Shown: positions 1 through 64,000 of the stretch, piece by piece
Position numbering within the stretch: position 1 is the stretch's first letter
Layout of the letters: each line of letters opens with the position of its first letter
Assembly (NCBI RefSeq): GCF_021206925.1
Contig: NZ_JAJPRF010000002.1
Location: 62,001 to 126,000, forward strand
Reading direction: 5' to 3'
DNA from: Rhodoflexus caldus
GTDB taxonomy: Bacteria > Bacteroidota > Bacteroidia > Cytophagales > Thermoflexibacteraceae
DNA length: 64,000 nucleotides
The notes under the pieces: model-generated
Databases searched by the model: none
What the model was told of the DNA's origin: nothing
The model's input: only the letters and a program-made list of their open reading frames with translations
Translations under genes and position numbers: made by a program

Positions 1-1338
1 GCTAAATTCTACGTTGATACGGTAGAACTTGGAAGACCCTACACGGCCAATATTTTAGCCGATGATGCCGACCGCGACAGCCTGTTGCTTCGCGCTTTGC
101 CGCGAGGTTTTAATTTGGCAGATGTGGGAATGCGATTCGCCGACCATAGCGGAAGACCTGTATTGCGGTCAGCGCTCACATGGAATCCGGACTGCAGCCT
201 GTTGCCCGATTTGGCAAGAGGCGTATTCAGCCGAACTTTTGAAATTGACTTCCTTGCGAGAGATTTCAGAGATTGCCAGCCTTTTGCTGTTGATACCATT
301 CGTGTGCGTTTGGTGCTGCTGTACCGACAGCAAAACAACCGCGCCCCCGTCATTACGCCAACCGATTTGACACAGACTGCCGCAAAAAGCTATTTCCGCG
401 AAATCCGTGCAGGCGAGCAGGTGCGTCTTACTTTCCGTGCTACCGATGCCGACAACGATACAATTACGCTCACAGGTACGCCCGTTGGCTTTACTTTGGC
501 TGAAACGGGCATGTCGCTTACGCCAAACCCTATCACAGGGCGAGGAACCGTGCAAAGCAATTTTGCGTGGCAACCGCTGTGCAGCCTGCTGACCAACAAC
601 CAGCCGAGAGAGTTTCAACTGACTTTCATAGCTTCCGACCGTAGGCTTTGCAACTTGAACCGTGCCGATACCATTCGCATTACGCTGCGCCTGCTGCCTG
701 TGCCGAATCCTAATCCGCCGGTAATTGGTGCGAGTTTAACGCAAGTGCCGCAAACCCGCCGATATCTCATCAATATTCAGCCCGGGCAGCCCATCGCATT
801 TACCGTTCGCGGTGATGATGCCGACCGCGATGTTATCACCGTTTCTGCTGAATCTCAGGGATTTGCACTAACCGATTTTGGTATGAGTTTTCAAAACAGG
901 GAGGGCATCGCACCATTGGAAGTACCGTTTACGTGGCTTCCCGATTGCAATATGCTCAATCGCCGCCGCGAGTTTGACATCCGCTTTGCAGTGCGCGACA
1001 AAAGCGACTGCGGTTTGAGCCGAACCGATACGATTCTGGTGCAAATGCGATACACGGCCGAGTTTGACCTGCGCAATTTTCAGCCTGCCAACGTATTCAC
1101 GCCAAACGGAGACGGCATTAACGATACGTTCCGAATTCCGAACTGGCCGCCTGAAAATTGTCAAAATGAGTTTCTGAAAATTGAAATTTATAATCGCTGG
1201 GGTAGGTTGGTTTTTCAAAGCAACCAAAAAGATTTTGAATGGGACGGCAAGGGATTTCCCTCAGGGGTTTATTACTACACCATTTTCTTTACCAACGGCA
1301 ATTTCAAGGGTACAGTAACCAAGGTTGATGAAATGTAG
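1..1338 (+). CDS. Secreted repeat protein with gliding-motility (T9SS) C-terminal domain, 5' partial
   Basis: The reading frame is open from the first base of the window, so the N-terminus lies outside it; 445 codons are visible. Three tandem units of about 115-125 residues share a DADRD/DADND motif, a GF-x-L-x-x-x-GM segment and a W-x-P-x-C-x-x-L segment, which suggests stacked Ig/cadherin-like beta domains. The last 85 residues (from NVFTPNGDGIND to the end, with YNRWG, WDG and GVYYY) match the gliding motility-associated C-terminal domain that targets proteins to the type IX secretion system. The protein is therefore probably exported and surface-attached or released. The substrate or adhesive role is unknown. 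The next gene begins 22 nt after the stop. Confidence 0.88.
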   Translation, partial: AKFYVDTVELGRPYTANILADDADRDSLLLRALPRGFNLADVGMRFADHSGRPVLRSALTWNPDCSLLPDLARGVFSRTFEIDFLARDFRDCQPFAVDTIRVRLVLLYRQQNNRAPVITPTDLTQTAAKSYFREIRAGEQVRLTFRATDADNDTITLTGTPVGFTLAETGMSLTPNPITGRGTVQSNFAWQPLCSLLTNNQPREFQLTFIASDRRLCNLNRADTIRITLRLLPVPNPNPPVIGASLTQVPQTRRYLINIQPGQPIAFTVRGDDADRDVITVSAESQGFALTDFGMSFQNREGIAPLEVPFTWLPDCNMLNRRREFDIRFAVRDKSDCGLSRTDTILVQMRYTAEFDLRNFQPANVFTPNGDGINDTFRIPNWPPENCQNEFLKIEIYNRWGRLVFQSNQKDFEWDGKGFPSGVYYYTIFFTNGNFKGTVTKVDEM

Positions 1339-1360
1339 CCCTGTCTCACTATTTTTGCTT

Positions 1361-3262
1361 ATGAAGTTTGTTTATTTTTTTATCACCGTAAGTGTGGCTG
1401 TCGTATTGCAGCAACCTGTTCCGGCGCAAGTTTTGCGCAACCGTGCCGACAGTTTGGAACATTTCATCTGGCAGGCTGCATGGGAGCAACGACAAGCAGC
1501 AGAAAAAGCACTTACATTACTTCAAAACAAGGATAACCTGTTGCCTTTCAAAGACTTGGAAGATTTTAGTTTTGCTGCAATCTCTGTCAGCGATGGCCCT
1601 ATGCTATCCGACTTTGGCAACACTTTGCAACTTTATGCACCCGTAAAGTTATTTTCGGCACGCCGCAACCTGACACGCCAAGCCGCCGATGAGTTGCTGG
1701 CAAAGATGAAGCCTTTCAACGTGGTTATTATTGGCTTGCACGGCAAACCCGACCTGTTGCAGGATTCGCGCACCATAGAGTCGGAGGTTGCCTATCTTAT
1801 CAATCAGTTAGACCGTAAAACCAAAGTGGTGCTGGCCGTATTTGGCAGCCCGATTCAGCTTTTGCAGATAGACCGTTTAGACCGCATAGAGGCAGTTACG
1901 CTCACCTACGATGATACGCAAGATTCGCAGGAGCTGATGGCACAGGCTATTTTCGGAGCGATTGGTTTTCAGGGAAAATTGCCTTTTCATCTGCCCCCGA
2001 TTTTTGACAAAGATACAGGTGTGCCAACGCAGGCATTAGGCCGAATGAAATTTACTTGGCCTGAAGAACTTGGTCTTTCCCGCCTGCAATTGCGCCCGAC
2101 GGATTCCATTGCACGGCTGGCAGTAGAAAAGCAGGCCACACCGGGCTGCGTAGTGCTGGCAGCTAAAAACGGGAAAGTTTTTTACTACAAAGCCTTTGGT
2201 TATCAGACTTTTGACTCTTTGTTGCCCGTGCAGAAAAACCATGTGTACGACCTCGCCTCCATCACCAAAATAAGCACTTCGGTAGCTGCATTGATGAAAT
2301 TGTACGAAGCCAAGAAAATAGATATTGAAAAGCCTTTTTCGCGTTACGAGAGGTCGTGGGCTAAGACCAATAAAAAAAATCTGACGTTGAAAGAGATTTT
2401 GACCCATCAGGCAGGTTTAAAAGCATGGATTCCGTTTTGGCAAAATACCCGCCAGCCCGATGGTACATTGCGTGCCACAGTTTTCAACAAAGATTCTACC
2501 CGCACCTACTCATTGAAAGTTGCCGATAAACTTTACATCAACCACAACTATGTGGACAGCATATTGCTGCAAATCAGGGATTCACCATTGGGCAAACGCG
2601 GCGAATACGTGTACAGTGACCTCTCTTACTACTATTACCCGCGTATGGTACGGCGTCTTTCAGGGAAAGACTTTGATGATTTTCTGGATGCCAATTTTTA
2701 TAGGCCTTTGGGGGCATCAACGCTGACTTTCAACCCGTTATACAAAGGCATTGCGCTGCGCAACATCGTTCCGACCGAATTGGATACAGTCTTTCGCAAG
2801 CAATTGCTGCACGGAACTGTTCACGATGAAGGCGCTGCTATGATGGGAGGAGTTTCCGGTCATGCGGGTTTATTCGGCAACGCGGCAGACCTTGCCAAAC
2901 TCATGCAAATGTACCTGAACAAAGGCTTCTATGCCGGCAGGCAATATATCAAGCCCGAAGTAGTTGAGTATTTTACGCGCTGCCACTCCTGCAATGGTAA
3001 AGACCCTGCCAAAGCCAACCCGCGGGGCATCGGTTTTGACAAGTTGCGTGGTAATAATACAGCTCCATCCGTTTCCGAACAGAGTTTCGGGCACTCCGGT
3101 TTTACAGGTACCTTTACTTGGGCAGACCCGAACAACGGCTTGTTGTATGTATTCCTTTCCAATCGGGTATATCCTACGCGCAACAACAATCGCCTTTCCG
3201 ATTTAAGTATTCGGAGCAACGTGTTAGAGTCTTTTTACCAACTGTTTCAGAGCAGCCGATAG
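1361..3262 (+). CDS. GH3 C-terminal-like domain fused to serine hydrolase (beta-lactamase/class C type)
   Basis: A signal peptide (MKFVYFFITVSVAVVLQQ followed by PVPAQ) precedes about 200 residues resembling the C-terminal alpha/beta domain of glycoside hydrolase family 3 (A-x-K-A-LTLL-x-N-x-x-NLLPF). A penicillin-binding/class C beta-lactamase-like domain follows, with SITK as the SxxK nucleophile motif, YSD as the YxN-like motif and HSG in the KTG position. Bacteroidota proteins of this type usually carry a complete GH3 TIM barrel in front and run to nearly 1000 residues; this one has about 633 and lacks that barrel. It is likely a periplasmic hydrolase acting on peptidoglycan-related or ester substrates. 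An in-frame ATG at 1328 overlapping the previous gene is an alternative start. Confidence 0.82.
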   Translation: MKFVYFFITVSVAVVLQQPVPAQVLRNRADSLEHFIWQAAWEQRQAAEKALTLLQNKDNLLPFKDLEDFSFAAISVSDGPMLSDFGNTLQLYAPVKLFSARRNLTRQAADELLAKMKPFNVVIIGLHGKPDLLQDSRTIESEVAYLINQLDRKTKVVLAVFGSPIQLLQIDRLDRIEAVTLTYDDTQDSQELMAQAIFGAIGFQGKLPFHLPPIFDKDTGVPTQALGRMKFTWPEELGLSRLQLRPTDSIARLAVEKQATPGCVVLAAKNGKVFYYKAFGYQTFDSLLPVQKNHVYDLASITKISTSVAALMKLYEAKKIDIEKPFSRYERSWAKTNKKNLTLKEILTHQAGLKAWIPFWQNTRQPDGTLRATVFNKDSTRTYSLKVADKLYINHNYVDSILLQIRDSPLGKRGEYVYSDLSYYYYPRMVRRLSGKDFDDFLDANFYRPLGASTLTFNPLYKGIALRNIVPTELDTVFRKQLLHGTVHDEGAAMMGGVSGHAGLFGNAADLAKLMQMYLNKGFYAGRQYIKPEVVEYFTRCHSCNGKDPAKANPRGIGFDKLRGNNTAPSVSEQSFGHSGFTGTFTWADPNNGLLYVFLSNRVYPTRNNNRLSDLSIRSNVLESFYQLFQSSR

Positions 3263-3366
3263 TTCGGGCTGTGTATAAGGTTTATGTTTGTTTGGCTACC
3301 TTTACGGCTGCAATTAACATGCTGTGCAAATTATTAAGTTAAGCGAGTGAGCATTTAACCATTGTT

Positions 3367-3424
3367 AGGGTCTTGCGACCGCTAACAGGCTTTCGTGAAT
3401 CCCTAACAGCGGTCGTTAGACCCT
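3367..3424. repeat. Imperfect intergenic hairpin, REP-like
   Basis: Two arms (3367-3389 and 3402-3424) pair through AGGGTCT/AGACCCT and CGACCGCT/AGCGGTCG, separated by a short mismatch and closed by a 12-nt loop. There is no T-run on either side, so it is not a standard terminator. It sits in the 269-nt gap between the serine hydrolase and the ABC permease. The partial self-similarity of the arms suggests a REP/MITE-like repeat, but no second copy was seen in this window. Confidence 0.55.
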
Positions 3425-3531
3425 GTGAGCGGATTGAGATAAGTTCAATTTAAACTGCTTACTTAGCGATAGTCAATACTTCAGGTTTGGCAGGTTTACA
3501 ATGTCTGTCAAGTTTGGTTAGATAATCAAAT

Positions 3532-4391
3532 ATGGAGCAACCAACTGATAATCAGGAACAATGGACGGAAATTATCCGCCCTGAAACCCCTTGGTGGGAC
3601 TTAAAATTAGGTGAGTTGTATCGCTATCGCGACTTGGTGCGCATCTTCGTTTGGCGCGATTTTGTGGCCGCCTACAAGCAAACCTTGCTTGGCCCCATGT
3701 GGCATTTTATCAACCCGTTTGCCAGTACCATCATCAATACAATCGTGTTTGGTGCTATTGCACAGATTCCGATGGAAGGTGTTCCGCCGTTTCTGTTCCA
3801 ATTCACCAGCATGATGATGTGGAGCTATTTCACGCGCTGTTTCAATGCTGCTCAAAATACTTTTTTAGGGAATGCGGGCATTTTTAGCAAGGTGTACTTC
3901 CCTCGTTTGGCAGTTCCTGTGTCTGGGGCTATCTCTGCATTGTTGCAGTTTGGGATTCTGTTTATTTTTTACCTGTTGAGCTTGGGCTGGTACATTTGGC
4001 GCGGCGAACAAGTAAGTGTGGATATAAGTATGCTGGTGTTCTTCCCGATAGCTATGCTGTGCTTGGCATTGTCGGGCATGGGGCTGGGAGCAATTGTAGC
4101 GGCACTCACAACCAAGTATCGCGATTTAAACCTGTTCGTCGGCTATGGCCTCTCATTGCTGATGTACGGTTCTGCGGTAGTATATCCTTTGTCCGCCTTG
4201 CCGGAATCAATTAAGAAATATGCCTTATTTAACCCATTGATTCCTATCATGGAACTTGGACGAAGTGGTCTTTTAGGGGTAGGCAATCCTTCGGCAGTCA
4301 GCATATTCATTAGCCTTGGTGTTTCGGTACTGGTGTTTTTGGTGGGAGTAGCCATGTTCAATCGTGCGGAACGCACTTTCATTGATAGCGT

Positions 4392-4395
<4 letters not shown>
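3532..4395 (+). CDS. ABC-2 type polysaccharide export permease (Wzm/TagG-like)
   Basis: A 287-residue integral membrane protein. A short cytoplasmic N-terminus with the amphipathic signature seen in O-antigen/teichoic acid exporters (YRYRDLVRIFVWRDF, YKQTLLGPMWHFINP) is followed by about six hydrophobic segments. This is the membrane subunit that moves lipid-linked polysaccharide across the inner membrane with an ATPase partner (Wzt/TagH). No such ATPase is encoded beside it. Its stop codon overlaps the start of the next gene (GTGA), so the two are co-translated. The size fits the family. Confidence 0.87.
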
Positions 4396-6356
<1,961 letters not shown>

Positions 6357-6368
6357 TTATAATGGCTA

Positions 6369-6376
6369 CAAATTTA
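6369..6376 (-). promoter_or_regulatory. Putative -7 box for gap
   Basis: On the minus strand these bases read TAAATTTG, a perfect match to the Bacteroidota sigma-ABfr -7 consensus TAnnTTTG. It lies 40 nt upstream of the gap start codon. No clear TTTG was found at the -33 spacing, so the call rests on the -7 box and position only. Confidence 0.45.
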
Positions 6377-6476
6377 AACATCTCAGGCAGATTTGGAAGA
6401 ATTTGTCGGAATGAATTATTTTTTATCTGACAATCAGCATATTGCATTTTTATTAAAAAAATCTTGCGTTGAAGTA

Positions 6477-6507
6477 TTGCAAGTTTGAATGTGGCTTTGC
6501 AACTTTG
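6477..6507 (+). promoter_or_regulatory. Putative promoter of tRNA-Ser
   Basis: TTG at 6477-6479, a 20-nt spacer and CAACTTTG at 6500-6507 (one mismatch to TAnnTTTG) have the spacing of Bacteroidota vegetative promoters. Transcription would begin around 6513, some 10 nt before the mature tRNA end, which is plausible for a short tRNA leader. Confidence 0.55.
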
Positions 6508-6522
6508 CACCACGATTCGCAC

Positions 6523-6610
<88 letters not shown>

Positions 6611-6645
6611 AGTGCCTCAGAATTGTTTCTGAGGCACTTTTTTTT
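6611..6645 (+). terminator. Rho-independent terminator of tRNA-Ser
   Basis: A perfect 10-bp stem AGTGCCTCAG/CTGAGGCACT with an 8-nt loop is followed by a run of eight or more T. It starts at the base after the encoded CCA. Confidence 0.92.
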
Positions 6646-6730
6646 ATTCATGTAAATCTGCCTAACTTTACGTAATTAAAGGTAGGTGATGCAGGATGTT
6701 TGATAACAGAGTAATAATCCGTACTTACAC

Positions 6731-8662
6731 ATGAATTTTCTGGACAGGCTCTCATTTGCACAGAAAGTTGCCCTTGTGGTATCTTCAGTGTTAGCTGGTT
6801 TTCTTATAATTACGGCTGTCGGTTTCTATGTGTATCAACGTCAAATTATTTTGACAAGCAACGAAGACCGTTTAGAGAGTCAGGTAGAAGACCTGCATCA
6901 TATGTTCATGATTCACCATCAGGAACAAGTCAAGCGGCTGGCAAGGATACAAGAAGCCGCTTTTAATTTTTTAAAAGTTAATAGTCAGTCTTTGGATTAT
7001 GATGTTTCCGTAAGTGCAAGCAACATATTAGACAATAACAAGGTTGAGATAACGTTTCGTCCTTATCAGCTGCGCGAATTATATAAATTAGTGGTTGGCC
7101 AGCGGATGCGCTTACAGGCATTTCAGAAAGTAGATGGCGGGTATATCAACATTACCAATGAGGTTGCCGGCTTGAATTTTGACAAATATATTTTCATACC
7201 AAATAACCAAGCCCCCTTTACTTACGAAGCCGATACACAGATTAAAGAAACTGTCCGATTTGACAGTTTAGACGTGGTAATGGTGCGCTACATACCTTGC
7301 CGTCTGGGGCTTACCGATTACGGTTTTCTGAAATTGGAAGTTGTTACAGACTTTAGCGGGCTGTATCAATTGCTGCAAACCAAAAAGTATTACTCTACCG
7401 GCTACCCCTACATTATTAACAATGAGGGGACCATCATTTTTCACCCGAATAAAGAATTTTTGATGCAGAATGCCGCATCAGACCCTGATTATGAGGTCTT
7501 TTTTAGCAAGATGCGTGCTACGAAGAAAGGTCATCAGGAGTTGGTGAGCAAGCAGTCAAAAGTGGATAAAATACACTTCTATTACTTTATAGAGCCCTAT
7601 CAGATTTTTCTTGTGATAGTCGTTTCCAAGTCGGAAATGCTCGACCAGCTATTGTCGCAAATTATCCAGTTTATTGCTTTGGTTTTTGGTTTGCTTGTAG
7701 TGGTCAATGTTGCTATTTCATACAACTTTGTAAACCGATTGTTGAGGCCTGTAAAAAATATTCTTTATTCGCTCAACGAGATGAGCCGAGGCAACTTTCA
7801 GAAGTTGGAAGATACCTCGCGCAGAGACGAAGTGGGCGAACTTACCCAATCTCTTAACAAAGCCATTGAAGGTTTGGAGAGAGCTACCTTATTTGCTACC
7901 GACATCGGGCAGCAGCACTATGACACACATTTTGAGCCACTCAGCAAAGATGATAAATTGGGCAATGCCTTGCTGACCATGCGCGATGCACTCAAAGCAA
8001 GTGCCGAGCACGAAGCCGAACGGCGGATGATGAGTGAGGCCTTGGCTAATTTTTCTGACCTGATACGCAATGCAGGCACCGATTTGAATGTGCTGTGTCG
8101 GCAAACACTTTCTGAATTAGTGAATTTTCTTAACGCACAGCAGGGATGTTTATATCTCGCCGAACACGATGAGTTGATGGAGCAAGCCCGTTTGTCGTTG
8201 GTTGCAACCTTTGCTTACGGTCGCCATAAATTCAAGCAAGACACCATTGTATCGGGTGATAATCTCACGGGACAAGTTTATATAGAAAAACGCTCACTGC
8301 GTATAGATAACCTGCCGCCTGACTATTTTTCCATTGCTTCGGGTTTGGGTAGTACGCCACCGTCTTGCTTGATGATTGTCCCCATCAAACAGAACGACAA
8401 TGTGGTAGGCGTTATTGAAATCGCTTCTTTGCAAGTTCTCACAGAAAAGCAACAGGGATTTGTAGAGCGCATCGCCGAGATTCTGGCAGGCTTCATCATC
8501 AATGCGCAAAACAATGAAAAAATGCGTCGTATGTTGATTGAAAGTCAGATGTTGGCGGAAAATCTGCGTGCACAGGAGGAAGAGATGCGCCAAAATCTGG
8601 AAGAATTGCAGGCCACACAAGAAGAAATGGCACGTCGTGAAAAAAGCCGACTGAACATATAA
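6731..8662 (+). CDS. Membrane sensor: periplasmic Cache-like, HAMP, GAF, coiled coil; no output domain
   Basis: 643 residues. A TM helix near residues 13-33 leads into a roughly 270-residue extracytoplasmic region with Cache-like features, including a second half with YPYIINNEGTIIFHP typical of Cache domains. A second TM at about 305-330 follows, then a HAMP linker (NRLLRPVKNI to RRDEVGELTQSLN). A GAF domain occupies about 450-595 and a charged coiled coil ends the protein (LRAQEEEMRQNLEELQATQE). Related Cytophagales proteins often continue into PAS or kinase domains after this coiled coil. Here the gene stops at SRLNI, so it presumably signals through a partner. It is likely a chemosensor-type receptor with an unknown ligand. 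Confidence 0.83.
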   Translation: MNFLDRLSFAQKVALVVSSVLAGFLIITAVGFYVYQRQIILTSNEDRLESQVEDLHHMFMIHHQEQVKRLARIQEAAFNFLKVNSQSLDYDVSVSASNILDNNKVEITFRPYQLRELYKLVVGQRMRLQAFQKVDGGYINITNEVAGLNFDKYIFIPNNQAPFTYEADTQIKETVRFDSLDVVMVRYIPCRLGLTDYGFLKLEVVTDFSGLYQLLQTKKYYSTGYPYIINNEGTIIFHPNKEFLMQNAASDPDYEVFFSKMRATKKGHQELVSKQSKVDKIHFYYFIEPYQIFLVIVVSKSEMLDQLLSQIIQFIALVFGLLVVVNVAISYNFVNRLLRPVKNILYSLNEMSRGNFQKLEDTSRRDEVGELTQSLNKAIEGLERATLFATDIGQQHYDTHFEPLSKDDKLGNALLTMRDALKASAEHEAERRMMSEALANFSDLIRNAGTDLNVLCRQTLSELVNFLNAQQGCLYLAEHDELMEQARLSLVATFAYGRHKFKQDTIVSGDNLTGQVYIEKRSLRIDNLPPDYFSIASGLGSTPPSCLMIVPIKQNDNVVGVIEIASLQVLTEKQQGFVERIAEILAGFIINAQNNEKMRRMLIESQMLAENLRAQEEEMRQNLEELQATQEEMARREKSRLNI

Positions 8663-8666
8663 ACCC

Positions 8667-9929
8667 CTATTTTTCCGTCATTTTTATCAGCAGATTGAAC
8701 AAACCGCCAAAACCGCTCAGCGGTAAGTTTTCTGCTTTGTCATCAATATTGTGATAATGCGGGTAGTTTTTATCCATCAGGTAAATAAAAAATGTAGGAA
8801 CGCCTTTTATGCTGAATGGGTAATGGTCTGAATTAGCAGCGGGCGCTCGCGGAATGATTTTAGGTAACGCCTGTAAACTTTCGTTAATGGTTCTGAGTTT
8901 TTCAAATTCACGTGTGTGGATGGTGGCATTAACCACGGTTGCGCCGTCTTTGCCTGTGCCTATCAAATCCAGATTCCACAGAAAGTTAATCTGCGAAAGC
9001 GGGAACAGCGGGTTGGCGGCGTAGTGCAGTGAACCCAGTAGCCCCAGTTCTTCTCCTGAAAATGCCATGAAACAAACCGAAAAAGGAGGCGGATTTTTGC
9101 CGAAATGATGTGCAAGTTCAATCAACATGGCTACGCCTGCTGCGTTGTCGTTAGCCCCCGGAATATAAGCCTGCGTGCCAATGGTGCCCAGATGGTCATA
9201 ATGGGCAGTAAATACCACAAAGCGTTCAGGGGTTTCAGTGCCTTTGATATATCCAATTACGTTTTGCGTGATATAATTGGTTTTCAGTTGGCTGTCCATT
9301 CGGAATTTGATTTTTTGGGCAGATTTGCCAATGGCTTCTGGCTTAGCCAACAGAAACGGAGGTTGTAAAGCCTGACCGCTGATGTGCGCCGTTAGGGTAG
9401 GAGAAGTGCCTATCCATACTTTTGCTTTATTCAATTGCGGGATAAGTTCGGGGCAGCGCTCCAGCATCAGGGAGTAGTCCGACATGCGAAAAACGATTCC
9501 CTTCCCTTGATAGTTGGTTTGCATGGCATTTCTGACAACTGCCGAATCGCCTTTAGCTAATAATGTATCCAAATATATCAATTTTGCGCTGCCTTTTCCT
9601 TTGCCTGACACAGGATTTGGTATAAAATCTTTACCAACTATAAGGGATTTTCCGTCAATGATTAAGACCATCTTTTGAGGGAAAGTATTGGCAGTCAGGG
9701 AGAATGATTGGTAATAATCGCTGCCGAAGGGTTGTAAGCCTGCTTCGCGGAAGGCTTTTGCAATCAGTTGAGCGGCTTTTTTATCGCCATCCATGGTGTA
9801 GCCTCTGCCTGCCATTTCGGGGGAACAAAGCAAGCGGATGTTTTGGCGTACTCGCTCCATGTCCTGCGCGATGGCCGGAACAGCAAGTGATATACAAAGG
9901 CTTGCCAGCAATATTTTCAAATACAACAT
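8667..9929 (-). CDS. M28 family zinc aminopeptidase, secreted
   Basis: 420 residues with a signal peptide (MLYLKILLASLCISLAVPA). The cocatalytic zinc ligands and acid/base residues of family M28 are all visible in order: HYDHLG, GANDNAAG, the FSGEELGLLGS pair of glutamates, the NLDLIG Asp, and a final His in YPHYHNIDD. It should release N-terminal amino acids from peptides in the periplasm or outside the cell. It converges on the sensor gene with a 4-nt gap and is divergent from the biotin carrier gene. Confidence 0.93.
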   Translation of the reverse strand: MLYLKILLASLCISLAVPAIAQDMERVRQNIRLLCSPEMAGRGYTMDGDKKAAQLIAKAFREAGLQPFGSDYYQSFSLTANTFPQKMVLIIDGKSLIVGKDFIPNPVSGKGKGSAKLIYLDTLLAKGDSAVVRNAMQTNYQGKGIVFRMSDYSLMLERCPELIPQLNKAKVWIGTSPTLTAHISGQALQPPFLLAKPEAIGKSAQKIKFRMDSQLKTNYITQNVIGYIKGTETPERFVVFTAHYDHLGTIGTQAYIPGANDNAAGVAMLIELAHHFGKNPPPFSVCFMAFSGEELGLLGSLHYAANPLFPLSQINFLWNLDLIGTGKDGATVVNATIHTREFEKLRTINESLQALPKIIPRAPAANSDHYPFSIKGVPTFFIYLMDKNYPHYHNIDDKAENLPLSGFGGLFNLLIKMTEK

Positions 9930-9984
9930 ATCCGATACACGTTATTTTCCGCTAAATTGCGCCAATCAGCGAATTAGTCCAACT

Positions 9985-10485
9985 ATGTATCGTATTCAGG
10001 TTGAAAAAGGCAATGCCTATCAGGTAGAAAACAACGGTGAGTTTCCGGTGGTTAATGAGCAGCCACTGCACTGGGACGTATTGCAAATAGCACCCGGTCG
10101 CTATCATATATTGCTTGATAATCAGACCTTTAACGCCGAAGTGGTGAAGGCCGATTATCAGGCAAAGTCTTTTACGTTCCGTATCAACAACAGAATCTAC
10201 CATTTGGCGGCCAAAGACCGATTCGATTTATTGCTTGAAAAAATGGGTATGGGCAATGCTGCCGGTCATAAAATCAATGATTTGAAAGCACCTATGCCCG
10301 GCCTGATTCTGGGAGTGAGCGTAAGTGAAGGACAGCAGGTAAAAAAAGGCGATACTTTATTGATTTTGGAAGCCATGAAAATGGAGAATGTGCTGAAAGC
10401 ACCTGCCGATGCTACGGTTAAGTCTGTGAAAGTGCAAAAAGGCGACCGTGTAGAAAAAAATGCCATTTTGATTGTTTTTGCCTGA
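9985..10485 (+). CDS. Biotin carboxyl carrier protein (acetyl-/acyl-CoA carboxylase type)
   Basis: 166 residues from the ATG at MYRIQVEKG; a longer upstream frame enters the M28 gene and is not supported. The C-terminal 75 residues form a biotinyl domain with the exact EAMKMEN motif, whose central lysine is biotinylated, preceded by APMPG. The N-terminal 90 residues resemble the linker/BT region of acyl-CoA carboxylase alpha subunits. It carries CO2 between a biotin carboxylase and a carboxyltransferase, neither of which is encoded here. Its stop overlaps the rnhB start (TGATG). Confidence 0.9.
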   Translation: MYRIQVEKGNAYQVENNGEFPVVNEQPLHWDVLQIAPGRYHILLDNQTFNAEVVKADYQAKSFTFRINNRIYHLAAKDRFDLLLEKMGMGNAAGHKINDLKAPMPGLILGVSVSEGQQVKKGDTLLILEAMKMENVLKAPADATVKSVKVQKGDRVEKNAILIVFA

Positions 10486-11075
10486 TGCTGATACCGTCTT
10501 ACACAGATGTTTTGATAGAGGCAGGTGTGGATGAGGCGGGAAGAGGTTGTTTGGCAGGGCCTGTGGTGGCTGCGGCTGTTATTTTACCCAAAGACTACAC
10601 ACACCCGCTGCTGAACGATTCTAAAAAACTCAATTACAGGCAACGTGAAAAGTTGCAAATGGAAATTGAGCGCGATGCACTTGCAATCGGTATCGGAAAC
10701 GCTACCCCCGAAGAAATAGACCGCATCAATATTTTGCAGGCCTCTATTCTTGCCATGAACCGGGCAATAGAAATGCTTTCACCTGTGCCGGAACTGCTGT
10801 TGATAGACGGTAAGTTTTTTTCAACTCATCTGGCTGTTCCCTATCACTGCATTGTCAAAGGCGACGGGTTGTACTACTCCATTGCTGCCGCATCGGTAAT
10901 AGCCAAAACCCATCGCGACCATTTGATGCAGGAATACGCAGAGCAATATCCGCACTACGGGTGGCAACAGAATGCCGGTTATCCGACAAAAATGCACTAC
11001 GAGGCCATTGCTTCGCATGGCATTACACCGCTGCATAGGCGCAGTTTTCGCCTGTTTGCTGCTACAACCGATTGA
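10485..11075 (+). CDS. rnhB: Ribonuclease HII
   Basis: 196 residues. The hallmark GVDEAGRGCLAGP motif (Asp-Glu metal ligands) is followed by NDSKKL, the LLIDG Asp and the YYSIAAASVIAKTHRD segment. It cleaves RNA in RNA/DNA hybrids and removes misincorporated ribonucleotides. It is translationally coupled to the biotin carrier gene by a 1-nt overlap and overlaps the convergent isomerase gene by 14 nt. Confidence 0.96.
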   Translation: MLIPSYTDVLIEAGVDEAGRGCLAGPVVAAAVILPKDYTHPLLNDSKKLNYRQREKLQMEIERDALAIGIGNATPEEIDRINILQASILAMNRAIEMLSPVPELLLIDGKFFSTHLAVPYHCIVKGDGLYYSIAAASVIAKTHRDHLMQEYAEQYPHYGWQQNAGYPTKMHYEAIASHGITPLHRRSFRLFAATTD

Positions 11076-11946
11076 TTTCGTCTAATTTTTTGGCAATTTC
11101 TGTCAGCCGATTGAGGTCGCCTCCCTTTACCTCGGCACTCATCCAGCCTCCTTTGTAATTTATTTCGGCAAGAGCCGTTTTCACAGCAGCCCAGTTGCAA
11201 TCGCCTGTCATCAATTCGGCTTCAAATCCTTTCCAGATGCCTTGTTCTTCGGCCATTTTGCGACTGTACTCCTTTACGTCTATTTTCAGAATGCGCTTGC
11301 CTAAAATCCTAATCCATTGCTCCGGCCAGCCGTAGCGTACGATATTACCCACGTCAAAGTACCAGCCTACATACGGCGAATTGATTTCGTCAATATATCG
11401 GGCAGCTTCCAGCGGACTCAGTAAAAAATTATTCCACACATTTTCTATAGCAATACTGACTTTGAGTCGCTCGGCAAGTGGCACGAGTTTGCGGATTTCT
11501 TCCTGCGAGCGCTTGTAGGCTTCTTCGTAAGATACCTGCGCATTAACCACGGCAGACACCAACAATACGGTAGTAGCGCCCAATTGCGGGCAGGCTTCCA
11601 ATGCCTCGCGCATGGCATCTAAGCACTTGTCGCGCACCGACTGTTCAGGGTGCGAAAGGGGCGAGCGCCAGTGTTCCCAGCAAACCAGCCCGGGTACAGC
11701 CATGTTGCTTTCGCGTGCGGCACGGGCTACTTCCTGCCAGTTCATGCGGCTATCGGGTTCTACACCGTCAAAACCGGCTTGTTTGGCTGTGATAAACTTT
11801 TCGGCAATGCTCTCGCCACCGGTTATCATGCTGTATTTCAGGCTTTTTTTGAGCACTAACGGCTTAGAGGCAAAGGCATTAGCAGGCATGCAGCAAAGGG
11901 CGGCGTTGCCAATCGCTGTTAATTGTATAAATTTTCTTCGCTGCAT
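11062..11946 (-). CDS. Sugar phosphate isomerase/epimerase family TIM-barrel protein, exported
   Basis: 294 residues from MQRRKFIQL. The N-terminus has a twin-arginine-like leader (RRKFIQL, then a small-residue segment ending ANAFA). The body matches the AP endonuclease 2/xylose isomerase-like TIM barrel, with AGFDGVEPDS, IAIENVWN, VGWYFDVGNI and the metal-ligand Glu/Asp/His-type positions in the second half. It probably isomerises or epimerises a sugar or inositol-type substrate in the periplasm. The DUF2911 gene ends only 5 nt upstream, so they form an operon. An upstream start at 11997 would add 17 residues inside that gene and was rejected. Confidence 0.85.
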   Translation of the reverse strand: MQRRKFIQLTAIGNAALCCMPANAFASKPLVLKKSLKYSMITGGESIAEKFITAKQAGFDGVEPDSRMNWQEVARAARESNMAVPGLVCWEHWRSPLSHPEQSVRDKCLDAMREALEACPQLGATTVLLVSAVVNAQVSYEEAYKRSQEEIRKLVPLAERLKVSIAIENVWNNFLLSPLEAARYIDEINSPYVGWYFDVGNIVRYGWPEQWIRILGKRILKIDVKEYSRKMAEEQGIWKGFEAELMTGDCNWAAVKTALAEINYKGGWMSAEVKGGDLNRLTEIAKKLDEINRL

Positions 11947-11951
11947 ACTGA

Positions 11952-12482
11952 TTAAGGAGCTTTTTTCATCGGTACGGCAACTGTGGTATTCTCCCACGAA
12001 AGCAGCATTTGCACCTCATTACCCGATGACTTGAAAGAAATAGTAAACATTTCCACAGGCTCATCGGAGCGCGAGGCAGGTACTTTTACTTTCAAAATAT
12101 CCTCCTCGGCGTTGTAATTAGTACCCCATTGGCCGGTTTCTCTGTTGAAAATAATTGTCCACTCTTGGCGGTCGGGGATAGTCCACAGCGAATAATTGCC
12201 TTTGGGCAGTATGGAGCCGGCTATGTCTGTATCCTGTCCAAGTTGGATGACGGTAGCTTCATTAGCACCTGTGCGCCACACTTTGCCGTAGGGCACTACT
12301 TCGCCAAAAATAACGCGTCCTTTTTTGGATGGTCTGCAATAAGTTACTTCGGCGCTGAAACCGTTTTTAACGATTTTTTCCTGTGCCTCAGGACTGTACG
12401 ACTTTGTCCATGTGCGCAGCACAAAAAATGCAATCAGCAATAATACGATAATGCCGGCCGTGATTTTAAGCCATTTTTTCAT
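11952..12482 (-). CDS. DUF2911 family membrane-anchored protein
   Basis: 176 residues: one N-terminal TM or uncleaved signal (ITAGIIVLLLIAFFVLRTW), then a DUF2911 domain with YCRPSKKGRVIFG, PYGKVWRTGANEAT, LPKGNYSLWTIPD and W-x-IIFN. The family is widespread in Bacteroidota and its biochemical role is unknown. The domain would sit on the periplasmic side. It heads a two-gene operon with the isomerase. Confidence 0.9.
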   Translation of the reverse strand: MKKWLKITAGIIVLLLIAFFVLRTWTKSYSPEAQEKIVKNGFSAEVTYCRPSKKGRVIFGEVVPYGKVWRTGANEATVIQLGQDTDIAGSILPKGNYSLWTIPDRQEWTIIFNRETGQWGTNYNAEEDILKVKVPASRSDEPVEMFTISFKSSGNEVQMLLSWENTTVAVPMKKAP

Positions 12483-12727
12483 ATCCTGATTCGGTTGTTT
12501 GGGTGGATTAAGTTAGATGTTTTTCGGAGAAAATACTGCTGTCTCTGTAAGTTTTGTATCAATTGCACATCATTTCCGATGTTTTCCCGAAACAGATATA
12601 CGGCAAATGAAAAATCAAACAAGAATTTACAGGATACGGATTGGTAAAAAAAATTACTGAAACAGGCGATAAAATTGCCGATATGTGATTAACTTACTAT
12701 CGGTTTTAACATGGAATCCTGTAAAAA

Positions 12728-13129
12728 ATGAAGAGTTACATCAGCATATTTCAGCAGATTCAAATAGATGAATCGCTGAAGCTGCTTCGCAAGCATTGGT
12801 TCGCACAGACGGCCAACATGTCGGAAAACGATTTTCGGTCGGAAGTGGAGAAAATTGCACAAATGGCAGAACTGCATCGGATTGAAAAAGTATATGATGA
12901 TACGACGAATTTTCATTTTATCATCGTTCCGCGGTTACAGGAATGGGTGAATGAAAAGATATTTCCTCGATTCATACAAGCAGGCCTTCGCAAATATGCC
13001 ATTATTATCAGCCAAGAGATGGTTGCACAACTTTCTATTGAGCAGACGATGGAGGAGTATAATGCGTGTAGTTTTCAAGTAAAATATTTTGACAATTCAG
13101 AAAAGGCCGAAAACTGGTTGTTAAGATAG
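12728..13129 (+). CDS. SpoIIAA-like (STAS/SEC14-type) small protein
   Basis: 133 residues, no signal or TM. An alternating beta/alpha pattern ends with KYFDNSEKAENWLL, resembling the C-terminal helix motif of SpoIIAA-like STAS proteins (FxDxxEAxxWL). VPRLQEWVNEKIFPRFIQAG and KYAIIISQE fit the central helix and strand. A regulatory or lipid-binding role is possible but unproven. It is transcribed alone and converges on lolD with a 4-nt gap. Confidence 0.6.
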   Translation: MKSYISIFQQIQIDESLKLLRKHWFAQTANMSENDFRSEVEKIAQMAELHRIEKVYDDTTNFHFIIVPRLQEWVNEKIFPRFIQAGLRKYAIIISQEMVAQLSIEQTMEEYNACSFQVKYFDNSEKAENWLLR

Positions 13130-13133
13130 CGTG

Positions 13134-13799
13134 TTATTTGCTTTCATCACCCGCAATGCGGCCGTCCACAATGGTAATTTTTCGGTCGGTGGCATTGGCA
13201 AGCGACTCATTGTGCGTAACAATTACAAAAGTTTGTCCTAACTCATCGCGCAGTTTAAAAAACAATTGGTGCAGTTCTTCTGCATTGCGAGTGTCCAAGT
13301 TACCGCTGGGCTCATCGGCAAATACAATTTTCGGGCTGTTGATGAGCGCACGGGCTACGGCAATGCGTTGCTGCTCGCCGCCCGACAGTTCGGCAGGCTT
13401 GTGTGAAAGCCTGTGCGCTACCCCAAGCATTTGTGCCAGTTCGGTGGCACGGTTGTGTAACTCTTCTACCGGTTTGCCGGCAATGTAGCCCGGCATGGCG
13501 ATATTTTCCAATGCGGTAAACTCAGGCAACAGGTTGTGGAACTGAAAAACAAAGCCAATTTCCAGATTGCGGAATCGGGCAAGTGCCTGTTCGCCAAGGT
13601 TTTGCAATATGATACCATCTGCCGCAACAGTGCCCTCGTCGGGGGTGTCCAAAGTACCCAATATGTGCAACAGTGTACTTTTTCCTGCCCCCGAAGGGCC
13701 TACAATGGTAGTAATTTGACCCGTGTGAATTTGCAGGTTGATTCCTTTGAGTACGTGCAGTTGTCCGTAATATTTGTGCAGGTTGCGGGTTTCGAGCAT
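13134..13799 (-). CDS. lolD: ABC transporter ATP-binding protein, LolD/MacB-like
   Basis: 221 residues with Walker A GPSGAGKSTLL, Q-loop FQFHNLLPEFTALEN, signature LSGGEQQR, Walker B IVFADEPSGNLD and the H-loop VTHN. The LLPEFTALENIAMP segment is typical of the LolD/MacB/FtsE subgroup that drives lipoprotein release to the outer membrane. No permease is adjacent. It follows the 239-aa gene by 10 nt in the same direction. Assignment to LolD rather than another MacB-type ATPase is inferred from sequence similarity. Confidence 0.85.
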   Translation of the reverse strand: MLETRNLHKYYGQLHVLKGINLQIHTGQITTIVGPSGAGKSTLLHILGTLDTPDEGTVAADGIILQNLGEQALARFRNLEIGFVFQFHNLLPEFTALENIAMPGYIAGKPVEELHNRATELAQMLGVAHRLSHKPAELSGGEQQRIAVARALINSPKIVFADEPSGNLDTRNAEELHQLFFKLRDELGQTFVIVTHNESLANATDRKITIVDGRIAGDESK

Positions 13800-13809
13800 A
13801 TCCGATGGT

Positions 13810-14529
13810 TTAGGCAGCCATTTGGCTGATGTGTTTCACCAAAGCTCGCCTTGCAATAGGCAACAACGACTCTTCCAGCGGGCAGGCAACTTTGGCAATT
13901 ATTGCAAAAGTAGCAGGATTCGGCCATTGCGTAAACCTTCGGGTGAGGTTCAGTTTCAATTGTTCGTAGGTTTGCGTCAGCGTGATGCTTGCGGTTTCCA
14001 AATAGGCGGTGTGGATACCGCGGAAACGCTCGTGCCGGTCTTCAAATATTGTAATATGGTAGGTATAAATAATGGTGTCGTGGCTTTGTGCTTTACTCAG
14101 GAACATATAGCCTCTGTCGGTATTGAGAGGAGTAATACCCACCGGGCTGATTTCAATTTGCCGCTCGATGTGGTCATATATTTCGCGGGCTTCCTCCAAA
14201 GCACCGCCTATCAGAGGGATGGAATAATGTACCAAATCTTCTATAACCCGCATGGTTTCATCATCTTCTACAATGTTTTTGTAAACCAATTGCAGACGTT
14301 CAAAATCGGCATGGCTGATTTTTTGCGGAAATTGTTCGTAAAATAGGTTTTTATTGTCACGCAGATGGCATAGGTTGCGATAATGAAAAATTAAATCGGC
14401 AAATGCCGGATAGAGTTTCTGCGCGCCAAGTTCCTTCCGTATGTTTTGCAGGTAAGCCAGCAGCACGTATTTCTTGTACTCAAAATCAATTAAATGTTCA
14501 GTTAACCAATTGGGGCTGAGCGTATTCAT
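13810..14529 (-). CDS. Conserved hypothetical protein upstream of lolD
   Basis: 239 residues, soluble and mainly helical, without signal or TM segment. The N-terminal part (LTEHLIDFEYKKYVLLAYLQ to FYEQFPQKI) and a central acidic helix contain no motif that I recognise. It is co-directional with lolD and only 10 nt upstream, so the two are probably co-transcribed. A role linked to the transporter is guesswork. Confidence 0.75.
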   Translation of the reverse strand: MNTLSPNWLTEHLIDFEYKKYVLLAYLQNIRKELGAQKLYPAFADLIFHYRNLCHLRDNKNLFYEQFPQKISHADFERLQLVYKNIVEDDETMRVIEDLVHYSIPLIGGALEEAREIYDHIERQIEISPVGITPLNTDRGYMFLSKAQSHDTIIYTYHITIFEDRHERFRGIHTAYLETASITLTQTYEQLKLNLTRRFTQWPNPATFAIIAKVACPLEESLLPIARRALVKHISQMAA

Positions 14530-14733
14530 AACACATACACATAGGTTAGTGTACCTAATTTACTAAATGCAAACCAAATTTCAAAAACACGTGCGCTTAC
14601 GTGCGGCATATTGCATCCGATTACTGCCAAATAAATGTTGAAACATTATTTGATTTTCATTTTCCTTTTTTAGAAATTCATATGGCGTAACTTATAAAGC
14701 GCGCCAAGATTATTTTTTCACCAAATTCAAAGT

Positions 14734-17700
14734 ATGAAAATGAAAATCAACAAACTTTTGACAGGGTGGATTCCCATCCTTTTGCTGCTTTTAGTAAGCA
14801 TGCAGCCGGCTTTTGCCCAGAAACGCATCACAGGTAAAGTAACCGATGCAGAAACCAACACGCCTTTGCCGGGGGTAACGGTTTTGGCCAAAGGTACGCA
14901 GACCGGTACTACTACCGATGCAGAGGGAAAGTATTCGCTGAATGTTCCTGCAGGCACTGATATGCTGGTGTTCTCTTATGTAGGTTTCAAAACACAGGAA
15001 ATAGCCATTGGCAATCAGAGCAACATAGACATTGCGCTGGCGGCAGACGACAAAATGCTGAGCGAAGTGGTTGTAACAGGTTATTTGACCGAACAGAAAA
15101 AAGATATTGTAGGTTCGGTAGCCACGGTAAAGTCCAAAGATTTGGTAGCTATCCCTCAAGGTAACGTAGAGCAACAGTTACAGGGGCGCGTATCAGGCGT
15201 TACAGTACTTACCTCCGGCCAGCCGGGCGTGCAGAGTTCCGTAAGGGTGCGCGGTTTTACTACTTTGGGTAATAACGCCCCCCTATTCATTGTAGATGGC
15301 GTGCCGCTGACCGATGTGTCTGACCTGAACGGTCTTGATATTGAGTCCACTACGGTTTTAAAAGATGCCGGTGCGGCTTCCATCTACGGTGCGCGTGCTT
15401 CTAACGGCGTAATCGTAATGACGACTAAGCGCGGCCTGAGCAAACCCGGCAAGCTGCGTGTAGATTATGAAATGCAGTACGGAACTCAGATGCCCGGTGA
15501 GCGGCGCACAGGCGTACTCAATCCGCAACAAACTGCCGAGTGGACATTTATTGCCCGCCGCAACGCAGGACAGGCGGCTACACACCCGCAATATGGTTCA
15601 GGCGCAACTCCTGTATTGCCCGATTATATCAACGTCGGTGGTGTTGGCGGCTTGTTTGAGGGCGACCCCCGCATTGACCGCAACCGTTACAACATCAACT
15701 TCGACAACGGCCCCATCTATCAGATTGTGCGCGGCAACAAAGCCGGTACTAACTGGTACAAAGAAATTACCCGCAATGCACCTATTTTGAACCAAAGCAT
15801 CGGGCTTTCAGGTGGCGGCGAGGGTAGTCGTTTCTATGTAGGCTTAGGTCAATACGAACAACAAGGTGTCGTGCTGAATACTTGGCTGAAACGTTATACT
15901 GCCCGTGTAAACTCCGAATTTACGATTGCCAAAAAAGTACGCATCGGTGAAAACATGCAGGTAACTTTTCGGGAAAACCCCAGCATCGGTACAGATTTGA
16001 ACGCTCCCCAAGGCGAAAACGACTTGTTTATGGCCATGACTATCAATCCGTTTATACCTGTGTATGACGAGTTTGGCGGTTGGGCGGGTACTGCCGCGCC
16101 GGGCTTCAACAACTCCCGCAACCCTGTGGCAGACCGCACCCGCGCCGGCCAAAACAAAGGTTTCAGCCTTGCAACAATGGGTAATTTGTATGCAGAAGTT
16201 GAGCCTATTCAGGACTTGATATTGCGAACCAGCATAGGCGGACGATTAGCCTCTTTCCATACTCGCAGCGCACAGTTCCGCACCTACGAACGCTCAGAAA
16301 ATATCGGTGCTAACTCTGTATCGGAAAGCTCAGGTTTCTCTTATACTTGGACGTGGACTAATACGGCTACTTACAAAAAAACATTTGACAAGCACGCAGT
16401 TAAGGGTCTGTTAGGTTATGAATATATCGTAAGTGACGGTTTCCGTTTTCTCAATGGTTTTGGTCTGAATCCGTTCTCGATGGATCCTGCTTTCCGCACT
16501 ATTTCCACTACTGAAACTGTTGGCCGTCAGACAGGCAGCGGAGGCAACCCTGAGCGCCGTTTTGGTTCACTCTTTGCCCGCGTGGACTATGGCTATGCCG
16601 ATAAGTACTACATTAATGGAACAATCCGTCAAGACCAGTCTTCCGTATTCGGTGAAAATAATCGCGTCGGTGTATTCCCTGCTTTCTCTGCCGCATGGCG
16701 TATTTCAAGCGAAAATTTCATGAAGGGAATCAATTGGATTGATGACCTGAAAATTCGCGGCGGCTGGGGGCAAATGGGTAACTCTCTGATTGACCCCAAT
16801 AACCAGTTTGACTTATTTGTGGCTACTTCCTATGACATTTCGGGTGTAAACACGGGTGCAGACCCTGCGTTGCGCCAAAGCCGCTTAGGCAACCGAAATG
16901 CGAAGTGGGAAACCAATACTACGACCAACATTGGTATAGATGGTTCCTTCTTTAAAGGCAAAATGGACATCATCTTAGACTTGTACCAAAAGCGTACCGA
17001 TGACATTTTGTATCAAGTACCACTACCGGGCGTCTTAGGACAGGTAACACCTCCTTCCGTAAATATTGCCTCTATCAGCAACAAGGGTATTGACTTGCAA
17101 ATCATTAACCGCGGCAATATTACCAGAGACCTGCGTTTTGAAACCGACCTGACTTTTACCACTTTTACCAACCGTATCGAGTCATTAGCGCCTGATGCAG
17201 GTATTACCTTCTTTGATGCCGGTAATGCTACGCGTTTGGGGCTGACTACCCGCAATCAGGTGGGAAGTTCTTTCTCTCGCTTCTTCGGTTATAAAGTGGT
17301 TGGCTTGTTCCAAAGCCCCGAAGATGTGCGCAACTCTCCCGTACAGGACGGCGCAGCACCCGGTCGTTTGAAATTTGCTGATATTAACGGCGATGGTCGC
17401 ATCACTGCCGATGACCGTACATTTATCGGCAGCCCGATACCTGACTTTACTATGGGTCTGAACTTGAAACTCTCTTACAAAAACTTCGATTTCGAGACTT
17501 TCTTCTATTGGGTGGCAGGCGCAGACGCATTCAACGGATTCAGAGTGTTTACCGACTTTTATCCGCTGTTCCCCGGTATTGCCATCAGCGAGCGCGTGCT
17601 GAACTCATGGACACCTCAGAACCCCAACGCTACCGTACCTATTTTTGAAAACGTAGCTAATTTCAGTACCAATACGCAAGTGTCTTCTTACTTCTTGGAG

Positions 17701-17943
17701 AATGCTTCTTACTTGCGCAACCGCAATATGCAAATCAGCTACAACGTGCCGAAAGATGTGCTGAACCGCTTCGGTGCAGAACGTTTGCGCCTGTTTGTTC
17801 AAGCTGCCAACTTATTCACCATTACGAAATATACAGGCCTCGACCCTGCAATTTCAGGCGGTGATGCGGGCTTTGGTATTGATGCAGGTGGTAACTATCC
17901 TTTTGTACGCACCTTTATGCTGGGTGCAAGCTTAGGCTTCTAA
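14734..17943 (+). CDS. SusC/RagA family TonB-linked outer membrane protein
   Basis: 1069 residues. The signal peptide is followed by a carboxypeptidase-D-like regulatory domain (about 30-115, with GKVTDAETNTPLPGVTV and SYVGFKTQEI). A TonB-dependent plug comes next (VVVTGYLTEQKKDIVGSV, IFIVDGVPL, LKDAGAASIYGARASNGVI). The rest is a large beta barrel ending in an aromatic residue, LGASLGF, as in outer membrane proteins. It imports oligomers with the SusD lipoprotein encoded immediately downstream. The ligand cannot be predicted: no glycosidase, sensor or anti-sigma gene flanks the pair. Confidence 0.95.
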   Translation: MKMKINKLLTGWIPILLLLLVSMQPAFAQKRITGKVTDAETNTPLPGVTVLAKGTQTGTTTDAEGKYSLNVPAGTDMLVFSYVGFKTQEIAIGNQSNIDIALAADDKMLSEVVVTGYLTEQKKDIVGSVATVKSKDLVAIPQGNVEQQLQGRVSGVTVLTSGQPGVQSSVRVRGFTTLGNNAPLFIVDGVPLTDVSDLNGLDIESTTVLKDAGAASIYGARASNGVIVMTTKRGLSKPGKLRVDYEMQYGTQMPGERRTGVLNPQQTAEWTFIARRNAGQAATHPQYGSGATPVLPDYINVGGVGGLFEGDPRIDRNRYNINFDNGPIYQIVRGNKAGTNWYKEITRNAPILNQSIGLSGGGEGSRFYVGLGQYEQQGVVLNTWLKRYTARVNSEFTIAKKVRIGENMQVTFRENPSIGTDLNAPQGENDLFMAMTINPFIPVYDEFGGWAGTAAPGFNNSRNPVADRTRAGQNKGFSLATMGNLYAEVEPIQDLILRTSIGGRLASFHTRSAQFRTYERSENIGANSVSESSGFSYTWTWTNTATYKKTFDKHAVKGLLGYEYIVSDGFRFLNGFGLNPFSMDPAFRTISTTETVGRQTGSGGNPERRFGSLFARVDYGYADKYYINGTIRQDQSSVFGENNRVGVFPAFSAAWRISSENFMKGINWIDDLKIRGGWGQMGNSLIDPNNQFDLFVATSYDISGVNTGADPALRQSRLGNRNAKWETNTTTNIGIDGSFFKGKMDIILDLYQKRTDDILYQVPLPGVLGQVTPPSVNIASISNKGIDLQIINRGNITRDLRFETDLTFTTFTNRIESLAPDAGITFFDAGNATRLGLTTRNQVGSSFSRFFGYKVVGLFQSPEDVRNSPVQDGAAPGRLKFADINGDGRITADDRTFIGSPIPDFTMGLNLKLSYKNFDFETFFYWVAGADAFNGFRVFTDFYPLFPGIAISERVLNSWTPQNPNATVPIFENVANFSTNTQVSSYFLENASYLRNRNMQISYNVPKDVLNRFGAERLRLFVQAANLFTITKYTGLDPAISGGDAGFGIDAGGNYPFVRTFMLGASLGF

Positions 17944-17989
17944 AACATTCTTATTCAACACAATGTATCAAAATCAAAATCTTGTAAAT

Positions 17990-19750
17990 ATGAAAAGGTT
18001 TCTGATGAAAGCGGTGGGGCTTTCGGTAATAATAACCGTAGCAACTACCACATCTTGTAAAAAGAGTTATTTTGAAGTTGACCCGATTGGGCAGCTCAGC
18101 AACAACCAAGTGGCTACCCAGAAAGGCGTTGAGCAAATTCTTATCGGTGCTTACGCAGTGCTGAACGGCTCTAACTGGAACGCTTCTTTCACCAACTGGA
18201 TTTATGGCAGTGCCAACGGCGGCGACGCAAACAAGGGTTCTAACGCCGGCGACCAGTCGCAGATGAACGAAATTATTCGTTTTGAAGGTCAGGCGGTTAA
18301 TGGTGATTTTAACCTGAAATGGAATGCCGTATACAATGGCGTAGCTCGTGCCAATCAGGCAATTATTGCGGCAAATGCGCTCAAACCCGAGCAAATTTCG
18401 GAAGCCAACAAGCGACGCATCATTGCCGAAGCACGCTTCCTGCGCGGTTTCTATCATTTAGAAGGAAAGAAAATGTTTAACATGATTCCTTACATCGATG
18501 AAACCGTAAGCTACAGCGCCGGTAATTTCCGCATTCCTAATGACAAAGACATATGGCCTAATATTGAGGCAGACTTTAAACATGCCTACGACAACCTGCC
18601 CGAAACACAGGCACAAGTCGGAAGAGCCAACAAGTGGGCGGCAGGCGCCTTTCTGGGCAAAGTTTTGCTGTTTCAACGGAAATTTGCCGAAGCCAAAACC
18701 GTATTTGATGCTTGTATAGCTAATGGAAAAACATCTAAGGGCGAACGCTACGGTTTGTTAGACCAGTACTCCAAAAACTTTAATGCAGACTTTGACAATA
18801 ACAACGAGTCTATTTTTGCATTTCAGGCTTCGGTAAACGATGGTACGGGGGCAGCCAATGCTAACCCTGACTTGGTACTTAATTTCCCGCATAACAACGG
18901 ATGGGCAGGAGCAATGCCTGCCGGCTGTTGTGGTTTCCACCAGCCTTCTTTTGACCTTGCCAACTCATTCCGTACTACTGCGGCGGGGCTTCCTTTGCTC
19001 GACGGCTCTTACAATTTGCCTGCAAACGAGTTGCGTACCGACATGGGTATTCCTTCCGACCGTCCGTTTACACCGGATCCCGGGCCACTTGACCCACGCA
19101 TTGACTGGACAATAGGCAGAAGAGGTATTCCATTCTTGGATTGGGGCATTCACCCGGGCAACGCATGGATTCGCGACGCCAGCAACGGCGGGCCTTTCTC
19201 TCCTGTGAAAAATGTATTCTATCGCGCACAACAGGGTCGCTTAACGGACAACTCTTCATGGACACCCGGATACACAGCCTTGAACTACAGTTTTATGCGC
19301 TATGCCGATTTGTTATTGATGACTGCCGAGTGTGAGGTAGAACTTGGCAACCTCGAGCGCGCCCGTCAACTCGTAAATCAGGTGCGCCGCCGCGCAGCCA
19401 ATCCGGCCGGCTTCGTAATGAACAACGGTGTGCCTGCTGCCAACTATCGCATTAGTGAGTACACTGCTCCATGGCCGGATGCAGCAACTGCGCGCGCTGC
19501 CGTGCGTTTTGAACGCCGACTCGAGTTGGGTATGGAAGGACACCGATTCTTTGACTTAGTTCGTTGGGGAATTGCCGACCAAGTGCTCAATGCTTACTTG
19601 CAGTATGAAAGCACCAAATTAGCGTTCTTCCGAGGCGCACGTTTCACTCGTGGTAAGAACGAATATTATCCGATTCCACAGGTGCAGATAGACGTAACAG
19701 GTAATGGCCCCGATGGTCGCCCGATATTGCGTCAGAATCCCGGTTATTAA
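17990..19750 (+). CDS. SusD/RagB family nutrient-binding outer membrane lipoprotein
   Basis: 586 residues from MKRFLMKAV. The lipobox TSC/KK gives a lipoprotein whose KKSYFE tail is typical of surface-exposed SusD proteins. Family features include the helical repeat region (IIAEARFLRGFYH), MRYADLLLM-x-AE, VNQVRRRA and the C-terminal FERRLELGMEGHRFFDLVRWG. It caps the SusC barrel and captures the substrate. It lies 46 nt after susC and is followed by a strong terminator, so the operon is just these two genes. Confidence 0.95.
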   Translation: MKRFLMKAVGLSVIITVATTTSCKKSYFEVDPIGQLSNNQVATQKGVEQILIGAYAVLNGSNWNASFTNWIYGSANGGDANKGSNAGDQSQMNEIIRFEGQAVNGDFNLKWNAVYNGVARANQAIIAANALKPEQISEANKRRIIAEARFLRGFYHLEGKKMFNMIPYIDETVSYSAGNFRIPNDKDIWPNIEADFKHAYDNLPETQAQVGRANKWAAGAFLGKVLLFQRKFAEAKTVFDACIANGKTSKGERYGLLDQYSKNFNADFDNNNESIFAFQASVNDGTGAANANPDLVLNFPHNNGWAGAMPAGCCGFHQPSFDLANSFRTTAAGLPLLDGSYNLPANELRTDMGIPSDRPFTPDPGPLDPRIDWTIGRRGIPFLDWGIHPGNAWIRDASNGGPFSPVKNVFYRAQQGRLTDNSSWTPGYTALNYSFMRYADLLLMTAECEVELGNLERARQLVNQVRRRAANPAGFVMNNGVPAANYRISEYTAPWPDAATARAAVRFERRLELGMEGHRFFDLVRWGIADQVLNAYLQYESTKLAFFRGARFTRGKNEYYPIPQVQIDVTGNGPDGRPILRQNPGY

Positions 19751-19770
19751 CGGGTGATTTAATAACACAC

Positions 19771-19873
19771 ACACACACAAACCTGACGGGTATCCACGAC
19801 TCGTCAGGTTTTTTTCTGATTTTGAACAGCTTATGCGAAATACTTTTCGACAACAGTTTGCGCTTATACATAA
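19771..19873 (+). repeat. Three-copy intergenic element, copy A, with susCD terminator
   Basis: The first part is a rho-independent terminator: AACCTGACG pairs with CGTCAGGTT and is followed by a run of seven T (19780-19815). It is followed by about 57 nt that align with copies at 31637-31740 and 56116-56219 (TTTTGAACAG, then CGACAACAGTTTGCG, then ATACATA). The 5' side is a short (AC)n tract. The shared 3' half is what sets it apart from an ordinary terminator. Copy A is the most diverged. Confidence 0.6.
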
Positions 19874-19981
19874 AAAAAACAGGAACCATCCCGAAATGAG
19901 ATGACTCCTGCCTTTATTTTGTCATTGCCATACCAATCGGAGCGGTTAGGCAATATGTGCTAAGGTATGTGGGCTGAAACC

Positions 19982-21745
19982 TTATTGAATTTTTACCTCA
20001 TAAGGCCATCTTGCTTGAACCCCCTGATAATTAGGCAATTTTTCAATTTGTTTCAACAGCGGATAAAGGCTGCCTGCTTTCTTTTGCAGGAGGCGCTCTT
20101 CCATTAAATCTTCGCTGCCTTGCAAGGCTTCAAAAAAGCTCTTTTTAACAGGGTAGTAACGAACCGCATATTCGCCTTCTTTGATTTTTGCTTCTTTGGC
20201 TGCCAGTTGAATGGCATCGTTCAAGCCGCCAAATCCGTCTATCAAACCAATTTTCAGGGCTTGCTCGCCTGTCCACACTCTGCCGCTTGCATATTTCTTC
20301 AGCGTGTCTAACGGCATATTGCGACCTTGGGCAGCTTTTGAGGTGAAATTTTCATAACCTTCATTTACCATTCGTTGAATAATCTGCCGCTCGGCATCGG
20401 TGAATTTTTTGGTAGGAGTGCCCAAATCAGCATATTCGCCCGTTTCTACGCGGTCAAAAGTAAGGCCGAGTTTATCGGTCAGTAATCCGCTGGCATCGAA
20501 CAACATACCGAAAATACCGATAGAGCCTGTGATGGTATTGGGTTGTGCTAAAATTTTATTGCAGCCCATGGCCATGTAATAACCGCCTGATGCGGCAACG
20601 TCGGACATGGAGGCAATAACAGGTTTTTTCTTTTTTGTTTCCAACACTTCGCGCCACATTACATCAGACGCAAGCGCGCTGCCTCCGGGTGAGTTGATGC
20701 GCAACACAACCGCTGCTACCTTGTCGTCATTGCGAACTTTGCGCAACTCTTCGGCAATGGTTTCAGAGCCGATGCTTTCGCGGGTGCTTTTGCCGCTCTG
20801 AATATCGCCCTCGGCAAAAATTACCGCTACTTTTTTCTTGCTGTATCCACCTTCTTCCGCTTTGTCGGAAGCATAGGCTTTCAGCGAAACGAAGTTGATT
20901 TTTTTCTTCTCATCGGTAATGCCCAGCTTTTTGCGAATAGTTTTTTCTACTTCATCGTAATAAGCAGTGCGGCTGATGAGTTTATATTTTACTGCATCTT
21001 CGGGCATTTGTACGAGCATGTTGTCGGAGATATTGGTGAGCTCTTCAAATGAAATGCCGCGTGATTCGGCAATGCCTTTCAGATAATGGTTGTAGATGCT
21101 GTTCAGATAGGCACTGATTTGCAGGCGGTTAGCATCGCTCATTTTGTCGAGCATAAAAGGCTCTACGGCACTTTTAAAATCGCCTACACGAAATATTTCG
21201 GGCTTTACGCCGATTTTCTCAAATAAACCTTTGGCAAAACCAATCTCGGCGACCAAGCCGTTAAACTCCATGCCTCCTTGCGGATGCAGAAAAATTGAAT
21301 CGGCTACCGAGATAATGTAATAGGCAGGCTCGGACATGGTTTCCGAATAGGCATAGATAAACTTGCCCGATTTTTTAAAATCTTTCAATGCCGTGCGGAT
21401 TTCTTCCAATGTGGCAAAACCTGCCGATATATTGCCTGCGTCTAAATAGATACCCTTAATTTTATCGTCATCTTTTGCTTTCTCAATGGCCTGACGAAGC
21501 TCGAGCAAACCGATGGTACGTTGTGAAGGCATTCCCGGAATCTCTAAATTTTCCAGCGGGTTATCTTCTTTACGTTCATTCACAGGTCTGTTAAGGGAGA
21601 GTTTCAATACACTGTTGTCTGCTACTTCGGTCTTTTCCTTATCGCCTGCTGCCGAAGCAACAACAAACAACAACAATACACCTAATAAAGTGAGTAAAAT
21701 AATGCCCACCATGGTGGCAAAAACGAATTTGAAGAATTGAGCCAT
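19982..21745 (-). CDS. sppA: Signal peptide peptidase SppA, 67K type
   Basis: 587 residues with an N-terminal TM anchor. Two tandem peptidase-S49 domains are visible: the catalytic lysine lies in the first half (VGDFKSAVEPF) and the nucleophilic serine in the second (INSPGGSALASD). That is the split Ser/Lys dyad of the long SppA form. It degrades cleaved signal peptides in the membrane. It is divergent from folK with 34 nt between start codons; the end at KIQ leaves a 100-nt gap to repeat copy A. Confidence 0.95.
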   Translation of the reverse strand: MAQFFKFVFATMVGIILLTLLGVLLLFVVASAAGDKEKTEVADNSVLKLSLNRPVNERKEDNPLENLEIPGMPSQRTIGLLELRQAIEKAKDDDKIKGIYLDAGNISAGFATLEEIRTALKDFKKSGKFIYAYSETMSEPAYYIISVADSIFLHPQGGMEFNGLVAEIGFAKGLFEKIGVKPEIFRVGDFKSAVEPFMLDKMSDANRLQISAYLNSIYNHYLKGIAESRGISFEELTNISDNMLVQMPEDAVKYKLISRTAYYDEVEKTIRKKLGITDEKKKINFVSLKAYASDKAEEGGYSKKKVAVIFAEGDIQSGKSTRESIGSETIAEELRKVRNDDKVAAVVLRINSPGGSALASDVMWREVLETKKKKPVIASMSDVAASGGYYMAMGCNKILAQPNTITGSIGIFGMLFDASGLLTDKLGLTFDRVETGEYADLGTPTKKFTDAERQIIQRMVNEGYENFTSKAAQGRNMPLDTLKKYASGRVWTGEQALKIGLIDGFGGLNDAIQLAAKEAKIKEGEYAVRYYPVKKSFFEALQGSEDLMEERLLQKKAGSLYPLLKQIEKLPNYQGVQARWPYEVKIQ

Positions 21746-21761
21746 GTTCAGATTATGTTTG
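21728..21761 (+). promoter_or_regulatory. Putative folK promoter
   Basis: TTTG at 21728-21731, a 22-nt spacer and TATGTTTG at 21754-21761, a perfect TAnnTTTG -7 box. The predicted start falls about 12 nt before the folK ATG. The region overlaps the 5' end of the divergent sppA gene. Confidence 0.5.
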
Positions 21762-21779
21762 CGGTAAAACTACGTTTTT

Positions 21780-22298
21780 ATGCCCAAATATACTGCCCAT
21801 TTGCTGCTTGGCACAAACATGGGTAATCGTTGCGATTATTTACATTTTGCCCTGAAAGCGATTCAGGAACGGGCAGGATACATTTACGGCGTTTCACCTG
21901 TTTACGAAACTGCGGCTTGGGGGTTTACCGACCAGAACGATTTTTTAAATCAGGCACTGACGCTGCAAACTCATTGGCAACCCGAAGAATTACTGGCCGT
22001 TTTGCAAGAGATTGAACAACAGGCAGGCAGGCAGCGACTTGTTCATTGGGGGCCGCGAACGCTGGATATTGACATTATTGCCATTGACGATTTGGTCATT
22101 GAATCTGAACGGTTGGTAGTGCCGCATCCTGCCATGAGGCACAGGAGGTTTGTTTTGCAGCCCTTGGCAGACCTTGTTCCCGATTGGCGACATCCTGTAT
22201 TGGGGCTTACCTGCGAGCAGATGCTGGCACTCTGTACGGATGACACAGCCATAAAAAAATATGACGGTTGCGGTATTTTTGATTCTAAACGAATTTAA
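21780..22298 (+). CDS. folK: 2-amino-4-hydroxy-6-hydroxymethyldihydropteridine diphosphokinase
   Basis: 172 residues. HPPK signatures are clear: LLLGTNMGN, VSPVYETAAWG, FLNQAL, the RLVHWGPRTLDIDIIAID metal/pterin motif and VPHPAMRHRRFVLQPL. It transfers pyrophosphate from ATP to 6-hydroxymethyl-dihydropterin in folate synthesis. The gene is followed 29 nt later by the SiaB-like gene on the same strand. Confidence 0.96.
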   Translation: MPKYTAHLLLGTNMGNRCDYLHFALKAIQERAGYIYGVSPVYETAAWGFTDQNDFLNQALTLQTHWQPEELLAVLQEIEQQAGRQRLVHWGPRTLDIDIIAIDDLVIESERLVVPHPAMRHRRFVLQPLADLVPDWRHPVLGLTCEQMLALCTDDTAIKKYDGCGIFDSKRI

Positions 22299-22327
22299 GT
22301 ATAAATTGCACGTAAATTTTGCTAAGC

Positions 22328-22900
22328 ATGAGTGCTACTGAGCAGCCTTTCAGTATTTATCAATTTTTTAGCCAATTGAAGTCGCACCATTTTTCAATGG
22401 TCGCGCAGGGGCTGATTTCGCAGGATATCCTTTCACTAATTGCACTTAGTTTGAAGCGTCGGCCTGACAATGAGGTAGTTGCCCGAAGGCTGTTTGCTCT
22501 TGTTGTTGAGTTGTCGCAAAATATTTTTCACTATTCGGCCATCAAAGAATTTTCAGTAAAAGACCAGCGCGAAATCGGCGTTGGTATTGTAGCCGTAGGT
22601 GAGTCCGATACGCACTATTTGGTAGCTTCCGGCAATGTGGCACATACGGAAAGCGCCTCCTACATAGCCCGTCAATGCGACCATATCAATACGCTCGACT
22701 CCGAAGAATTGAAGCAATATTACAGAGAGCAGCGCCGACAACCTGCACGCGAGGGAAGCGTAGGCGGCAGCATAGGACTGATTGAGATAGCTAGAAAATC
22801 GGGCAGCCCTATTCACTACGAAATCATACCGATGGAAGATGGCAACGTGTTCCTTATTTTTGTTGCCAAAGTAAGCAAGTCGGTTTCTTATGCCGACTGA
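22328..22900 (+). CDS. SiaB family protein kinase (DUF6272)
   Basis: 190 residues from MSATEQPFS; a TTG three codons upstream is less likely. A GHKL-type fold is suggested by VVELSQNIFHYS (N-box-like) and EGSVGGSIGLIEIARKSG (G-box-like), with the LVASGNV strand between. In Pseudomonas aeruginosa SiaB phosphorylates SiaC. The next gene here encodes a SiaC/DUF1987 protein, which supports the assignment by context. No SiaA phosphatase or SiaD diguanylate cyclase is encoded nearby. Confidence 0.82.
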   Translation: MSATEQPFSIYQFFSQLKSHHFSMVAQGLISQDILSLIALSLKRRPDNEVVARRLFALVVELSQNIFHYSAIKEFSVKDQREIGVGIVAVGESDTHYLVASGNVAHTESASYIARQCDHINTLDSEELKQYYREQRRQPAREGSVGGSIGLIEIARKSGSPIHYEIIPMEDGNVFLIFVAKVSKSVSYAD

Positions 22901-22985
22901 CAACAATTTACATTGTTTGCTGCGTTATTTTATTGCATGTCTGTCTCCTGTCAGCAGGGAAAAATTACCGGAAACATACATATCT

Positions 22986-23369
22986 ATGGAGAACCTGTTC
23001 ATCAAAGCCGATACATTCATTCCCGAAATCAATTTTAATGCACAATCGGGAGAGTTGAATATCAGCGGTGAATCTTATCATGAATATACGCTGGAATTTT
23101 ACCAACCGGTTTTTAACTGGCTGGCGGAATATTTGAAAACACCCGGGCGCAATATTGTTCTGAATTTCCGCATGTCTTATTACAATACGAGCACATCGCG
23201 GCGCTTTTTGGAACTTTTTGATATGTTGGAAGAGTATCAAAAGCAGCAAAAAGGCACAGTTACCGTAAATTGGTACTACAAACCCGAAGATGTGGACATG
23301 AAAGAAAGCGGGGAGGAATATGCCGACGATGTAGCACTTACTTTCAACCTTATACCCCTAACAAAATAG
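22986..23369 (+). CDS. SiaC family regulatory phosphoprotein (DUF1987)
   Basis: 127 residues from MENLFIKAD. The DUF1987 pattern is complete: TFIPEINFNAQSGELNISG, YQPVFNWLAEYL, then LNFRMSYYNTSTSRRFLELF and a WYYKPEDVDM C-terminus. Thr68 in YYNTST lies where the phosphorylated threonine of Pseudomonas SiaC (T68) is reported. The kinase gene is 85 nt upstream. It likely acts as a phospho-switch controlling a partner protein elsewhere. The 3' end overlaps the M23 gene by 20 nt. Confidence 0.87.
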   Translation: MENLFIKADTFIPEINFNAQSGELNISGESYHEYTLEFYQPVFNWLAEYLKTPGRNIVLNFRMSYYNTSTSRRFLELFDMLEEYQKQQKGTVTVNWYYKPEDVDMKESGEEYADDVALTFNLIPLTK

Positions 23370-24039
23370 CAGGGTTGAGGCATATGCTCAGGTAATAGTC
23401 GCGCTCGCTTGGGGCACACACTCCGGGGAAATCGCCCGACTTTCCGAGCATATCGGTTATCAGTTGAAAATGCAAATGCGGCGGCCAATGCCCGTTTTCC
23501 TGTGGTTCGCCAAACCATGCGAATGTTTGCCCTTTGGCTATTGCTTTCCCTTCGTACAATCCCTCACACGAAGCAGCCGAGAGATGCCCGTACAGGGTGA
23601 AAAATTGGCAAGAATCCAGTTCATGCCGTAAAATAATTGTGTAGCCGTAATCACCGAAGTTGTTATTGTTGGCAAAGCTATGGACAGTACCTGCCAAAGG
23701 TGCACTAACGGGTGTACCTGCCGATGCCCAGATATCTATGCCCAAATGGATTGTACGAGCTTCCGTTGTGCCGTCAAAATGTCGGCTGCGATGGTATAAG
23801 AAACGGTCTTCATTGTATCCGCCAATGGCTGCAACGGCTTTTTGCTGTTCCATTTCCCCGAAAATATATCGGCTGAATGCTTCCGTATCCGCTAAGTTAA
23901 TTTGGTGGAGTGCAGGATTGCTTGCAGTCAGGTTGATGTGCCAAATATTTTCACCGTTCAGGTTGAAAGGCACAACAGGGGCAAAAGAAAGTCTGTGTTT
24001 TATCAGCGTATTTGTTAAAGCTTGATGTAATGTTTGCAT
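23350..24039 (-). CDS. M23 (LytM-type) metallopeptidase domain protein
   Basis: 229 residues from the ATG at MQTLHQALTN. The zinc-site motifs are present: HLGIDIWASAGTPV (H-x-x-x-D), the LYGHLS histidine and HLHFQ (H-x-H). No signal peptide is visible, which is unusual for a cell-wall endopeptidase. It may be cytoplasmic or use another route. The substrate may be peptidoglycan stem peptides, but this is only family inference. It directly follows dnaX (4 nt) and converges on the SiaC gene. Confidence 0.83.
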   Translation of the reverse strand: MQTLHQALTNTLIKHRLSFAPVVPFNLNGENIWHINLTASNPALHQINLADTEAFSRYIFGEMEQQKAVAAIGGYNEDRFLYHRSRHFDGTTEARTIHLGIDIWASAGTPVSAPLAGTVHSFANNNNFGDYGYTIILRHELDSCQFFTLYGHLSAASCEGLYEGKAIAKGQTFAWFGEPQENGHWPPHLHFQLITDMLGKSGDFPGVCAPSERDYYLSICLNPAILLGV

Positions 24040-24043
24040 AATG

Positions 24044-24621
24044 TTACTCAATATCTAAACCTAACAGGTTGCGCAAATCGTTCAGCAAAGGATTTTGCTC
24101 TGCAAGGAAATTAAATTTGTCGGTATTGGTATAAATTTTTGGCGAAGCGCCTGCTTCGGTTGCCGCTACTTCTATTGTTTCAAGGGTCAATGAGGAGTGG
24201 TTCAGTTGCTTTTTCAGAAAGCCGAGCAGCTCGTTCCGCACCTCTTTGAAAGCATCTGCATCGGTCGCATTGGTACGCAGTGCATGTGTGATAACCGGAT
24301 ACTGAAAAGTAACGGGCTTCCATGTCAGCATACTGACTACCAGAGGTTTACCATTTTGTTTGTAGTATTCGGCGAAAGCATCCCATGCGGCCTGTACTTG
24401 TTCGGGCGTGGGAGGCGGGCTTTGCATTGTTGCCGTCGGTTCTGCTGCAACAAGAGGCGGCACATCGGGAGGCGGCGCAGTGTCTTTGGGAGCAGCCACC
24501 GGCGGCGGGTTTTTCTCAACAACAGGCACTTGTATTTTGGGCGCACTTTTCAGCGGCGCATAACCTGCCGTTAAAGGCTTTTGCGCAGGCGCTTGCCCTT
24601 GTGTCTGGGGCTGTCGGGCTA
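24044..24621 (-). CDS. dnaX: Tau-specific C-terminal extension of DnaX, read in the -1 frame
   Basis: The -1 frame is open without stop from the A-run to 24044. It encodes a Pro/Ala/Lys-rich linker, then a compact domain (PEQVQAAWDAFAEYYK to FLAEQNPLLNDLRNLLGL) like the DnaX tail domain of Bacteroidota. Joined to the zero frame, the product would be about 574 residues, the usual length. A separate start (GTG at 24529) is possible but unneeded. The tail would connect the clamp loader to the replicative polymerase and helicase. Confidence 0.85.
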
Positions 24622-25767
24622 TCAGTTCAGTTTTTTTTTTAACTCCTCGGCCAGTTGGGCAAGGTTGATAGCGGAGGTCAGATGTGCCATTTTCATCAGG
24701 GCTATTTCTACGTGTAGCGCTTGGTCTTTGCTGGCCTTGTAGTGAATATCACAGTCGTGGCCAATGGTAAGCGCCGAAAGAAGAAAGCCCGTGCTCACTT
24801 GGTTGGCTTGTGCAATATACCGATGTTTGACCTCATCGGAAACCTCGAGCAGTTGCACCGTAGCATTGTCTTTGCAAACCAGCAAATCGCGCAGGTGCTT
24901 GTTCAGGCCGATAATGAAATTGTGCCCGTCAAAGCCTTGTTGCAATATTTGCCTGAAAATCAACAGCGCAGAAGACAAATCGCTATTCACCAACGCATCG
25001 GTTATTTGGAAGTAATAGTCATAGTCCAGAATATGGAGGTTGGCGATGGTCTGCTTGTAGCGGATGCTTCTGTCGGTTGAAAAAGTTACAATCAGGTCAA
25101 ACATAGAGAGCGCATCGCGCAGAGCGCCGTCTGCCTTTTGCGCAATCAGGCGAAGTGCTTCGTATTCGGTGGCAATGCCCTCTTTGGCGGCAATGTTTGC
25201 CAGATGGTCTGCCATGTCTTTAATCTGTATCCGATTAAAGTCAAATATCTGACAGCGGGAGAGGATAGTGGGTAGAATCTTGTGTTTTTCGGTAGTTGCC
25301 AAAATGAAAATGGCATAAGGCGGCGGTTCTTCCAACGTTTTCAGAAAAGCATTGAAAGCTGCTGTGGAAAGCATGTGCACCTCATCTATGATATACACTT
25401 TGCGTTTGCCGAATTGGGGCGGGTAGCGAACCTGCTCAATCAGGCCGCGGATATCATCTACCGAGTTGTTGGAAGCAGCATCCAATTCGCTGATATTCAG
25501 CGATGTGCCGTTGATGAAAGCGCGACATGAATCACATTCGCCGCAGGCTTCGCCTTCCGGTGTAAGATTTTGGCAATTGATTGTTTTTGCCAGAATACGG
25601 GCACAGGTGGTTTTTCCTACGCCCCGAGGGCCGCAAAACAAAAATGCCTGTGCCAAATGGTTGCTCTTGATGGCATTTTTGAGTGTGGTAGTAATATGTT
25701 GCTGACCTACTACGGTTTCAAAATTAGCAGGACGGTATTTCCGGGCAGAGACAATAAAATTTTCCAA
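24622..25767 (-). CDS. dnaX: DNA polymerase III gamma/tau, zero-frame product (gamma form)
   Basis: The zero frame encodes the clamp-loader ATPase: Walker A GPRGVGKTTCAR, a zinc module (NCQNL and CGECDSC), the DEVHMLSTAAFNAFLKTLEEPP Walker B region, SRCQIF with the arginine finger, and domains II-III. The start is taken as the TTG giving MENFIVSARKYRP, which matches the family N-terminus; a TTG at 25803 would add 12 residues, and no ATG is in frame. The frame ends at LAEELKKKLN, two codons after ten A, giving 381 residues. This resembles the gamma protein, which loads the sliding clamp but lacks the tau-specific tail. Confidence 0.93.
   Translation of the reverse strand: MENFIVSARKYRPANFETVVGQQHITTTLKNAIKSNHLAQAFLFCGPRGVGKTTCARILAKTINCQNLTPEGEACGECDSCRAFINGTSLNISELDAASNNSVDDIRGLIEQVRYPPQFGKRKVYIIDEVHMLSTAAFNAFLKTLEEPPPYAIFILATTEKHKILPTILSRCQIFDFNRIQIKDMADHLANIAAKEGIATEYEALRLIAQKADGALRDALSMFDLIVTFSTDRSIRYKQTIANLHILDYDYYFQITDALVNSDLSSALLIFRQILQQGFDGHNFIIGLNKHLRDLLVCKDNATVQLLEVSDEVKHRYIAQANQVSTGFLLSALTIGHDCDIHYKASKDQALHVEIALMKMAHLTSAINLAQLAEELKKKLN
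24631..24640 (-). promoter_or_regulatory. A10 slippage site in dnaX
   Basis: On the coding (minus) strand a run of exactly ten A spans the codons TTA AAA AAA AAA. A purine-rich GAGGAG lies just upstream and a zero-frame TGA lies 6 nt after the run. A net -1 shift (ribosomal), or one extra A added by RNA polymerase, joins the two halves. I see no convincing stem-loop directly downstream, so transcriptional slippage as in Thermus dnaX is at least as likely as ribosomal frameshifting. A homopolymer sequencing error is the alternative. Confidence 0.7.
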
Positions 25768-25896
25768 ATGCTCTAATTCGGTGCTTGGGTTTTTCAGGTG
25801 CAAGTTAGCAATTTTTCCTGATACATACCTCCTTGCTTGGGTGTGGCCTGCCTGTAAGTATTGGCGGAAAAATACGGTTATTTAGCAGTTACTTGC

Positions 25897-25904
25897 TACT
25901 TTTG
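25897..25904 (+). promoter_or_regulatory. Putative -7 box for glnS
   Basis: TACTTTTG matches TAnnTTTG exactly and lies 39 nt upstream of the glnS ATG, in the intergenic region shared with the divergent dnaX. No clear -33 TTTG at the right spacing. Confidence 0.45.
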
Positions 25905-25943
25905 CCACCTTAAAAGTATTGAGAAGTTACCACAAGTTTCGTA

Positions 25944-27620
25944 ATGGAAGCAACAGAACATAAATCATCGGTCAATTTTATTGAACAAATCATAGACAGT
26001 CATAACGAGTCCGGGCGTTTCCAGAAGCGCGTACATACGCGGTTCCCGCCCGAGCCGAACGGATATTTGCATATCGGCCATGCCAAGTCTATTTGCTTAA
26101 ACTTTGGCTTGGCTCAAAAATACAACGGCAAATGTAACCTGCGTTTTGACGATACCAATCCGGCAACGGAAGATGTGGAATATGTGGACTCTATCCGCAA
26201 CGACGTTCGCTGGCTTGGCTTTGAGTGGGACGGTGAATTTTTTGCTTCCGATTATTTTGACCAATTGTATGAATGGGCAGAACAACTTATTCGCAAAGGC
26301 AAGGCGTATGTAGATGACCAAACTGCCGAAGAGATAGCCGCTACGCGCGGAACACCGACCGTGCCAGGCAAGGAAAGCCCTTTCCGCAACCGCAGCGTCG
26401 AGGAGAATCTGGATTTGTTCCGCCGCATGAAGGCCGGAGAGTTTGATGAAGGCAGCAAAGTATTGCGTGCCAAAATAGATATGTCATCGCCCAATATGCA
26501 CATGCGCGACCCTGTGCTGTACCGCATCAAGAAAGCGCATCACCACCGCACGGGCGACCGCTGGTGCATCTATCCGATGTACGACTTTGCCCACGGGCTC
26601 AGCGATTCTATCGAGGGCATCACGCACTCTATCTGTACGCTGGAATTTGAAGTCCATCGCCCGCTGTATGATTGGCTGATTGACGAGTTGGGCATTTATC
26701 ACCCGCAACAAATAGAGTTTGCACGCCTGAATCTGGCCTACACGGTCATGAGTAAGCGCAAACTGCTCGAGTTGGTAGAAGGAAAATATGTTAGCGGTTG
26801 GGACGACCCCCGCCTGCCGACCATTTCAGGCCTTCGCCGACGCGGCTATACACCTGCTGCCATCCGCCATTTTGCCGATAAAATTGGCGTTGCTAAGCGC
26901 GATAACATAATTGACGTAGCTTTGTTGGAGTTTTGCATCCGCGAAGATTTGAATAAAACGGCCCCCCGCACAATGGTTGTTTTGCGTCCTTTGAAAGTGG
27001 TGATTACCAACTATCCCGAAGGACAAACTGAGATGCTTTCGGCTGTTGTAAACCCCGAAATGCCTGAAATGGGCAGTCGCTCTGTACCGTTCGGAAGAGA
27101 AATTTACATTGAGCAGGACGACTTTATGGAGAACCCGCCCAAAGGTTACTTCCGCCTGACACCCGGAGGCGAGGTGCGCTTAAAATATGCTTATATCATT
27201 CAGTGTCAAGAAGTTGTAAAAGACGAAAACGGCAATGTTACAGAGTTGCGCTGCATCTACTTCCCCGAAAGCAAGAGCGGTTCGGATACTTCGGGTAAGA
27301 AAGTGAAAGGAACGCTTCACTGGGTAGCCGCACACGATGCGGCAGAAGCAGAAGTGCGCCTGTACGACCGCTTGTTTACTATCCCCGACTTATCGGAAAT
27401 TCCCGAAGGCCAAGACTGGAAGGATTTTATCAATCCGAAGTCGCTGGAAGTAGTGAGCCATGCCAAGATAGAGAAGAGTCTTTTGCAGGCTGAATCGGGT
27501 AGTTTGTGGCAGTTTGAGCGGTTGGGTTATTTCTGTACCGACCCGGACACTACTCCTCAAAAGCCCGTATTTAATCGCACAGTTACGCTGAAAGATACTT
27601 GGGCAAAAGCAGCACATTAA
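25944..27620 (+). CDS. glnS: Glutaminyl-tRNA synthetase
   Basis: 558 residues, class I synthetase. The HIGH motif is in [16 protein letters not shown], the acceptor-binding region contains DDTNP, and the KMSKS loop is [22 protein letters not shown]-type sequence (here starting APRT) marks the beta-barrel anticodon-binding domain, which distinguishes GlnRS from most bacterial GluRS. It charges tRNA-Gln with glutamine directly. The gene is divergent from dnaX; a histidine kinase gene follows by 23 nt. Confidence 0.96.
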
Positions 27621-27643
27621 ACAATCGTATAAATATCGGGGGG

Positions 27644-29755
27644 ATGCCACGTACTTTCATTAAGATAACCTTATGGATAACCGCCGGATGGTTACTAACC
27701 GCTAACGTGTGGGCGCAGCGCGAAGTTTACAACCAAATACTGGAAGACTTCAAAACTGCTAAAACCATTAATGACAGTGTCGGGTATTATGTCCGACTGG
27801 CTAGTACCAGTCGGGCTTTTAGCCTGAAAACAGCTATCAGCCTTTCCAAGAAAGGGCTTGCCGTTGCATGGCGCGCCGGTGATACGCTGTCGGTGATAAA
27901 ATTGCTCAACATGCAGGCTTCTGCGTATATCTTGCGCTCCGATTACGATTCGGCAACCATGCAGTTAGAGCGTGCCCTCGCTTTACAGCAGGCGGTTAAT
28001 GACAGCGCCGAGTTGGCTACCACATACAGCCATTTTGGTTTTATCAACAGGCGGCAACACAATTACTCCAAAGCGTTAGATTATCATTTGGATGCGCTGA
28101 AAATTCGCAGTCGGATTAAAGACTTCGGTGGTATCAGCATTTCTTACAACAATATCGGCGATGTATATGCCGACCAAGCAAAATATGAGCGCGCGGCAGA
28201 GGCATACATGGACGGTATTCGGTATGCGGTGCAAGGGAAAGACGACATGCGGCATATTTCCAATCTGGCAGATTTAGGACTTGTTTACTACGAACTGAAA
28301 AAATATCCCGAGGCAATTAAAATTATTCGGGAAGCCCTGACAATTTCCGACCGCATTGGCGGCACATATAAACTCCCTGAGATTTACACAACGCTTGCAC
28401 GTATCTATCAGCAACAAAAAAAATATGACGATGCGCTGGAATATCTCAACAAAGCCATTGAGCATAGTCAAAAAAGCGAATTTGTAACCAATGATGTGAA
28501 CGTGTACGGCGAAATGTCAAAGTTATACTGGGAACTTGGCAAGCGGGATTTGGCAATCAACAGCGCACTGCAAGGGCTGGAACATGCCGTGCAACACGAC
28601 AACATCAATTTGCAACTCCAACTTTCCTACACGCTCTACGAGTATTACAAAACCCTGAATAATCCGGCCAAGGCGTTAGAATACTACATTATTTACCGCG
28701 ATTTAAAAGAAGTTGCCAATGAGCGCCAACAAAATTTACAGTTGGCCGAACTTGAAACCCAGTACGAATTGGAGCGGATTCAGCGCGACCATCAGGCCAA
28801 ATTGACGGAAAGTGAACGGTCGTTAAAAAATCAACGCATTGTATCAATAGCAGTTATGGTAGCCTTGGTGGCTTGTATTGCCCTTATCGCCATTTTGATG
28901 AGGAACAATAAAGCCAAAAAGCGCCACAATGAGGTGTTGATAAAGCTCAACAAAGAACTGAAACGCCAGCAGGAAAATGTTTTATCGCTGAAAGAAAATC
29001 TGGAACGCACCGTTGAAAAACGGACGGATGAACTCAAACAAACCATTGACCAACTGACTGAACAAAATCAGGATTTACAGCAGTTCTCATACATCATCTC
29101 TCATAACATACGCTCTCCGATTGCACGCATCGCCGGATTGATTGATATCATTAAAATTGAAAACAGTGGTACCCAAGCAATCAACGAAGAGATTATTATG
29201 CACTTAGACAAGGCAGTTATCAGCCTTGATACGGTCATCCGCGATTTGAACCAGATTCTTTCCATCCGTAAGGGCATCAATAAATCCAAAGAAATGATTT
29301 CTTTTCAGGAGGTCTTTGAATGGGTAACACTTACGCTGGAAAATGAAATAGCATTGGCAGGTGCAAAAATTTATCAGGATTTCAGCCAATACCCGGGTGT
29401 GTATTCAATTAAGGCATACCTACAAAGCATTATGTACAACCTGATTTCAAATGCCATCAAATACCGCCGCACCGATATTGAACCGCAAATTCATGTGATT
29501 TCTTACAGAAACGGCGATTACGTTTGCCTTGAAGTAAAAGATAATGGCATCGGTATTGACTTACAGGCCATAGACCCCTACAAAATTTTTGGGCTGTACC
29601 AACGTATGCACACCCACGTAGAGGGCAAAGGTCTGGGACTGTATTTAGTTAAGTCGCAGATAGAGGCGCTCAACGGCAAAATTGAGCTCGAGAGTGAGTT
29701 GATGAAGGGTAGCAAGTTTACTGTTTACTTCCCCGCTCACACGCTTTTGATTTGA
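27644..29755 (+). CDS. TPR-containing membrane sensor histidine kinase
   Basis: 703 residues from MPRTFIKI, beginning with a signal peptide (WLLTANVWAQ). About 350 residues of periplasmic TPR repeats follow, for example YSKALDYHLDALKIRSRI, KYERAAEAYMDGIRYA and KYDDALEYLNKAIEHS. A single TM (VSIAVMVALVACIALIAIL) leads into a coiled coil and a kinase core. The H-box is SYIISHNIRSPIARI, the N-box YNLISNAIKYR, and the G-boxes DNGIGID and GKGLGLYLVK. It should autophosphorylate on the H-box His and pass phosphate to an unlinked response regulator; none is encoded here. The signal is probably sensed through the TPR region. An upstream start at 27599 lies inside glnS and is unlikely. Confidence 0.93.
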   Translation: MPRTFIKITLWITAGWLLTANVWAQREVYNQILEDFKTAKTINDSVGYYVRLASTSRAFSLKTAISLSKKGLAVAWRAGDTLSVIKLLNMQASAYILRSDYDSATMQLERALALQQAVNDSAELATTYSHFGFINRRQHNYSKALDYHLDALKIRSRIKDFGGISISYNNIGDVYADQAKYERAAEAYMDGIRYAVQGKDDMRHISNLADLGLVYYELKKYPEAIKIIREALTISDRIGGTYKLPEIYTTLARIYQQQKKYDDALEYLNKAIEHSQKSEFVTNDVNVYGEMSKLYWELGKRDLAINSALQGLEHAVQHDNINLQLQLSYTLYEYYKTLNNPAKALEYYIIYRDLKEVANERQQNLQLAELETQYELERIQRDHQAKLTESERSLKNQRIVSIAVMVALVACIALIAILMRNNKAKKRHNEVLIKLNKELKRQQENVLSLKENLERTVEKRTDELKQTIDQLTEQNQDLQQFSYIISHNIRSPIARIAGLIDIIKIENSGTQAINEEIIMHLDKAVISLDTVIRDLNQILSIRKGINKSKEMISFQEVFEWVTLTLENEIALAGAKIYQDFSQYPGVYSIKAYLQSIMYNLISNAIKYRRTDIEPQIHVISYRNGDYVCLEVKDNGIGIDLQAIDPYKIFGLYQRMHTHVEGKGLGLYLVKSQIEALNGKIELESELMKGSKFTVYFPAHTLLI

Positions 29756-30945
29756 TAATCAGCAGCTTGCCGAAAAATATTTTCCCAAAGTGAAACATCG
29801 GCTGTTGTCCATGCTTGTCCTTTGGATGCTTTCATGCGTGCTGCGGTTTTAATAAATTCATCAAAACGGTAGGTTTGCAGTCGGGCAGGTGTTCCCCACG
29901 AAAACGGCGGAATGAATTTGGGAGGCAGGCCTGCGTCAAATAAATTCATGGCAGGGCCGCCAACGGTTGCCGTATTAAAGGCAGTGCCAATACCCGTAAA
30001 ACTGTAGTCGCCCAGAAAAAGCCCCCCAAACCGACGTTCGGAAGGTGCGAACTGGCTGCTCGCGTAGTTCCACAGGTTGATATTGCCCATGGTATTTTTC
30101 ATGTTGGAAGCAGTAGTTCCTGCGCCCAAGTTGCAATATTCGCCGATAACGCTGTTGCCCAAAAAACCTTCGTGGGCTTTGTTGCTGTAACCTGTGAGTA
30201 CACTGTTACTGATTTCGCCTCCTGCTTTGCAGTGGTTGCCTACGGTTGTATCGCCGCGGATAATTGCCCCCATGTTCAGATGTGCCCCCTCGCACAGGGC
30301 AAAAGCGCCTCTGATAAGACTGCCTTCGCCTACGACCGCATTTTTACCGATGTAAATAGCACCTGTCTCGGCGTTCAGCACCGCTGATTTGATAACAGCC
30401 CCCTCTTCAATGAAGATGTTATCGGCCGCATAAATGGCTGTGTGTTTATCGGTAATAACTGCACTGCGTCGCTGTTGCCTGATGGCGGCTATGTCGGCCT
30501 CAATTGCCGTGCGATTCAGATTAAAAATATCGGTTAGCTCCCTGATAATCAAGGGGTATTTGTATGGATTTGGTCGGGAGGATGCTGCTTCTCGTACCTC
30601 TTCCACTCGGTTGTACAGCCGAGGTGAGTGGAAAGCAACCGGATAATTATCAGCCCACAGGCTTTCGCCGATGGAGAGTTGCCGCATGTCTTGCAAAAGT
30701 TCGGCACTTGGCAATACACCGCCGCCGATGTACATAATGCTGCCTTTGGCAGGGGTTAGCGGGAAAAAATCGGCCAGATAGCCCACGGTAAGCCATGACA
30801 TAGGTATGGTCGGGAAATGAAACGCCCATTTTTCGCGGATGCGCCAAATACCTGTACGCAGTTCGGCAATCGGGCGGGATACCGTCAGCGGCCAAAGGCG
30901 ACGATGTGCCTCAACAGTATCCATAAAAACAATTTGTGAAAACAT
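29737..30945 (-). CDS. GlmU-like protein with left-handed beta-helix
   Basis: 402 residues from the ATG giving MFSQIVFMD; the longer frame runs into the divergent flavin reductase gene and was rejected. The N-terminal half (RRLWPLTVSRPIAELRTGIWRIREKW) matches the Bacteroidota putative sugar nucleotidyltransferase family rather than canonical GlmU, as no LAAGxGTRM loop is seen. The C-terminal half has hexapeptide repeats forming a left-handed beta-helix (IFIEEGAVI, GAIIRGDTTVGNHCKAGGEI, SVIGEYCNLGAGTTASNM). It likely acts on a nucleotide sugar or acylates one, but activity is unproven. It overlaps the 3' end of the kinase gene by 19 nt. Confidence 0.85.
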   Translation of the reverse strand: MFSQIVFMDTVEAHRRLWPLTVSRPIAELRTGIWRIREKWAFHFPTIPMSWLTVGYLADFFPLTPAKGSIMYIGGGVLPSAELLQDMRQLSIGESLWADNYPVAFHSPRLYNRVEEVREAASSRPNPYKYPLIIRELTDIFNLNRTAIEADIAAIRQQRRSAVITDKHTAIYAADNIFIEEGAVIKSAVLNAETGAIYIGKNAVVGEGSLIRGAFALCEGAHLNMGAIIRGDTTVGNHCKAGGEISNSVLTGYSNKAHEGFLGNSVIGEYCNLGAGTTASNMKNTMGNINLWNYASSQFAPSERRFGGLFLGDYSFTGIGTAFNTATVGGPAMNLFDAGLPPKFIPPFSWGTPARLQTYRFDEFIKTAARMKASKGQAWTTADVSLWENIFRQAADYQIKSV

Positions 30946-30975
30946 TTGCAGCCAAAATCGGATTATAGCAAAGAT

Positions 30976-31626
30976 ATGGAAACAATCAACTTTGCAACTT
31001 TTCGCGCATCTGACTTTGAGCAGATGGAAAAGCAATTTCGCACAAACTTGATTAATTCGCTCAGCGGATTCAAAAGTGTCTGCCTTGTAGGTACTCAAAG
31101 TAAGGAAGGCGTTACTAATCTGGCAATTTTCAGTCAGGTGTTTCATGTGGGGGCTAATCCCGCACTGATAGGGATGTTGGTGCGCCCCGATTCGGTTCGC
31201 CGCGACACACTCATTAATTTGCAGGAAACGGGCTTTTTTACGCTCAATCACATCCGTGCCGATTTTTTCAAAGAGGCACATCAGACTTCTGCCCGCTACG
31301 ACAGGTCGGAGTTTGAGGCAGTCGGGCTTACACCGTTTTACACAGAAAACATCAAAGCACCCTATGTGGCAGAGTCTTACATACGTATCGGTTTGTCATT
31401 TGCAGAACGCCACGAGCTCGCTATCAACGGTACCGTGCTGATTATAGGTAGGGTAGAGGAGGTTTTTGCTCCGGCAGACTGCGTAGCGTCCGACGGTTAT
31501 CTGGACATTGAAAAGGCCGGTACTATCACCTGTTCTTCGTTGGACAGCTACCACACCACCCGAAGGCTCGCGCGTTTGAGCTATGCCAAACCTGACAAGC
31601 CGCTAACGGAGATTACAGGTGTGTAA
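30976..31626 (+). CDS. Flavin reductase family protein
   Basis: 216 residues from METINFATF. The flavin reductase-like split-barrel fold is supported by GFKSVCLVGTQSKEGVTNLAIFSQVFHVGANPALIG, MLVRPDSVRRDTLINLQETGFFTLNH-type order and an EVFAPADCVASDGYLDIEKA segment. It would bind FMN and reduce flavin with NAD(P)H for a partner oxygenase or act as an FMN-binding oxidoreductase. It is divergent from the GlmU-like gene and monocistronic. Confidence 0.85.
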   Translation: METINFATFRASDFEQMEKQFRTNLINSLSGFKSVCLVGTQSKEGVTNLAIFSQVFHVGANPALIGMLVRPDSVRRDTLINLQETGFFTLNHIRADFFKEAHQTSARYDRSEFEAVGLTPFYTENIKAPYVAESYIRIGLSFAERHELAINGTVLIIGRVEEVFAPADCVASDGYLDIEKAGTITCSSLDSYHTTRRLARLSYAKPDKPLTEITGV

Positions 31627-31636
31627 GGAAGAAAAA

Positions 31637-31740
31637 TATACAAAAACCTGACAGGACTTGACAACCTGTCAGGTTTTTGTGCTTGTTTTCAATAGATCAC
31701 ACAAAAAAAATCGCAAACCACTTGCGTTTTTGCATATACA
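31637..31740 (+). repeat. Three-copy intergenic element, copy B, with terminator
   Basis: It starts TATACA, then a perfect 14-bp stem AAAAACCTGACAGG/CCTGTCAGGTTTTT (31642-31678) that terminates the flavin reductase gene. The conserved 3' half follows: CTTGTTTTCAATA, an A-run, then CGCAAACCACTTGCG, which can fold as a 5-bp hairpin, and TGCATATA. Copies A and C share the order and spacing of these blocks. It lies between convergent genes. Confidence 0.65.
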
Positions 31741-31767
31741 CAAGCTAATTTGGATAATGCCAAAATT

Positions 31768-31899
31768 TTATCTCATCCAAACCGAAAAGGCATAAAAAAT
31801 GCCAATCAGCAGCAGCAGGTAAACTACCAATGCGATATACATTTGCCGCCACGAACGGAAAAACGGTGGCAGATGTTCTTTTTCTTCCTCGTTGCTCAT
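31768..31899 (-). CDS. 43-aa single-pass membrane protein overlapping the PIG-L gene
   Basis: A short frame reads MSNEEEKEHLPPFFRSW, then RQMYIALVVYLLLLIG and ending AFSVWMR: an acidic N-terminus, an aromatic/basic segment and one TM helix. Its ATG overlaps the stop of the PIG-L gene (ATGA), so it is translationally coupled. Small proteins of this kind (PPFF-x-SW motif before one TM) occur beside transporters or PIG-L genes in Cytophagales from memory, but no function is known. Confidence 0.72.
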   Translation of the reverse strand: MSNEEEKEHLPPFFRSWRQMYIALVVYLLLLIGIFYAFSVWMR

Positions 31900-34412
31900 T
31901 TGCCGTAAGAAATCAGGTTAGTAAACAAACGGTAAGCGCCTGAAACACCCGCCGGCAGTTGGCGGAAAAAGGCATAACCGGTGTAAATAAATGCTCCTTT
32001 GCCGTATTTGGCAAACAGCAGGCCGCCTTTCAGTTGGTCAGAGCCCGGGTCGGCACAGGAGATAACGGTTTCGTACTTATCGTCCCAGCGGTCGGCGAAA
32101 TAGAGGCCGCGCTCCTGTACCCAGTCTTTAAAATCATCCTGCGTGATTTTATTCGGGCTGTTCAGCAGTGGGTGATTCGGGCTGACAAAAGTAATGGGCG
32201 CATCTTCCAGCGTTACGCGCTCGCGCGAAATACGAAACGGATACGGGCCGATTTGTTGTGTACCCAACCCAAAACTCACGTTGTACTGCACAATCAGCGT
32301 TCCGCCTTGTTCCACATAATCCAACAGTTTAGGGCTGTGAAATTTGATGCGGGGGCGTGCATTATACGCGCGAACGCCCGTGATGATGGCATCAAATTGT
32401 GAAAGATTCATATTGTCAAAATTATCATCGGTCAGATTGACTACCTGATAGCCTATCTGGCGCAAACTTGCGGGGATTTCGTCGCCTGCACCATCGTAAT
32501 AGCCGATGAGTTTGCCCTTGGTTTGGATATCCAACTTGACAATTTTTGCCGTAGCCATTGGGTACAGCATCTGAATAGGAATGTGAGGATAGTTGATTTC
32601 TTCCAGCCCATGTGCAGGCTCGCCGTTAATCATCACGCTGATTTCTGCCGTGCTGCCCCCGTCAGGCGGGAAAAGTTGAAAATTGACGGTTTTCTCCTCT
32701 TCTTTCATTGCCAGTGCAAAGTCAATGAAAGCGGGTTTGCTGCGCCAGCCCTGTGGTAGAACCAATGACACACGGCCTGATGCATTGTTGCGCCCCGCTT
32801 TAAGTAACAAGCTGATCTCCTTCGGGTTGCGGTCAGAAAACACGTAAACTTTATCCTTGATATTGGCAGTAACGGGCGGCACTATCTCAAACGGTCGGTA
32901 TTGTTCGCCATCTACGCGGTGCGTCCACTTATACATCATCGGGATGCGGTAGGTAAGCTGTACGCCGTCTAACTCTACTCCAAAAAGTACGGTGTGTTCG
33001 GGCGGAGTTTCAGGTAGACCGACAAGCTGCCAGTCATCTACCTGATACATGCCCTTATTGAGCGGTTTAATGAGCCAATAAGGTTGTGAAATAGCTAACT
33101 TTTCCGACAGACGATATTTATTCTTGATGATTTGCGGCACATTATTGACAAGTAAAATGTCTTTGCTTGCTTTTCCTCCGTTTGAGCGCTCAAATCCCTG
33201 TGCAAACTCTACGTCATAAATCCGCCATTTGAAGGGCAAGTTGCTGCGGTTGAGTACAGTGGTTATGGTACTTACGCTGTCGCCTGCCACTGCCGAGTAG
33301 TCTTCTGCCACAATTTCAAACCAAAGGCCGGCACATTCGCGAATGACCTCTTTTACTTCCTCTTTTTTTACATTTATCCAATAGCGTTCATCGTCGTTGG
33401 CAGGTTTCCATTTGTTGAGGCTGCGATAGACCTGCAACAGTAGCGGTACAACAGCCGAAGGATTTTCAGGATTAAATCGGGCAATGGCTTGGTCAATCAG
33501 TTTGCCGATTTTTTCGCCCCCTTTGATGCGCGTCCATGTGGTGTTGATACCGTCAAATAAATCATTCTGTGCGCGGTCGCCCATAATGTGCTGCACGTAT
33601 TCCATGCGGGTGCCGCGTTCTTTGGCCGCCCCAAAACCCTGACTTTTGTGCTGGCTGCGGCTATCCATAGCAATGTCGTAGTAGCTTTCACCCAACAAAG
33701 GATTGTACGTGCCTACATCCATCGGCAAAAACAGGCTTTCATCAATTTTGGCTGTATCGTTTACGCCGCGCCATTTGTTCCAAAGCAGGCGTTTAGGTTG
33801 CCATACCGATACGTATTTTAGTTGTTCGGGAAACATTTTAGGGTCTGCCGCCGCACGAAAGGCATCCTCTGCCAACAGTGCAGAGGAGGTATGATGCCCG
33901 TGCCCGCCGCTACCATCGGTGGGAAAACGCGTGATAAGCACATCGGGGCGGAATTTGCGAATTGTCCAAACCATATCGGCCAGTACGCGGGTGCTGTCCC
34001 AAAGCAGCAGCGTTTCGCGTGGATTGCGGGAAAACCCGAAGTCGTTGGCCGTGCTGAAAAACTGTTTGCCGCCGTCTATTCGCCGCGCTGCAAGCAGTTC
34101 CTGCGTGCGTATGACACCCAGCAAGTAGCCCTGTTCGCTGCCGATGAGATTTTGGCCGCCATCGCCTCTGGTCAGTGACAAATAAGCGGTTTCGTAGTGT
34201 TTATGCTTGGCGAGGTAAGCAATCAGGCGCGTGTTTTCATCGTCGGGGTGGGCAGCTATGTAAAGCACAGAACCCAGCACGCGAAGTTTTTTTAGTGCCA
34301 GTTGCAATTCGCCCGTTTTCATCGGCTTCAGTGCCTGCGCACCGACACCACAGGGTAGGAGCAACAGCAGCGTACACAATAAGCCCCACTGTTGCAGGTG
34401 TAACTTTTTCAT
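31896..34412 (-). CDS. PIG-L family (LmbE-type) deacetylase, large secreted form
   Basis: 838 residues from MKKLHLQQWG, with a signal peptide ending GVGAQA. The zinc-dependent deacetylase motif AAHPDDE and the second metal motif GGHGHHTSS lie in the first 200 residues. A long C-terminal part holds beta-sandwich-like regions and a ThuA/GATase-like tail (FDAIITGVRAYNAR, YVEQGGTLIVQYN). The catalytic part should remove N-acetyl groups from amino-sugar conjugates in the periplasm. The next gene, a 43-aa membrane protein, is coupled by a 4-nt overlap. Confidence 0.9.
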   Translation of the reverse strand: MKKLHLQQWGLLCTLLLLLPCGVGAQALKPMKTGELQLALKKLRVLGSVLYIAAHPDDENTRLIAYLAKHKHYETAYLSLTRGDGGQNLIGSEQGYLLGVIRTQELLAARRIDGGKQFFSTANDFGFSRNPRETLLLWDSTRVLADMVWTIRKFRPDVLITRFPTDGSGGHGHHTSSALLAEDAFRAAADPKMFPEQLKYVSVWQPKRLLWNKWRGVNDTAKIDESLFLPMDVGTYNPLLGESYYDIAMDSRSQHKSQGFGAAKERGTRMEYVQHIMGDRAQNDLFDGINTTWTRIKGGEKIGKLIDQAIARFNPENPSAVVPLLLQVYRSLNKWKPANDDERYWINVKKEEVKEVIRECAGLWFEIVAEDYSAVAGDSVSTITTVLNRSNLPFKWRIYDVEFAQGFERSNGGKASKDILLVNNVPQIIKNKYRLSEKLAISQPYWLIKPLNKGMYQVDDWQLVGLPETPPEHTVLFGVELDGVQLTYRIPMMYKWTHRVDGEQYRPFEIVPPVTANIKDKVYVFSDRNPKEISLLLKAGRNNASGRVSLVLPQGWRSKPAFIDFALAMKEEEKTVNFQLFPPDGGSTAEISVMINGEPAHGLEEINYPHIPIQMLYPMATAKIVKLDIQTKGKLIGYYDGAGDEIPASLRQIGYQVVNLTDDNFDNMNLSQFDAIITGVRAYNARPRIKFHSPKLLDYVEQGGTLIVQYNVSFGLGTQQIGPYPFRISRERVTLEDAPITFVSPNHPLLNSPNKITQDDFKDWVQERGLYFADRWDDKYETVISCADPGSDQLKGGLLFAKYGKGAFIYTGYAFFRQLPAGVSGAYRLFTNLISYGK

Positions 34413-34517
34413 TATCATATACCTTTCAATTCCGGCGAAATTAAACAGTTATCGGCAATGTGCCGCCGCTAATGAGCGACAATTCTTATATTAGCTGCCG
34501 ATTAGAAAACTGAACTC

Positions 34518-35348
34518 ATGCAAAAAAATATTTCATTCATTCTGGTAGGTTGTTTGATGTTGTGCATTGTCGGATGCAACAAAAAAACGGGTGATAAGGG
34601 CGACTTGCCTTTTACATTTGAGGCGAAACACATTGAACGCGATTTGGCCACGCTGTGGCTGCGCAAGTCGGACAGTTCCGTTGTAGATACAACTCATCAC
34701 ATCCTGTCTATTCATTATCCGGTTATCAGCGATTGGGAGAATGAGGAAGCACAGCAGATTTTCAACACATTGGTAAAAAATATAGTAGATGAAAATATTG
34801 CCATGTTTGAAAAAGAAATGGTTCCCGGTGATTATCAGGAGAAGGTATGGCTTGACTCCGCAGAAGCTGCCAATTATATTTCCATCGGGAAAAATACATC
34901 TCTCCACATCAATTACCTGCCCGGTATTATCAACGAAGATTTTATCGCCGTCCAATTTGCATTTGATGCTTTCTATGGCGGGGCGCATGGTATGCAGTAT
35001 TTTCAGCAGCTAAACTTTGATGTATCCAATAAAAAAATCTTACAATTATCTGATTTATTTATTCCTAATGCTGATTACTTAGCGCAGTTATCGGCTTATT
35101 GTCGCAATGATTTGCTGAGCCGTGTCAATGAAATAGGCTCCGACTCCACCATGATAGAGCAGGGAGTTGAGCCTGTGCTTGCCAATTTCAAAGATTTTGA
35201 ACTGACTTCGCAAGGAATTAAAATTTATTTTTCGCCTTACCAAGTAGCTCCGTATGCTTCAGGGCCGCAGGAAGTAAAAATTCCATACGCCAATCTGGAA
35301 AAAATATTGCGCCCCGACGGCGTATGGAAGAAAATTCAAAAGAAATAG
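34518..35348 (+). CDS. DUF3298/DUF4163-type lipoprotein (RsiV-like)
   Basis: 276 residues with a lipobox (CIVGCNKK). The region from IHYPVI to the C-terminus matches DUF4163 plus DUF3298: FDAFYGGAHGMQYFQQLNFD, KKILQLSDLF and the aligned FSPYQVAPYASGPQEVKIPY ending. The same domain pair forms the extracellular part of the anti-sigma factor RsiV, but here it is a stand-alone lipoprotein facing the periplasm. The role is unknown. It is transcribed alone and divergent from the PIG-L gene. Confidence 0.86.
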   Translation: MQKNISFILVGCLMLCIVGCNKKTGDKGDLPFTFEAKHIERDLATLWLRKSDSSVVDTTHHILSIHYPVISDWENEEAQQIFNTLVKNIVDENIAMFEKEMVPGDYQEKVWLDSAEAANYISIGKNTSLHINYLPGIINEDFIAVQFAFDAFYGGAHGMQYFQQLNFDVSNKKILQLSDLFIPNADYLAQLSAYCRNDLLSRVNEIGSDSTMIEQGVEPVLANFKDFELTSQGIKIYFSPYQVAPYASGPQEVKIPYANLEKILRPDGVWKKIQKK

Positions 35349-35477
35349 TCGGAAAAATTTAAAGTATAGCCTACCGGAATACGGATTTTAGCGGGTAATA
35401 CCGATGAACGCTGATTGAAGTGTTTCAGGAAGAAAAATCTGCCGATTGATAAAAGCGTTTTAATGCGCTTCAATTGC

Positions 35478-36677
35478 CTATACCAACCGAATCGGTTCAA
35501 AATTTCGCCCCAGTACGGCGGCAATGTCGGCTTTTAGCCAGTCCTGCACTAAGTTGGCATAGATGCTGCGGAAATCAATTTGATATTTCAAATCGCCGTT
35601 GTCCAAATTGCTTAGGTCGGGCACAGGGTTAAATACTCCCGTTTTTTTCAACGATGCCCCCATCAGAAACAGGCAATTAGCCGTTCCGTGGTCGGTGCCG
35701 TTGCTTGCGTTTTGTGCCACGCGCCTGCCAAACTCCGAAAAAGTAAGCACTGCCACGTGCTGTTGTTTGCCGATACTTTTTAAATGCTGCATAAAAGCAT
35801 AAACAGCCTCACTGTATTCAGTCAGCAGGCGGGTTTGTTGCTGATTTTGGCGCACATGTGTATCAAATCCGCTGAGTGATACGTAATAGACCCGTGTTTG
35901 TGCACCGCCATTTATCAGTTCTGCCACTGTTTTCAGGCGTTTAGCCAATGCGCTGTTAGGATAATCCGCATAGCCGTTTTTTATCTCTGATTTTTGGTAA
36001 ATATAATCGGCAGATGAGATGGTTTCGGCCATCGTTTTATACAAATACGCTACATTTTCATGGGAGTCATCCGCAGGTTTACCATATTTTGCAATATTTT
36101 CGTACACGGGGCTGTGTACTGCCTGATAGAGTTTTTTCGGGTCTTGCAGAGCAAGAGCTTTTACGTTATGTCCTTTCAGTGCAAGGCTTAGCGTATCATC
36201 TAATTCTATTGCCTGATGTGATTGGCAGATACCGTTGCACTGCGAATCAAGATAACGCCCCAGCCAGCCCGTAGTCAGGTACTCATCGGAGTTGCTTGCC
36301 GTATGCCAAATATCCATTGAGCGAAAATGTGAACGGTCGGGGTTCGGATAGCCGACGCTATTGACTATGCTGACTAATCCGTCGTTATAAAGGCGACGAA
36401 ATTTTTCCATAGCGGGGTTTAAAGCCAACTCATCGCTGATTTTTAACGCATCGTTTGCTGGGATGGCAATGGTTTGTCGCTCGCGGTAGTAGATGTCGTT
36501 GCGGTAAGGAATGACCGTATTCAGCCCGTCGTTTCCACCGGACAATTGAATAACGACCAGAATTTTATCATCAGGGCTAAGTGCCTGTGCTTCAAAGGCT
36601 TTCAGGAAAGCGGGAATCATCATCGTGCCGGCGGCTGCCAATGAAGATTGTTTGATGAAATGTCTGCGGGAAGCCAT
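35478..36677 (-). CDS. DUF1501 family protein, Tat-exported
   Basis: 399 residues with a twin-arginine leader (SRRHFIKQSSLAAAG). DUF1501 signatures: VVIQLSGGNDGLNTVIPY, the RSHFRSMDIWHT block, YYVSLSGFDTHVRQ, VLTFSEFGRRVAQNASNGTDHG. The family has an alkaline-phosphatase-like fold, judging by the metal-ligand-like D/H residues, but no activity is established. The DUF1800 gene lies 110 nt upstream on the same strand; the two are a conserved pair in many Bacteroidota and Planctomycetota. Confidence 0.93.
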   Translation of the reverse strand: MASRRHFIKQSSLAAAGTMMIPAFLKAFEAQALSPDDKILVVIQLSGGNDGLNTVIPYRNDIYYRERQTIAIPANDALKISDELALNPAMEKFRRLYNDGLVSIVNSVGYPNPDRSHFRSMDIWHTASNSDEYLTTGWLGRYLDSQCNGICQSHQAIELDDTLSLALKGHNVKALALQDPKKLYQAVHSPVYENIAKYGKPADDSHENVAYLYKTMAETISSADYIYQKSEIKNGYADYPNSALAKRLKTVAELINGGAQTRVYYVSLSGFDTHVRQNQQQTRLLTEYSEAVYAFMQHLKSIGKQQHVAVLTFSEFGRRVAQNASNGTDHGTANCLFLMGASLKKTGVFNPVPDLSNLDNGDLKYQIDFRSIYANLVQDWLKADIAAVLGRNFEPIRLV

Positions 36678-36787
36678 AAGCGATTGTTGATTAGTTGCGA
36701 TTTTGGGTGATATAATTAGCGGCTGTGGGCAATTTCAGCATTCATGCGCCCAACTTTGCTTTTTTTACTGCATCTTGGTAAATAGTA

Positions 36788-38188
36788 TTAACAAAGTTGA
36801 TACTCAGGCAAAGATGCCAGCGAAAGGCTTATAAACTGAACAGCTGCTTCACGATTGGCAGTTGGTGTGTTTCTGAGTATTAGTTGTTTATTGGCATCCG
36901 ACAATTTATTTTGCAAAAGGTAGGCTGCCAATTGTTCCAATATTTCCTTTTCTGAACTGCCGGATGCAATTTTTGAAAGCGCGTCCCAGTTTGCCGTTGC
37001 TTTCAGTTTGCGGAAGTTGCGCTGCGCCAAAAACTCCGTATTTACGTCGCCATCATCTTTTGCTTCTACGGGTAGTTCTATCTCGCGCATGATAGAAAAA
37101 GGCAGGAGCGTACGCACCATAAGTGTTGAACTGTCAATCCAGTTTTTACCTTCTGCCCAGCCGGCCACATTGGGTGGATAAAACACCACTTGTCCCAGTA
37201 ATTTTTGGATAAATAGCAACGCATTTTCAGGCTCAAATTGTAGCCCGAACTGACGACGAAATTGCGTAATATACTCCACAGGCGCTTTAATACGGCTGCC
37301 GATATTTTTTGGTGAATAAAACCAATCGGAAGTAAAAATTTTATTCATTAGTTTACCGATATCGTATTCGCTTTCGTAAAAAATGTTTGCAAGTTCATTG
37401 ATGATACCTTTATCAGGAGTATTATTTACAAAATGCCGATATATTTTGCGGGTAACAAAGACAGCAGTTTCCCGTTTGTCCAAAATCATGCGGATAATAT
37501 CTTCACCGCCCCAGTTACCGCGTTTTCCCATAAAAGTTTTCAGGTCGGTATCATGAAAAAATCGGCGAAAAACAAACTCTCCTTGTTGGTTGAAGCCCCA
37601 GCCCGTAAAAGCTCTTGCTGCTTCTTTAATATCGGTTTCGGTATAATTGCCGCGACCAAGTGTAAATAATTCCATCACCTCGCGGGCAAAGTTCTCATTG
37701 GGGCTGTTTTTTCGGTTTTGCTGATTGTTCAAAAATTGCAGCATTGCGGGGTCTTTGGAAATGCTCATTAGCAAATCGCCAAATTTGCCTAATGCCTTTT
37801 CGCGTATCAGATTGTTTTGCAGTTGCGCAAAAAAGGCATTGAGCGTGCGCGTGGCAAAATGTCCGTGCCAAAACAGAGTCATTTTTTCGCGCAGACCTGC
37901 CTTGCTTTCCGCCATTTGCCTCATCCACAACAGGTTGAGCTCGCGCCCGCGATTCAGTGCATCCATTGCCATTTCTTTGCGTTCTTCTTTGTCGCTAAAA
38001 AGCAGTTTTACAACTCTTAACTCATTGTCATTCAGCAGGTTTAACGACTGATAGGACTTGCTGTCCGAAAAAATGGCTTCTACGTGCTTATGGATGGGCA
38101 GTTGCAGGGCAGTTGGCAGTTGCTCGGGCAGCAGCCCAAATCCGGCGCGCAGATAAAGATGTTGAAGATGTTGTTGGTTGCTTGGCAT
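36788..38188 (-). CDS. DUF1800 family protein
   Basis: 466 residues with no clear signal peptide. DUF1800 pattern: HLYLRAGFGLLPEQL near the start, then LFWHGHFAT, NFAREVMELFTLG, ARAFTGWGF, KIYRHFVN and the VAGWAEGKNWIDSSTL segment. The function of the family is unknown. It is upstream of the DUF1501 gene, with which it is normally paired. Confidence 0.93.
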   Translation of the reverse strand: MPSNQQHLQHLYLRAGFGLLPEQLPTALQLPIHKHVEAIFSDSKSYQSLNLLNDNELRVVKLLFSDKEERKEMAMDALNRGRELNLLWMRQMAESKAGLREKMTLFWHGHFATRTLNAFFAQLQNNLIREKALGKFGDLLMSISKDPAMLQFLNNQQNRKNSPNENFAREVMELFTLGRGNYTETDIKEAARAFTGWGFNQQGEFVFRRFFHDTDLKTFMGKRGNWGGEDIIRMILDKRETAVFVTRKIYRHFVNNTPDKGIINELANIFYESEYDIGKLMNKIFTSDWFYSPKNIGSRIKAPVEYITQFRRQFGLQFEPENALLFIQKLLGQVVFYPPNVAGWAEGKNWIDSSTLMVRTLLPFSIMREIELPVEAKDDGDVNTEFLAQRNFRKLKATANWDALSKIASGSSEKEILEQLAAYLLQNKLSDANKQLILRNTPTANREAAVQFISLSLASLPEYQLC

Positions 38189-38246
38189 GGCAAATCGGGT
38201 TTGTTTGCTTGTTTTGACAGATTCAAAAGCCGTTGGTTTAACGATT

Positions 38247-38282
38247 AAAAAAATCCCGACAGGTTTTAAAAACCCGTCGGGA
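38247..38282 (-). terminator. Rho-independent terminator of the GH16 operon
   Basis: On the minus strand the stem TCCCGACGGG/CCTGTCGGGA (one mismatch) with a 9-nt loop is followed by seven T. It lies 120 nt downstream of the GH16 gene stop. Confidence 0.8.
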
Positions 38283-38402
38283 CTTTTGGTTGCCGGGTAC
38301 TAAATGCTGTGATTATGCAATCAGAATCGCCAACACAAACATGCGGATTGTTGCTAATAATTTTTAATCTAAAGCCCCAATCCAAATTCTGAAATGGCTA
38401 AT

Positions 38403-39224
38403 TTATTTTACTTGCTTGTCATTGGCATAAACTCTCACCCAGTCCACTTCCATGCGTTGCGGCCAGATGGTCTCATCCACACCTTTAAGGCCACCCCAAT
38501 TGCCACCTACCGCAATGTTCAATATCAGATAAAACGGCTTATTAAAAGGCCATTCCTTCTCGGTTTTATGTTCATTGGGGAAAGTAAAATATTTTTCTCC
38601 ATCAACAAACCAGTCAATTTTTTCGGGAGTCCAGTCAATAGAATAGATATGAAACTTCTCTGAGCAATCAGGAACTTGCAGCGTATCGCCGCGTTGCGTG
38701 CCGATAGAGTGGTAATAGGCCTTGGTATGAACTGTTCCGTGAATAAAGCCCTGATTGTGGCCAACGTGTTCCATAATGTCAATTTCGCCGTCATCAGGCC
38801 ATTGAAGCGGGTCTTTGGAGGAAAGCATCCAGATGGCAGGCCATGTGCCTCTGCCTTTGGGTAACTTGGCACGCACTTCTATACGGCCATAAGTAAAGTC
38901 ACCTTTACCCTTGCTGATAAGTTTTGCGGAAGTGTAAGGATTATTTTCCATGCTGTCTTTGTGGGCTTCAATAATCAGGATGCCATTTTCAATGCGTGCG
39001 TTTTTAGGATTAGCCTTCGTGTAATATTGCAGCTCCTGATTACCCCAGCCGTGTCCGCCTACATCATAGCTCCACTTGGTAGTATCGGGCATACCGTTAC
39101 CGTCAAATTCATCTTGCCAAATGAGTTTTGCTTCATTGTCGGCTATTTCCTTGTTCTTTTGAGACTGGCAAGCACCTAATAACAAGGCAACCATCGTTGT
39201 ACACAGTAAAATCGTTATTTTCAT
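38403..39224 (-). CDS. GH16 family endo-beta-glucanase (laminarinase-like) lipoprotein
   Basis: 273 residues, lipobox LLGACQSQ. GH16 hallmarks: WQDEFDGNGMPDTTKW, GRIEVRAKLPKGRGTWPAIWML, and the catalytic EIDIMEH where the two Glu act as nucleophile and acid/base. FHIYSIDWTPEKIDWFVDG and ILNIAVGGNWGG follow. The pattern fits the beta-1,3-glucanase subgroup. It would act at the cell surface or in the periplasm on laminarin-like glucans. The DUF3667 gene precedes it by 4 nt and a terminator follows. Confidence 0.93.
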   Translation of the reverse strand: MKITILLCTTMVALLLGACQSQKNKEIADNEAKLIWQDEFDGNGMPDTTKWSYDVGGHGWGNQELQYYTKANPKNARIENGILIIEAHKDSMENNPYTSAKLISKGKGDFTYGRIEVRAKLPKGRGTWPAIWMLSSKDPLQWPDDGEIDIMEHVGHNQGFIHGTVHTKAYYHSIGTQRGDTLQVPDCSEKFHIYSIDWTPEKIDWFVDGEKYFTFPNEHKTEKEWPFNKPFYLILNIAVGGNWGGLKGVDETIWPQRMEVDWVRVYANDKQVK

Positions 39225-39228
39225 GGTT

Positions 39229-40284
39229 TTAGAAAGTGAAAAATGAGATTAACAGTTCTAATGTAAGAAAAATAAAAAACAGTGTGGCATACCAAAAAGT
39301 AAAAGCAGACAATTTCAGCATCGTCATCATGCGTCCTTGTCCATACATGCGCCTGAAGGCTTTATAATTGTACAGCAACAGAATCACGTGTGGGATGGAA
39401 ACGCACCAGCCCATCCATTCATCGTGGATGGCAACGTCAGCCAGCACACGCAACCCCATAAAAACCATACTGATTGAGAAAACAAAATAGACAAACGATT
39501 GTAAATAAAGCGTATTGACAAAGTGTTCAATATAATAAAAAGGTGAAAAAGGATAGATAACCCGCAGCGTTACAGCAAGCAGTGGTAACATAACAATCAT
39601 CATCAGCGGAATATTGCCAAGAATTTCATTAATAAACATTGGCAAATCGCGCTGTCCGATTTTTAACAATTGCTTTGCAACTATTTTATCTAAATCTTTA
39701 ATAAAATTCGCTTCTCTGATATGTAAACCATGATTTTTCAGACTGTCTAACAGCGCACTTTCTGTCATTGTCGGGTCTTGGATGGTGCGAAAAAACCAGT
39801 TGTTGCCTACGCTGCGCAAAGAGGAGTCGGAATTTTCGTTAGTAGCATTTGCCTGCGAAATGGCGCTGAAGTTAATATCCCCGCGTACAGTGATAAGGTT
39901 TTTTTGTTGCCTGATACTGTCCATAACTACCTCATCTTTCCCCAAAGCTCTGATGGTCAGGTTTTTAATTCCTGCGACATAGCCAAATACAAAAAAGTAT
40001 AAAAGACTCATCAGAATATAAAGCCGCACCGGGTGGATATAGTGAATGCGCTTACCTTCATTAAACGCCTGACTCAAATAGCCCGGGCGAAAAATAAAAG
40101 GTACGATACTTCTGCCAAAACGGGAATCAAGCGTAATATAGTTGTCAAATAAATCGCGCAGCAGTTGCAAAAAAGATACGCGGACAACAGTATTTTCCTG
40201 ACCACATTGGGGACAGTAATTGTAATGTGCAGGATATTTCAGTTGGCAGTTTAGGCATTGTCCGCCTCTAATTCGATGTCGCAT
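39229..40284 (-). CDS. DUF3667 zinc-ribbon membrane protein
   Basis: 351 residues. A rubredoxin-like zinc ribbon at the N-terminus (CLNCQLKY to YCPQCGQEN) is followed by the conserved DUF3667 segment DNYITLDSRFGRSIVPFIFRPGYLS and GKRIHYIHPVRLYILMSLLY. About four TM helices follow, one early and three to four in the C-terminal 140 residues, with a central soluble loop. Function unknown. It is co-transcribed with the GH16 gene. Confidence 0.87.
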   Translation of the reverse strand: MRHRIRGGQCLNCQLKYPAHYNYCPQCGQENTVVRVSFLQLLRDLFDNYITLDSRFGRSIVPFIFRPGYLSQAFNEGKRIHYIHPVRLYILMSLLYFFVFGYVAGIKNLTIRALGKDEVVMDSIRQQKNLITVRGDINFSAISQANATNENSDSSLRSVGNNWFFRTIQDPTMTESALLDSLKNHGLHIREANFIKDLDKIVAKQLLKIGQRDLPMFINEILGNIPLMMIVMLPLLAVTLRVIYPFSPFYYIEHFVNTLYLQSFVYFVFSISMVFMGLRVLADVAIHDEWMGWCVSIPHVILLLYNYKAFRRMYGQGRMMTMLKLSAFTFWYATLFFIFLTLELLISFFTF

Positions 40285-40359
40285 GGGAAAAACAACCGTT
40301 TATTGGAATACAAATAAAACTGATGTTGTCCAAAATGCGACAAAGCAAGGTGTTTCTTG

Positions 40360-40367
40360 TAATTTTG
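40360..40367 (+). promoter_or_regulatory. Putative -7 box for truA
   Basis: TAATTTTG, a perfect TAnnTTTG, 14 nt upstream of the truA ATG. The predicted transcript would have a leader of only a few nucleotides. No convincing -33 element. Confidence 0.5.
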
Positions 40368-40380
40368 CACCATTACAAGC

Positions 40381-41139
40381 ATGATGCAGCGTTACTTTCT
40401 GGAAATAGCCTACAAAGGCACTCGCTATCACGGTTGGCAAGCACAAGAGAATACTACGCTGACCGTTCAGGGAGAACTCAATCGGGCTTTGGGATTTATT
40501 CTCAGGCAGCCCGTGGTAGAAACCATCGGCAGTGGCAGAACGGATACGGGCGTACATTGCAAAAGCCAATACGTGCATTTTGATACGGCAAACCCGATTG
40601 AGAATATCTCAAAATTTATCTTTTCCCTTAATCGCTGTTTGCCTCCTGATATATTGGTTAAGAATTGTTTACCGGTTCATCCTGAGGCCAATGCGCGTTT
40701 CAGTGCTTTGAGCAGGGCTTACGAATATCATATTACCCGCGAAAAAGACCCTTTCAGCAAGGATTTGTCTTATCAGTTCACGTATGCCTTAAATCTGGAT
40801 GCCATGAATGAGGCTGCAGCTTTGCTGTTGCAATACGATGATTTTCAGTCATTTAGCAAAGTAAAGACGGATGTAAAGACCTTCCGATGCAAGGTTATGT
40901 ATGCTTTTTGGCAGGCTACCGATACGGGTTGCATCTTCCATATCAAGGCAGACCGTTTTTTGCGTGGAATGGTACGAGCCATTGTTGGCTCGCTGCTCGA
41001 CATCGGGCTTGGGAAGCGAACCATAACCGATTTTCGGCAAATGATAGAAGTCAAAGACCGAACGCAGGCAGGGCGCGCCGTGCCTCCACAGGGGCTTTTT
41101 CTTTGTCAAGTGGAATATCCGGCAGATATCTGGCTTTAG
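40381..41139 (+). CDS. truA: tRNA pseudouridine synthase A
   Basis: 252 residues. The catalytic aspartate is in GSGRTDTGVH, with the flanking family motifs YHGWQAQENTTLTVQGEL, FSALSRAYEYHI, RDPF-like KDPF and FHIKADRFLRGMVRAIVG. It isomerises U38-40 in the anticodon arm of many tRNAs. The start may be either of two adjacent ATGs (40381 or 40384). Confidence 0.96.
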   Translation: MMQRYFLEIAYKGTRYHGWQAQENTTLTVQGELNRALGFILRQPVVETIGSGRTDTGVHCKSQYVHFDTANPIENISKFIFSLNRCLPPDILVKNCLPVHPEANARFSALSRAYEYHITREKDPFSKDLSYQFTYALNLDAMNEAAALLLQYDDFQSFSKVKTDVKTFRCKVMYAFWQATDTGCIFHIKADRFLRGMVRAIVGSLLDIGLGKRTITDFRQMIEVKDRTQAGRAVPPQGLFLCQVEYPADIWL

Positions 41140-41305
41140 GTATGAATTTGTAATTAATTCAATATAAACTTTTACTTTTTTTAGTTTAAAATTTTGCTAA
41201 ATACTTAGTTCTGCTTAAAATTGGTAAGGGTTTTGCGGCTTAAAAGATGTTAAATTGAACCAGCATTACCACGGCAATGAATTGTACTACACTGACAAAT
41301 GAGCG

Positions 41306-42421
41306 ATGAAAATTTGTATTGTTATTAATTCGTCTTGGAATATTTATAATTTCCGCGCCGGACTGATTCAATCGCTGAAAAAAGGAGGACATGAGATTGT
41401 AACTATTGCCCCCGATGATGGGTACGTAACGCATCTTGAAAAATTGGGCTGCCGACACCACATCATCGAGATTGACAATAAAGGCTCCAATCCGATTAAC
41501 GATTTTTGGTTATTTACCCAATTGGTGCAAATATATGCGGCAGAAAGGCCGGATGTAATTTTACACTACACCATCAAACCTAATATTTACGGGACTTTTG
41601 CCGCCACAATGCTTGGTATCCCGACCATCAATAATGTAACAGGATTGGGTACTGTTTTTTTGCATCGCAATCTTACTTCCCGCATTGCTCATAAGCTCTA
41701 CCGTTGGGCATTCCGATTTCCGCAGACTGTATTTTTTCAGAATCAGGAGGACAGGGATTTGTTTGTAAACATGAAACTTGTACGTCCTGAAATTACAGAT
41801 GTATTACCGGGTTCAGGCATTGACGTAGATAAGTTTATACCTGCTCAAACTAAGAAAAATACAATTTTTACCTTCTTGCTGATAGCGCGTGTGTTGTATG
41901 ACAAAGGAATTTTGGAATATGTAGAAGCTATTCGCCTACTGCGCAGTAAAGGGATTCAGGCAAAATTCTGGTTGTTGGGCAAGATAGATACAGAAGCCGG
42001 TTTAGGTATCCCTCCGGAAGAAGTTGCGGCATGGGAGGCCGAGGGATTGATAGAATACTTAGGTACTACGGATGATGTTATCTCCGTTATTCGCCGCTCA
42101 GATTGCGTACTTTTGCCTTCCTATCGGGAAGGTACGCCCCGCACGCTGTTAGAGGCGGCCAGTTTGGGTAAACCCATTATTGCAACCGATGTTCCCGGCT
42201 GTCGCGATACGGTTCAGCACGGTTTCAACGGTTTCTTATGTAAAGTAAAAGACCCGGCAGACCTCGCCGCACAGATGGAAAAAATGATGCAGGCAGATGA
42301 AGCGACATTGGTGCGCATGGGTAGCAACAGCCGCAAACTTGCCGTAGAGCGTTTTGACCAAAATATTGTGATTTACAAATATCAACAGGCGCTTGCTTCC
42401 GTGATAGCCGAAACAACGTAG
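41306..42421 (+). CDS. Glycosyltransferase family 4 (GT-B fold)
   Basis: 371 residues. The N-terminal Rossmann half (KICIVINSSWNIYNFRAGLIQSL, DVILHYTIKPNIYGTFAA, NNVTGLGTVFL) and C-terminal GT1/GT4 half (LLIARVLYDKGILEYVEAI, VLLPSYREGTPRTLLEAASLGKPIIATDVPGCRDTV, with the E-x7-E-like EGTPRTLLE motif) are complete. This resembles glycosyltransferases that add galactose or N-acetylgalactosamine-type sugars to undecaprenyl-linked intermediates in O-antigen or capsule assembly. The donor is unknown. It stands alone, with a terminator downstream. Confidence 0.92.
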   Translation: MKICIVINSSWNIYNFRAGLIQSLKKGGHEIVTIAPDDGYVTHLEKLGCRHHIIEIDNKGSNPINDFWLFTQLVQIYAAERPDVILHYTIKPNIYGTFAATMLGIPTINNVTGLGTVFLHRNLTSRIAHKLYRWAFRFPQTVFFQNQEDRDLFVNMKLVRPEITDVLPGSGIDVDKFIPAQTKKNTIFTFLLIARVLYDKGILEYVEAIRLLRSKGIQAKFWLLGKIDTEAGLGIPPEEVAAWEAEGLIEYLGTTDDVISVIRRSDCVLLPSYREGTPRTLLEAASLGKPIIATDVPGCRDTVQHGFNGFLCKVKDPADLAAQMEKMMQADEATLVRMGSNSRKLAVERFDQNIVIYKYQQALASVIAETT

Positions 42422-42473
42422 ATACGGAAAAAATATCAGAATTTTATAAATATTTGAAAATCAAAAAGTTAAA

Positions 42474-42506
42474 CCCCAACCGTCTTTTAAAACTGTTGGG
42501 GCTTTT
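42474..42506. terminator. Bidirectional-looking terminator between convergent genes
   Basis: Stem CCCCAAC/GTTGGGG around a 14-nt loop, with four T on the plus side and a T-rich stretch on the minus side. It lies between the glycosyltransferase and aminotransferase genes and could serve both. Confidence 0.7.
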
Positions 42507-42512
42507 ATATGC

Positions 42513-43598
42513 CTACCATCGTGCCATTAAGTCGCTCAGGTGCTGAAACACCTCTTTGGAGTGGGTCGGAAAGTTAGCGATTCGTATTTGGCTGTCTTTC
42601 AGGTTGCCATAGCCGCTGCCTACTACAATGTGATGTTCTTTGCAAAAGGATATGAAATCGGCAGCAGGGCGATTCAGCACGTTGGCTACGATAACTGTTG
42701 CAGAGCGGTGTGCCGGATTTTCTACAAATAATGAAAATTTATCAGGATGCTTTTGCAGATTGTGATATGCAATGGCAGCTTTGCCGTCTGTTTCCTGACG
42801 CAGGGCTTTTATGCCGCGGCGGTTCATGTCTTCCGCCACTTTGCCCAACAGATAAATCCCCAGCATATTAGGGGTTTCGGGGGTTTCGTTTTTGCGGATA
42901 GCACTTGCCAATGAGGGCAGGGTATGATAAGTGCCAATACTCTTACCCTTGCTTAGTAACTGCTCAGCTTTGGCAAGGCATCTTTCATTGAATATCCATA
43001 CGCCCAAACCGGCAGGCAGACCAAAACACTTTTGAACGGAGAAAAACAAGCTATCTATCTGCGTAAAATTAATAGCCGGATAGGGTGCAGATGAAACGGC
43101 ATCTACTATCAGCAGCGCATCGGGGAATTTCTTCCGCAAGGCATAAATATCTGCTAAAGGCATGGCAACGCCTGTACTGGTTTCATTGTGGGTAATGCAA
43201 AGCAATTCAGGCGATTGAAAATCAGGCATTTGTTCTAAGTCAAAGCCTTGCCCGAGTGGGACTTCCCATTTTTCTGCTTTGCGTTGCAGTTGTTTGCTGA
43301 AATCGTAGAACTTTTTTGAGAAACTGCCATTGACCAAATGCAGCGTTGTTTCTTCGCTCATATTTTGGATGGCGCGTTCCCACACTTCGGTTGCAGAGGC
43401 CGTAAAAGCAATGTGATAGCCTTCGGGTAGCTGAAACAACTCGCGCAGTTGTGCCAGCGTATGGGCTACTACCTGCTGAAAGGTTTTGCTGCGGTGCGAA
43501 ATGGCACAAATATTTTCTTTCAGAGCGGTTTTGATGTGCCCCGGAACGGTGTGAAACAATTCGGAAGGCCCCGGGGTGAGGAAGTAAGTGTGTGCCAT
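42513..43598 (-). CDS. Class V aminotransferase, phosphoserine-aminotransferase-like
   Basis: 361 residues. PLP fold type I: the N-terminal TPGPSELFH, the Asp ligand in IVDAVSS, and the Schiff-base lysine in LFFSVQKCFGLPAGLGVW. The pattern resembles SerC/AGXT-type enzymes, which make phosphoserine, serine or glycine by transamination. Which substrate is used is not clear: the motif around the lysine is closer to the serine-pyruvate/SerC group. maf is 25 nt upstream on the same strand. Confidence 0.85.
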   Translation of the reverse strand: MAHTYFLTPGPSELFHTVPGHIKTALKENICAISHRSKTFQQVVAHTLAQLRELFQLPEGYHIAFTASATEVWERAIQNMSEETTLHLVNGSFSKKFYDFSKQLQRKAEKWEVPLGQGFDLEQMPDFQSPELLCITHNETSTGVAMPLADIYALRKKFPDALLIVDAVSSAPYPAINFTQIDSLFFSVQKCFGLPAGLGVWIFNERCLAKAEQLLSKGKSIGTYHTLPSLASAIRKNETPETPNMLGIYLLGKVAEDMNRRGIKALRQETDGKAAIAYHNLQKHPDKFSLFVENPAHRSATVIVANVLNRPAADFISFCKEHHIVVGSGYGNLKDSQIRIANFPTHSKEVFQHLSDLMARW

Positions 43599-43623
43599 AG
43601 TTTGATATTGTTTTAAACGGAGA

Positions 43624-44202
43624 TTATGCAGGCAACTGATGAATCATTTCATAAACCAAATGAGTGGGCAAGCCCATCACGGTAAAGAATGAACCCTCAA
43701 TTTTGTAGATGCCAATCATACCAATCCACTCTTGAATACCGTATGCGCCCGCTTTGTCAAATGGTCGGTAATGCTGAATGTAGTGCGCTATTTCCTCTGC
43801 TGTAAGTTCCCGAAAATGGACTTTTGCTACATCGCTGCGGGTGATTATCTGCTGAGGGGTCATCAAACTCACACCGGTAATTACTTGGTGCACTTGGCCG
43901 GAAAGCATCCGCAACATGGTGGTAGCTTCTGCTTCGTCTGTGGGCTTATTTAGAATATTGCCTTTGCATACCACGACCGTATCGGCAGTTATAACTACCT
44001 GATTTTCTGTGAGTTCACCTTCAAAAGCACGTGCTTTTTTTTCGGCTAAATAGGCTGCCGCATTTTCTGCACTGATATGGGCGGGGATAGTTTCATCGGT
44101 ATTTTTTACCTGTACTGAAAAGGTAAAGCCCATTTCGTTCAGCAATTGCCGACGGCGTGGAGATTGCGAAGCCAATATAAGTTGTAAATCAGTGCGTACC
44201 AA
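43624..44202 (-). CDS. maf: Maf family nucleoside triphosphate pyrophosphatase
   Basis: 192 residues. Maf motifs: LILASQSPRRRQLL, the VITADTVVVCKG acidic pair, KPTDEAEATTMLRMLSG and DKAGAYGIQEW. It hydrolyses dTTP/UTP or related modified nucleotides to monophosphate. The only in-frame start is a TTG, two nucleotides after the stop of the bifunctional nuclease gene, so translation is probably coupled. Confidence 0.93.
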   Translation of the reverse strand: MVRTDLQLILASQSPRRRQLLNEMGFTFSVQVKNTDETIPAHISAENAAAYLAEKKARAFEGELTENQVVITADTVVVCKGNILNKPTDEAEATTMLRMLSGQVHQVITGVSLMTPQQIITRSDVAKVHFRELTAEEIAHYIQHYRPFDKAGAYGIQEWIGMIGIYKIEGSFFTVMGLPTHLVYEMIHQLPA

Positions 44203-44204
44203 TT

Positions 44205-44822
44205 TTATTTACGCTTGTTGAGTTCGTCCCTGATTTTGGCAGCTTTTTCGTAATCTTCTGCCTCAATTGCCCGCTGAAGTTCACTTTCCAATTGTTCTAC
44301 GGTCATGCCGGCAAGTCCTTCGGGCGTAGTCAGGCGCTTTTCGCTGCTGCGTTCCGGAGCGCTTGCGGTGGTCATTTCCATATCCTCCTCATCTTCTTCC
44401 TCCATGTCGGAAATAGTGATGCCTGCTTCCGAGAGCACGTCTTCATAGGTGTAGATGGGCACATCAAAGCGCAGCCCGATGGCTATTGCATCGGAAGGAC
44501 GGGCATCTATCTCTATGCGCTCATACGAGTCGTTGGCAGAGCAAACAATTTTGGCATAAAATACTCCTTCGCGCAGTTCAGAGATGATTATTTCGTGTAT
44601 ATCATAGTGGAAGGCTTTGGCAAAAGCCTTAAAAAGGTCGTGTGTCATGGGGCGCGCAGAGGTGATTTTTTCTATCTCAATAGCAATTGCCTGCGCTTCA
44701 AACATGCCGATAATAATGGGCAAACGTCGTTTTTTGCCAACCTCCCCAAGTACTAACGCAAACGAACCCGATTGCGACTGACTTGATGAAAGACCAAGTA
44801 TTTCGAGTTTTATTTTTTCCAC
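44205..44822 (-). CDS. Bifunctional nuclease family protein with UVR motif
   Basis: 205 residues from a GTG giving MEKIKLEILGLSSSQSQ, which matches the family N-terminus; the longer frame begins at a TTG and was not used. The BFN domain has LPIIIGMFEAQAIAIEIEK, RPMTHDLFKAFAKAFHY and IDARPSDAIAIGLRFDVPIY. A C-terminal UVR-type helix pair (LESELQRAIEAEDYEKAAKIRDEL) could bind a UvrB/ClpATPase-like partner. Dual RNase/DNase activity is known for plant members; the bacterial role is inferred. It precedes maf in an operon. Confidence 0.9.
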   Translation of the reverse strand: MEKIKLEILGLSSSQSQSGSFALVLGEVGKKRRLPIIIGMFEAQAIAIEIEKITSARPMTHDLFKAFAKAFHYDIHEIIISELREGVFYAKIVCSANDSYERIEIDARPSDAIAIGLRFDVPIYTYEDVLSEAGITISDMEEEDEEDMEMTTASAPERSSEKRLTTPEGLAGMTVEQLESELQRAIEAEDYEKAAKIRDELNKRK

Positions 44823-44897
44823 TTTGCCTTCCTTAGTAAAAATAGTGTGCGAATTTAACAAAAGTTCACCTAATCGGTGTAGTAAGTACCGCAAAAA

Positions 44898-47800
44898 TCA
44901 AAAATCATATCCTAACGTAAAGTAGAACACAGGTTTTTGAATTTGTTCGTTTTCAATTCCCCATGCTGCGTCAAACTTTGTATAGTAGCTGCCCAACAGC
45001 ATGGTTCTCACACCGCTTCCTAAGCCAATCAGGAAGGGGTTTTTAAAGTTAGATACACGGGCTGCAAAGGGCTCTCTGATAATCTCTATGGTATTCAGTG
45101 AGTTTTCGCGGTTAAACGGACTTACACCGCTCCACGAAGCCCCAATATCGGTAAATGCAACAAATTGCAGGTTGCGGAAGAAGTTGGACGTAATGGCGCT
45201 TTTGTAAAAATATTTTAGCAGCGGCAGGCGGAGCTCTGCATTAAAGAGGATGTAGCTGCTGCCGCGCAGTTTGTTCCAGTTAAAGCCGCGCAGATTACCT
45301 ACGTATTGCACAAACAGCAGGTCGCTCAGGTCTTTTCCGGGGCGGGTAGCATCTACAAACAATGGGTCTGTATTAGGAACGGGGTCGCTTTGGTTGCCTA
45401 TCCAGTTAGCCATGCCGCCGAGCCGATAGCTTTTTCTGCCCGGCCCGAAGAATTGCCCGTAGCTGAAGCGCCCTGCAAACAGGAGTGAGCCTGTAAGTTT
45501 GCGATAGGTGCGTGCGTCTATGGTCAAGTTGCTGAAATTCCTGCCACGTCCCGATATACCAACCCATGTTTCGTAGCGTGCCATAGCGCGTGTGCCTTCC
45601 ATCAGGTTTGGCCCGAGGGTGAGGCTGTTATCAAACACAAACTCAAAGCCGATACCGCCATAGCTGAACGAGCGGTCGGGCAGTTGCTGTACGGCAGGGT
45701 TAATGTCGCTGGTGGGTGTAAAAGTTGTGTTGGCAAAAAATGGACTTGCCGAAACGCGAGTGGTTACGCTGAAAGGATAAGATGCGCTCCCTTGCAGTTT
45801 GTTCAGTGCATATTTTTGCACAAAATCAAGAGGCGATATGGTCAGTGATTGTCGGTCAAAGCGTACTTTGTAATCAATGCGTTGCTTTAAATATCTGTAT
45901 TCTGCATAGTACATGGCGCTTCGGAGCGTAGTAAGACCAAACAAGCCCGCATTGAATTTGTGATTTTCTAAGGCATCGCTCATGCTGGCCTCTAACACGA
46001 TACCAAGCCCGCGCAGAGGGTCTGTGATGATGGAAGTAACGAGGTTGTCGGCACTGAACTTGCTTTCATAGGCCTGTGCTTTGCTGAAACTGAAATTTTT
46101 ATTAGTTCCCTGTTCAAATGGGCTGAGCGGGCGATAGTTTTTGAGCAATTTCTTTTTGTCGGTTTTGGTGAAGGTATCAAACCGATAGTTTTCGGTATCT
46201 ATCTCATCCGATTTTTTGGTGGTATCTGCGGCTGCTATCTTTTTTTCTTCCTTCGGGGTTACGGGTTGTGTGCCTGCGGTTGTCGGCAACTGGTCGCGCT
46301 CTGCTTTCTGCCGCATTTGGTTGAGTCGGCGAAGGTCGAGCAGTTGCTGCCGCGCTGTTTTCAAGGTAAAAAGTGAGTTGCGGATATTGAAATCGGTGAT
46401 ATTAAACACGGCTTCGCTGCCCTGAAAAAGGCTGATGAAGGTAAGTTGTTTACCCGACAGGTCATAATATTTTATGCTGTGCGGAAAGGCCGAAATTTGG
46501 GTGCTTACTTCATCTTTGAGGTCATAGCGGAACAGGTGATGGATGCCGCGCTGGTCGCTCAGGAATAAAAGAGTGTTTTCGGAAAGAGCAAGCGGGCGGC
46601 TGTCGTAGCTCAATGTATTGGAGATTCGTTTCAATACATTTTTTTGCTGCGGGTTGTAAATGAACAAGTTGAAACGCGACAGATTTTCTTCTTCTATGGG
46701 AGAGGCTACACCCAAAGTATCGTTGGTGCGATTCGAGCTAAATACAATTGCGTAGTTTCTGCCTTTTAGGAAAGCCGGATTGATATCGTCTGCATCATCG
46801 TTGGTGATGCGTGTAATCTGGTCTTTTTCAAGGTCATAGGTGTAAATATCGCTGCGGATGCCCTGTGTGGCACTGAGAACTAATCGCTTGCCGTCGTCTG
46901 AAATTTCCATGTCCCGAATGCTGCTGAAAGTCGGGAATGGCCGATGAGTGATTTTTTGCTTTTTGCCGATTTTTATTTCACTGAGCCGGTAGTTATCTTC
47001 AAATGTATTGATGACAAGCAGGGTTTGTGCGTCTTTCCATACGAACAAGGGCAGTATTTTGTCAATTTCCTGATTGAGGACACGGTTGCCGCCGCGCATC
47101 AATACAGATTCTTTTTTGCTGCTCAGGTTGCGCAGGCGGATATGATAGCGGCCTTTGTTGTTTTGAGCGTAGGCAATCAAGTCGTTGTCTTTGGGGTTGA
47201 TTTTCACCCGATTAAAAGACATGTTCTTTTCATTGGGAAACAGCCGCGATTCGGCCAGTACATACTGGTGGTTTTCTCGCATGTTTTTGGCTTGTTCCAA
47301 ATAGAAATTTCGCCAATTGTTTAAGAAACGCTGGTAAGCTATGCCCAGTGTATTTTCAATGCTGCTTTCTTCATTGCGTACCAATCGGGTGAGGTTTAAA
47401 ATATTGGCAACATTGGTCTTGCCGTATTTCTCTACAATGAAGTTCCAAATGGAATGGCCTATCATGTGCGCTTCTTCGCCTTCCATGTTGGCAATTTTTT
47501 TTAGTTTTCTGTTTTCAAGCGCATCACGCATGTAGTCGTCCATTTCGCTGCTCCAGCCGTAGGCAATATAGCGCGCGGCACCCGGCAAAAACCAGTCGGG
47601 CAGGTTGAGCAGGTAGGAACTCTGCAATACATCCCGCAAGTTGCCGCCGTACATCATTTCCGAAATGAGCATTTCCGAAATATGCAGCCGCAATTCTGCG
47701 CGGTAATTGCTTTGCAGGCCTGTAAAAGCGATTTCAATTTCCGATTTGGCAAATCGTGTTTGGCCTGTTACGGCAAAACCCTGTTTATCTACTCCTATGT

Positions 47801-48119
47801 TGCTTTGGTGAATATCTTTGACAGAGGGGTAAACAAAAATTTTGATTTTATTAAAAGGTGCATAACCTACAAAATCGGTAATGGTCGGAAATTCCTGCTC
47901 GGCTATGGTTGCGGTCAGTTTCGCCAAGTCTTCATTGTTGTCGTAAAAAAAGATGTTGAAGTTTTGGCTGGAAATATACTGCCAATCAAAGTTCTTGTAC
48001 TGGATGCGGTTTTTGCCGAACATGCCGGTGCTGTACTGTGCGTGGGCTATTCCTGCCACTGTTGATAAGCACACGGCTATATAAATGGTTTTCAGCGCAA
48101 TGCGAAAATGTTTCATCAT
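44898..48119 (-). CDS. Large beta-propeller plus outer-membrane-barrel protein with peptidase-MA-like N-terminus
   Basis: 1073 residues. After a signal peptide (AVCLSTVAGIAHAQ) comes a peptidase-MA-like region (IYVYPS-type KIFVYPSVKDIH, then RLHISEMLISEMMYGG, LPDWFLPGAARYIAYG). The H146-I-S-E-M sequence occupies the place of HExxH, so zinc catalysis is doubtful. A TolB/WD40-like propeller follows (about 300-600, with repeated SDDGKRLVLSATQG and IVFSSNRTN units). The C-terminal 350 residues are barrel-like (ARAMARYETWVGIS, YRLGGMANW, LRGFNWNKL, ending YFTLGYDF), resembling Omp85 or patatin-barrel ends. It is probably an outer membrane protein of unknown function. Confidence 0.8.
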   Translation of the reverse strand: MMKHFRIALKTIYIAVCLSTVAGIAHAQYSTGMFGKNRIQYKNFDWQYISSQNFNIFFYDNNEDLAKLTATIAEQEFPTITDFVGYAPFNKIKIFVYPSVKDIHQSNIGVDKQGFAVTGQTRFAKSEIEIAFTGLQSNYRAELRLHISEMLISEMMYGGNLRDVLQSSYLLNLPDWFLPGAARYIAYGWSSEMDDYMRDALENRKLKKIANMEGEEAHMIGHSIWNFIVEKYGKTNVANILNLTRLVRNEESSIENTLGIAYQRFLNNWRNFYLEQAKNMRENHQYVLAESRLFPNEKNMSFNRVKINPKDNDLIAYAQNNKGRYHIRLRNLSSKKESVLMRGGNRVLNQEIDKILPLFVWKDAQTLLVINTFEDNYRLSEIKIGKKQKITHRPFPTFSSIRDMEISDDGKRLVLSATQGIRSDIYTYDLEKDQITRITNDDADDINPAFLKGRNYAIVFSSNRTNDTLGVASPIEEENLSRFNLFIYNPQQKNVLKRISNTLSYDSRPLALSENTLLFLSDQRGIHHLFRYDLKDEVSTQISAFPHSIKYYDLSGKQLTFISLFQGSEAVFNITDFNIRNSLFTLKTARQQLLDLRRLNQMRQKAERDQLPTTAGTQPVTPKEEKKIAAADTTKKSDEIDTENYRFDTFTKTDKKKLLKNYRPLSPFEQGTNKNFSFSKAQAYESKFSADNLVTSIITDPLRGLGIVLEASMSDALENHKFNAGLFGLTTLRSAMYYAEYRYLKQRIDYKVRFDRQSLTISPLDFVQKYALNKLQGSASYPFSVTTRVSASPFFANTTFTPTSDINPAVQQLPDRSFSYGGIGFEFVFDNSLTLGPNLMEGTRAMARYETWVGISGRGRNFSNLTIDARTYRKLTGSLLFAGRFSYGQFFGPGRKSYRLGGMANWIGNQSDPVPNTDPLFVDATRPGKDLSDLLFVQYVGNLRGFNWNKLRGSSYILFNAELRLPLLKYFYKSAITSNFFRNLQFVAFTDIGASWSGVSPFNRENSLNTIEIIREPFAARVSNFKNPFLIGLGSGVRTMLLGSYYTKFDAAWGIENEQIQKPVFYFTLGYDF

Positions 48120-48166
48120 AACAATTTGCGTATTGCTGCTAAGTTAATAAGAAACCTTGTAAGTTT

Positions 48167-48201
48167 TTCCGGTTGCGGTAACTTGATTGCCGCAACCGGA
48201 A
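48167..48201. repeat. Strong 12-bp hairpin in the 48.1-48.2 kb intergenic gap
   Basis: TTCCGGTTGCGG pairs perfectly with CCGCAACCGGAA over an 11-nt loop. It lies just downstream of the caspase gene (minus strand) but has no T-run on that strand, so it may slow degradation or be a weak terminator. Confidence 0.55.
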
Positions 48202-48206
48202 CCCCG

Positions 48207-50288
48207 CTAATTAACGGGAATAAAGAAGAAATCACCTTCGGGGTCGCCGCTGCTGTGAGGGAAATCACCACTGTGCGGTTGAGGCGTCAAATTCTGAACT
48301 GCACGGCGAATATCGTTGATGGTTAGCAGGCCGTTGCTGTATTTGCCTCTGCTACGGAGCGCCTCTAACAATTTGGCCGCAAAAGGTGAATGAGCTCCCG
48401 GAAGTCCGTCCGATACATATTCCTTACCACCCGAAGTCAGGTATTTGCGGGTTTTGAGCAGGTATTTGCGTGCTACCATTTCGCGGATGGACAGACTTAA
48501 TTCGGCAGCACCGCGATTGCGGGCAATCGCCGGCGAGAATGTGCCGCTGAAACAAGCATCCATTACCAGAAATACATGGTGGCTGTTCGAGCGCTCAAGC
48601 GTATTGCGGATGAAGTCGTGCGATATCCAGCTTGAACCGTCTATCTCCATGTGCGCAGGTAGTCCATCATAAGGAATGATAAAGCCTTTTTCCAAATATG
48701 GAATGAAAAAGCCGTGGGCTGCTATGAATATGAACAATTGGTCATTGTACTGATAGTTGCGGCTTGCCCATTCGATTATTTTACGCTCAATTTCGGCCTT
48801 ACTGCGCGGGTTGATTAACAAATCCACTTCAAAATTATACACATTTCTCAACTCTTGTGCAATGGCGTATACATCGCGTACGGGATTGTTCAGTTTGTCC
48901 CAATGCACATATTGGTCAATACCAATCAGCAGTGCATAATTTTTTCCTATCAGGTTTTTGGTTTCATTTTTTTCAGTTGTCGCAATTGGGATATCTATCT
49001 TGGGGACTTGGGAAACACGGGCAATATATTTGTAAGTCTTTTTGGTCTCGTTGTTACAAGCATCTTTGGTAACAAAGTAAATAGTGTTTTCACCCTCATT
49101 AACCGGTATGGTGGCCGAGAATTGAAAACGCTGACCGGTTGCATCGTTGGGTATTAGCTTAGCTATGGTGCTATTTAGCTGCACCTCCCTAACGCCACTG
49201 ATATCTTCAACAGTGCCTACTACGGTAATTTTAGCATCGGCTGCGCTAACCACTCCCAAACCACGACTGTTGGCTTCGGCAAGCAATGGGCTGATAATTG
49301 TTACAGTCGGGCCTTGCCGGTCATCTTTGGCAATAGAGGTTTGTTTGCGGATATCTAAAGTTGCCAAATTTTCTTTGGCGGGTGAATAGGGGTCAATATT
49401 AACTGCCTGTCGGAAATCTCTTTCGGCTTCACTAAATAAACCCATTTCCATTTTTGCCAAGCCTCTCAAATTGAGTGTCCAAGCATCTCGGGGCACAATT
49501 GATAAAGATTGGTCAAAATCCTGAATAGCCTCATTGTACTTCTTCAGGCTGACACGTACGGCTCCGCGTTTATCAAATGCCGATTTGAGGTCTTCTTTGT
49601 AATACTTAATAATATGATTAAGTTTTTCTTCTGCTTCGGCATAGCGGCCTTCTTCTGTGAGGCTTTGCGCTTCGCTCAGTAGTTTTTTAACAGGCGAACC
49701 TCCCATATCGGATGTGTTCGGCTTGGCAATTTGCTGCTGGCCTGTGGGGCGGTTAATATTCGTCGGTGCGTTGTTGGCAATGTTGGTTGATTGTTGAGAG
49801 TAAGACGGCCAATCAGTTGCAGAATTGTTGAGGATTTCCTGTGTGGCAGCCATTTCTGCATATGTGTTGGCACGCTCATAGAATCCCATGCTTCTGTAAC
49901 ATTCACTGATACCTTTCAGCGATTCCACTTTATCCGACTCTTTCTCAAAACATCGGATAGCATCTTCATATTTGCTGAGCTTCTGATACGCAAGCCCCAT
50001 GTGATAATAAACATCAGTAAATGAGGGATTTATTTTCAAAACTTCCTTGAAATCGGAGAGAGCGTTAGCATATTGTCTTCTGTTAAGGAAGCATATCCCT
50101 CTGTTAAACAGCACTTTTGGAATGCGGATGCCCGGTTGCAGGTAACGATTGTAGTAAGTAATCGCTGTTTCGTAGTCCTTTTTAAAAAAAGCATCGTTGG
50201 CTTTGTTCAAGTCGGCAAGGTTTTGAGCCGTTGCCCTGCTTGCAATAATACATAAGATTATTGCCAAGGTAAGAATGTAACGCTTCAT
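48207..50288 (-). CDS. TPR-Ig-caspase (peptidase C14) protein, secreted
   Basis: 693 residues. A signal peptide is followed by TPR arrays at about 27-135 and 200-310, then an Ig-like beta domain (330-425, with PTVTIISP and VNEGENTIYFVTKDAC). The C-terminal caspase-fold domain (448-690) has the catalytic pair H525 (IFIAAHGFF) and C579 (FLVMDACFSG), so it should be active. Substrate and trigger are unknown; such TPR-caspase proteins resemble orthocaspases. It follows the 1073-aa gene upstream (88 nt away) on the same strand but may be separate. A decayed relative lies at 58957-60175. Confidence 0.9.
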   Translation of the reverse strand: MKRYILTLAIILCIIASRATAQNLADLNKANDAFFKKDYETAITYYNRYLQPGIRIPKVLFNRGICFLNRRQYANALSDFKEVLKINPSFTDVYYHMGLAYQKLSKYEDAIRCFEKESDKVESLKGISECYRSMGFYERANTYAEMAATQEILNNSATDWPSYSQQSTNIANNAPTNINRPTGQQQIAKPNTSDMGGSPVKKLLSEAQSLTEEGRYAEAEEKLNHIIKYYKEDLKSAFDKRGAVRVSLKKYNEAIQDFDQSLSIVPRDAWTLNLRGLAKMEMGLFSEAERDFRQAVNIDPYSPAKENLATLDIRKQTSIAKDDRQGPTVTIISPLLAEANSRGLGVVSAADAKITVVGTVEDISGVREVQLNSTIAKLIPNDATGQRFQFSATIPVNEGENTIYFVTKDACNNETKKTYKYIARVSQVPKIDIPIATTEKNETKNLIGKNYALLIGIDQYVHWDKLNNPVRDVYAIAQELRNVYNFEVDLLINPRSKAEIERKIIEWASRNYQYNDQLFIFIAAHGFFIPYLEKGFIIPYDGLPAHMEIDGSSWISHDFIRNTLERSNSHHVFLVMDACFSGTFSPAIARNRGAAELSLSIREMVARKYLLKTRKYLTSGGKEYVSDGLPGAHSPFAAKLLEALRSRGKYSNGLLTINDIRRAVQNLTPQPHSGDFPHSSGDPEGDFFFIPVN

Positions 50289-50367
50289 AGGGGTAAATTA
50301 GTTTTGTTTGTTATGAAAACAAGAATCAATAGTACTTTTCTAATAGTGAAAATAATGCCAATTTATG

Positions 50368-50375
50368 CAAAGCTA
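50368..50375 (-). promoter_or_regulatory. Putative -7 box for the caspase gene
   Basis: TAGCTTTG on the minus strand, a perfect TAnnTTTG, 79 nt upstream of the start. A TTTG 16 nt further upstream (50392-50395) is short of the usual spacing. Confidence 0.45.
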
Positions 50376-50513
50376 TCATTTGGTCAAAATTCAAATGAAA
50401 GTTGTAAAATTTTAGTTATTTAGCAATGTATACAACAGAACTCTACAATTTCTGCAAGTTCTTGGAAATCAATTAAAAAATAAATAATCGGGAAGTTTTT
50501 TAGTATTGGTAGC

Positions 50514-50939
50514 TTATGCTTTGTTAAGGCAATTCTTACAAATCCCTTGCGCCAACCACTCAAAACTTTCTGCATGAAAACCTGCGGGAAGTGCAGGTTC
50601 GGGTAGGGAAATGTGCAAACAGTAGGTGTGTTCGCACTGCTTACAGAAGAAATGCAGATGGCTGTCGCTGTGTTGGTGGTGTGTGCAACTTTCGGGACAC
50701 AATGCGAAGCGCATAATACCTTTTTCATCGGGGACTTTATGCACAAGTCCCTGTTCTTCAAACGATTTGAGTGTGCGGTAAATAGTTACGCGGTCAAACT
50801 CATCAGGCAGAAAATTTTCCACATCTGCATGGGAGAGAGCATAGCCTTTATCAAAGAACAATGCCAGCATGGCCTCCCTGATTCTGGTTTTGCGAACGCC
50901 TTTCTGCTCCAACAGATTCCTGATGTGTTCCGTATGCAT
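50514..50939 (-). CDS. Fur family transcriptional regulator
   Basis: 141 residues. The winged-helix N-terminus has RKTRIREAMLALF, YALSHADVENFL and RVTIYRTLKSFEEQGLVHKV. The C-terminal half has the dimerisation/metal region HHQHSDSHLHFFCKQCEHTYC and a second C-x2-C (GICKNC). Two CxxC pairs suggest a structural zinc site as in Fur/Zur/PerR. It regulates metal uptake or peroxide genes; which metal is unclear. It is monocistronic, with the DUF1003 gene upstream by 43 nt on the same strand. Confidence 0.93.
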   Translation of the reverse strand: MHTEHIRNLLEQKGVRKTRIREAMLALFFDKGYALSHADVENFLPDEFDRVTIYRTLKSFEEQGLVHKVPDEKGIMRFALCPESCTHHQHSDSHLHFFCKQCEHTYCLHISLPEPALPAGFHAESFEWLAQGICKNCLNKA

Positions 50940-50982
50940 TTTTACTGATTTTACACAAAGATACGCAGAATTGAGGAAGTCT

Positions 50983-51687
50983 TTATCTGGTATGCTTGTC
51001 CGATATTTTATCCAAAATTTGCCCCAACATTTCTATTTGTTCCTGCTGGATGGCAAGCAGATGCTGTTGCTGTTTCATCATCAGGTGGTCAATTTTTTCA
51101 TGTAACATCCTGATTTCCACTTCTGCTTTCAGGTTAATCATGTAGTCTTTGCGCGAGCGGTCGCGGTCTTTTTCATCCTGCCTGTTTTGACTCATCATGA
51201 TGATAGGCGCTTGAATAGCCGCAAGGCATGAGAGCAGCAAGTTGAGCAAGATAAATGGGTAAGGGTCAAAACCCGGGCGGAGCAGGTAAACATTAACTGC
51301 AATCCAGCACAGAATAAAAATGCCGAAAGCGATAATAAAAGTCCAACTGCCTCCAAACTCTGCTACGCGGTCGGCCAGTTGCTGCCCAAGGGTAAGGGGC
51401 GCATCCGCATTTTCTTCCAACTTATCCGATAGCAGGGTTTGGTCGCGGAGCGATTCCAGCACGGTACGACTCAATTCATCCAACTCGCCTATTTGCTGTT
51501 GCATGGTTTGGGCGAGAAATTCAGAGCGAAATGTATTCAACTCTGTGATGGACAAACTGCTCTGTTCGGTAAAGTCGGGGTAGATTTTTCTGATAAATTC
51601 CAGCAAAGGGGCTTTAATGGAATTGCCGTACACCCGTTCCACATCGGGAAACTCTCTGCCTGAAATGTCGCTCCGGAAGGTATTCAT
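50983..51687 (-). CDS. DUF1003 family membrane protein
   Basis: 234 residues. A soluble N-terminal 110 residues precedes DUF1003 (LADRVAEFGGSWTFIIAFG with two TM helices to LLNLLLSCLAAIQAPIIMMSQNRQ), followed by a coiled coil (IRMLHEKIDHLMMKQQQ). Unknown function; the conserved RQ-D-x-KDR motif is present. It is likely a cytoplasmic-membrane protein. Confidence 0.9.
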   Translation of the reverse strand: MNTFRSDISGREFPDVERVYGNSIKAPLLEFIRKIYPDFTEQSSLSITELNTFRSEFLAQTMQQQIGELDELSRTVLESLRDQTLLSDKLEENADAPLTLGQQLADRVAEFGGSWTFIIAFGIFILCWIAVNVYLLRPGFDPYPFILLNLLLSCLAAIQAPIIMMSQNRQDEKDRDRSRKDYMINLKAEVEIRMLHEKIDHLMMKQQQHLLAIQQEQIEMLGQILDKISDKHTR

Positions 51688-51767
51688 AATTGGTGATAAA
51701 AAACCGCCAATAAAGATAAGTGCTTTATCGGCGGTTGAAAGTTATGTAAAATGAATGAAGAAAATTT

Positions 51768-54503
51768 CTATCGCAAGGCTGCTATGGCTGCTTGCAAGGC
51801 TGCTATTTTGGCTTTTGCATCGGCTTGTTTGCGGCGTTCGTTTTCCACTACTTCGGGCTTGGCATTGGCTACAAAGCGTTCGTTGGAAAGTTTCTTTTCC
51901 ACCGAATCCAAAAAGCCCTGCTGATAGGCTAACTCTGCCTCCAACTTTTTGATTTCCTCTTCGGCATTGACCGATTGCGACAAGGTTACGAAGCACTCGT
52001 CGCCTTTGACTACAAAACGGGCAGCATTCTCAGCAGTTGTATCGCCGTAGGTCAGGCTTTCCAAATTTGCCAATTTAATTATCAAACCTTCAAATTTGGC
52101 ATAGCGTTGCGGTTGAGCGGTTTTGATTGCCAGCGGCAATTTTTCTTTGGGCGAAAGTCCTTTGCTGTTGCGCAGGCTGCGTACTTGCTGGATAATTTCA
52201 AAGGCAATTTCCGCTTCGCCAAGCAACGCAGTTTGTGCCTCGCTGATGGCTTGTACGGTAGGATAAGGCGCAACAATCAAAAAGTCTTTTCCTGTGCGTT
52301 CGCGCAGCCCGTGCCAAATTTCTTCGGTGATGAACGGCATGAAAGGATGCAGCAACTTCATCAAGGTTTCAAAGAAATTGACAGTTGCGGCAAAGCTCGC
52401 GGCATCTATCGGCTGTCCGTATTCAGGCTTCACCATTTCTAAATACCAAGCGCAGAAGTCGTCCCAAATCAGTTTGTAAACGGCTTGCAGGGCATCGGAA
52501 ATGCGGTATTTTTCGTAATGGTCTTCTATTTCGGCAATAGCACTTTGCAATTTGGCCTCAAACCAGTCAATCGCGGTTTGGTTGGTGGTTGGCATGGCAA
52601 GGTTGGCATCTTGCTCCCAGCCCTTCACCAAACGGAAAGCATTCCAAATTTTATTGGCAAAGTTGCGGCCTTGTTCGCAAAGTTTTTCATCAAACGGTAG
52701 GTCGTTGCCCGCGGGCGAACTGAACAGCATCCCTACGCGCACGCCGTCGGCACTGTACTTGTCCATCAGTTCCAGAGGGTCAGGGCTGTTGCCCAACGAC
52801 TTGGACATTTTGCGCCCCAACTTATCGCGCACAATACCCGTCAGATAAACATTTTGGAAGGGCTTTTCTTTGCGGTAATAGTAGCCCGAAATAATCATGC
52901 GGGCAACCCAGAAAAACAGAATTTCGGGTGCGGTTACAAGGTCAGTAGTGGGGTAGTAGTATTTAATATCCTCATTGTCAGGGTCTAACAAGCCGTCAAA
53001 CACTGAAATCGGCCACAAGCCCGAAGAGAACCACGTGTCTAATACGTCTTCGTCTTGGCGAATATCAGCAACAGTGGCAGGGCGCGGCACTTTGAGGCTG
53101 TTCATGCTGTTGTAGGCATCGGCTTTTTGCTGCAACTCCTGCAAGGCTTCTTCGGCGGTGAGGCAAACGGCAATGAGCGAATCGTGCGCGGTGCTGTCGT
53201 AATCCACTCCGTTGATGTACCACGCCGGGATGCGCTGCCCCCACCACAGCTGGCGGCTGATGCACCAATCACGCACGTTTTCCATCCAATGGCGGTAGGT
53301 GTTTTTGAACTTGGCAGGGTAAAAACGGATGTTGTCGTTCATCACGTTTTCCAGCGCAGGCTCGCAGAGTTCTTTCATGCGCACAAACCACTGCACGGAA
53401 AGGCGCGGCTCTACCACCGCATCGGTGCGCTCCGAATAGCCGATGTTTGCCACGTAGTTTTCGTCCACGCGGTCTAACTGCCCGATTTCTTCCAGATGCG
53501 TCGCAATGATTTTACGCAATTTGAAGCGGTCAATTTTATCGTATTGCTGCACCAACTGACGCTCTGCCTCATTGTTAAAAACATTGGCATTGAAAGTACC
53601 GTCGGCATTGAGCGTATCAATCACGGGCAGGTTGTGGCGCAGCCCGATTTCGTAGTCGTTGATGTCGTGCGCAGGGGTTACTTTAAGGCAGCCCGTACCG
53701 AACTCAATATCTACGTAGTCATCGATAATCACGGGCACGGGGCGGTTCACCACCGGCACGATGATTTGTTTGCCGTGCAGGTGCAAGTAACGCTCGTCTT
53801 TGGGGTTTACGGCAATGGCTACGTCGCCCATGATGGTTTCGGGGCGTTGGGTGGCTACTACGATGTACTCATCGCTGCCTGCTACTTGGTAGCGCACATA
53901 GTAGAGTTTGGATTTGGTTTCCTTGCGAATCACCTCATCATCTGCCAGTGCGGTTCTGCCTTGTGGGTCCCAATTGACCATGCGCAGCCCGCGATAGATA
54001 TAGCCCGCTTTGTACCAGTCCAGAAAAACTTTCAATACTTGGTCGGAAAGTTTGGGCTCCATCGTAAAGCGTGTGCGCTCCCAATCGCAGCTTGCGCCCA
54101 ATTTTTTCAACTGTTCCAGAATGATGCCGCCGTATTTTTCCTTCCATTCCCACGCATATTTGAGGAACTCCTCGCGGCTCAGGTCGCGCTTGTTGATGCC
54201 TTTTTCTTCTTTGAGCATCTTGACAACCTTTGCTTCGGTGGCGATAGAGGCGTGGTCAGTGCCGGGCACCCAGCAAGCCTCGTAGCCGCGCATCCGCGCA
54301 CGGCGCACCAAAATATCTTGAATCGTATTGTTGAGCATGTGCCCCATGTGCAGCACCCCCGTTACGTTGGGCGGCGGAATAACTACGGTGTAGGGCTTTT
54401 TATTAGGGTTAGGCGTGGAACGGAAAAAACCTTCCTGCATCCAGCAGGCATACCACTTATCTTCGGTCTCTTTGGGGTTGTACGTTTTGGCAATAGACGA
54501 CAT
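51768..54503 (-). CDS. valS: Valyl-tRNA synthetase
   Basis: 911 residues. The HIGH motif is in PPPNVTGVLHMGHMLNN and KMSKS in GRKMSKSLGNSPDPLEL. Editing-domain and ValRS-specific segments (VPGTDHASIATE, NDLPFDEKLCEQGRNFANKIWNA) and the characteristic C-terminal coiled coil (ENAAR to QAAIAALR) are complete. It charges tRNA-Val and edits threonine. The N-terminus MSSIAKTYNPKETED is the family start. Confidence 0.97.
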   Translation of the reverse strand: MSSIAKTYNPKETEDKWYACWMQEGFFRSTPNPNKKPYTVVIPPPNVTGVLHMGHMLNNTIQDILVRRARMRGYEACWVPGTDHASIATEAKVVKMLKEEKGINKRDLSREEFLKYAWEWKEKYGGIILEQLKKLGASCDWERTRFTMEPKLSDQVLKVFLDWYKAGYIYRGLRMVNWDPQGRTALADDEVIRKETKSKLYYVRYQVAGSDEYIVVATQRPETIMGDVAIAVNPKDERYLHLHGKQIIVPVVNRPVPVIIDDYVDIEFGTGCLKVTPAHDINDYEIGLRHNLPVIDTLNADGTFNANVFNNEAERQLVQQYDKIDRFKLRKIIATHLEEIGQLDRVDENYVANIGYSERTDAVVEPRLSVQWFVRMKELCEPALENVMNDNIRFYPAKFKNTYRHWMENVRDWCISRQLWWGQRIPAWYINGVDYDSTAHDSLIAVCLTAEEALQELQQKADAYNSMNSLKVPRPATVADIRQDEDVLDTWFSSGLWPISVFDGLLDPDNEDIKYYYPTTDLVTAPEILFFWVARMIISGYYYRKEKPFQNVYLTGIVRDKLGRKMSKSLGNSPDPLELMDKYSADGVRVGMLFSSPAGNDLPFDEKLCEQGRNFANKIWNAFRLVKGWEQDANLAMPTTNQTAIDWFEAKLQSAIAEIEDHYEKYRISDALQAVYKLIWDDFCAWYLEMVKPEYGQPIDAASFAATVNFFETLMKLLHPFMPFITEEIWHGLRERTGKDFLIVAPYPTVQAISEAQTALLGEAEIAFEIIQQVRSLRNSKGLSPKEKLPLAIKTAQPQRYAKFEGLIIKLANLESLTYGDTTAENAARFVVKGDECFVTLSQSVNAEEEIKKLEAELAYQQGFLDSVEKKLSNERFVANAKPEVVENERRKQADAKAKIAALQAAIAALR

Positions 54504-54580
54504 ACGGAAAAGTCAAAAATGAGTGGCAAAGATAGTGTCTTGCAGGGACTTTTGCTGTGGTGTAGCTGTAAAAGCCAATA

Positions 54581-56122
54581 CTACCCCTGCTTTCGCATTG
54601 GTGCTGCAAGTGCTTCCACATGCCTGATTTCTATTTTCGGATTGCTTAATTTTTTGACAATGCGCTCGTTTTCTGCTTGTACTTCCGGGTCTTGCTCCAT
54701 GGCTTTTTGCCAAAGCCGCGCCTGTCTTGCCGCTTCTTCGTGATTGACCAACGGAAAAGGATAGTCTGCCCCGATGCGGCACTTGTAGAATTGTTGCTCC
54801 ATCGGTGTCATTTTCCATGGCTCGTGGATGAGCGGTGCGGGCACGTGCCAGAGTTCGGGCACCCATTTGCGGATGAAGTCGCCTTGCGGGTCGTGGTCGT
54901 AGGACTGTTTGACGGGGTGGTAAATCCGCAGGAAGTGATGCCCCACCGCAAAACTCTGCATCTGGAACTGCGGGTAGTGGATACCCGGCTCAAAATCAAG
55001 GAATTGCCGTGCCAGATGTACCGCGCCCGGTCGCCAATCTTGCCCCAAGGTATGCGTGAGCACCGATACCAGCATGGCACGCATCCGAAAGTTGAGGAAG
55101 CCTGTAGCCACCACAGCACGCATACAGGCATCTACCAGCGGGAAGCCTGTCATGCCGTTTTTCCATGCTTCTATGTATGCAGGAACGACAGTTTTGGCAA
55201 ATTTTTCATGCGCACGGTTGATGTATTCGGTTTCCATGCGACACTCCATCTCAAATTTCTGGATGTAATGACAGTGCCACCAGAGCCGCGACTGAAAATT
55301 GCGCATTTGCAGCGGCATAATGCCTGCTTGTTCTTGTTGCCTTGCCAATTGATATACCTGCCTGATACTCAGCGCACCAAAGGCAAGATAGGGCGACAAT
55401 CGGCTGCAACTGCGGCGGCTCAACTCGGGCTTGGACATGTGGCGGTTGTAGTTTTGCGCCCGCTCACTGAAAAAACTGTTAGCATAGCGCCATGCGTTGG
55501 TTTCGCCGCCCGGTTGAAAATTTTTATCATCTTTCAAAACAGCAGCGGGCAGCGGCAGTATGCGGCATTTTGGTTGCCACTCATCGGGCAAGACAAGCGG
55601 ATGCAATGCCTGTAAATTAACCTTGTCCTGCGGGGCATCCATGCGGCGTTGCCATTCTGCTACCCAGCCGTGCCGTGTGCGCAGCCCGCGGATGGTGCCG
55701 TTGCAGGGGAACTCTTGCCATGTAATGCCTTTGCTTTGACAAAATTTTTTAACGGCTTTATCTCTTGCGAAAGTGATTTGCAGGTTGCTTTCTTCGTAGG
55801 AGTACAGAAAACGGATATCTAAAATATTGGCTAATTGTTCAAATACTTCTACTGTTTCTCCATAAAAAATATACAATGGAATGCGAAAGGGTGCTAACTG
55901 CTGCTGCAAATCGTCTAAACACTGCCTGACGAAGCGCCAATGACGCGGGTCGCTTTCGGGGCAGTTCATATAGAAAGGTTCAAAGCAAAAACAGAGTAGG
56001 GTAGGCAGCCCCGTAGCAATGGCTGCCCGCAACGGTGCATGGTCGCGCAGCCGCAAATCCCGTTTGAACCATACTATCTGGCAGGCTGTCCGTTGCAAAG
56101 TTTTCTCTTGTTTTTTATACAC
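54581..56122 (-). CDS. Cryptochrome/photolyase family protein
   Basis: 513 residues from a GTG; the body begins [19 protein letters not shown]. The N-terminal photolyase alpha/beta domain and the FAD domain are both present: [78 protein letters not shown] and [43 protein letters not shown]. It either repairs UV dimers with light or acts as a blue-light sensor. The [13 protein letters not shown] pattern differs from classical CPD photolyase (WREFYY). The 5' end overlaps repeat copy C. Confidence 0.9.
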
Positions 56123-56219
56123 AAACCTGAGAGGCCTTAGAGCCTTTCAGGTTTTTAAATACTTGTTTTTCAATAATTTATACAAAAAATTTTTCGCAAA
56201 CTACCTGCGATTCTGTATA
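56116..56219 (+). repeat. Three-copy intergenic element, copy C
   Basis: It begins TATACA and ends TGTATA, a terminal inverted pair. Inside is the hairpin AAACCTGAGAGGC/GCCTTTCAGGTTT (56123-56154), then CTTGTTTTTCAATAA, an A/T run and CGCAAACTACCTGCG. Unlike copies A and B it does not follow a plus-strand gene. It lies across the start of the minus-strand photolyase gene, so here the hairpin is in a 5' region. Confidence 0.62.
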
Positions 56220-56448
56220 GCGTAATTGTGATGGTGCGCTCATACACCAAGGCATATGCTGTATTTCACCTGTTTGTTTTTTTACAACTAACAGACAGGG
56301 GTTAGGGTTTGCAAGCAATATATGGTTTTGCGATTTATCATTGAACCGAAAATTTGAACCGGCGAACTTTACATTTTAGCAGAAGTATGCCGACAATAAG
56401 GGCAGCAAGTCAATTCTAACGCTTAATTTGCAACTTATTTATTAACCG
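56220..56448. other. Gene-free stretch between the photolyase and mnmE genes
   Basis: With copy C, the region 56123-56448 holds no gene. The rest is AT-rich and includes a weak -7-like TTAATTTG at 56422-56429 (one mismatch) upstream of mnmE. No ORF, RNA or repeat beyond copy C was seen. Confidence 0.5.
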
Positions 56449-57816
56449 ATGCTCAACGATACCATAATAGCATTAGCAACACCGCAAGGAGTGGGCGCAA
56501 TCGCGGTCATCCGCCTTTCGGGACAGGATGCGATTACCGTTACCGACCGATTTTTCCAAAAGGCAGGTAAAAGTAAAATGCCATTGACTGCACAAAAAAC
56601 ACATACTGTCCACTTTGGTAATATCGTTGCTGCCGATGGCGAAATTATTGACGAAGTAGTGGCAACACTTTTCGTAGCCCCTCATTCTTTTACCAAAGAA
56701 AACGTGGTGGAAATTTCCTGCCACGGTTCGCCTTTTATTGTGGAGCGCATCATTAGGCTTTTTTTGGAAGCAGGGGTACGCCTTGCCAAACCCGGGGAGT
56801 TTACGCAGCGGGCATTCCTCAACGGGCGCTTTGACTTGGCACAAGCCGAGGCGGTAGCCGACCTCATCGCTGCCGATACCGAATCGGCGCGACGCAGCGC
56901 CTTGCACCAAATGCGTGGCGGATTTTCTAACGAAATTAAAAAACTACGCGAAGAGTTGATAAATTTTGCATCGCTGATAGAGTTAGAGTTAGACTTCGGT
57001 GAAGAAGATGTAGAATTTGCCGACAGAAAGCAATTGACCGATTTGGTACAAAAAATTATTGCATTTTTAGAGCGTTTGATGCAATCTTTTTCGCTGGGCA
57101 ATGTACTTAAAAACGGCGTACCGACCGTTATTGCAGGCAAACCCAATGCGGGCAAATCCACGCTGCTCAATGCCTTGCTCAACGAAGAAAAAGCCATTGT
57201 TAGCGAGATTCCGGGCACTACGCGTGATTTTATTGAAGATACCCTTGTGATTGAGGGCATTAATTTCCGATTCATTGACACTGCGGGACTGCGGCAAACC
57301 GATGACCGCATAGAGGCAATCGGGGTGGCGCGCACCCGCGAAAAAATGGCACAAGCCGCGCTCATCATCTATCTGTTTGACCTGTTGGAAACGTCGGTCA
57401 GCGAAGTAGAGGAAGCTGAAAAAGAATTGCAACAATTGGGCAAACCTTATTTGCTGGTGGGCAATAAAGTGGACAGAACCGTTCCCGATTTGGCACATCA
57501 TCCGCATATTATCCGCATTTCGGCGGCAGAGCGCATCGGGTTGGATGAGCTGAAAGCCGCCCTGTTGGAGGCTGTCAATGCCCGCCCCGTTGCCGTGGGT
57601 GAAACCGTTGTTACCAACCTGCGCCACTACGAAGCCCTTAGCAACGCTCGCCGCGCCCTTACCGACGTACTGCACGGTTTGCAAAGCCACGTTACCGCCG
57701 ACTTTGTGGCAATGGACATCCGCCACGCTCTGCGCGCCTTAGGCGAAATTACGGGCGAGATTACAACCGAAGATTTGCTGGGGAATATTTTCAGTAAGTT
57801 TTGTATCGGTAAATAA
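56449..57816 (+). CDS. mnmE: tRNA uridine-5-carboxymethylaminomethyl GTPase MnmE
   Basis: 455 residues. The N-terminal formyl-THF-binding domain (TIIALATPQGVGAIAVIRLSG) is followed by the GTPase domain with P-loop GKPNAGKSTLLNAL, the EIPGTTRDFIED switch region, DTAGLRQ and NKVD. The C-terminal helices end in FCIGK, the essential CIGK cysteine. With MnmG it modifies the wobble uridine of certain tRNAs. Monocistronic. Confidence 0.97.
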   Translation: MLNDTIIALATPQGVGAIAVIRLSGQDAITVTDRFFQKAGKSKMPLTAQKTHTVHFGNIVAADGEIIDEVVATLFVAPHSFTKENVVEISCHGSPFIVERIIRLFLEAGVRLAKPGEFTQRAFLNGRFDLAQAEAVADLIAADTESARRSALHQMRGGFSNEIKKLREELINFASLIELELDFGEEDVEFADRKQLTDLVQKIIAFLERLMQSFSLGNVLKNGVPTVIAGKPNAGKSTLLNALLNEEKAIVSEIPGTTRDFIEDTLVIEGINFRFIDTAGLRQTDDRIEAIGVARTREKMAQAALIIYLFDLLETSVSEVEEAEKELQQLGKPYLLVGNKVDRTVPDLAHHPHIIRISAAERIGLDELKAALLEAVNARPVAVGETVVTNLRHYEALSNARRALTDVLHGLQSHVTADFVAMDIRHALRALGEITGEITTEDLLGNIFSKFCIGK

Positions 57817-57889
57817 ATTTTGCAAAAAATAGAGTTTAGGCACTGATTCGGCAATCCTGCGTTATGCAGAAGGGCAGGGGAACAGTTAA

Positions 57890-58459
57890 TTACTCAACAT
57901 TTTTGCGGTAAATATCTGCAAGGGCAATCAGGCAATCGCCGATTTGCACCTGTGCGCTGATGTCGGTTTCCGTGTGCATCAGCCAATCGTTCGTATCGGT
58001 GCGGGTATAGGTTACTACCTCTGTTTGGGTGCTGTCCACCAATACGTATTGTTTGAGTGAAGCAAGTTTGAGGTAGCACTTCAGCTTGTCCGTGCGGTCG
58101 TAAACGGCAGTACTTTCCGAGAGCACCTCTATGACAATATGCGGATTGAGCAACACGTCCAAACCTTTTTGCGGCAAATTTTCCAGCACGACCTTATCGC
58201 ATACCACCGTGATGTCGGCATAGACGTACTTATCGCACTGGGGCAATTTGATGAGCAAATCGCTTGGATAGACTTGGCATTTTTTGCCTTTCAAGCAAGC
58301 ATACAACTCACCTAAAATATTACTCACAATTCGGTTGTGAGGTTCTTGCGCGCCTGCCATTGCCACAGTTTGCCCTGCGTGGTATTCGCTTTTGAAGTCG
58401 GCTTGGGCTTCTTGGGCTAAGTAGGCTTCGGGTGAGATTGGGGCTGTTTGTATTTCCAT
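57890..58459 (-). CDS. Uma2 family (DUF820) PD-(D/E)XK nuclease-like protein
   Basis: 189 residues from MEIQTAPISPEAYL; an ATG 18 codons upstream adds a segment unlike the family. The catalytic region is intact: YVYADITVVCDK, HIVIEVLSESTAVYDRTDKLKCYLKLASLKQYVLVDSTQTEV. These proteins resemble restriction-type endonucleases and are often multicopy. The function is unknown. A -7 box lies about 160 nt upstream. Confidence 0.88.
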   Translation of the reverse strand: MEIQTAPISPEAYLAQEAQADFKSEYHAGQTVAMAGAQEPHNRIVSNILGELYACLKGKKCQVYPSDLLIKLPQCDKYVYADITVVCDKVVLENLPQKGLDVLLNPHIVIEVLSESTAVYDRTDKLKCYLKLASLKQYVLVDSTQTEVVTYTRTDTNDWLMHTETDISAQVQIGDCLIALADIYRKNVE

Positions 58460-58615
58460 TGCTGCCAAGTTGTTCAAGCGAATATACGAAAATTTGCCGA
58501 CGGGTAAGAGCAATTACGGTGTCAATATCTGTAAAGCATTACCTGCGGAATGTAGCGAAAATCGGCATGATTATAAGAATGGCTGCGATTGTTCTCATGG
58601 CATATTGCATTGATA

Positions 58616-58623
58616 CAAATTTA
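58616..58623 (-). promoter_or_regulatory. Putative -7 box for the Uma2 gene
   Basis: TAAATTTG on the minus strand, a perfect match, with TTTTG about 17 nt upstream. The leader to the Uma2 ATG would be about 150 nt. Confidence 0.45.
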
Positions 58624-58746
58624 TCCCAAAGCACAAAAAGCAAAATTTTTATCGCTTTTGGCAAGGCACGTTTTCCCACAAACGGTATTAAACGCAAGTT
58701 TGCGATAGAATCTTGAAAAAATTAAATTTGATTCGTTATTGTAATT

Positions 58747-58787
58747 GTAGGGACAACGCATGCGCGTTGCACGTCGCTTGTCCCTAC
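58747..58787. repeat. Palindromic intergenic repeat
   Basis: Arms GTAGGGACAA (58747-58756) and TTGTCCCTAC (58778-58787) flank an inner palindromic AACGC/GCGTT. Hairpins of this GGGACAA...TTGTCCC type occur as dispersed repeats in several bacterial lineages. No second copy was seen in this window. Confidence 0.5.
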
Positions 58788-58889
58788 GCATATACCCACA
58801 TCAGAAAAATACAATTCAAAGGCGTGAATTTTTGCGCTAATGCTTCATTTTGATTTTTCTGATGTATAATGTTTTGATTATCAGATAAT

Positions 58890-58950
58890 TAGCAAATAAT
58901 TCGCGTTAAGTATGTTGATTGTCCAGCTGTTAGCGAATAGTTCGCTTTAA
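58890..58950. repeat. Two 20-nt near-identical direct repeats
   Basis: Copies at 58890-58909 and 58931-58950 agree at 17 of 20 positions (TAGCxAATAxTTCGC core), 41 nt apart. The second is itself palindromic (AGCGAA TAG TTCGCT). They sit just past the stop of the caspase pseudogene, so they may be its 3' region. Confidence 0.45.
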
Positions 58951-58956
58951 AAGAAC

Positions 58957-60175
58957 TTAATGGCTGACAAATGCTTTGTGGTAGTATAAAATCACATGTT
59001 CAGCCGCATGGGAGATTATGCCACGCAAATCGAGTGGTTCTGTAAATCTTTCCCGGTTAATGGCATCTTCGCTGCGCATTTGGTTCATTCGTTCTTTGGG
59101 AATAAAGGTGGCAGAACGGCTGACATGGTCGTAAAGAATTTCCAAATAGGATTGCTTGTAAAAAATCCATCCTTTATCTCCTTGCATAGTATAAGGCACC
59201 TGAACCCGCGTATATTCATCGGTATTTTCCATGATTCTAATCTCTGAAAGATATACCATATTGAAGCCTTCGTCTGTTTTGCGGCTGATGATTAAATGGA
59301 AAGTCGGTATGGCAATATTTTTGGCAGGATAGAATTTGTACATAAACTCCATGGCCTCATGGTTGCAAAAATCGGTAAAAGACGAATCGCGTTGCCAGAC
59401 GCTCATTTTTTGACTGTCAAAAAGTTGCTCATACTTAACAGCCTTAATGCTGTCGGCTATGCGTTGTTTTTCAACTCTGTCAATGCTGTCGCGCGTCTTT
59501 TTTTCGAGTGCCAAACGTATGGCTTCTGCTTTTGCTTCCTCTTTTGCTTTTTGGATACTGTCGGCAATTCTTTTTTGTTCGGCTTCTTTGAATAGTTTTT
59601 GTGCTGTGGCAATGCTGTCGGCGCGCTTTTTTCTAGGGCTTTACGCATTTCCGCCTCTTTGGCTGCTTGCTGTGCCAATACAATTTTTTCTTTAAGGGTT
59701 TTTATTTTACTGAGGTTTGGCCCATTTTGCTCTGCAATGGTAATTTGTGCAAAAGCTGTTTCCATATCGCCCTTTTTGTAAGCTTTTTCAGCCGCTTCAT
59801 AGGCTGCTAATGCTTTCACAGGGTCAGGGGTATCCAATAGCCAATGTTGGTTCGGGTATTCAGATAGCCGTGCCCGGAAAAATAAATAACCAGATTGTCC
59901 CCTTTTTCTAACTTATTGGCAAAGTATTCAAACTTGTCAAAAATATTTTTCCTTGTGGCGGCCTCATCAAAAAGCGTAACAATGTTTTCCGGCTCAAAGT
60001 GATAATTAGCAGTCAGTACGTCAATCAGGTCGCGTGCATCTTTCACGGCATTGGTCAGTTGGCGAAAGTGCACATATTTATTAACGCCAACCACAAAAAG
60101 ATAGTTTTTGCCCTTTTGGCTAAAAGAAAATAGGTTGGGTTTTTCTTGCCTGTATCTCCCTCTCGTTTCCGGCAT
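58957..60175 (-). pseudogene. Decayed caspase-TPR gene with two -1 breaks and the catalytic-Cys half missing
   Basis: Three consecutive frames on the minus strand, each shifted -1 from the last. The first (59816-60175) starts with an ATG and carries a caspase N-half (YLFVVGVNKYVHFRQL) with the histidine (IYFSGHGYL, H102), homologous to the gene at 48207-50288. It stops at GYWIP, before the cysteine half. The second (59457-59837) has a TPR-like helix pair (AYEAAEKAYKKGDMETAFAQI) and reaches a run of six A near 59630. The third (58957-59514 and upstream) resumes an ADSI-repeat coiled coil and an unrecognised C-terminal domain. Sequencing error at the A-run could repair one break, but the lost Cys half means a deletion. 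Confidence 0.72.
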
Positions 60176-60308
60176 AGTAGTAAGTAGTCGGGTTTGTCGT
60201 AGTTTACTTGCAATATTATAAAAAAACTTGATGTAAACTCAAATAAATGATGTTCAATGCAGGCGGATTTAGAATTTCCTGCTTTGCGTTGCCGGATTAC
60301 AGTTGTTC

Positions 60309-60482
60309 TTACTGTTGTTGCTTTGTTCGGAGAACGTAGCTTGCCGTTAGTGCGGCAATGGCAATTGCAAGATAAATCAGCCCCTCGGTTGAAATGCCCC
60401 CGCTCAGGCTGTAAATGGCACTTACCAGTAATAACATGCCTGCAATAAATGCCAACATAGCAAAAAAGTTTTTGTTCATCAT
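60309..60482 (-). CDS. 57-aa two-helix membrane protein downstream of pgk
   Basis: A short frame starts MMNKNFFAML; a second ATG one codon later is an equal alternative. Two TM helices are visible (AFIAGMLLLVSAIYS and a second, LIYLAIAIAALTASYVL), and it ends RTKQQQ. The pgk gene lies 85 nt upstream and its terminator stands between them, so the small gene may rely on read-through or its own promoter. No function recognised. Confidence 0.6.
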   Translation of the reverse strand: MMNKNFFAMLAFIAGMLLLVSAIYSLSGGISTEGLIYLAIAIAALTASYVLRTKQQQ

Positions 60483-60504
60483 GGGAATAAATAAGTTGAA
60501 TTTG

Positions 60505-60545
60505 AAAAAAATATCGTTGGTAGTTGTAACGCCGCCAACGATATT
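60505..60545 (-). terminator. Rho-independent terminator of pgk
   Basis: On the minus strand a perfect 10-bp stem ATATCGTTGG/CCAACGATAT with a 14-nt loop is followed by six T. It lies about 23 nt past the pgk stop. Confidence 0.85.
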
Positions 60546-60567
60546 TGTGTATTGTCAAAGAAAATGC

Positions 60568-61752
60568 TTAGCCGAGTGCTTTCACTCCCGGCAATACTTT
60601 GCCCTCTATGAGCTCGAGCAGTGCGCCGCCGCCTGTTGAAACATAGGACACATCGTTGCTATAGCCTAATTGGTTGATGGCTGCCGCTGAATCTCCGCCA
60701 CCGATGAGCGAGTAAGCTCCGTTTTTAGTGGCTGCTACTACCGCTTCGGCAATTTCAATGGTTCCGCGGGCAAAGTTGCTGAACTCAAAAACGCCCATAG
60801 GGCCATTCCAGAGGATGGTTTTAGAGTTCTGAATGATTGCGGCGTACTCGGCGCGTGCTTGGGGGCCGATGTCCAGCGCCATCCATCCCGGTGCAATCTC
60901 CATGCTGTTCACTAAATGTTCGGTAGCATCGTTGCTGAAAGAGTCGCCAACGACACTATCTACGGGTAGGAGCAGTTTTACGCCCTTTTCTTTGGCTTTT
61001 TTTACCAAATCCAGTGCTACGTGTAATTTATCATCCTCACAAAGCGAATTACCGATTTCGCCGCCTGCCGCTTTGAAGAATGTGTAGGCCATTGCACCGC
61101 CAATCAGCAGATTATCTACTTTGCCTAACAGTTGTTCAATAATGAGAATTTTATCGGAAATTTTTGCGCCGCCCATAATAGCCGTGAAAGGCCTTTCGGG
61201 ATTGTTCATTATTTTTTCGGCATTCTCTAATTCTGCCTGCATCAGATAGCCGCAGATTTTGTCAGTGAAAAATTGTGCGACAATGGTAGTAGAGGCATGT
61301 GCGCGATGTGCCGTTCCAAAAGCATCGTTTACGTAAACATTGCCCAGTTTGGAAAGTTTTTCGGCAAAATTGACGTCGCCTTTTTCTTCTTCTTTGTAGA
61401 ACCGCAAATTTTCTAATAATAAAACTTCGCCGCCGCGCAGGTTTGCAGCCTTGCTGAATGCCTGCTCTCCGATACAGTCATCGGCAAAATGCACGGGGGC
61501 TTCGAGCAATTCGCTCAGCCTGCCAACGATGTGTTTCAGCGAATATCTTTCTTCGGGGCCTCCCTTGGGTCTTCCCAAGTGCGACATCAGGATGGCACTG
61601 CCCCAGTCGTTCAATATTTTTTTAATGGTAGGAACGGCCGCTCTGATGCGCGTATCGTCAGTAATTTGAAAATCATCGTCTAAGGGCACATTAAAATCAA
61701 CGCGTACGAGCGCTTTTTTGCCCGCGAAAGAGAATTCATTGAGATACCTCAT
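60568..61752 (-). CDS. pgk: Phosphoglycerate kinase
   Basis: 394 residues from MRYLNEFSF; a start 17 codons upstream gives a basic leader and is less likely. PGK signatures: [26 protein letters not shown], and the C-domain [38 protein letters not shown] and GGGDSAAAI. It makes ATP from 1,3-bisphosphoglycerate in glycolysis. Divergent from the DUF819 gene. Confidence 0.97.
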
Positions 61753-61834
61753 AAAAAAGTTAGGTTTAGTTTTTTTCCGTTTTGACTTCGTAAACTTAGC
61801 CAATTTATTGTTTTTTGCAGCAAAACGCAGAAAA

Positions 61835-63100
61835 ATGAAAACACCTTTGATTACAAATGATGCCGTTGTGCTGGGATTGCTCCTCTCGGTGCTGGCTTTG
61901 GTTTTTTATACTTCAAGCCAAAAAACGCCTTTTTGGACGAAGTTTTACGGCATCGTGCCAAGCCTGTTGTTGTGTTATTTCATCCCTTCGTTGTTCAATA
62001 CTTTCGGGCTGATTTCGGGCGAGGCATCAGGATTGTATAAAGTGGCTTCCCGTTATTTTTTGCCTACTGCGCTTATCTTGCTGACTATCAGCATGGATTT
62101 CCCCGCTATTGTCAGGCTTGGGCCTAAAGCACTCATCGTTTTTTTGGCCGGCACGCTGGGTATAGTCATCGGCGGGCCGATTGCCTTGCTGGCTATTGCG
62201 GCAATAGACCCCTCTGTTTTGCAAACAAGCGGCGGCGATGAAACATGGCGCGGTATGGCTACCATTGCGGGTAGTTGGATAGGCGGCAGTGCCAATCAAA
62301 CTGCCATGAAAGAAGTATTTGGCGCAAGTGATAAACTTTTTTCAACGATGATTGCCGTTGATGTCATTGTGGCAAATATATGGACGGCCTGCCTGCTCTA
62401 CGGCGCAGCCCGTTCGCAAAAGGTGGATGCCCTGCTCAAAGCCGATGCTTCGGTAATTGAAGAAACGAAAAATCGCATTGAGGCCTATCGGGCAAGCATT
62501 ATGCAAATTCCTGCGCTGCGCGATACAATGAATATTATGGCCGTAGGCTTTGGCGGTACTGCCGTTGCGCACCTGCTCGCCGATTGGATTGTGCCTGCCT
62601 TAGACACACAAAAAGAGTTTTTGGAATCCATTTACCTCAGTTCGGTTATTTCAGCCTTTTTTTGGATTGTGCTGATTGCCACCACCATAGGTTTGCTACT
62701 GTCTTTCTGGCAGCCTGCCCGCCGGTTGGAAGGGGTAGGAGCATCGCGGATTGGCAGCGCCTTTGTGTATTTGCTGGTGGCTACTATCGGTATGCAAATG
62801 GATGTGCTGGCGATTTTTGACAATCCGATATTGTTTTTGGGAGGCGTTATCTGGATGTTGAGCCACGTAGGCATTACGCTGCTGGTAGCATGGCTGATTA
62901 AAGCACCCTTTTTCTTTGTGGCAGTGGGCAGTCAGGCCAATGTGGGCGGTGCGGCTTCTGCGCCCATTGTTGCCTCCGCTTTCCATCCTGTCCTTGCGCC
63001 CGTTGGAGTGCTGCTTTCCGTATTAGGCTATGCCTTAGGCACTTACGGTGGATGGTTGTGCGGCGTAAGTATGCAGATTATATTTGAATGGATGAAATGA
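61835..63100 (+). CDS. DUF819 family membrane protein
   Basis: 421 residues with about 10-12 TM helices. DUF819 (YjcL-like) pattern: [28 protein letters not shown], the [17 protein letters not shown] segment, and the C-terminal [22 protein letters not shown] repeat. The duplicated G-x-G-A-N motifs suggest a two-fold transporter. The solute is unknown. The start is the ATG giving MKTPLITND; the longer frame enters the pgk promoter region. Confidence 0.9.
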
Positions 63101-63525
63101 TTGTAGGATTTTGTGCGTTTGTAGAAACTCGGGTAAAGGTGGTAAAACCGTAGGTTTGCCATCTTTACAGGTCTGATAAAATCCACTTTCGCAAAACGCT
63201 GTTAGACGTTTTATATTTCTGCCGTTGTGTATGGTAAGACTTATGAAAAAAACTATGCTTTTGTAATTGCATAAGTCCTAATATTCCTTACACACGATAA
63301 GTGGTTGCTTATAAGCAACGTGTAACGAGATACAAACAACAGCAAAGGATGTACTACTCTGCTTACTTACAAGCTGCAACTTCTATTAACAAATATTTAA
63401 CATTAGAAATTTGGAAATATAAGGGGGGGTATTTACTTGCAGATGTAAATTTTAGACCTTTTGTGTATTGATTATCAGCGAATTGATTAATTTTGTGTAG
63501 TGATTTTATCAAATGTAGATACAAT
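63101..63525. other. 425-nt gene-free stretch upstream of the transposase
   Basis: Contains an inverted pair GACTTATG/CATAAGTC (63238-63245 and 63270-63277), a perfect 16-nt palindrome GTTGCTTATAAGCAAC (63304-63319) and a seven-G run near 63424. It may hold the left end of the IS, but no duplicated target site can be confirmed because the right end is off the window. Confidence 0.5.
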
Positions 63526-64000
63526 ATGGCCAGTATTTTCTACAATCTCAACAATGATAAAAAATGCAGAGCTGCTACGGGCTTAACTCTTGAACAATTT
63601 AATGCCTTGGCAGACGTTTTCAACCAATACTACAAGCCCAAATTAGGTCATCAGTATTCCAAACCTCCTGTTTTGACCAATTCCAAAGAGGCACTTTTCT
63701 TTGTCTTGCATTATTTGAAAGCCTATCCTACATTGGAAAATATGGCTTTATATTTTAACGTGGATATCCGTACGGTTTCTGATTATTTGAAAATAACTAA
63801 AAAATCTTTAAAAGCAGCCTTAAAAGCACAAGATGTTTTTGTCAATAAGGTATTTAAAAATCAATCAGATTTTGATAAGGCCTTTGAAGGCGTGGAAGAT
63901 TTGATAATGGATTGTACGGAAATACCGATACAACGACCTGATAATCAGGAGGAACAGCGGGGATATTACTCAGGAAAAAAAACGACATACAGTAAAAATG
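63526..64000 (+). CDS. IS5-superfamily-type transposase (DDE_Tnp_4-like), 3' partial
   Basis: The frame runs off the right edge; 158 codons are visible. An N-terminal helix-turn-helix-like region (LTLEQFNALADVF, TLENMALYFNVDIRTVSDYLK) precedes the first catalytic motif, MDCTEIPIQRP, with the YYSGKK segment seen in HARBI1/IS5-like DDE transposases. It mobilises its insertion sequence by DNA cleavage and joining. Completeness cannot be judged. Confidence 0.88.
   Translation, partial: MASIFYNLNNDKKCRAATGLTLEQFNALADVFNQYYKPKLGHQYSKPPVLTNSKEALFFVLHYLKAYPTLENMALYFNVDIRTVSDYLKITKKSLKAALKAQDVFVNKVFKNQSDFDKAFEGVEDLIMDCTEIPIQRPDNQEEQRGYYSGKKTTYSKN

Follow-up and report, generated by a model that had tools for sequence, protein, structure and literature searches.

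What does a SiaB/SiaC-type partner switch control when it is encoded apart from the enzymes that complete the known pathway? This question is raised by two adjacent genes in the window, meaning the whole 64-kb stretch of DNA that was analyzed. The SiaABCD c-di-GMP pathway of Pseudomonas aeruginosa is recognized by a GGDEF-type SiaD that bears a SiaC-binding stalk and by a HAMP-PP2C phosphatase, SiaA, that is encoded with siaBC, and neither was found with the window pair. With slightly better than even confidence, we propose that the window genes constitute a working SiaBC partner switch that acts in trans on a client that is stalk-bearing and is not a diguanylate cyclase.

A sequence-only reading of this DNA had placed a DUF6272 kinase directly upstream of a DUF1987 protein within positions 22328 to 23369, and both the gene order and the extent are borne out by protein families, by folds, and by a SiaC start based on paralogues (Table 1). 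The kinase (22328-22897) matches the Pfam family PF19788 (DUF6272) at E 1.2e-37 with 129.1 bits (cut-off 26.6), and P. aeruginosa SiaB, 6kko_A, is its match in a PDB sequence comparison (E 7e-18). When the two are aligned, the IEMTQNI box of the window protein supplies E61 and N65, and the glycine loop GGSIG is present. E61 is described as the predicted catalytic residue of SiaB (PMC7647112). Furthermore, E61, N65, N103, and G150 are invariant across 36 chosen SiaB proteins. An AlphaFold model (pLDDT 91) submitted to Foldseek returned 6kko SiaB first (E 4e-11) and SpoIIAB third (E 8e-3), with RsbW lower. By these family, residue, and fold tests, the predicted kinase is not degenerate; loss of its N-box or G-box residues, which had been named in advance as evidence against the switch, was not seen. 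A TTG codon at 22319 is a possible alternative start.

Table 1. Positions of the predicted switch components and the adjacent upstream gene in the window
Feature	Position	Strand	Basis
folK-like gene directly upstream of siaB (context, outside the switch)	21780..22298	+	family F2
SiaB-type GHKL serine/threonine kinase (DUF6272), predicted	22328..22900	+	PF19788, 6kko_A, AlphaFold/Foldseek
SiaB landmark E61	22508-22510
SiaB landmark N65	22520-22522
SiaB landmark GGSIG loop
SiaC-type regulatory phosphoprotein (DUF1987), predicted, 127 aa from M at 22986	22986..23369	+	PF09345, 6kko_C
Thr68 codon, predicted phosphosite	23187..23189	+	residue count from 22986

The second protein matches PF09345 (DUF1987) at E 2e-43 with 147.3 bits (cut-off 24.5), and its PDB match is P. 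aeruginosa SiaC, 6kko_C (E 6.5e-15), so that the nearest solved structures to both proteins belong to the SiaB-SiaC complex 6kko. Its longest frame opens at 22890. However, we placed the start at 22986 because three paralogues in the genome begin at a MEN/MEI methionine that aligns with this position. Counted from there, the threonine of YYNTST is residue 68, as had been claimed, and the protein keeps Y65, N67, T68, and S69. In P. aeruginosa, T68 is reported as the site on SiaC that SiaA and SiaB target (PMC7647112). The two genes are separated by 85 bases on the same strand.

The host genome, which spans 40 contigs and 3.96 Mb and has a listed completeness of 100%, was searched for further components. 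It holds four SiaC and four SiaB proteins, which form four adjacent pairs. In addition to the window pair, there is one on contig 11, whose neighbors are an ABC1-family kinase and a protein of the TetR type. Downstream of another, at 430 kb on contig 2, are a coiled-coil protein of 164 aa that has two hydrophobic segments and a transglutaminase-like protein. The pair on contig 7 lies between a phosphatase of Cache-HAMP-GAF-PAS-SpoIIE architecture and a TerB-ABC transporter. The absence of a local SiaA holds for the window pair but not for the contig-7 pair, which has a PP2C of the SiaA kind alongside. The genome has 23 SpoIIE matches, and none lies on the window's contig. A Pfam scan (E 1e-4) of 20 of these proteins, several of which are partial at locus ends, identified TPR, GAF, PAS, 7TMR-DISM, MASE2, and Y_Y_Y sensors. 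The check for HAMP-bearing phosphatases suggested by the sequence-only reading was positive among these 20 for a contig-4 protein (L022) and for the full-length contig-7 protein.

No GGDEF match was found in the genome, although the same search was positive in 8 of 14 control genomes. The SiaC proteins are thus left without any SiaD to act on, in the window or elsewhere, and no co-regulated SiaA-SiaD set was found in another part of the genome. Across 291 sampled genomes of the order, SiaC occurs in 130 and GGDEF in 5, with both present in a single genome, and SiaC is therefore common where GGDEF is absent. These distributions support the earlier suggestion that the switch probably controls something else. 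Only a limited number of candidates per genome were scored, so that a high SiaC count is a minimum; G047 and G102 are among several genomes of the order with at least 14 SiaC matches (14 scored of up to 56 candidates).

A structural precedent for the client comes from the SiaC-SiaD complex, which is described in PMC8457831 as having SiaC Thr68 between two helices of the SiaD stalk, where it touches S82 and Q86. As reported there, Y65, N67, and S69 of SiaC touch Q86 and D83, and a second site on SiaD comprises S50 and Q54. SiaC-SiaD is the one family member with a solved client complex, and DUF1987 proteins are proposed in the same paper to commonly modulate adjacent proteins. In our host genome, the coiled coil of the 164-aa protein beside the contig-2 pair contains LLTSVSDRLQNKL. 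Stalk-like segments also occur beside or near SiaC in loci labeled Bernardetiaceae, Thermoflexibacter ruber, Bacteroidia, Cloacimonadota, Holophagaceae, and Acidobacteriota, the last on the opposite strand and past SiaB.

We compared stalk profiles with the PDB. Profile A3, in which two of the eight rows derive from a GGDEF protein, recovered SiaD (7e6g) at E 3.2e-9 with no other match below E 1, and the matched residues, 36-57 and 65-106, are the two SiaC-binding sites. A 16-row profile lacking GGDEF rows found SiaD at the right site at E 0.038, ranked under two kinetochore coiled coils. Profile A4, which was built from four membrane stalks alone, did not find SiaD up to E 10. Part of the 164-aa protein, used as a lone query against the PDB, did not find it either.

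At E 0.001, A3 detects the stalk in 57 of the 291 order genomes, and every one of these also has SiaC. The hypergeometric probability of this co-occurrence is 1.9e-24 by genome and 1.1e-9 by genus, neither value being corrected for descent. Among 30 stalk loci examined from this order search, SiaC lies directly upstream on the same strand at 23, with spacing that ranges from an 8-base overlap to 147 bases apart. A hydropathy scan of the 30 stalk proteins found two hydrophobic segments in 21 and one in 9. At the A3 cut-off no stalk is detected in 73 of the 130 genomes with SiaC; thus, either stalkless clients exist or the profile misses some stalks.

Several kinds of output are joined to the stalk, namely GGDEF, histidine kinase, class III cyclase, and membrane parts. 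In one case SiaC is itself fused to it (L183:8152-9126, where SiaC, the docking stalk, and hydrophobic segments share one reading frame). Within the order, 14 proteins of 332 to 354 aa (one of 500) have Pfam HisKA and HATPase domains behind the stalk, and no SiaB or SiaC lies near them in the stretches examined. One of these kinases, L189, aligns with this genome's own 164-aa membrane stalk protein over residues 17-99 at 37% identity (E 1.4e-9). In a wider sample of the phylum, the stalk was found in 14 of 395 genomes at E 1e-4. The 22 stalk frames recovered there comprise 10 histidine kinases, 6 class III cyclases, 4 GGDEF proteins, 1 membrane protein, and 1 stalk alone; Pfam confirms all of the kinases and cyclases and three of the GGDEF proteins, the fourth (L250) being partial and judged by eye, and L237, which yielded no stalk reading frame, falls outside the tally. 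SiaB and SiaC adjoin a stalk histidine kinase at L240, L243, and L251, a stalk cyclase at L258 and L259, and a stalk GGDEF protein at L239, L242, L244, and L250, and SiaC without SiaB adjoins a stalk kinase at L256.

A point against our proposal is that HATPase scores are low (E 2e-7 to 5e-18) for the order's stalk histidine kinases; those of the wider phylum score higher. By eye, the ATP-binding G boxes of the order proteins (L181, L182, and L184-L194) look degenerate, reading GLELY or GTELY, for example, at a place where GLGL is usual.

We then asked which of these client types the window SiaC resembles. In a tree of 79 SiaB-SiaC pairs, the window pair groups with mostly Cytophagales pairs. 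A second tree was built from 161 distinct SiaC proteins, after removal of identical sequences and of reading frames that reach 400 aa. It places the window and contig-11 proteins in a clade of 42 (clade I, support 0.84). No member of this clade adjoins a gene for a stalk or TerB-ABC protein, within stretches that for some are only about 3 kb. A clan of 72 surrounding clade I (support 0.887, midpoint root) includes P. aeruginosa SiaC and all 11 enzyme-linked SiaC proteins (5 linked to GGDEF, 4 to histidine kinases, and 2 to cyclases) but none of the 29 other stalk-linked and none of the 28 ABC-linked ones.

A docking signature composed of the SiaD-contacting SiaC residues 29, 31, 79, 103, 107, 110, and 114 was compared among the same proteins, with linked effectors labeled by hand for both tree and signature. 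The window and contig-11 proteins read EYDDSED, whereas the stalk-linked and ABC-linked SiaC proteins of this genome read RIRDSDL and RLSDAEL. Clade I follows EY[D/T/N]DSED in 40 of 42 members, with E29, Y31, and D114 in all 42. Two of the four histidine-kinase-linked proteins have EYSDSED (the others have EFSNNEG and QYKDSDM), the cyclase-linked proteins have EYDDSDN and EFDDQEG, the GGDEF-linked proteins have QYRQTEH (four) or EYDRLED (one), and P. aeruginosa SiaC has DYDRLED. The 29 other stalk-linked proteins, which are mostly of the membrane kind though not each was checked, carry R29 in 28 cases and I, T, or S at position 31 in all; 24 of the 28 ABC-linked ones read RIKDADI. A stalk kinase unlinked to SiaC was verified in 14 genomes, and 13 of these have a SiaC of the EY..ED form among the loci examined; in the remaining one, G107, only another SiaC was examined.

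In tree placement and predicted docking surface, the window SiaC matches the histidine kinase-, cyclase-, and GGDEF-linked proteins and not the membrane- or ABC-linked ones. This points to an enzyme as its client, most likely a histidine kinase, and the ancestral client was most likely a stalk-bearing histidine kinase of a type that sister genera retain. Two of the four histidine-kinase-linked and four of the five GGDEF-linked signatures are unlike that of the window protein, and the signatures may reflect descent and not client type. Two records labeled Thalassobius (L040) and Thalassovita (L049) bear SiaBC of the Cytophagales clade, with a neighbor family common to Flammeovirga and Flexithrix loci; these records are probably mislabeled bins.

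No client adjoins the window pair. Upstream lies a gene that we take to be folK (family F2), and the order folK-siaB-siaC is repeated at 8 loci of related genomes, two of which (L037 and L219) are one contig. Recurring neighbors of clade I pairs track close kinship, with folK in the relatives of the window and other genes in Flammeovirga-like or contig-11-type loci, and no client-like neighbor family recurs. A motif scan of the 64-kb window revealed no [S/G]Dxx[Q/H] coiled-coil docking stalk, its sole match being presumably a signal-peptide-peptidase-like protein and not a stalk. In the same scan, the motif is absent from a TPR histidine kinase at 27599-29755. The window pair is therefore an orphan without an effector alongside, and its synteny is with folK only.

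Genome-wide, the profile found one stalk protein, the 164-aa protein (L031:8756-9250), which has a coiled coil and two membrane helices and lies beside another pair. The four genomes searched for the genus, this one and those of three sister species, yielded no stalk enzyme, and the sole stalk protein found in each has the length of the membrane kind. Because the sole stalk protein found is of the membrane kind, the client of the window pair was not found in its genome. The search for DUF1987 partners proposed by the sequence-only reading named stalk-bearing proteins for the family as a whole but not this particular client.

Several candidates were set aside. A BLAST search with L189 gave 31 matches in the genome, most beginning past the stalk. 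Apart from the 164-aa membrane stalk protein itself, those that begin within the stalk region of the query are three kinases on contigs 17, 6, and 13; all three score poorly with the stalk profiles, and those of contigs 17 and 13, as read, are without the motif. Among short kinases, the nearest relative, a 254-aa protein on contig 1 (L260:10039-10803), also has no stalk. It is 29 to 34% identical to the stalk kinases and lies a few genes from what we take to be holA, a relative of which adjoins the stalk kinase of L188, so the two kinases are perhaps the same gene, one of them after stalk loss. Weak stalk-profile matches in the genome begin at profile position 22 or later, beyond the S-D of the motif, with the exception of a contig-18 protein that appears HlyD-like by eye and in which the motif is absent.

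The gene pair, the retained kinase and phosphosite residues, the lack of any GGDEF match, and the recurring stalk with its tie to SiaC are observations; we infer the phosphorylation of SiaC, its docking on stalks other than those of GGDEF proteins, and the identity of the client. In the proposed mechanism, modeled on P. aeruginosa, SiaB would use ATP to phosphorylate Thr68 of SiaC, and a PP2C from another locus would strip the phosphate. Free SiaC would dock through its Y65-N67-T68-S69 face and alpha-3 helix on the parallel coiled-coil stalk of the client and thereby set its state, and phosphorylation of Thr68 would break this docking. The client would not be a diguanylate cyclase, and the ancestral one was most likely a stalk-bearing histidine kinase.

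It is also conceivable, though we consider it unlikely, that all four SiaC proteins dock on the single 164-aa membrane stalk protein, such that four sensors would feed one client. This protein is the sole stalk found in the genome, SiaC copies exceed stalks in many genomes of the order, and the face that would contact the stalk is shared: of the 86 SiaC proteins that are in clade I or stalk-linked, every one has Y65, N67, and S69, and 84 have T68, with Ser in the other 2. Nevertheless, the remaining docking surface differs, at several positions in charge, with E29, Y31, D79, and D114 in the window protein versus R29, I31, R79, and L114 in the membrane-linked one, and clade I has kept E29, Y31, and D114, like Thr68, throughout its 42 members. 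Quite unlikely, in our estimation, is a client with no stalk at all, in which SiaB or SiaC would hold an anti-sigma-like regulator in the manner of SpoIIAB or RsbW. The ranking of these two kinases after SiaB in the Foldseek search favors this arrangement, as does the number of SiaC genomes in which no stalk was detected. However, the clade I pairs that were compared share no recurring sigma factor or other regulator as a neighbor, and the sole solved SiaC-client complex, as described in PMC8457831, uses a stalk.

In SiaB of the contig-11 type, the glycine loop is shortened by four residues (DQDST----GL), whereas E61 and N65 are kept. The deletion is present at all five loci of this type that were examined (L030:9682-10248, L041, L042/L272, and L271; two of the five represent one genome), and an ABC1-family kinase and a TetR-type gene adjoin it in L030, L041, and L042. 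On sequence grounds, this protein is a possible pseudokinase of the SiaB family. A very improbable arrangement is that the window and contig-11 pairs form one unit in which the window SiaB serves both SiaC proteins and the contig-11 SiaB is a sink; the two SiaC proteins are 62% identical with the same signature and the loop deletion is consistent, but the pairs lie on different contigs.

The favored reading, a trans-acting switch with a stalk-bearing client, can be set against related systems. Like P. aeruginosa SiaABCD, the window locus has SiaB adjoining SiaC and retains E61, N65, the glycine loop, Thr68, and the Y65/N67/T68/S69 face; unlike it, the genome has four pairs, no GGDEF protein that we found, and no SiaA beside the window pair. 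The stalk-linked SiaBC operons of the phylum involve the same families, and the window surface is one of seven positions off those of L240 and L243, but these operons include the stalk gene that is absent beside the window pair. SpoIIAB-SpoIIAA and RsbW-RsbV likewise combine a GHKL kinase with a small phosphoprotein, whereas the window pair belongs to PF19788 and PF09345 and has no linked sigma factor. The output of partner switching is also a signaling enzyme in HsbA-HsbD and BgrV-BgrR, where, according to PMC8457831, a STAS protein acts on a diguanylate cyclase; the window pair is neither STAS nor GGDEF. For Campylobacterota, it is suggested that c-di-GMP enzymes or a chemoreceptor may be under the control of PP2C, kinase, and STAS proteins, with SiaABCD cited (PMC9239204).

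In the literature found, SiaC (DUF1987) appears as a diguanylate cyclase activator. Our search, which covered few subscription-journal papers, found no published account of this range of outputs on the SiaC stalk. We think it probable that SiaC is a general phospho-adaptor, in which a portable docking stalk lets one kinase-phosphatase switch control diguanylate cyclases, class III nucleotide cyclases, histidine kinases, and membrane proteins, with a surface code that separates paralogues and with the window pair being of the enzyme type. The code could, for example, assign E29/Y31/D114 to enzyme clients and R29/I31/I114 to membrane or ABC clients, and the window switch would act in trans although its cell makes no c-di-GMP by GGDEF enzymes. 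If the stalk is transferable, SiaBC would tie serine/threonine partner switching to two-component, cAMP/cGMP, and membrane signaling. Clients could then be sought by a sequence rule for the many SiaBC pairs that are unstudied, and the presence of several SiaC genes in bacteria without GGDEF, at least 14 in some genomes, would be easier to explain.

Other SiaC arrangements were observed. A TerB-ABC-ABC2 transporter (L029:5171-8272 and 28 further loci) lies near SiaC at 28 of the 161 distinct SiaC loci. Its first 270 residues, as an AlphaFold model, returned mainly FHA domains among the top 50 Foldseek matches (best E 5.8e-3), and what we take to be the usual phospho-Thr binding residues are not evident by eye in this FHA-like part. 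SiaC also occurs without SiaB after an rpsC-like gene, apparently in the S10 ribosomal protein operon (L210 and L048/L217; names by eye). Finally, one SiaB gene is followed by two SiaC genes at L046/L215 and L216, and two SiaB-SiaC pairs stand in tandem at L211.
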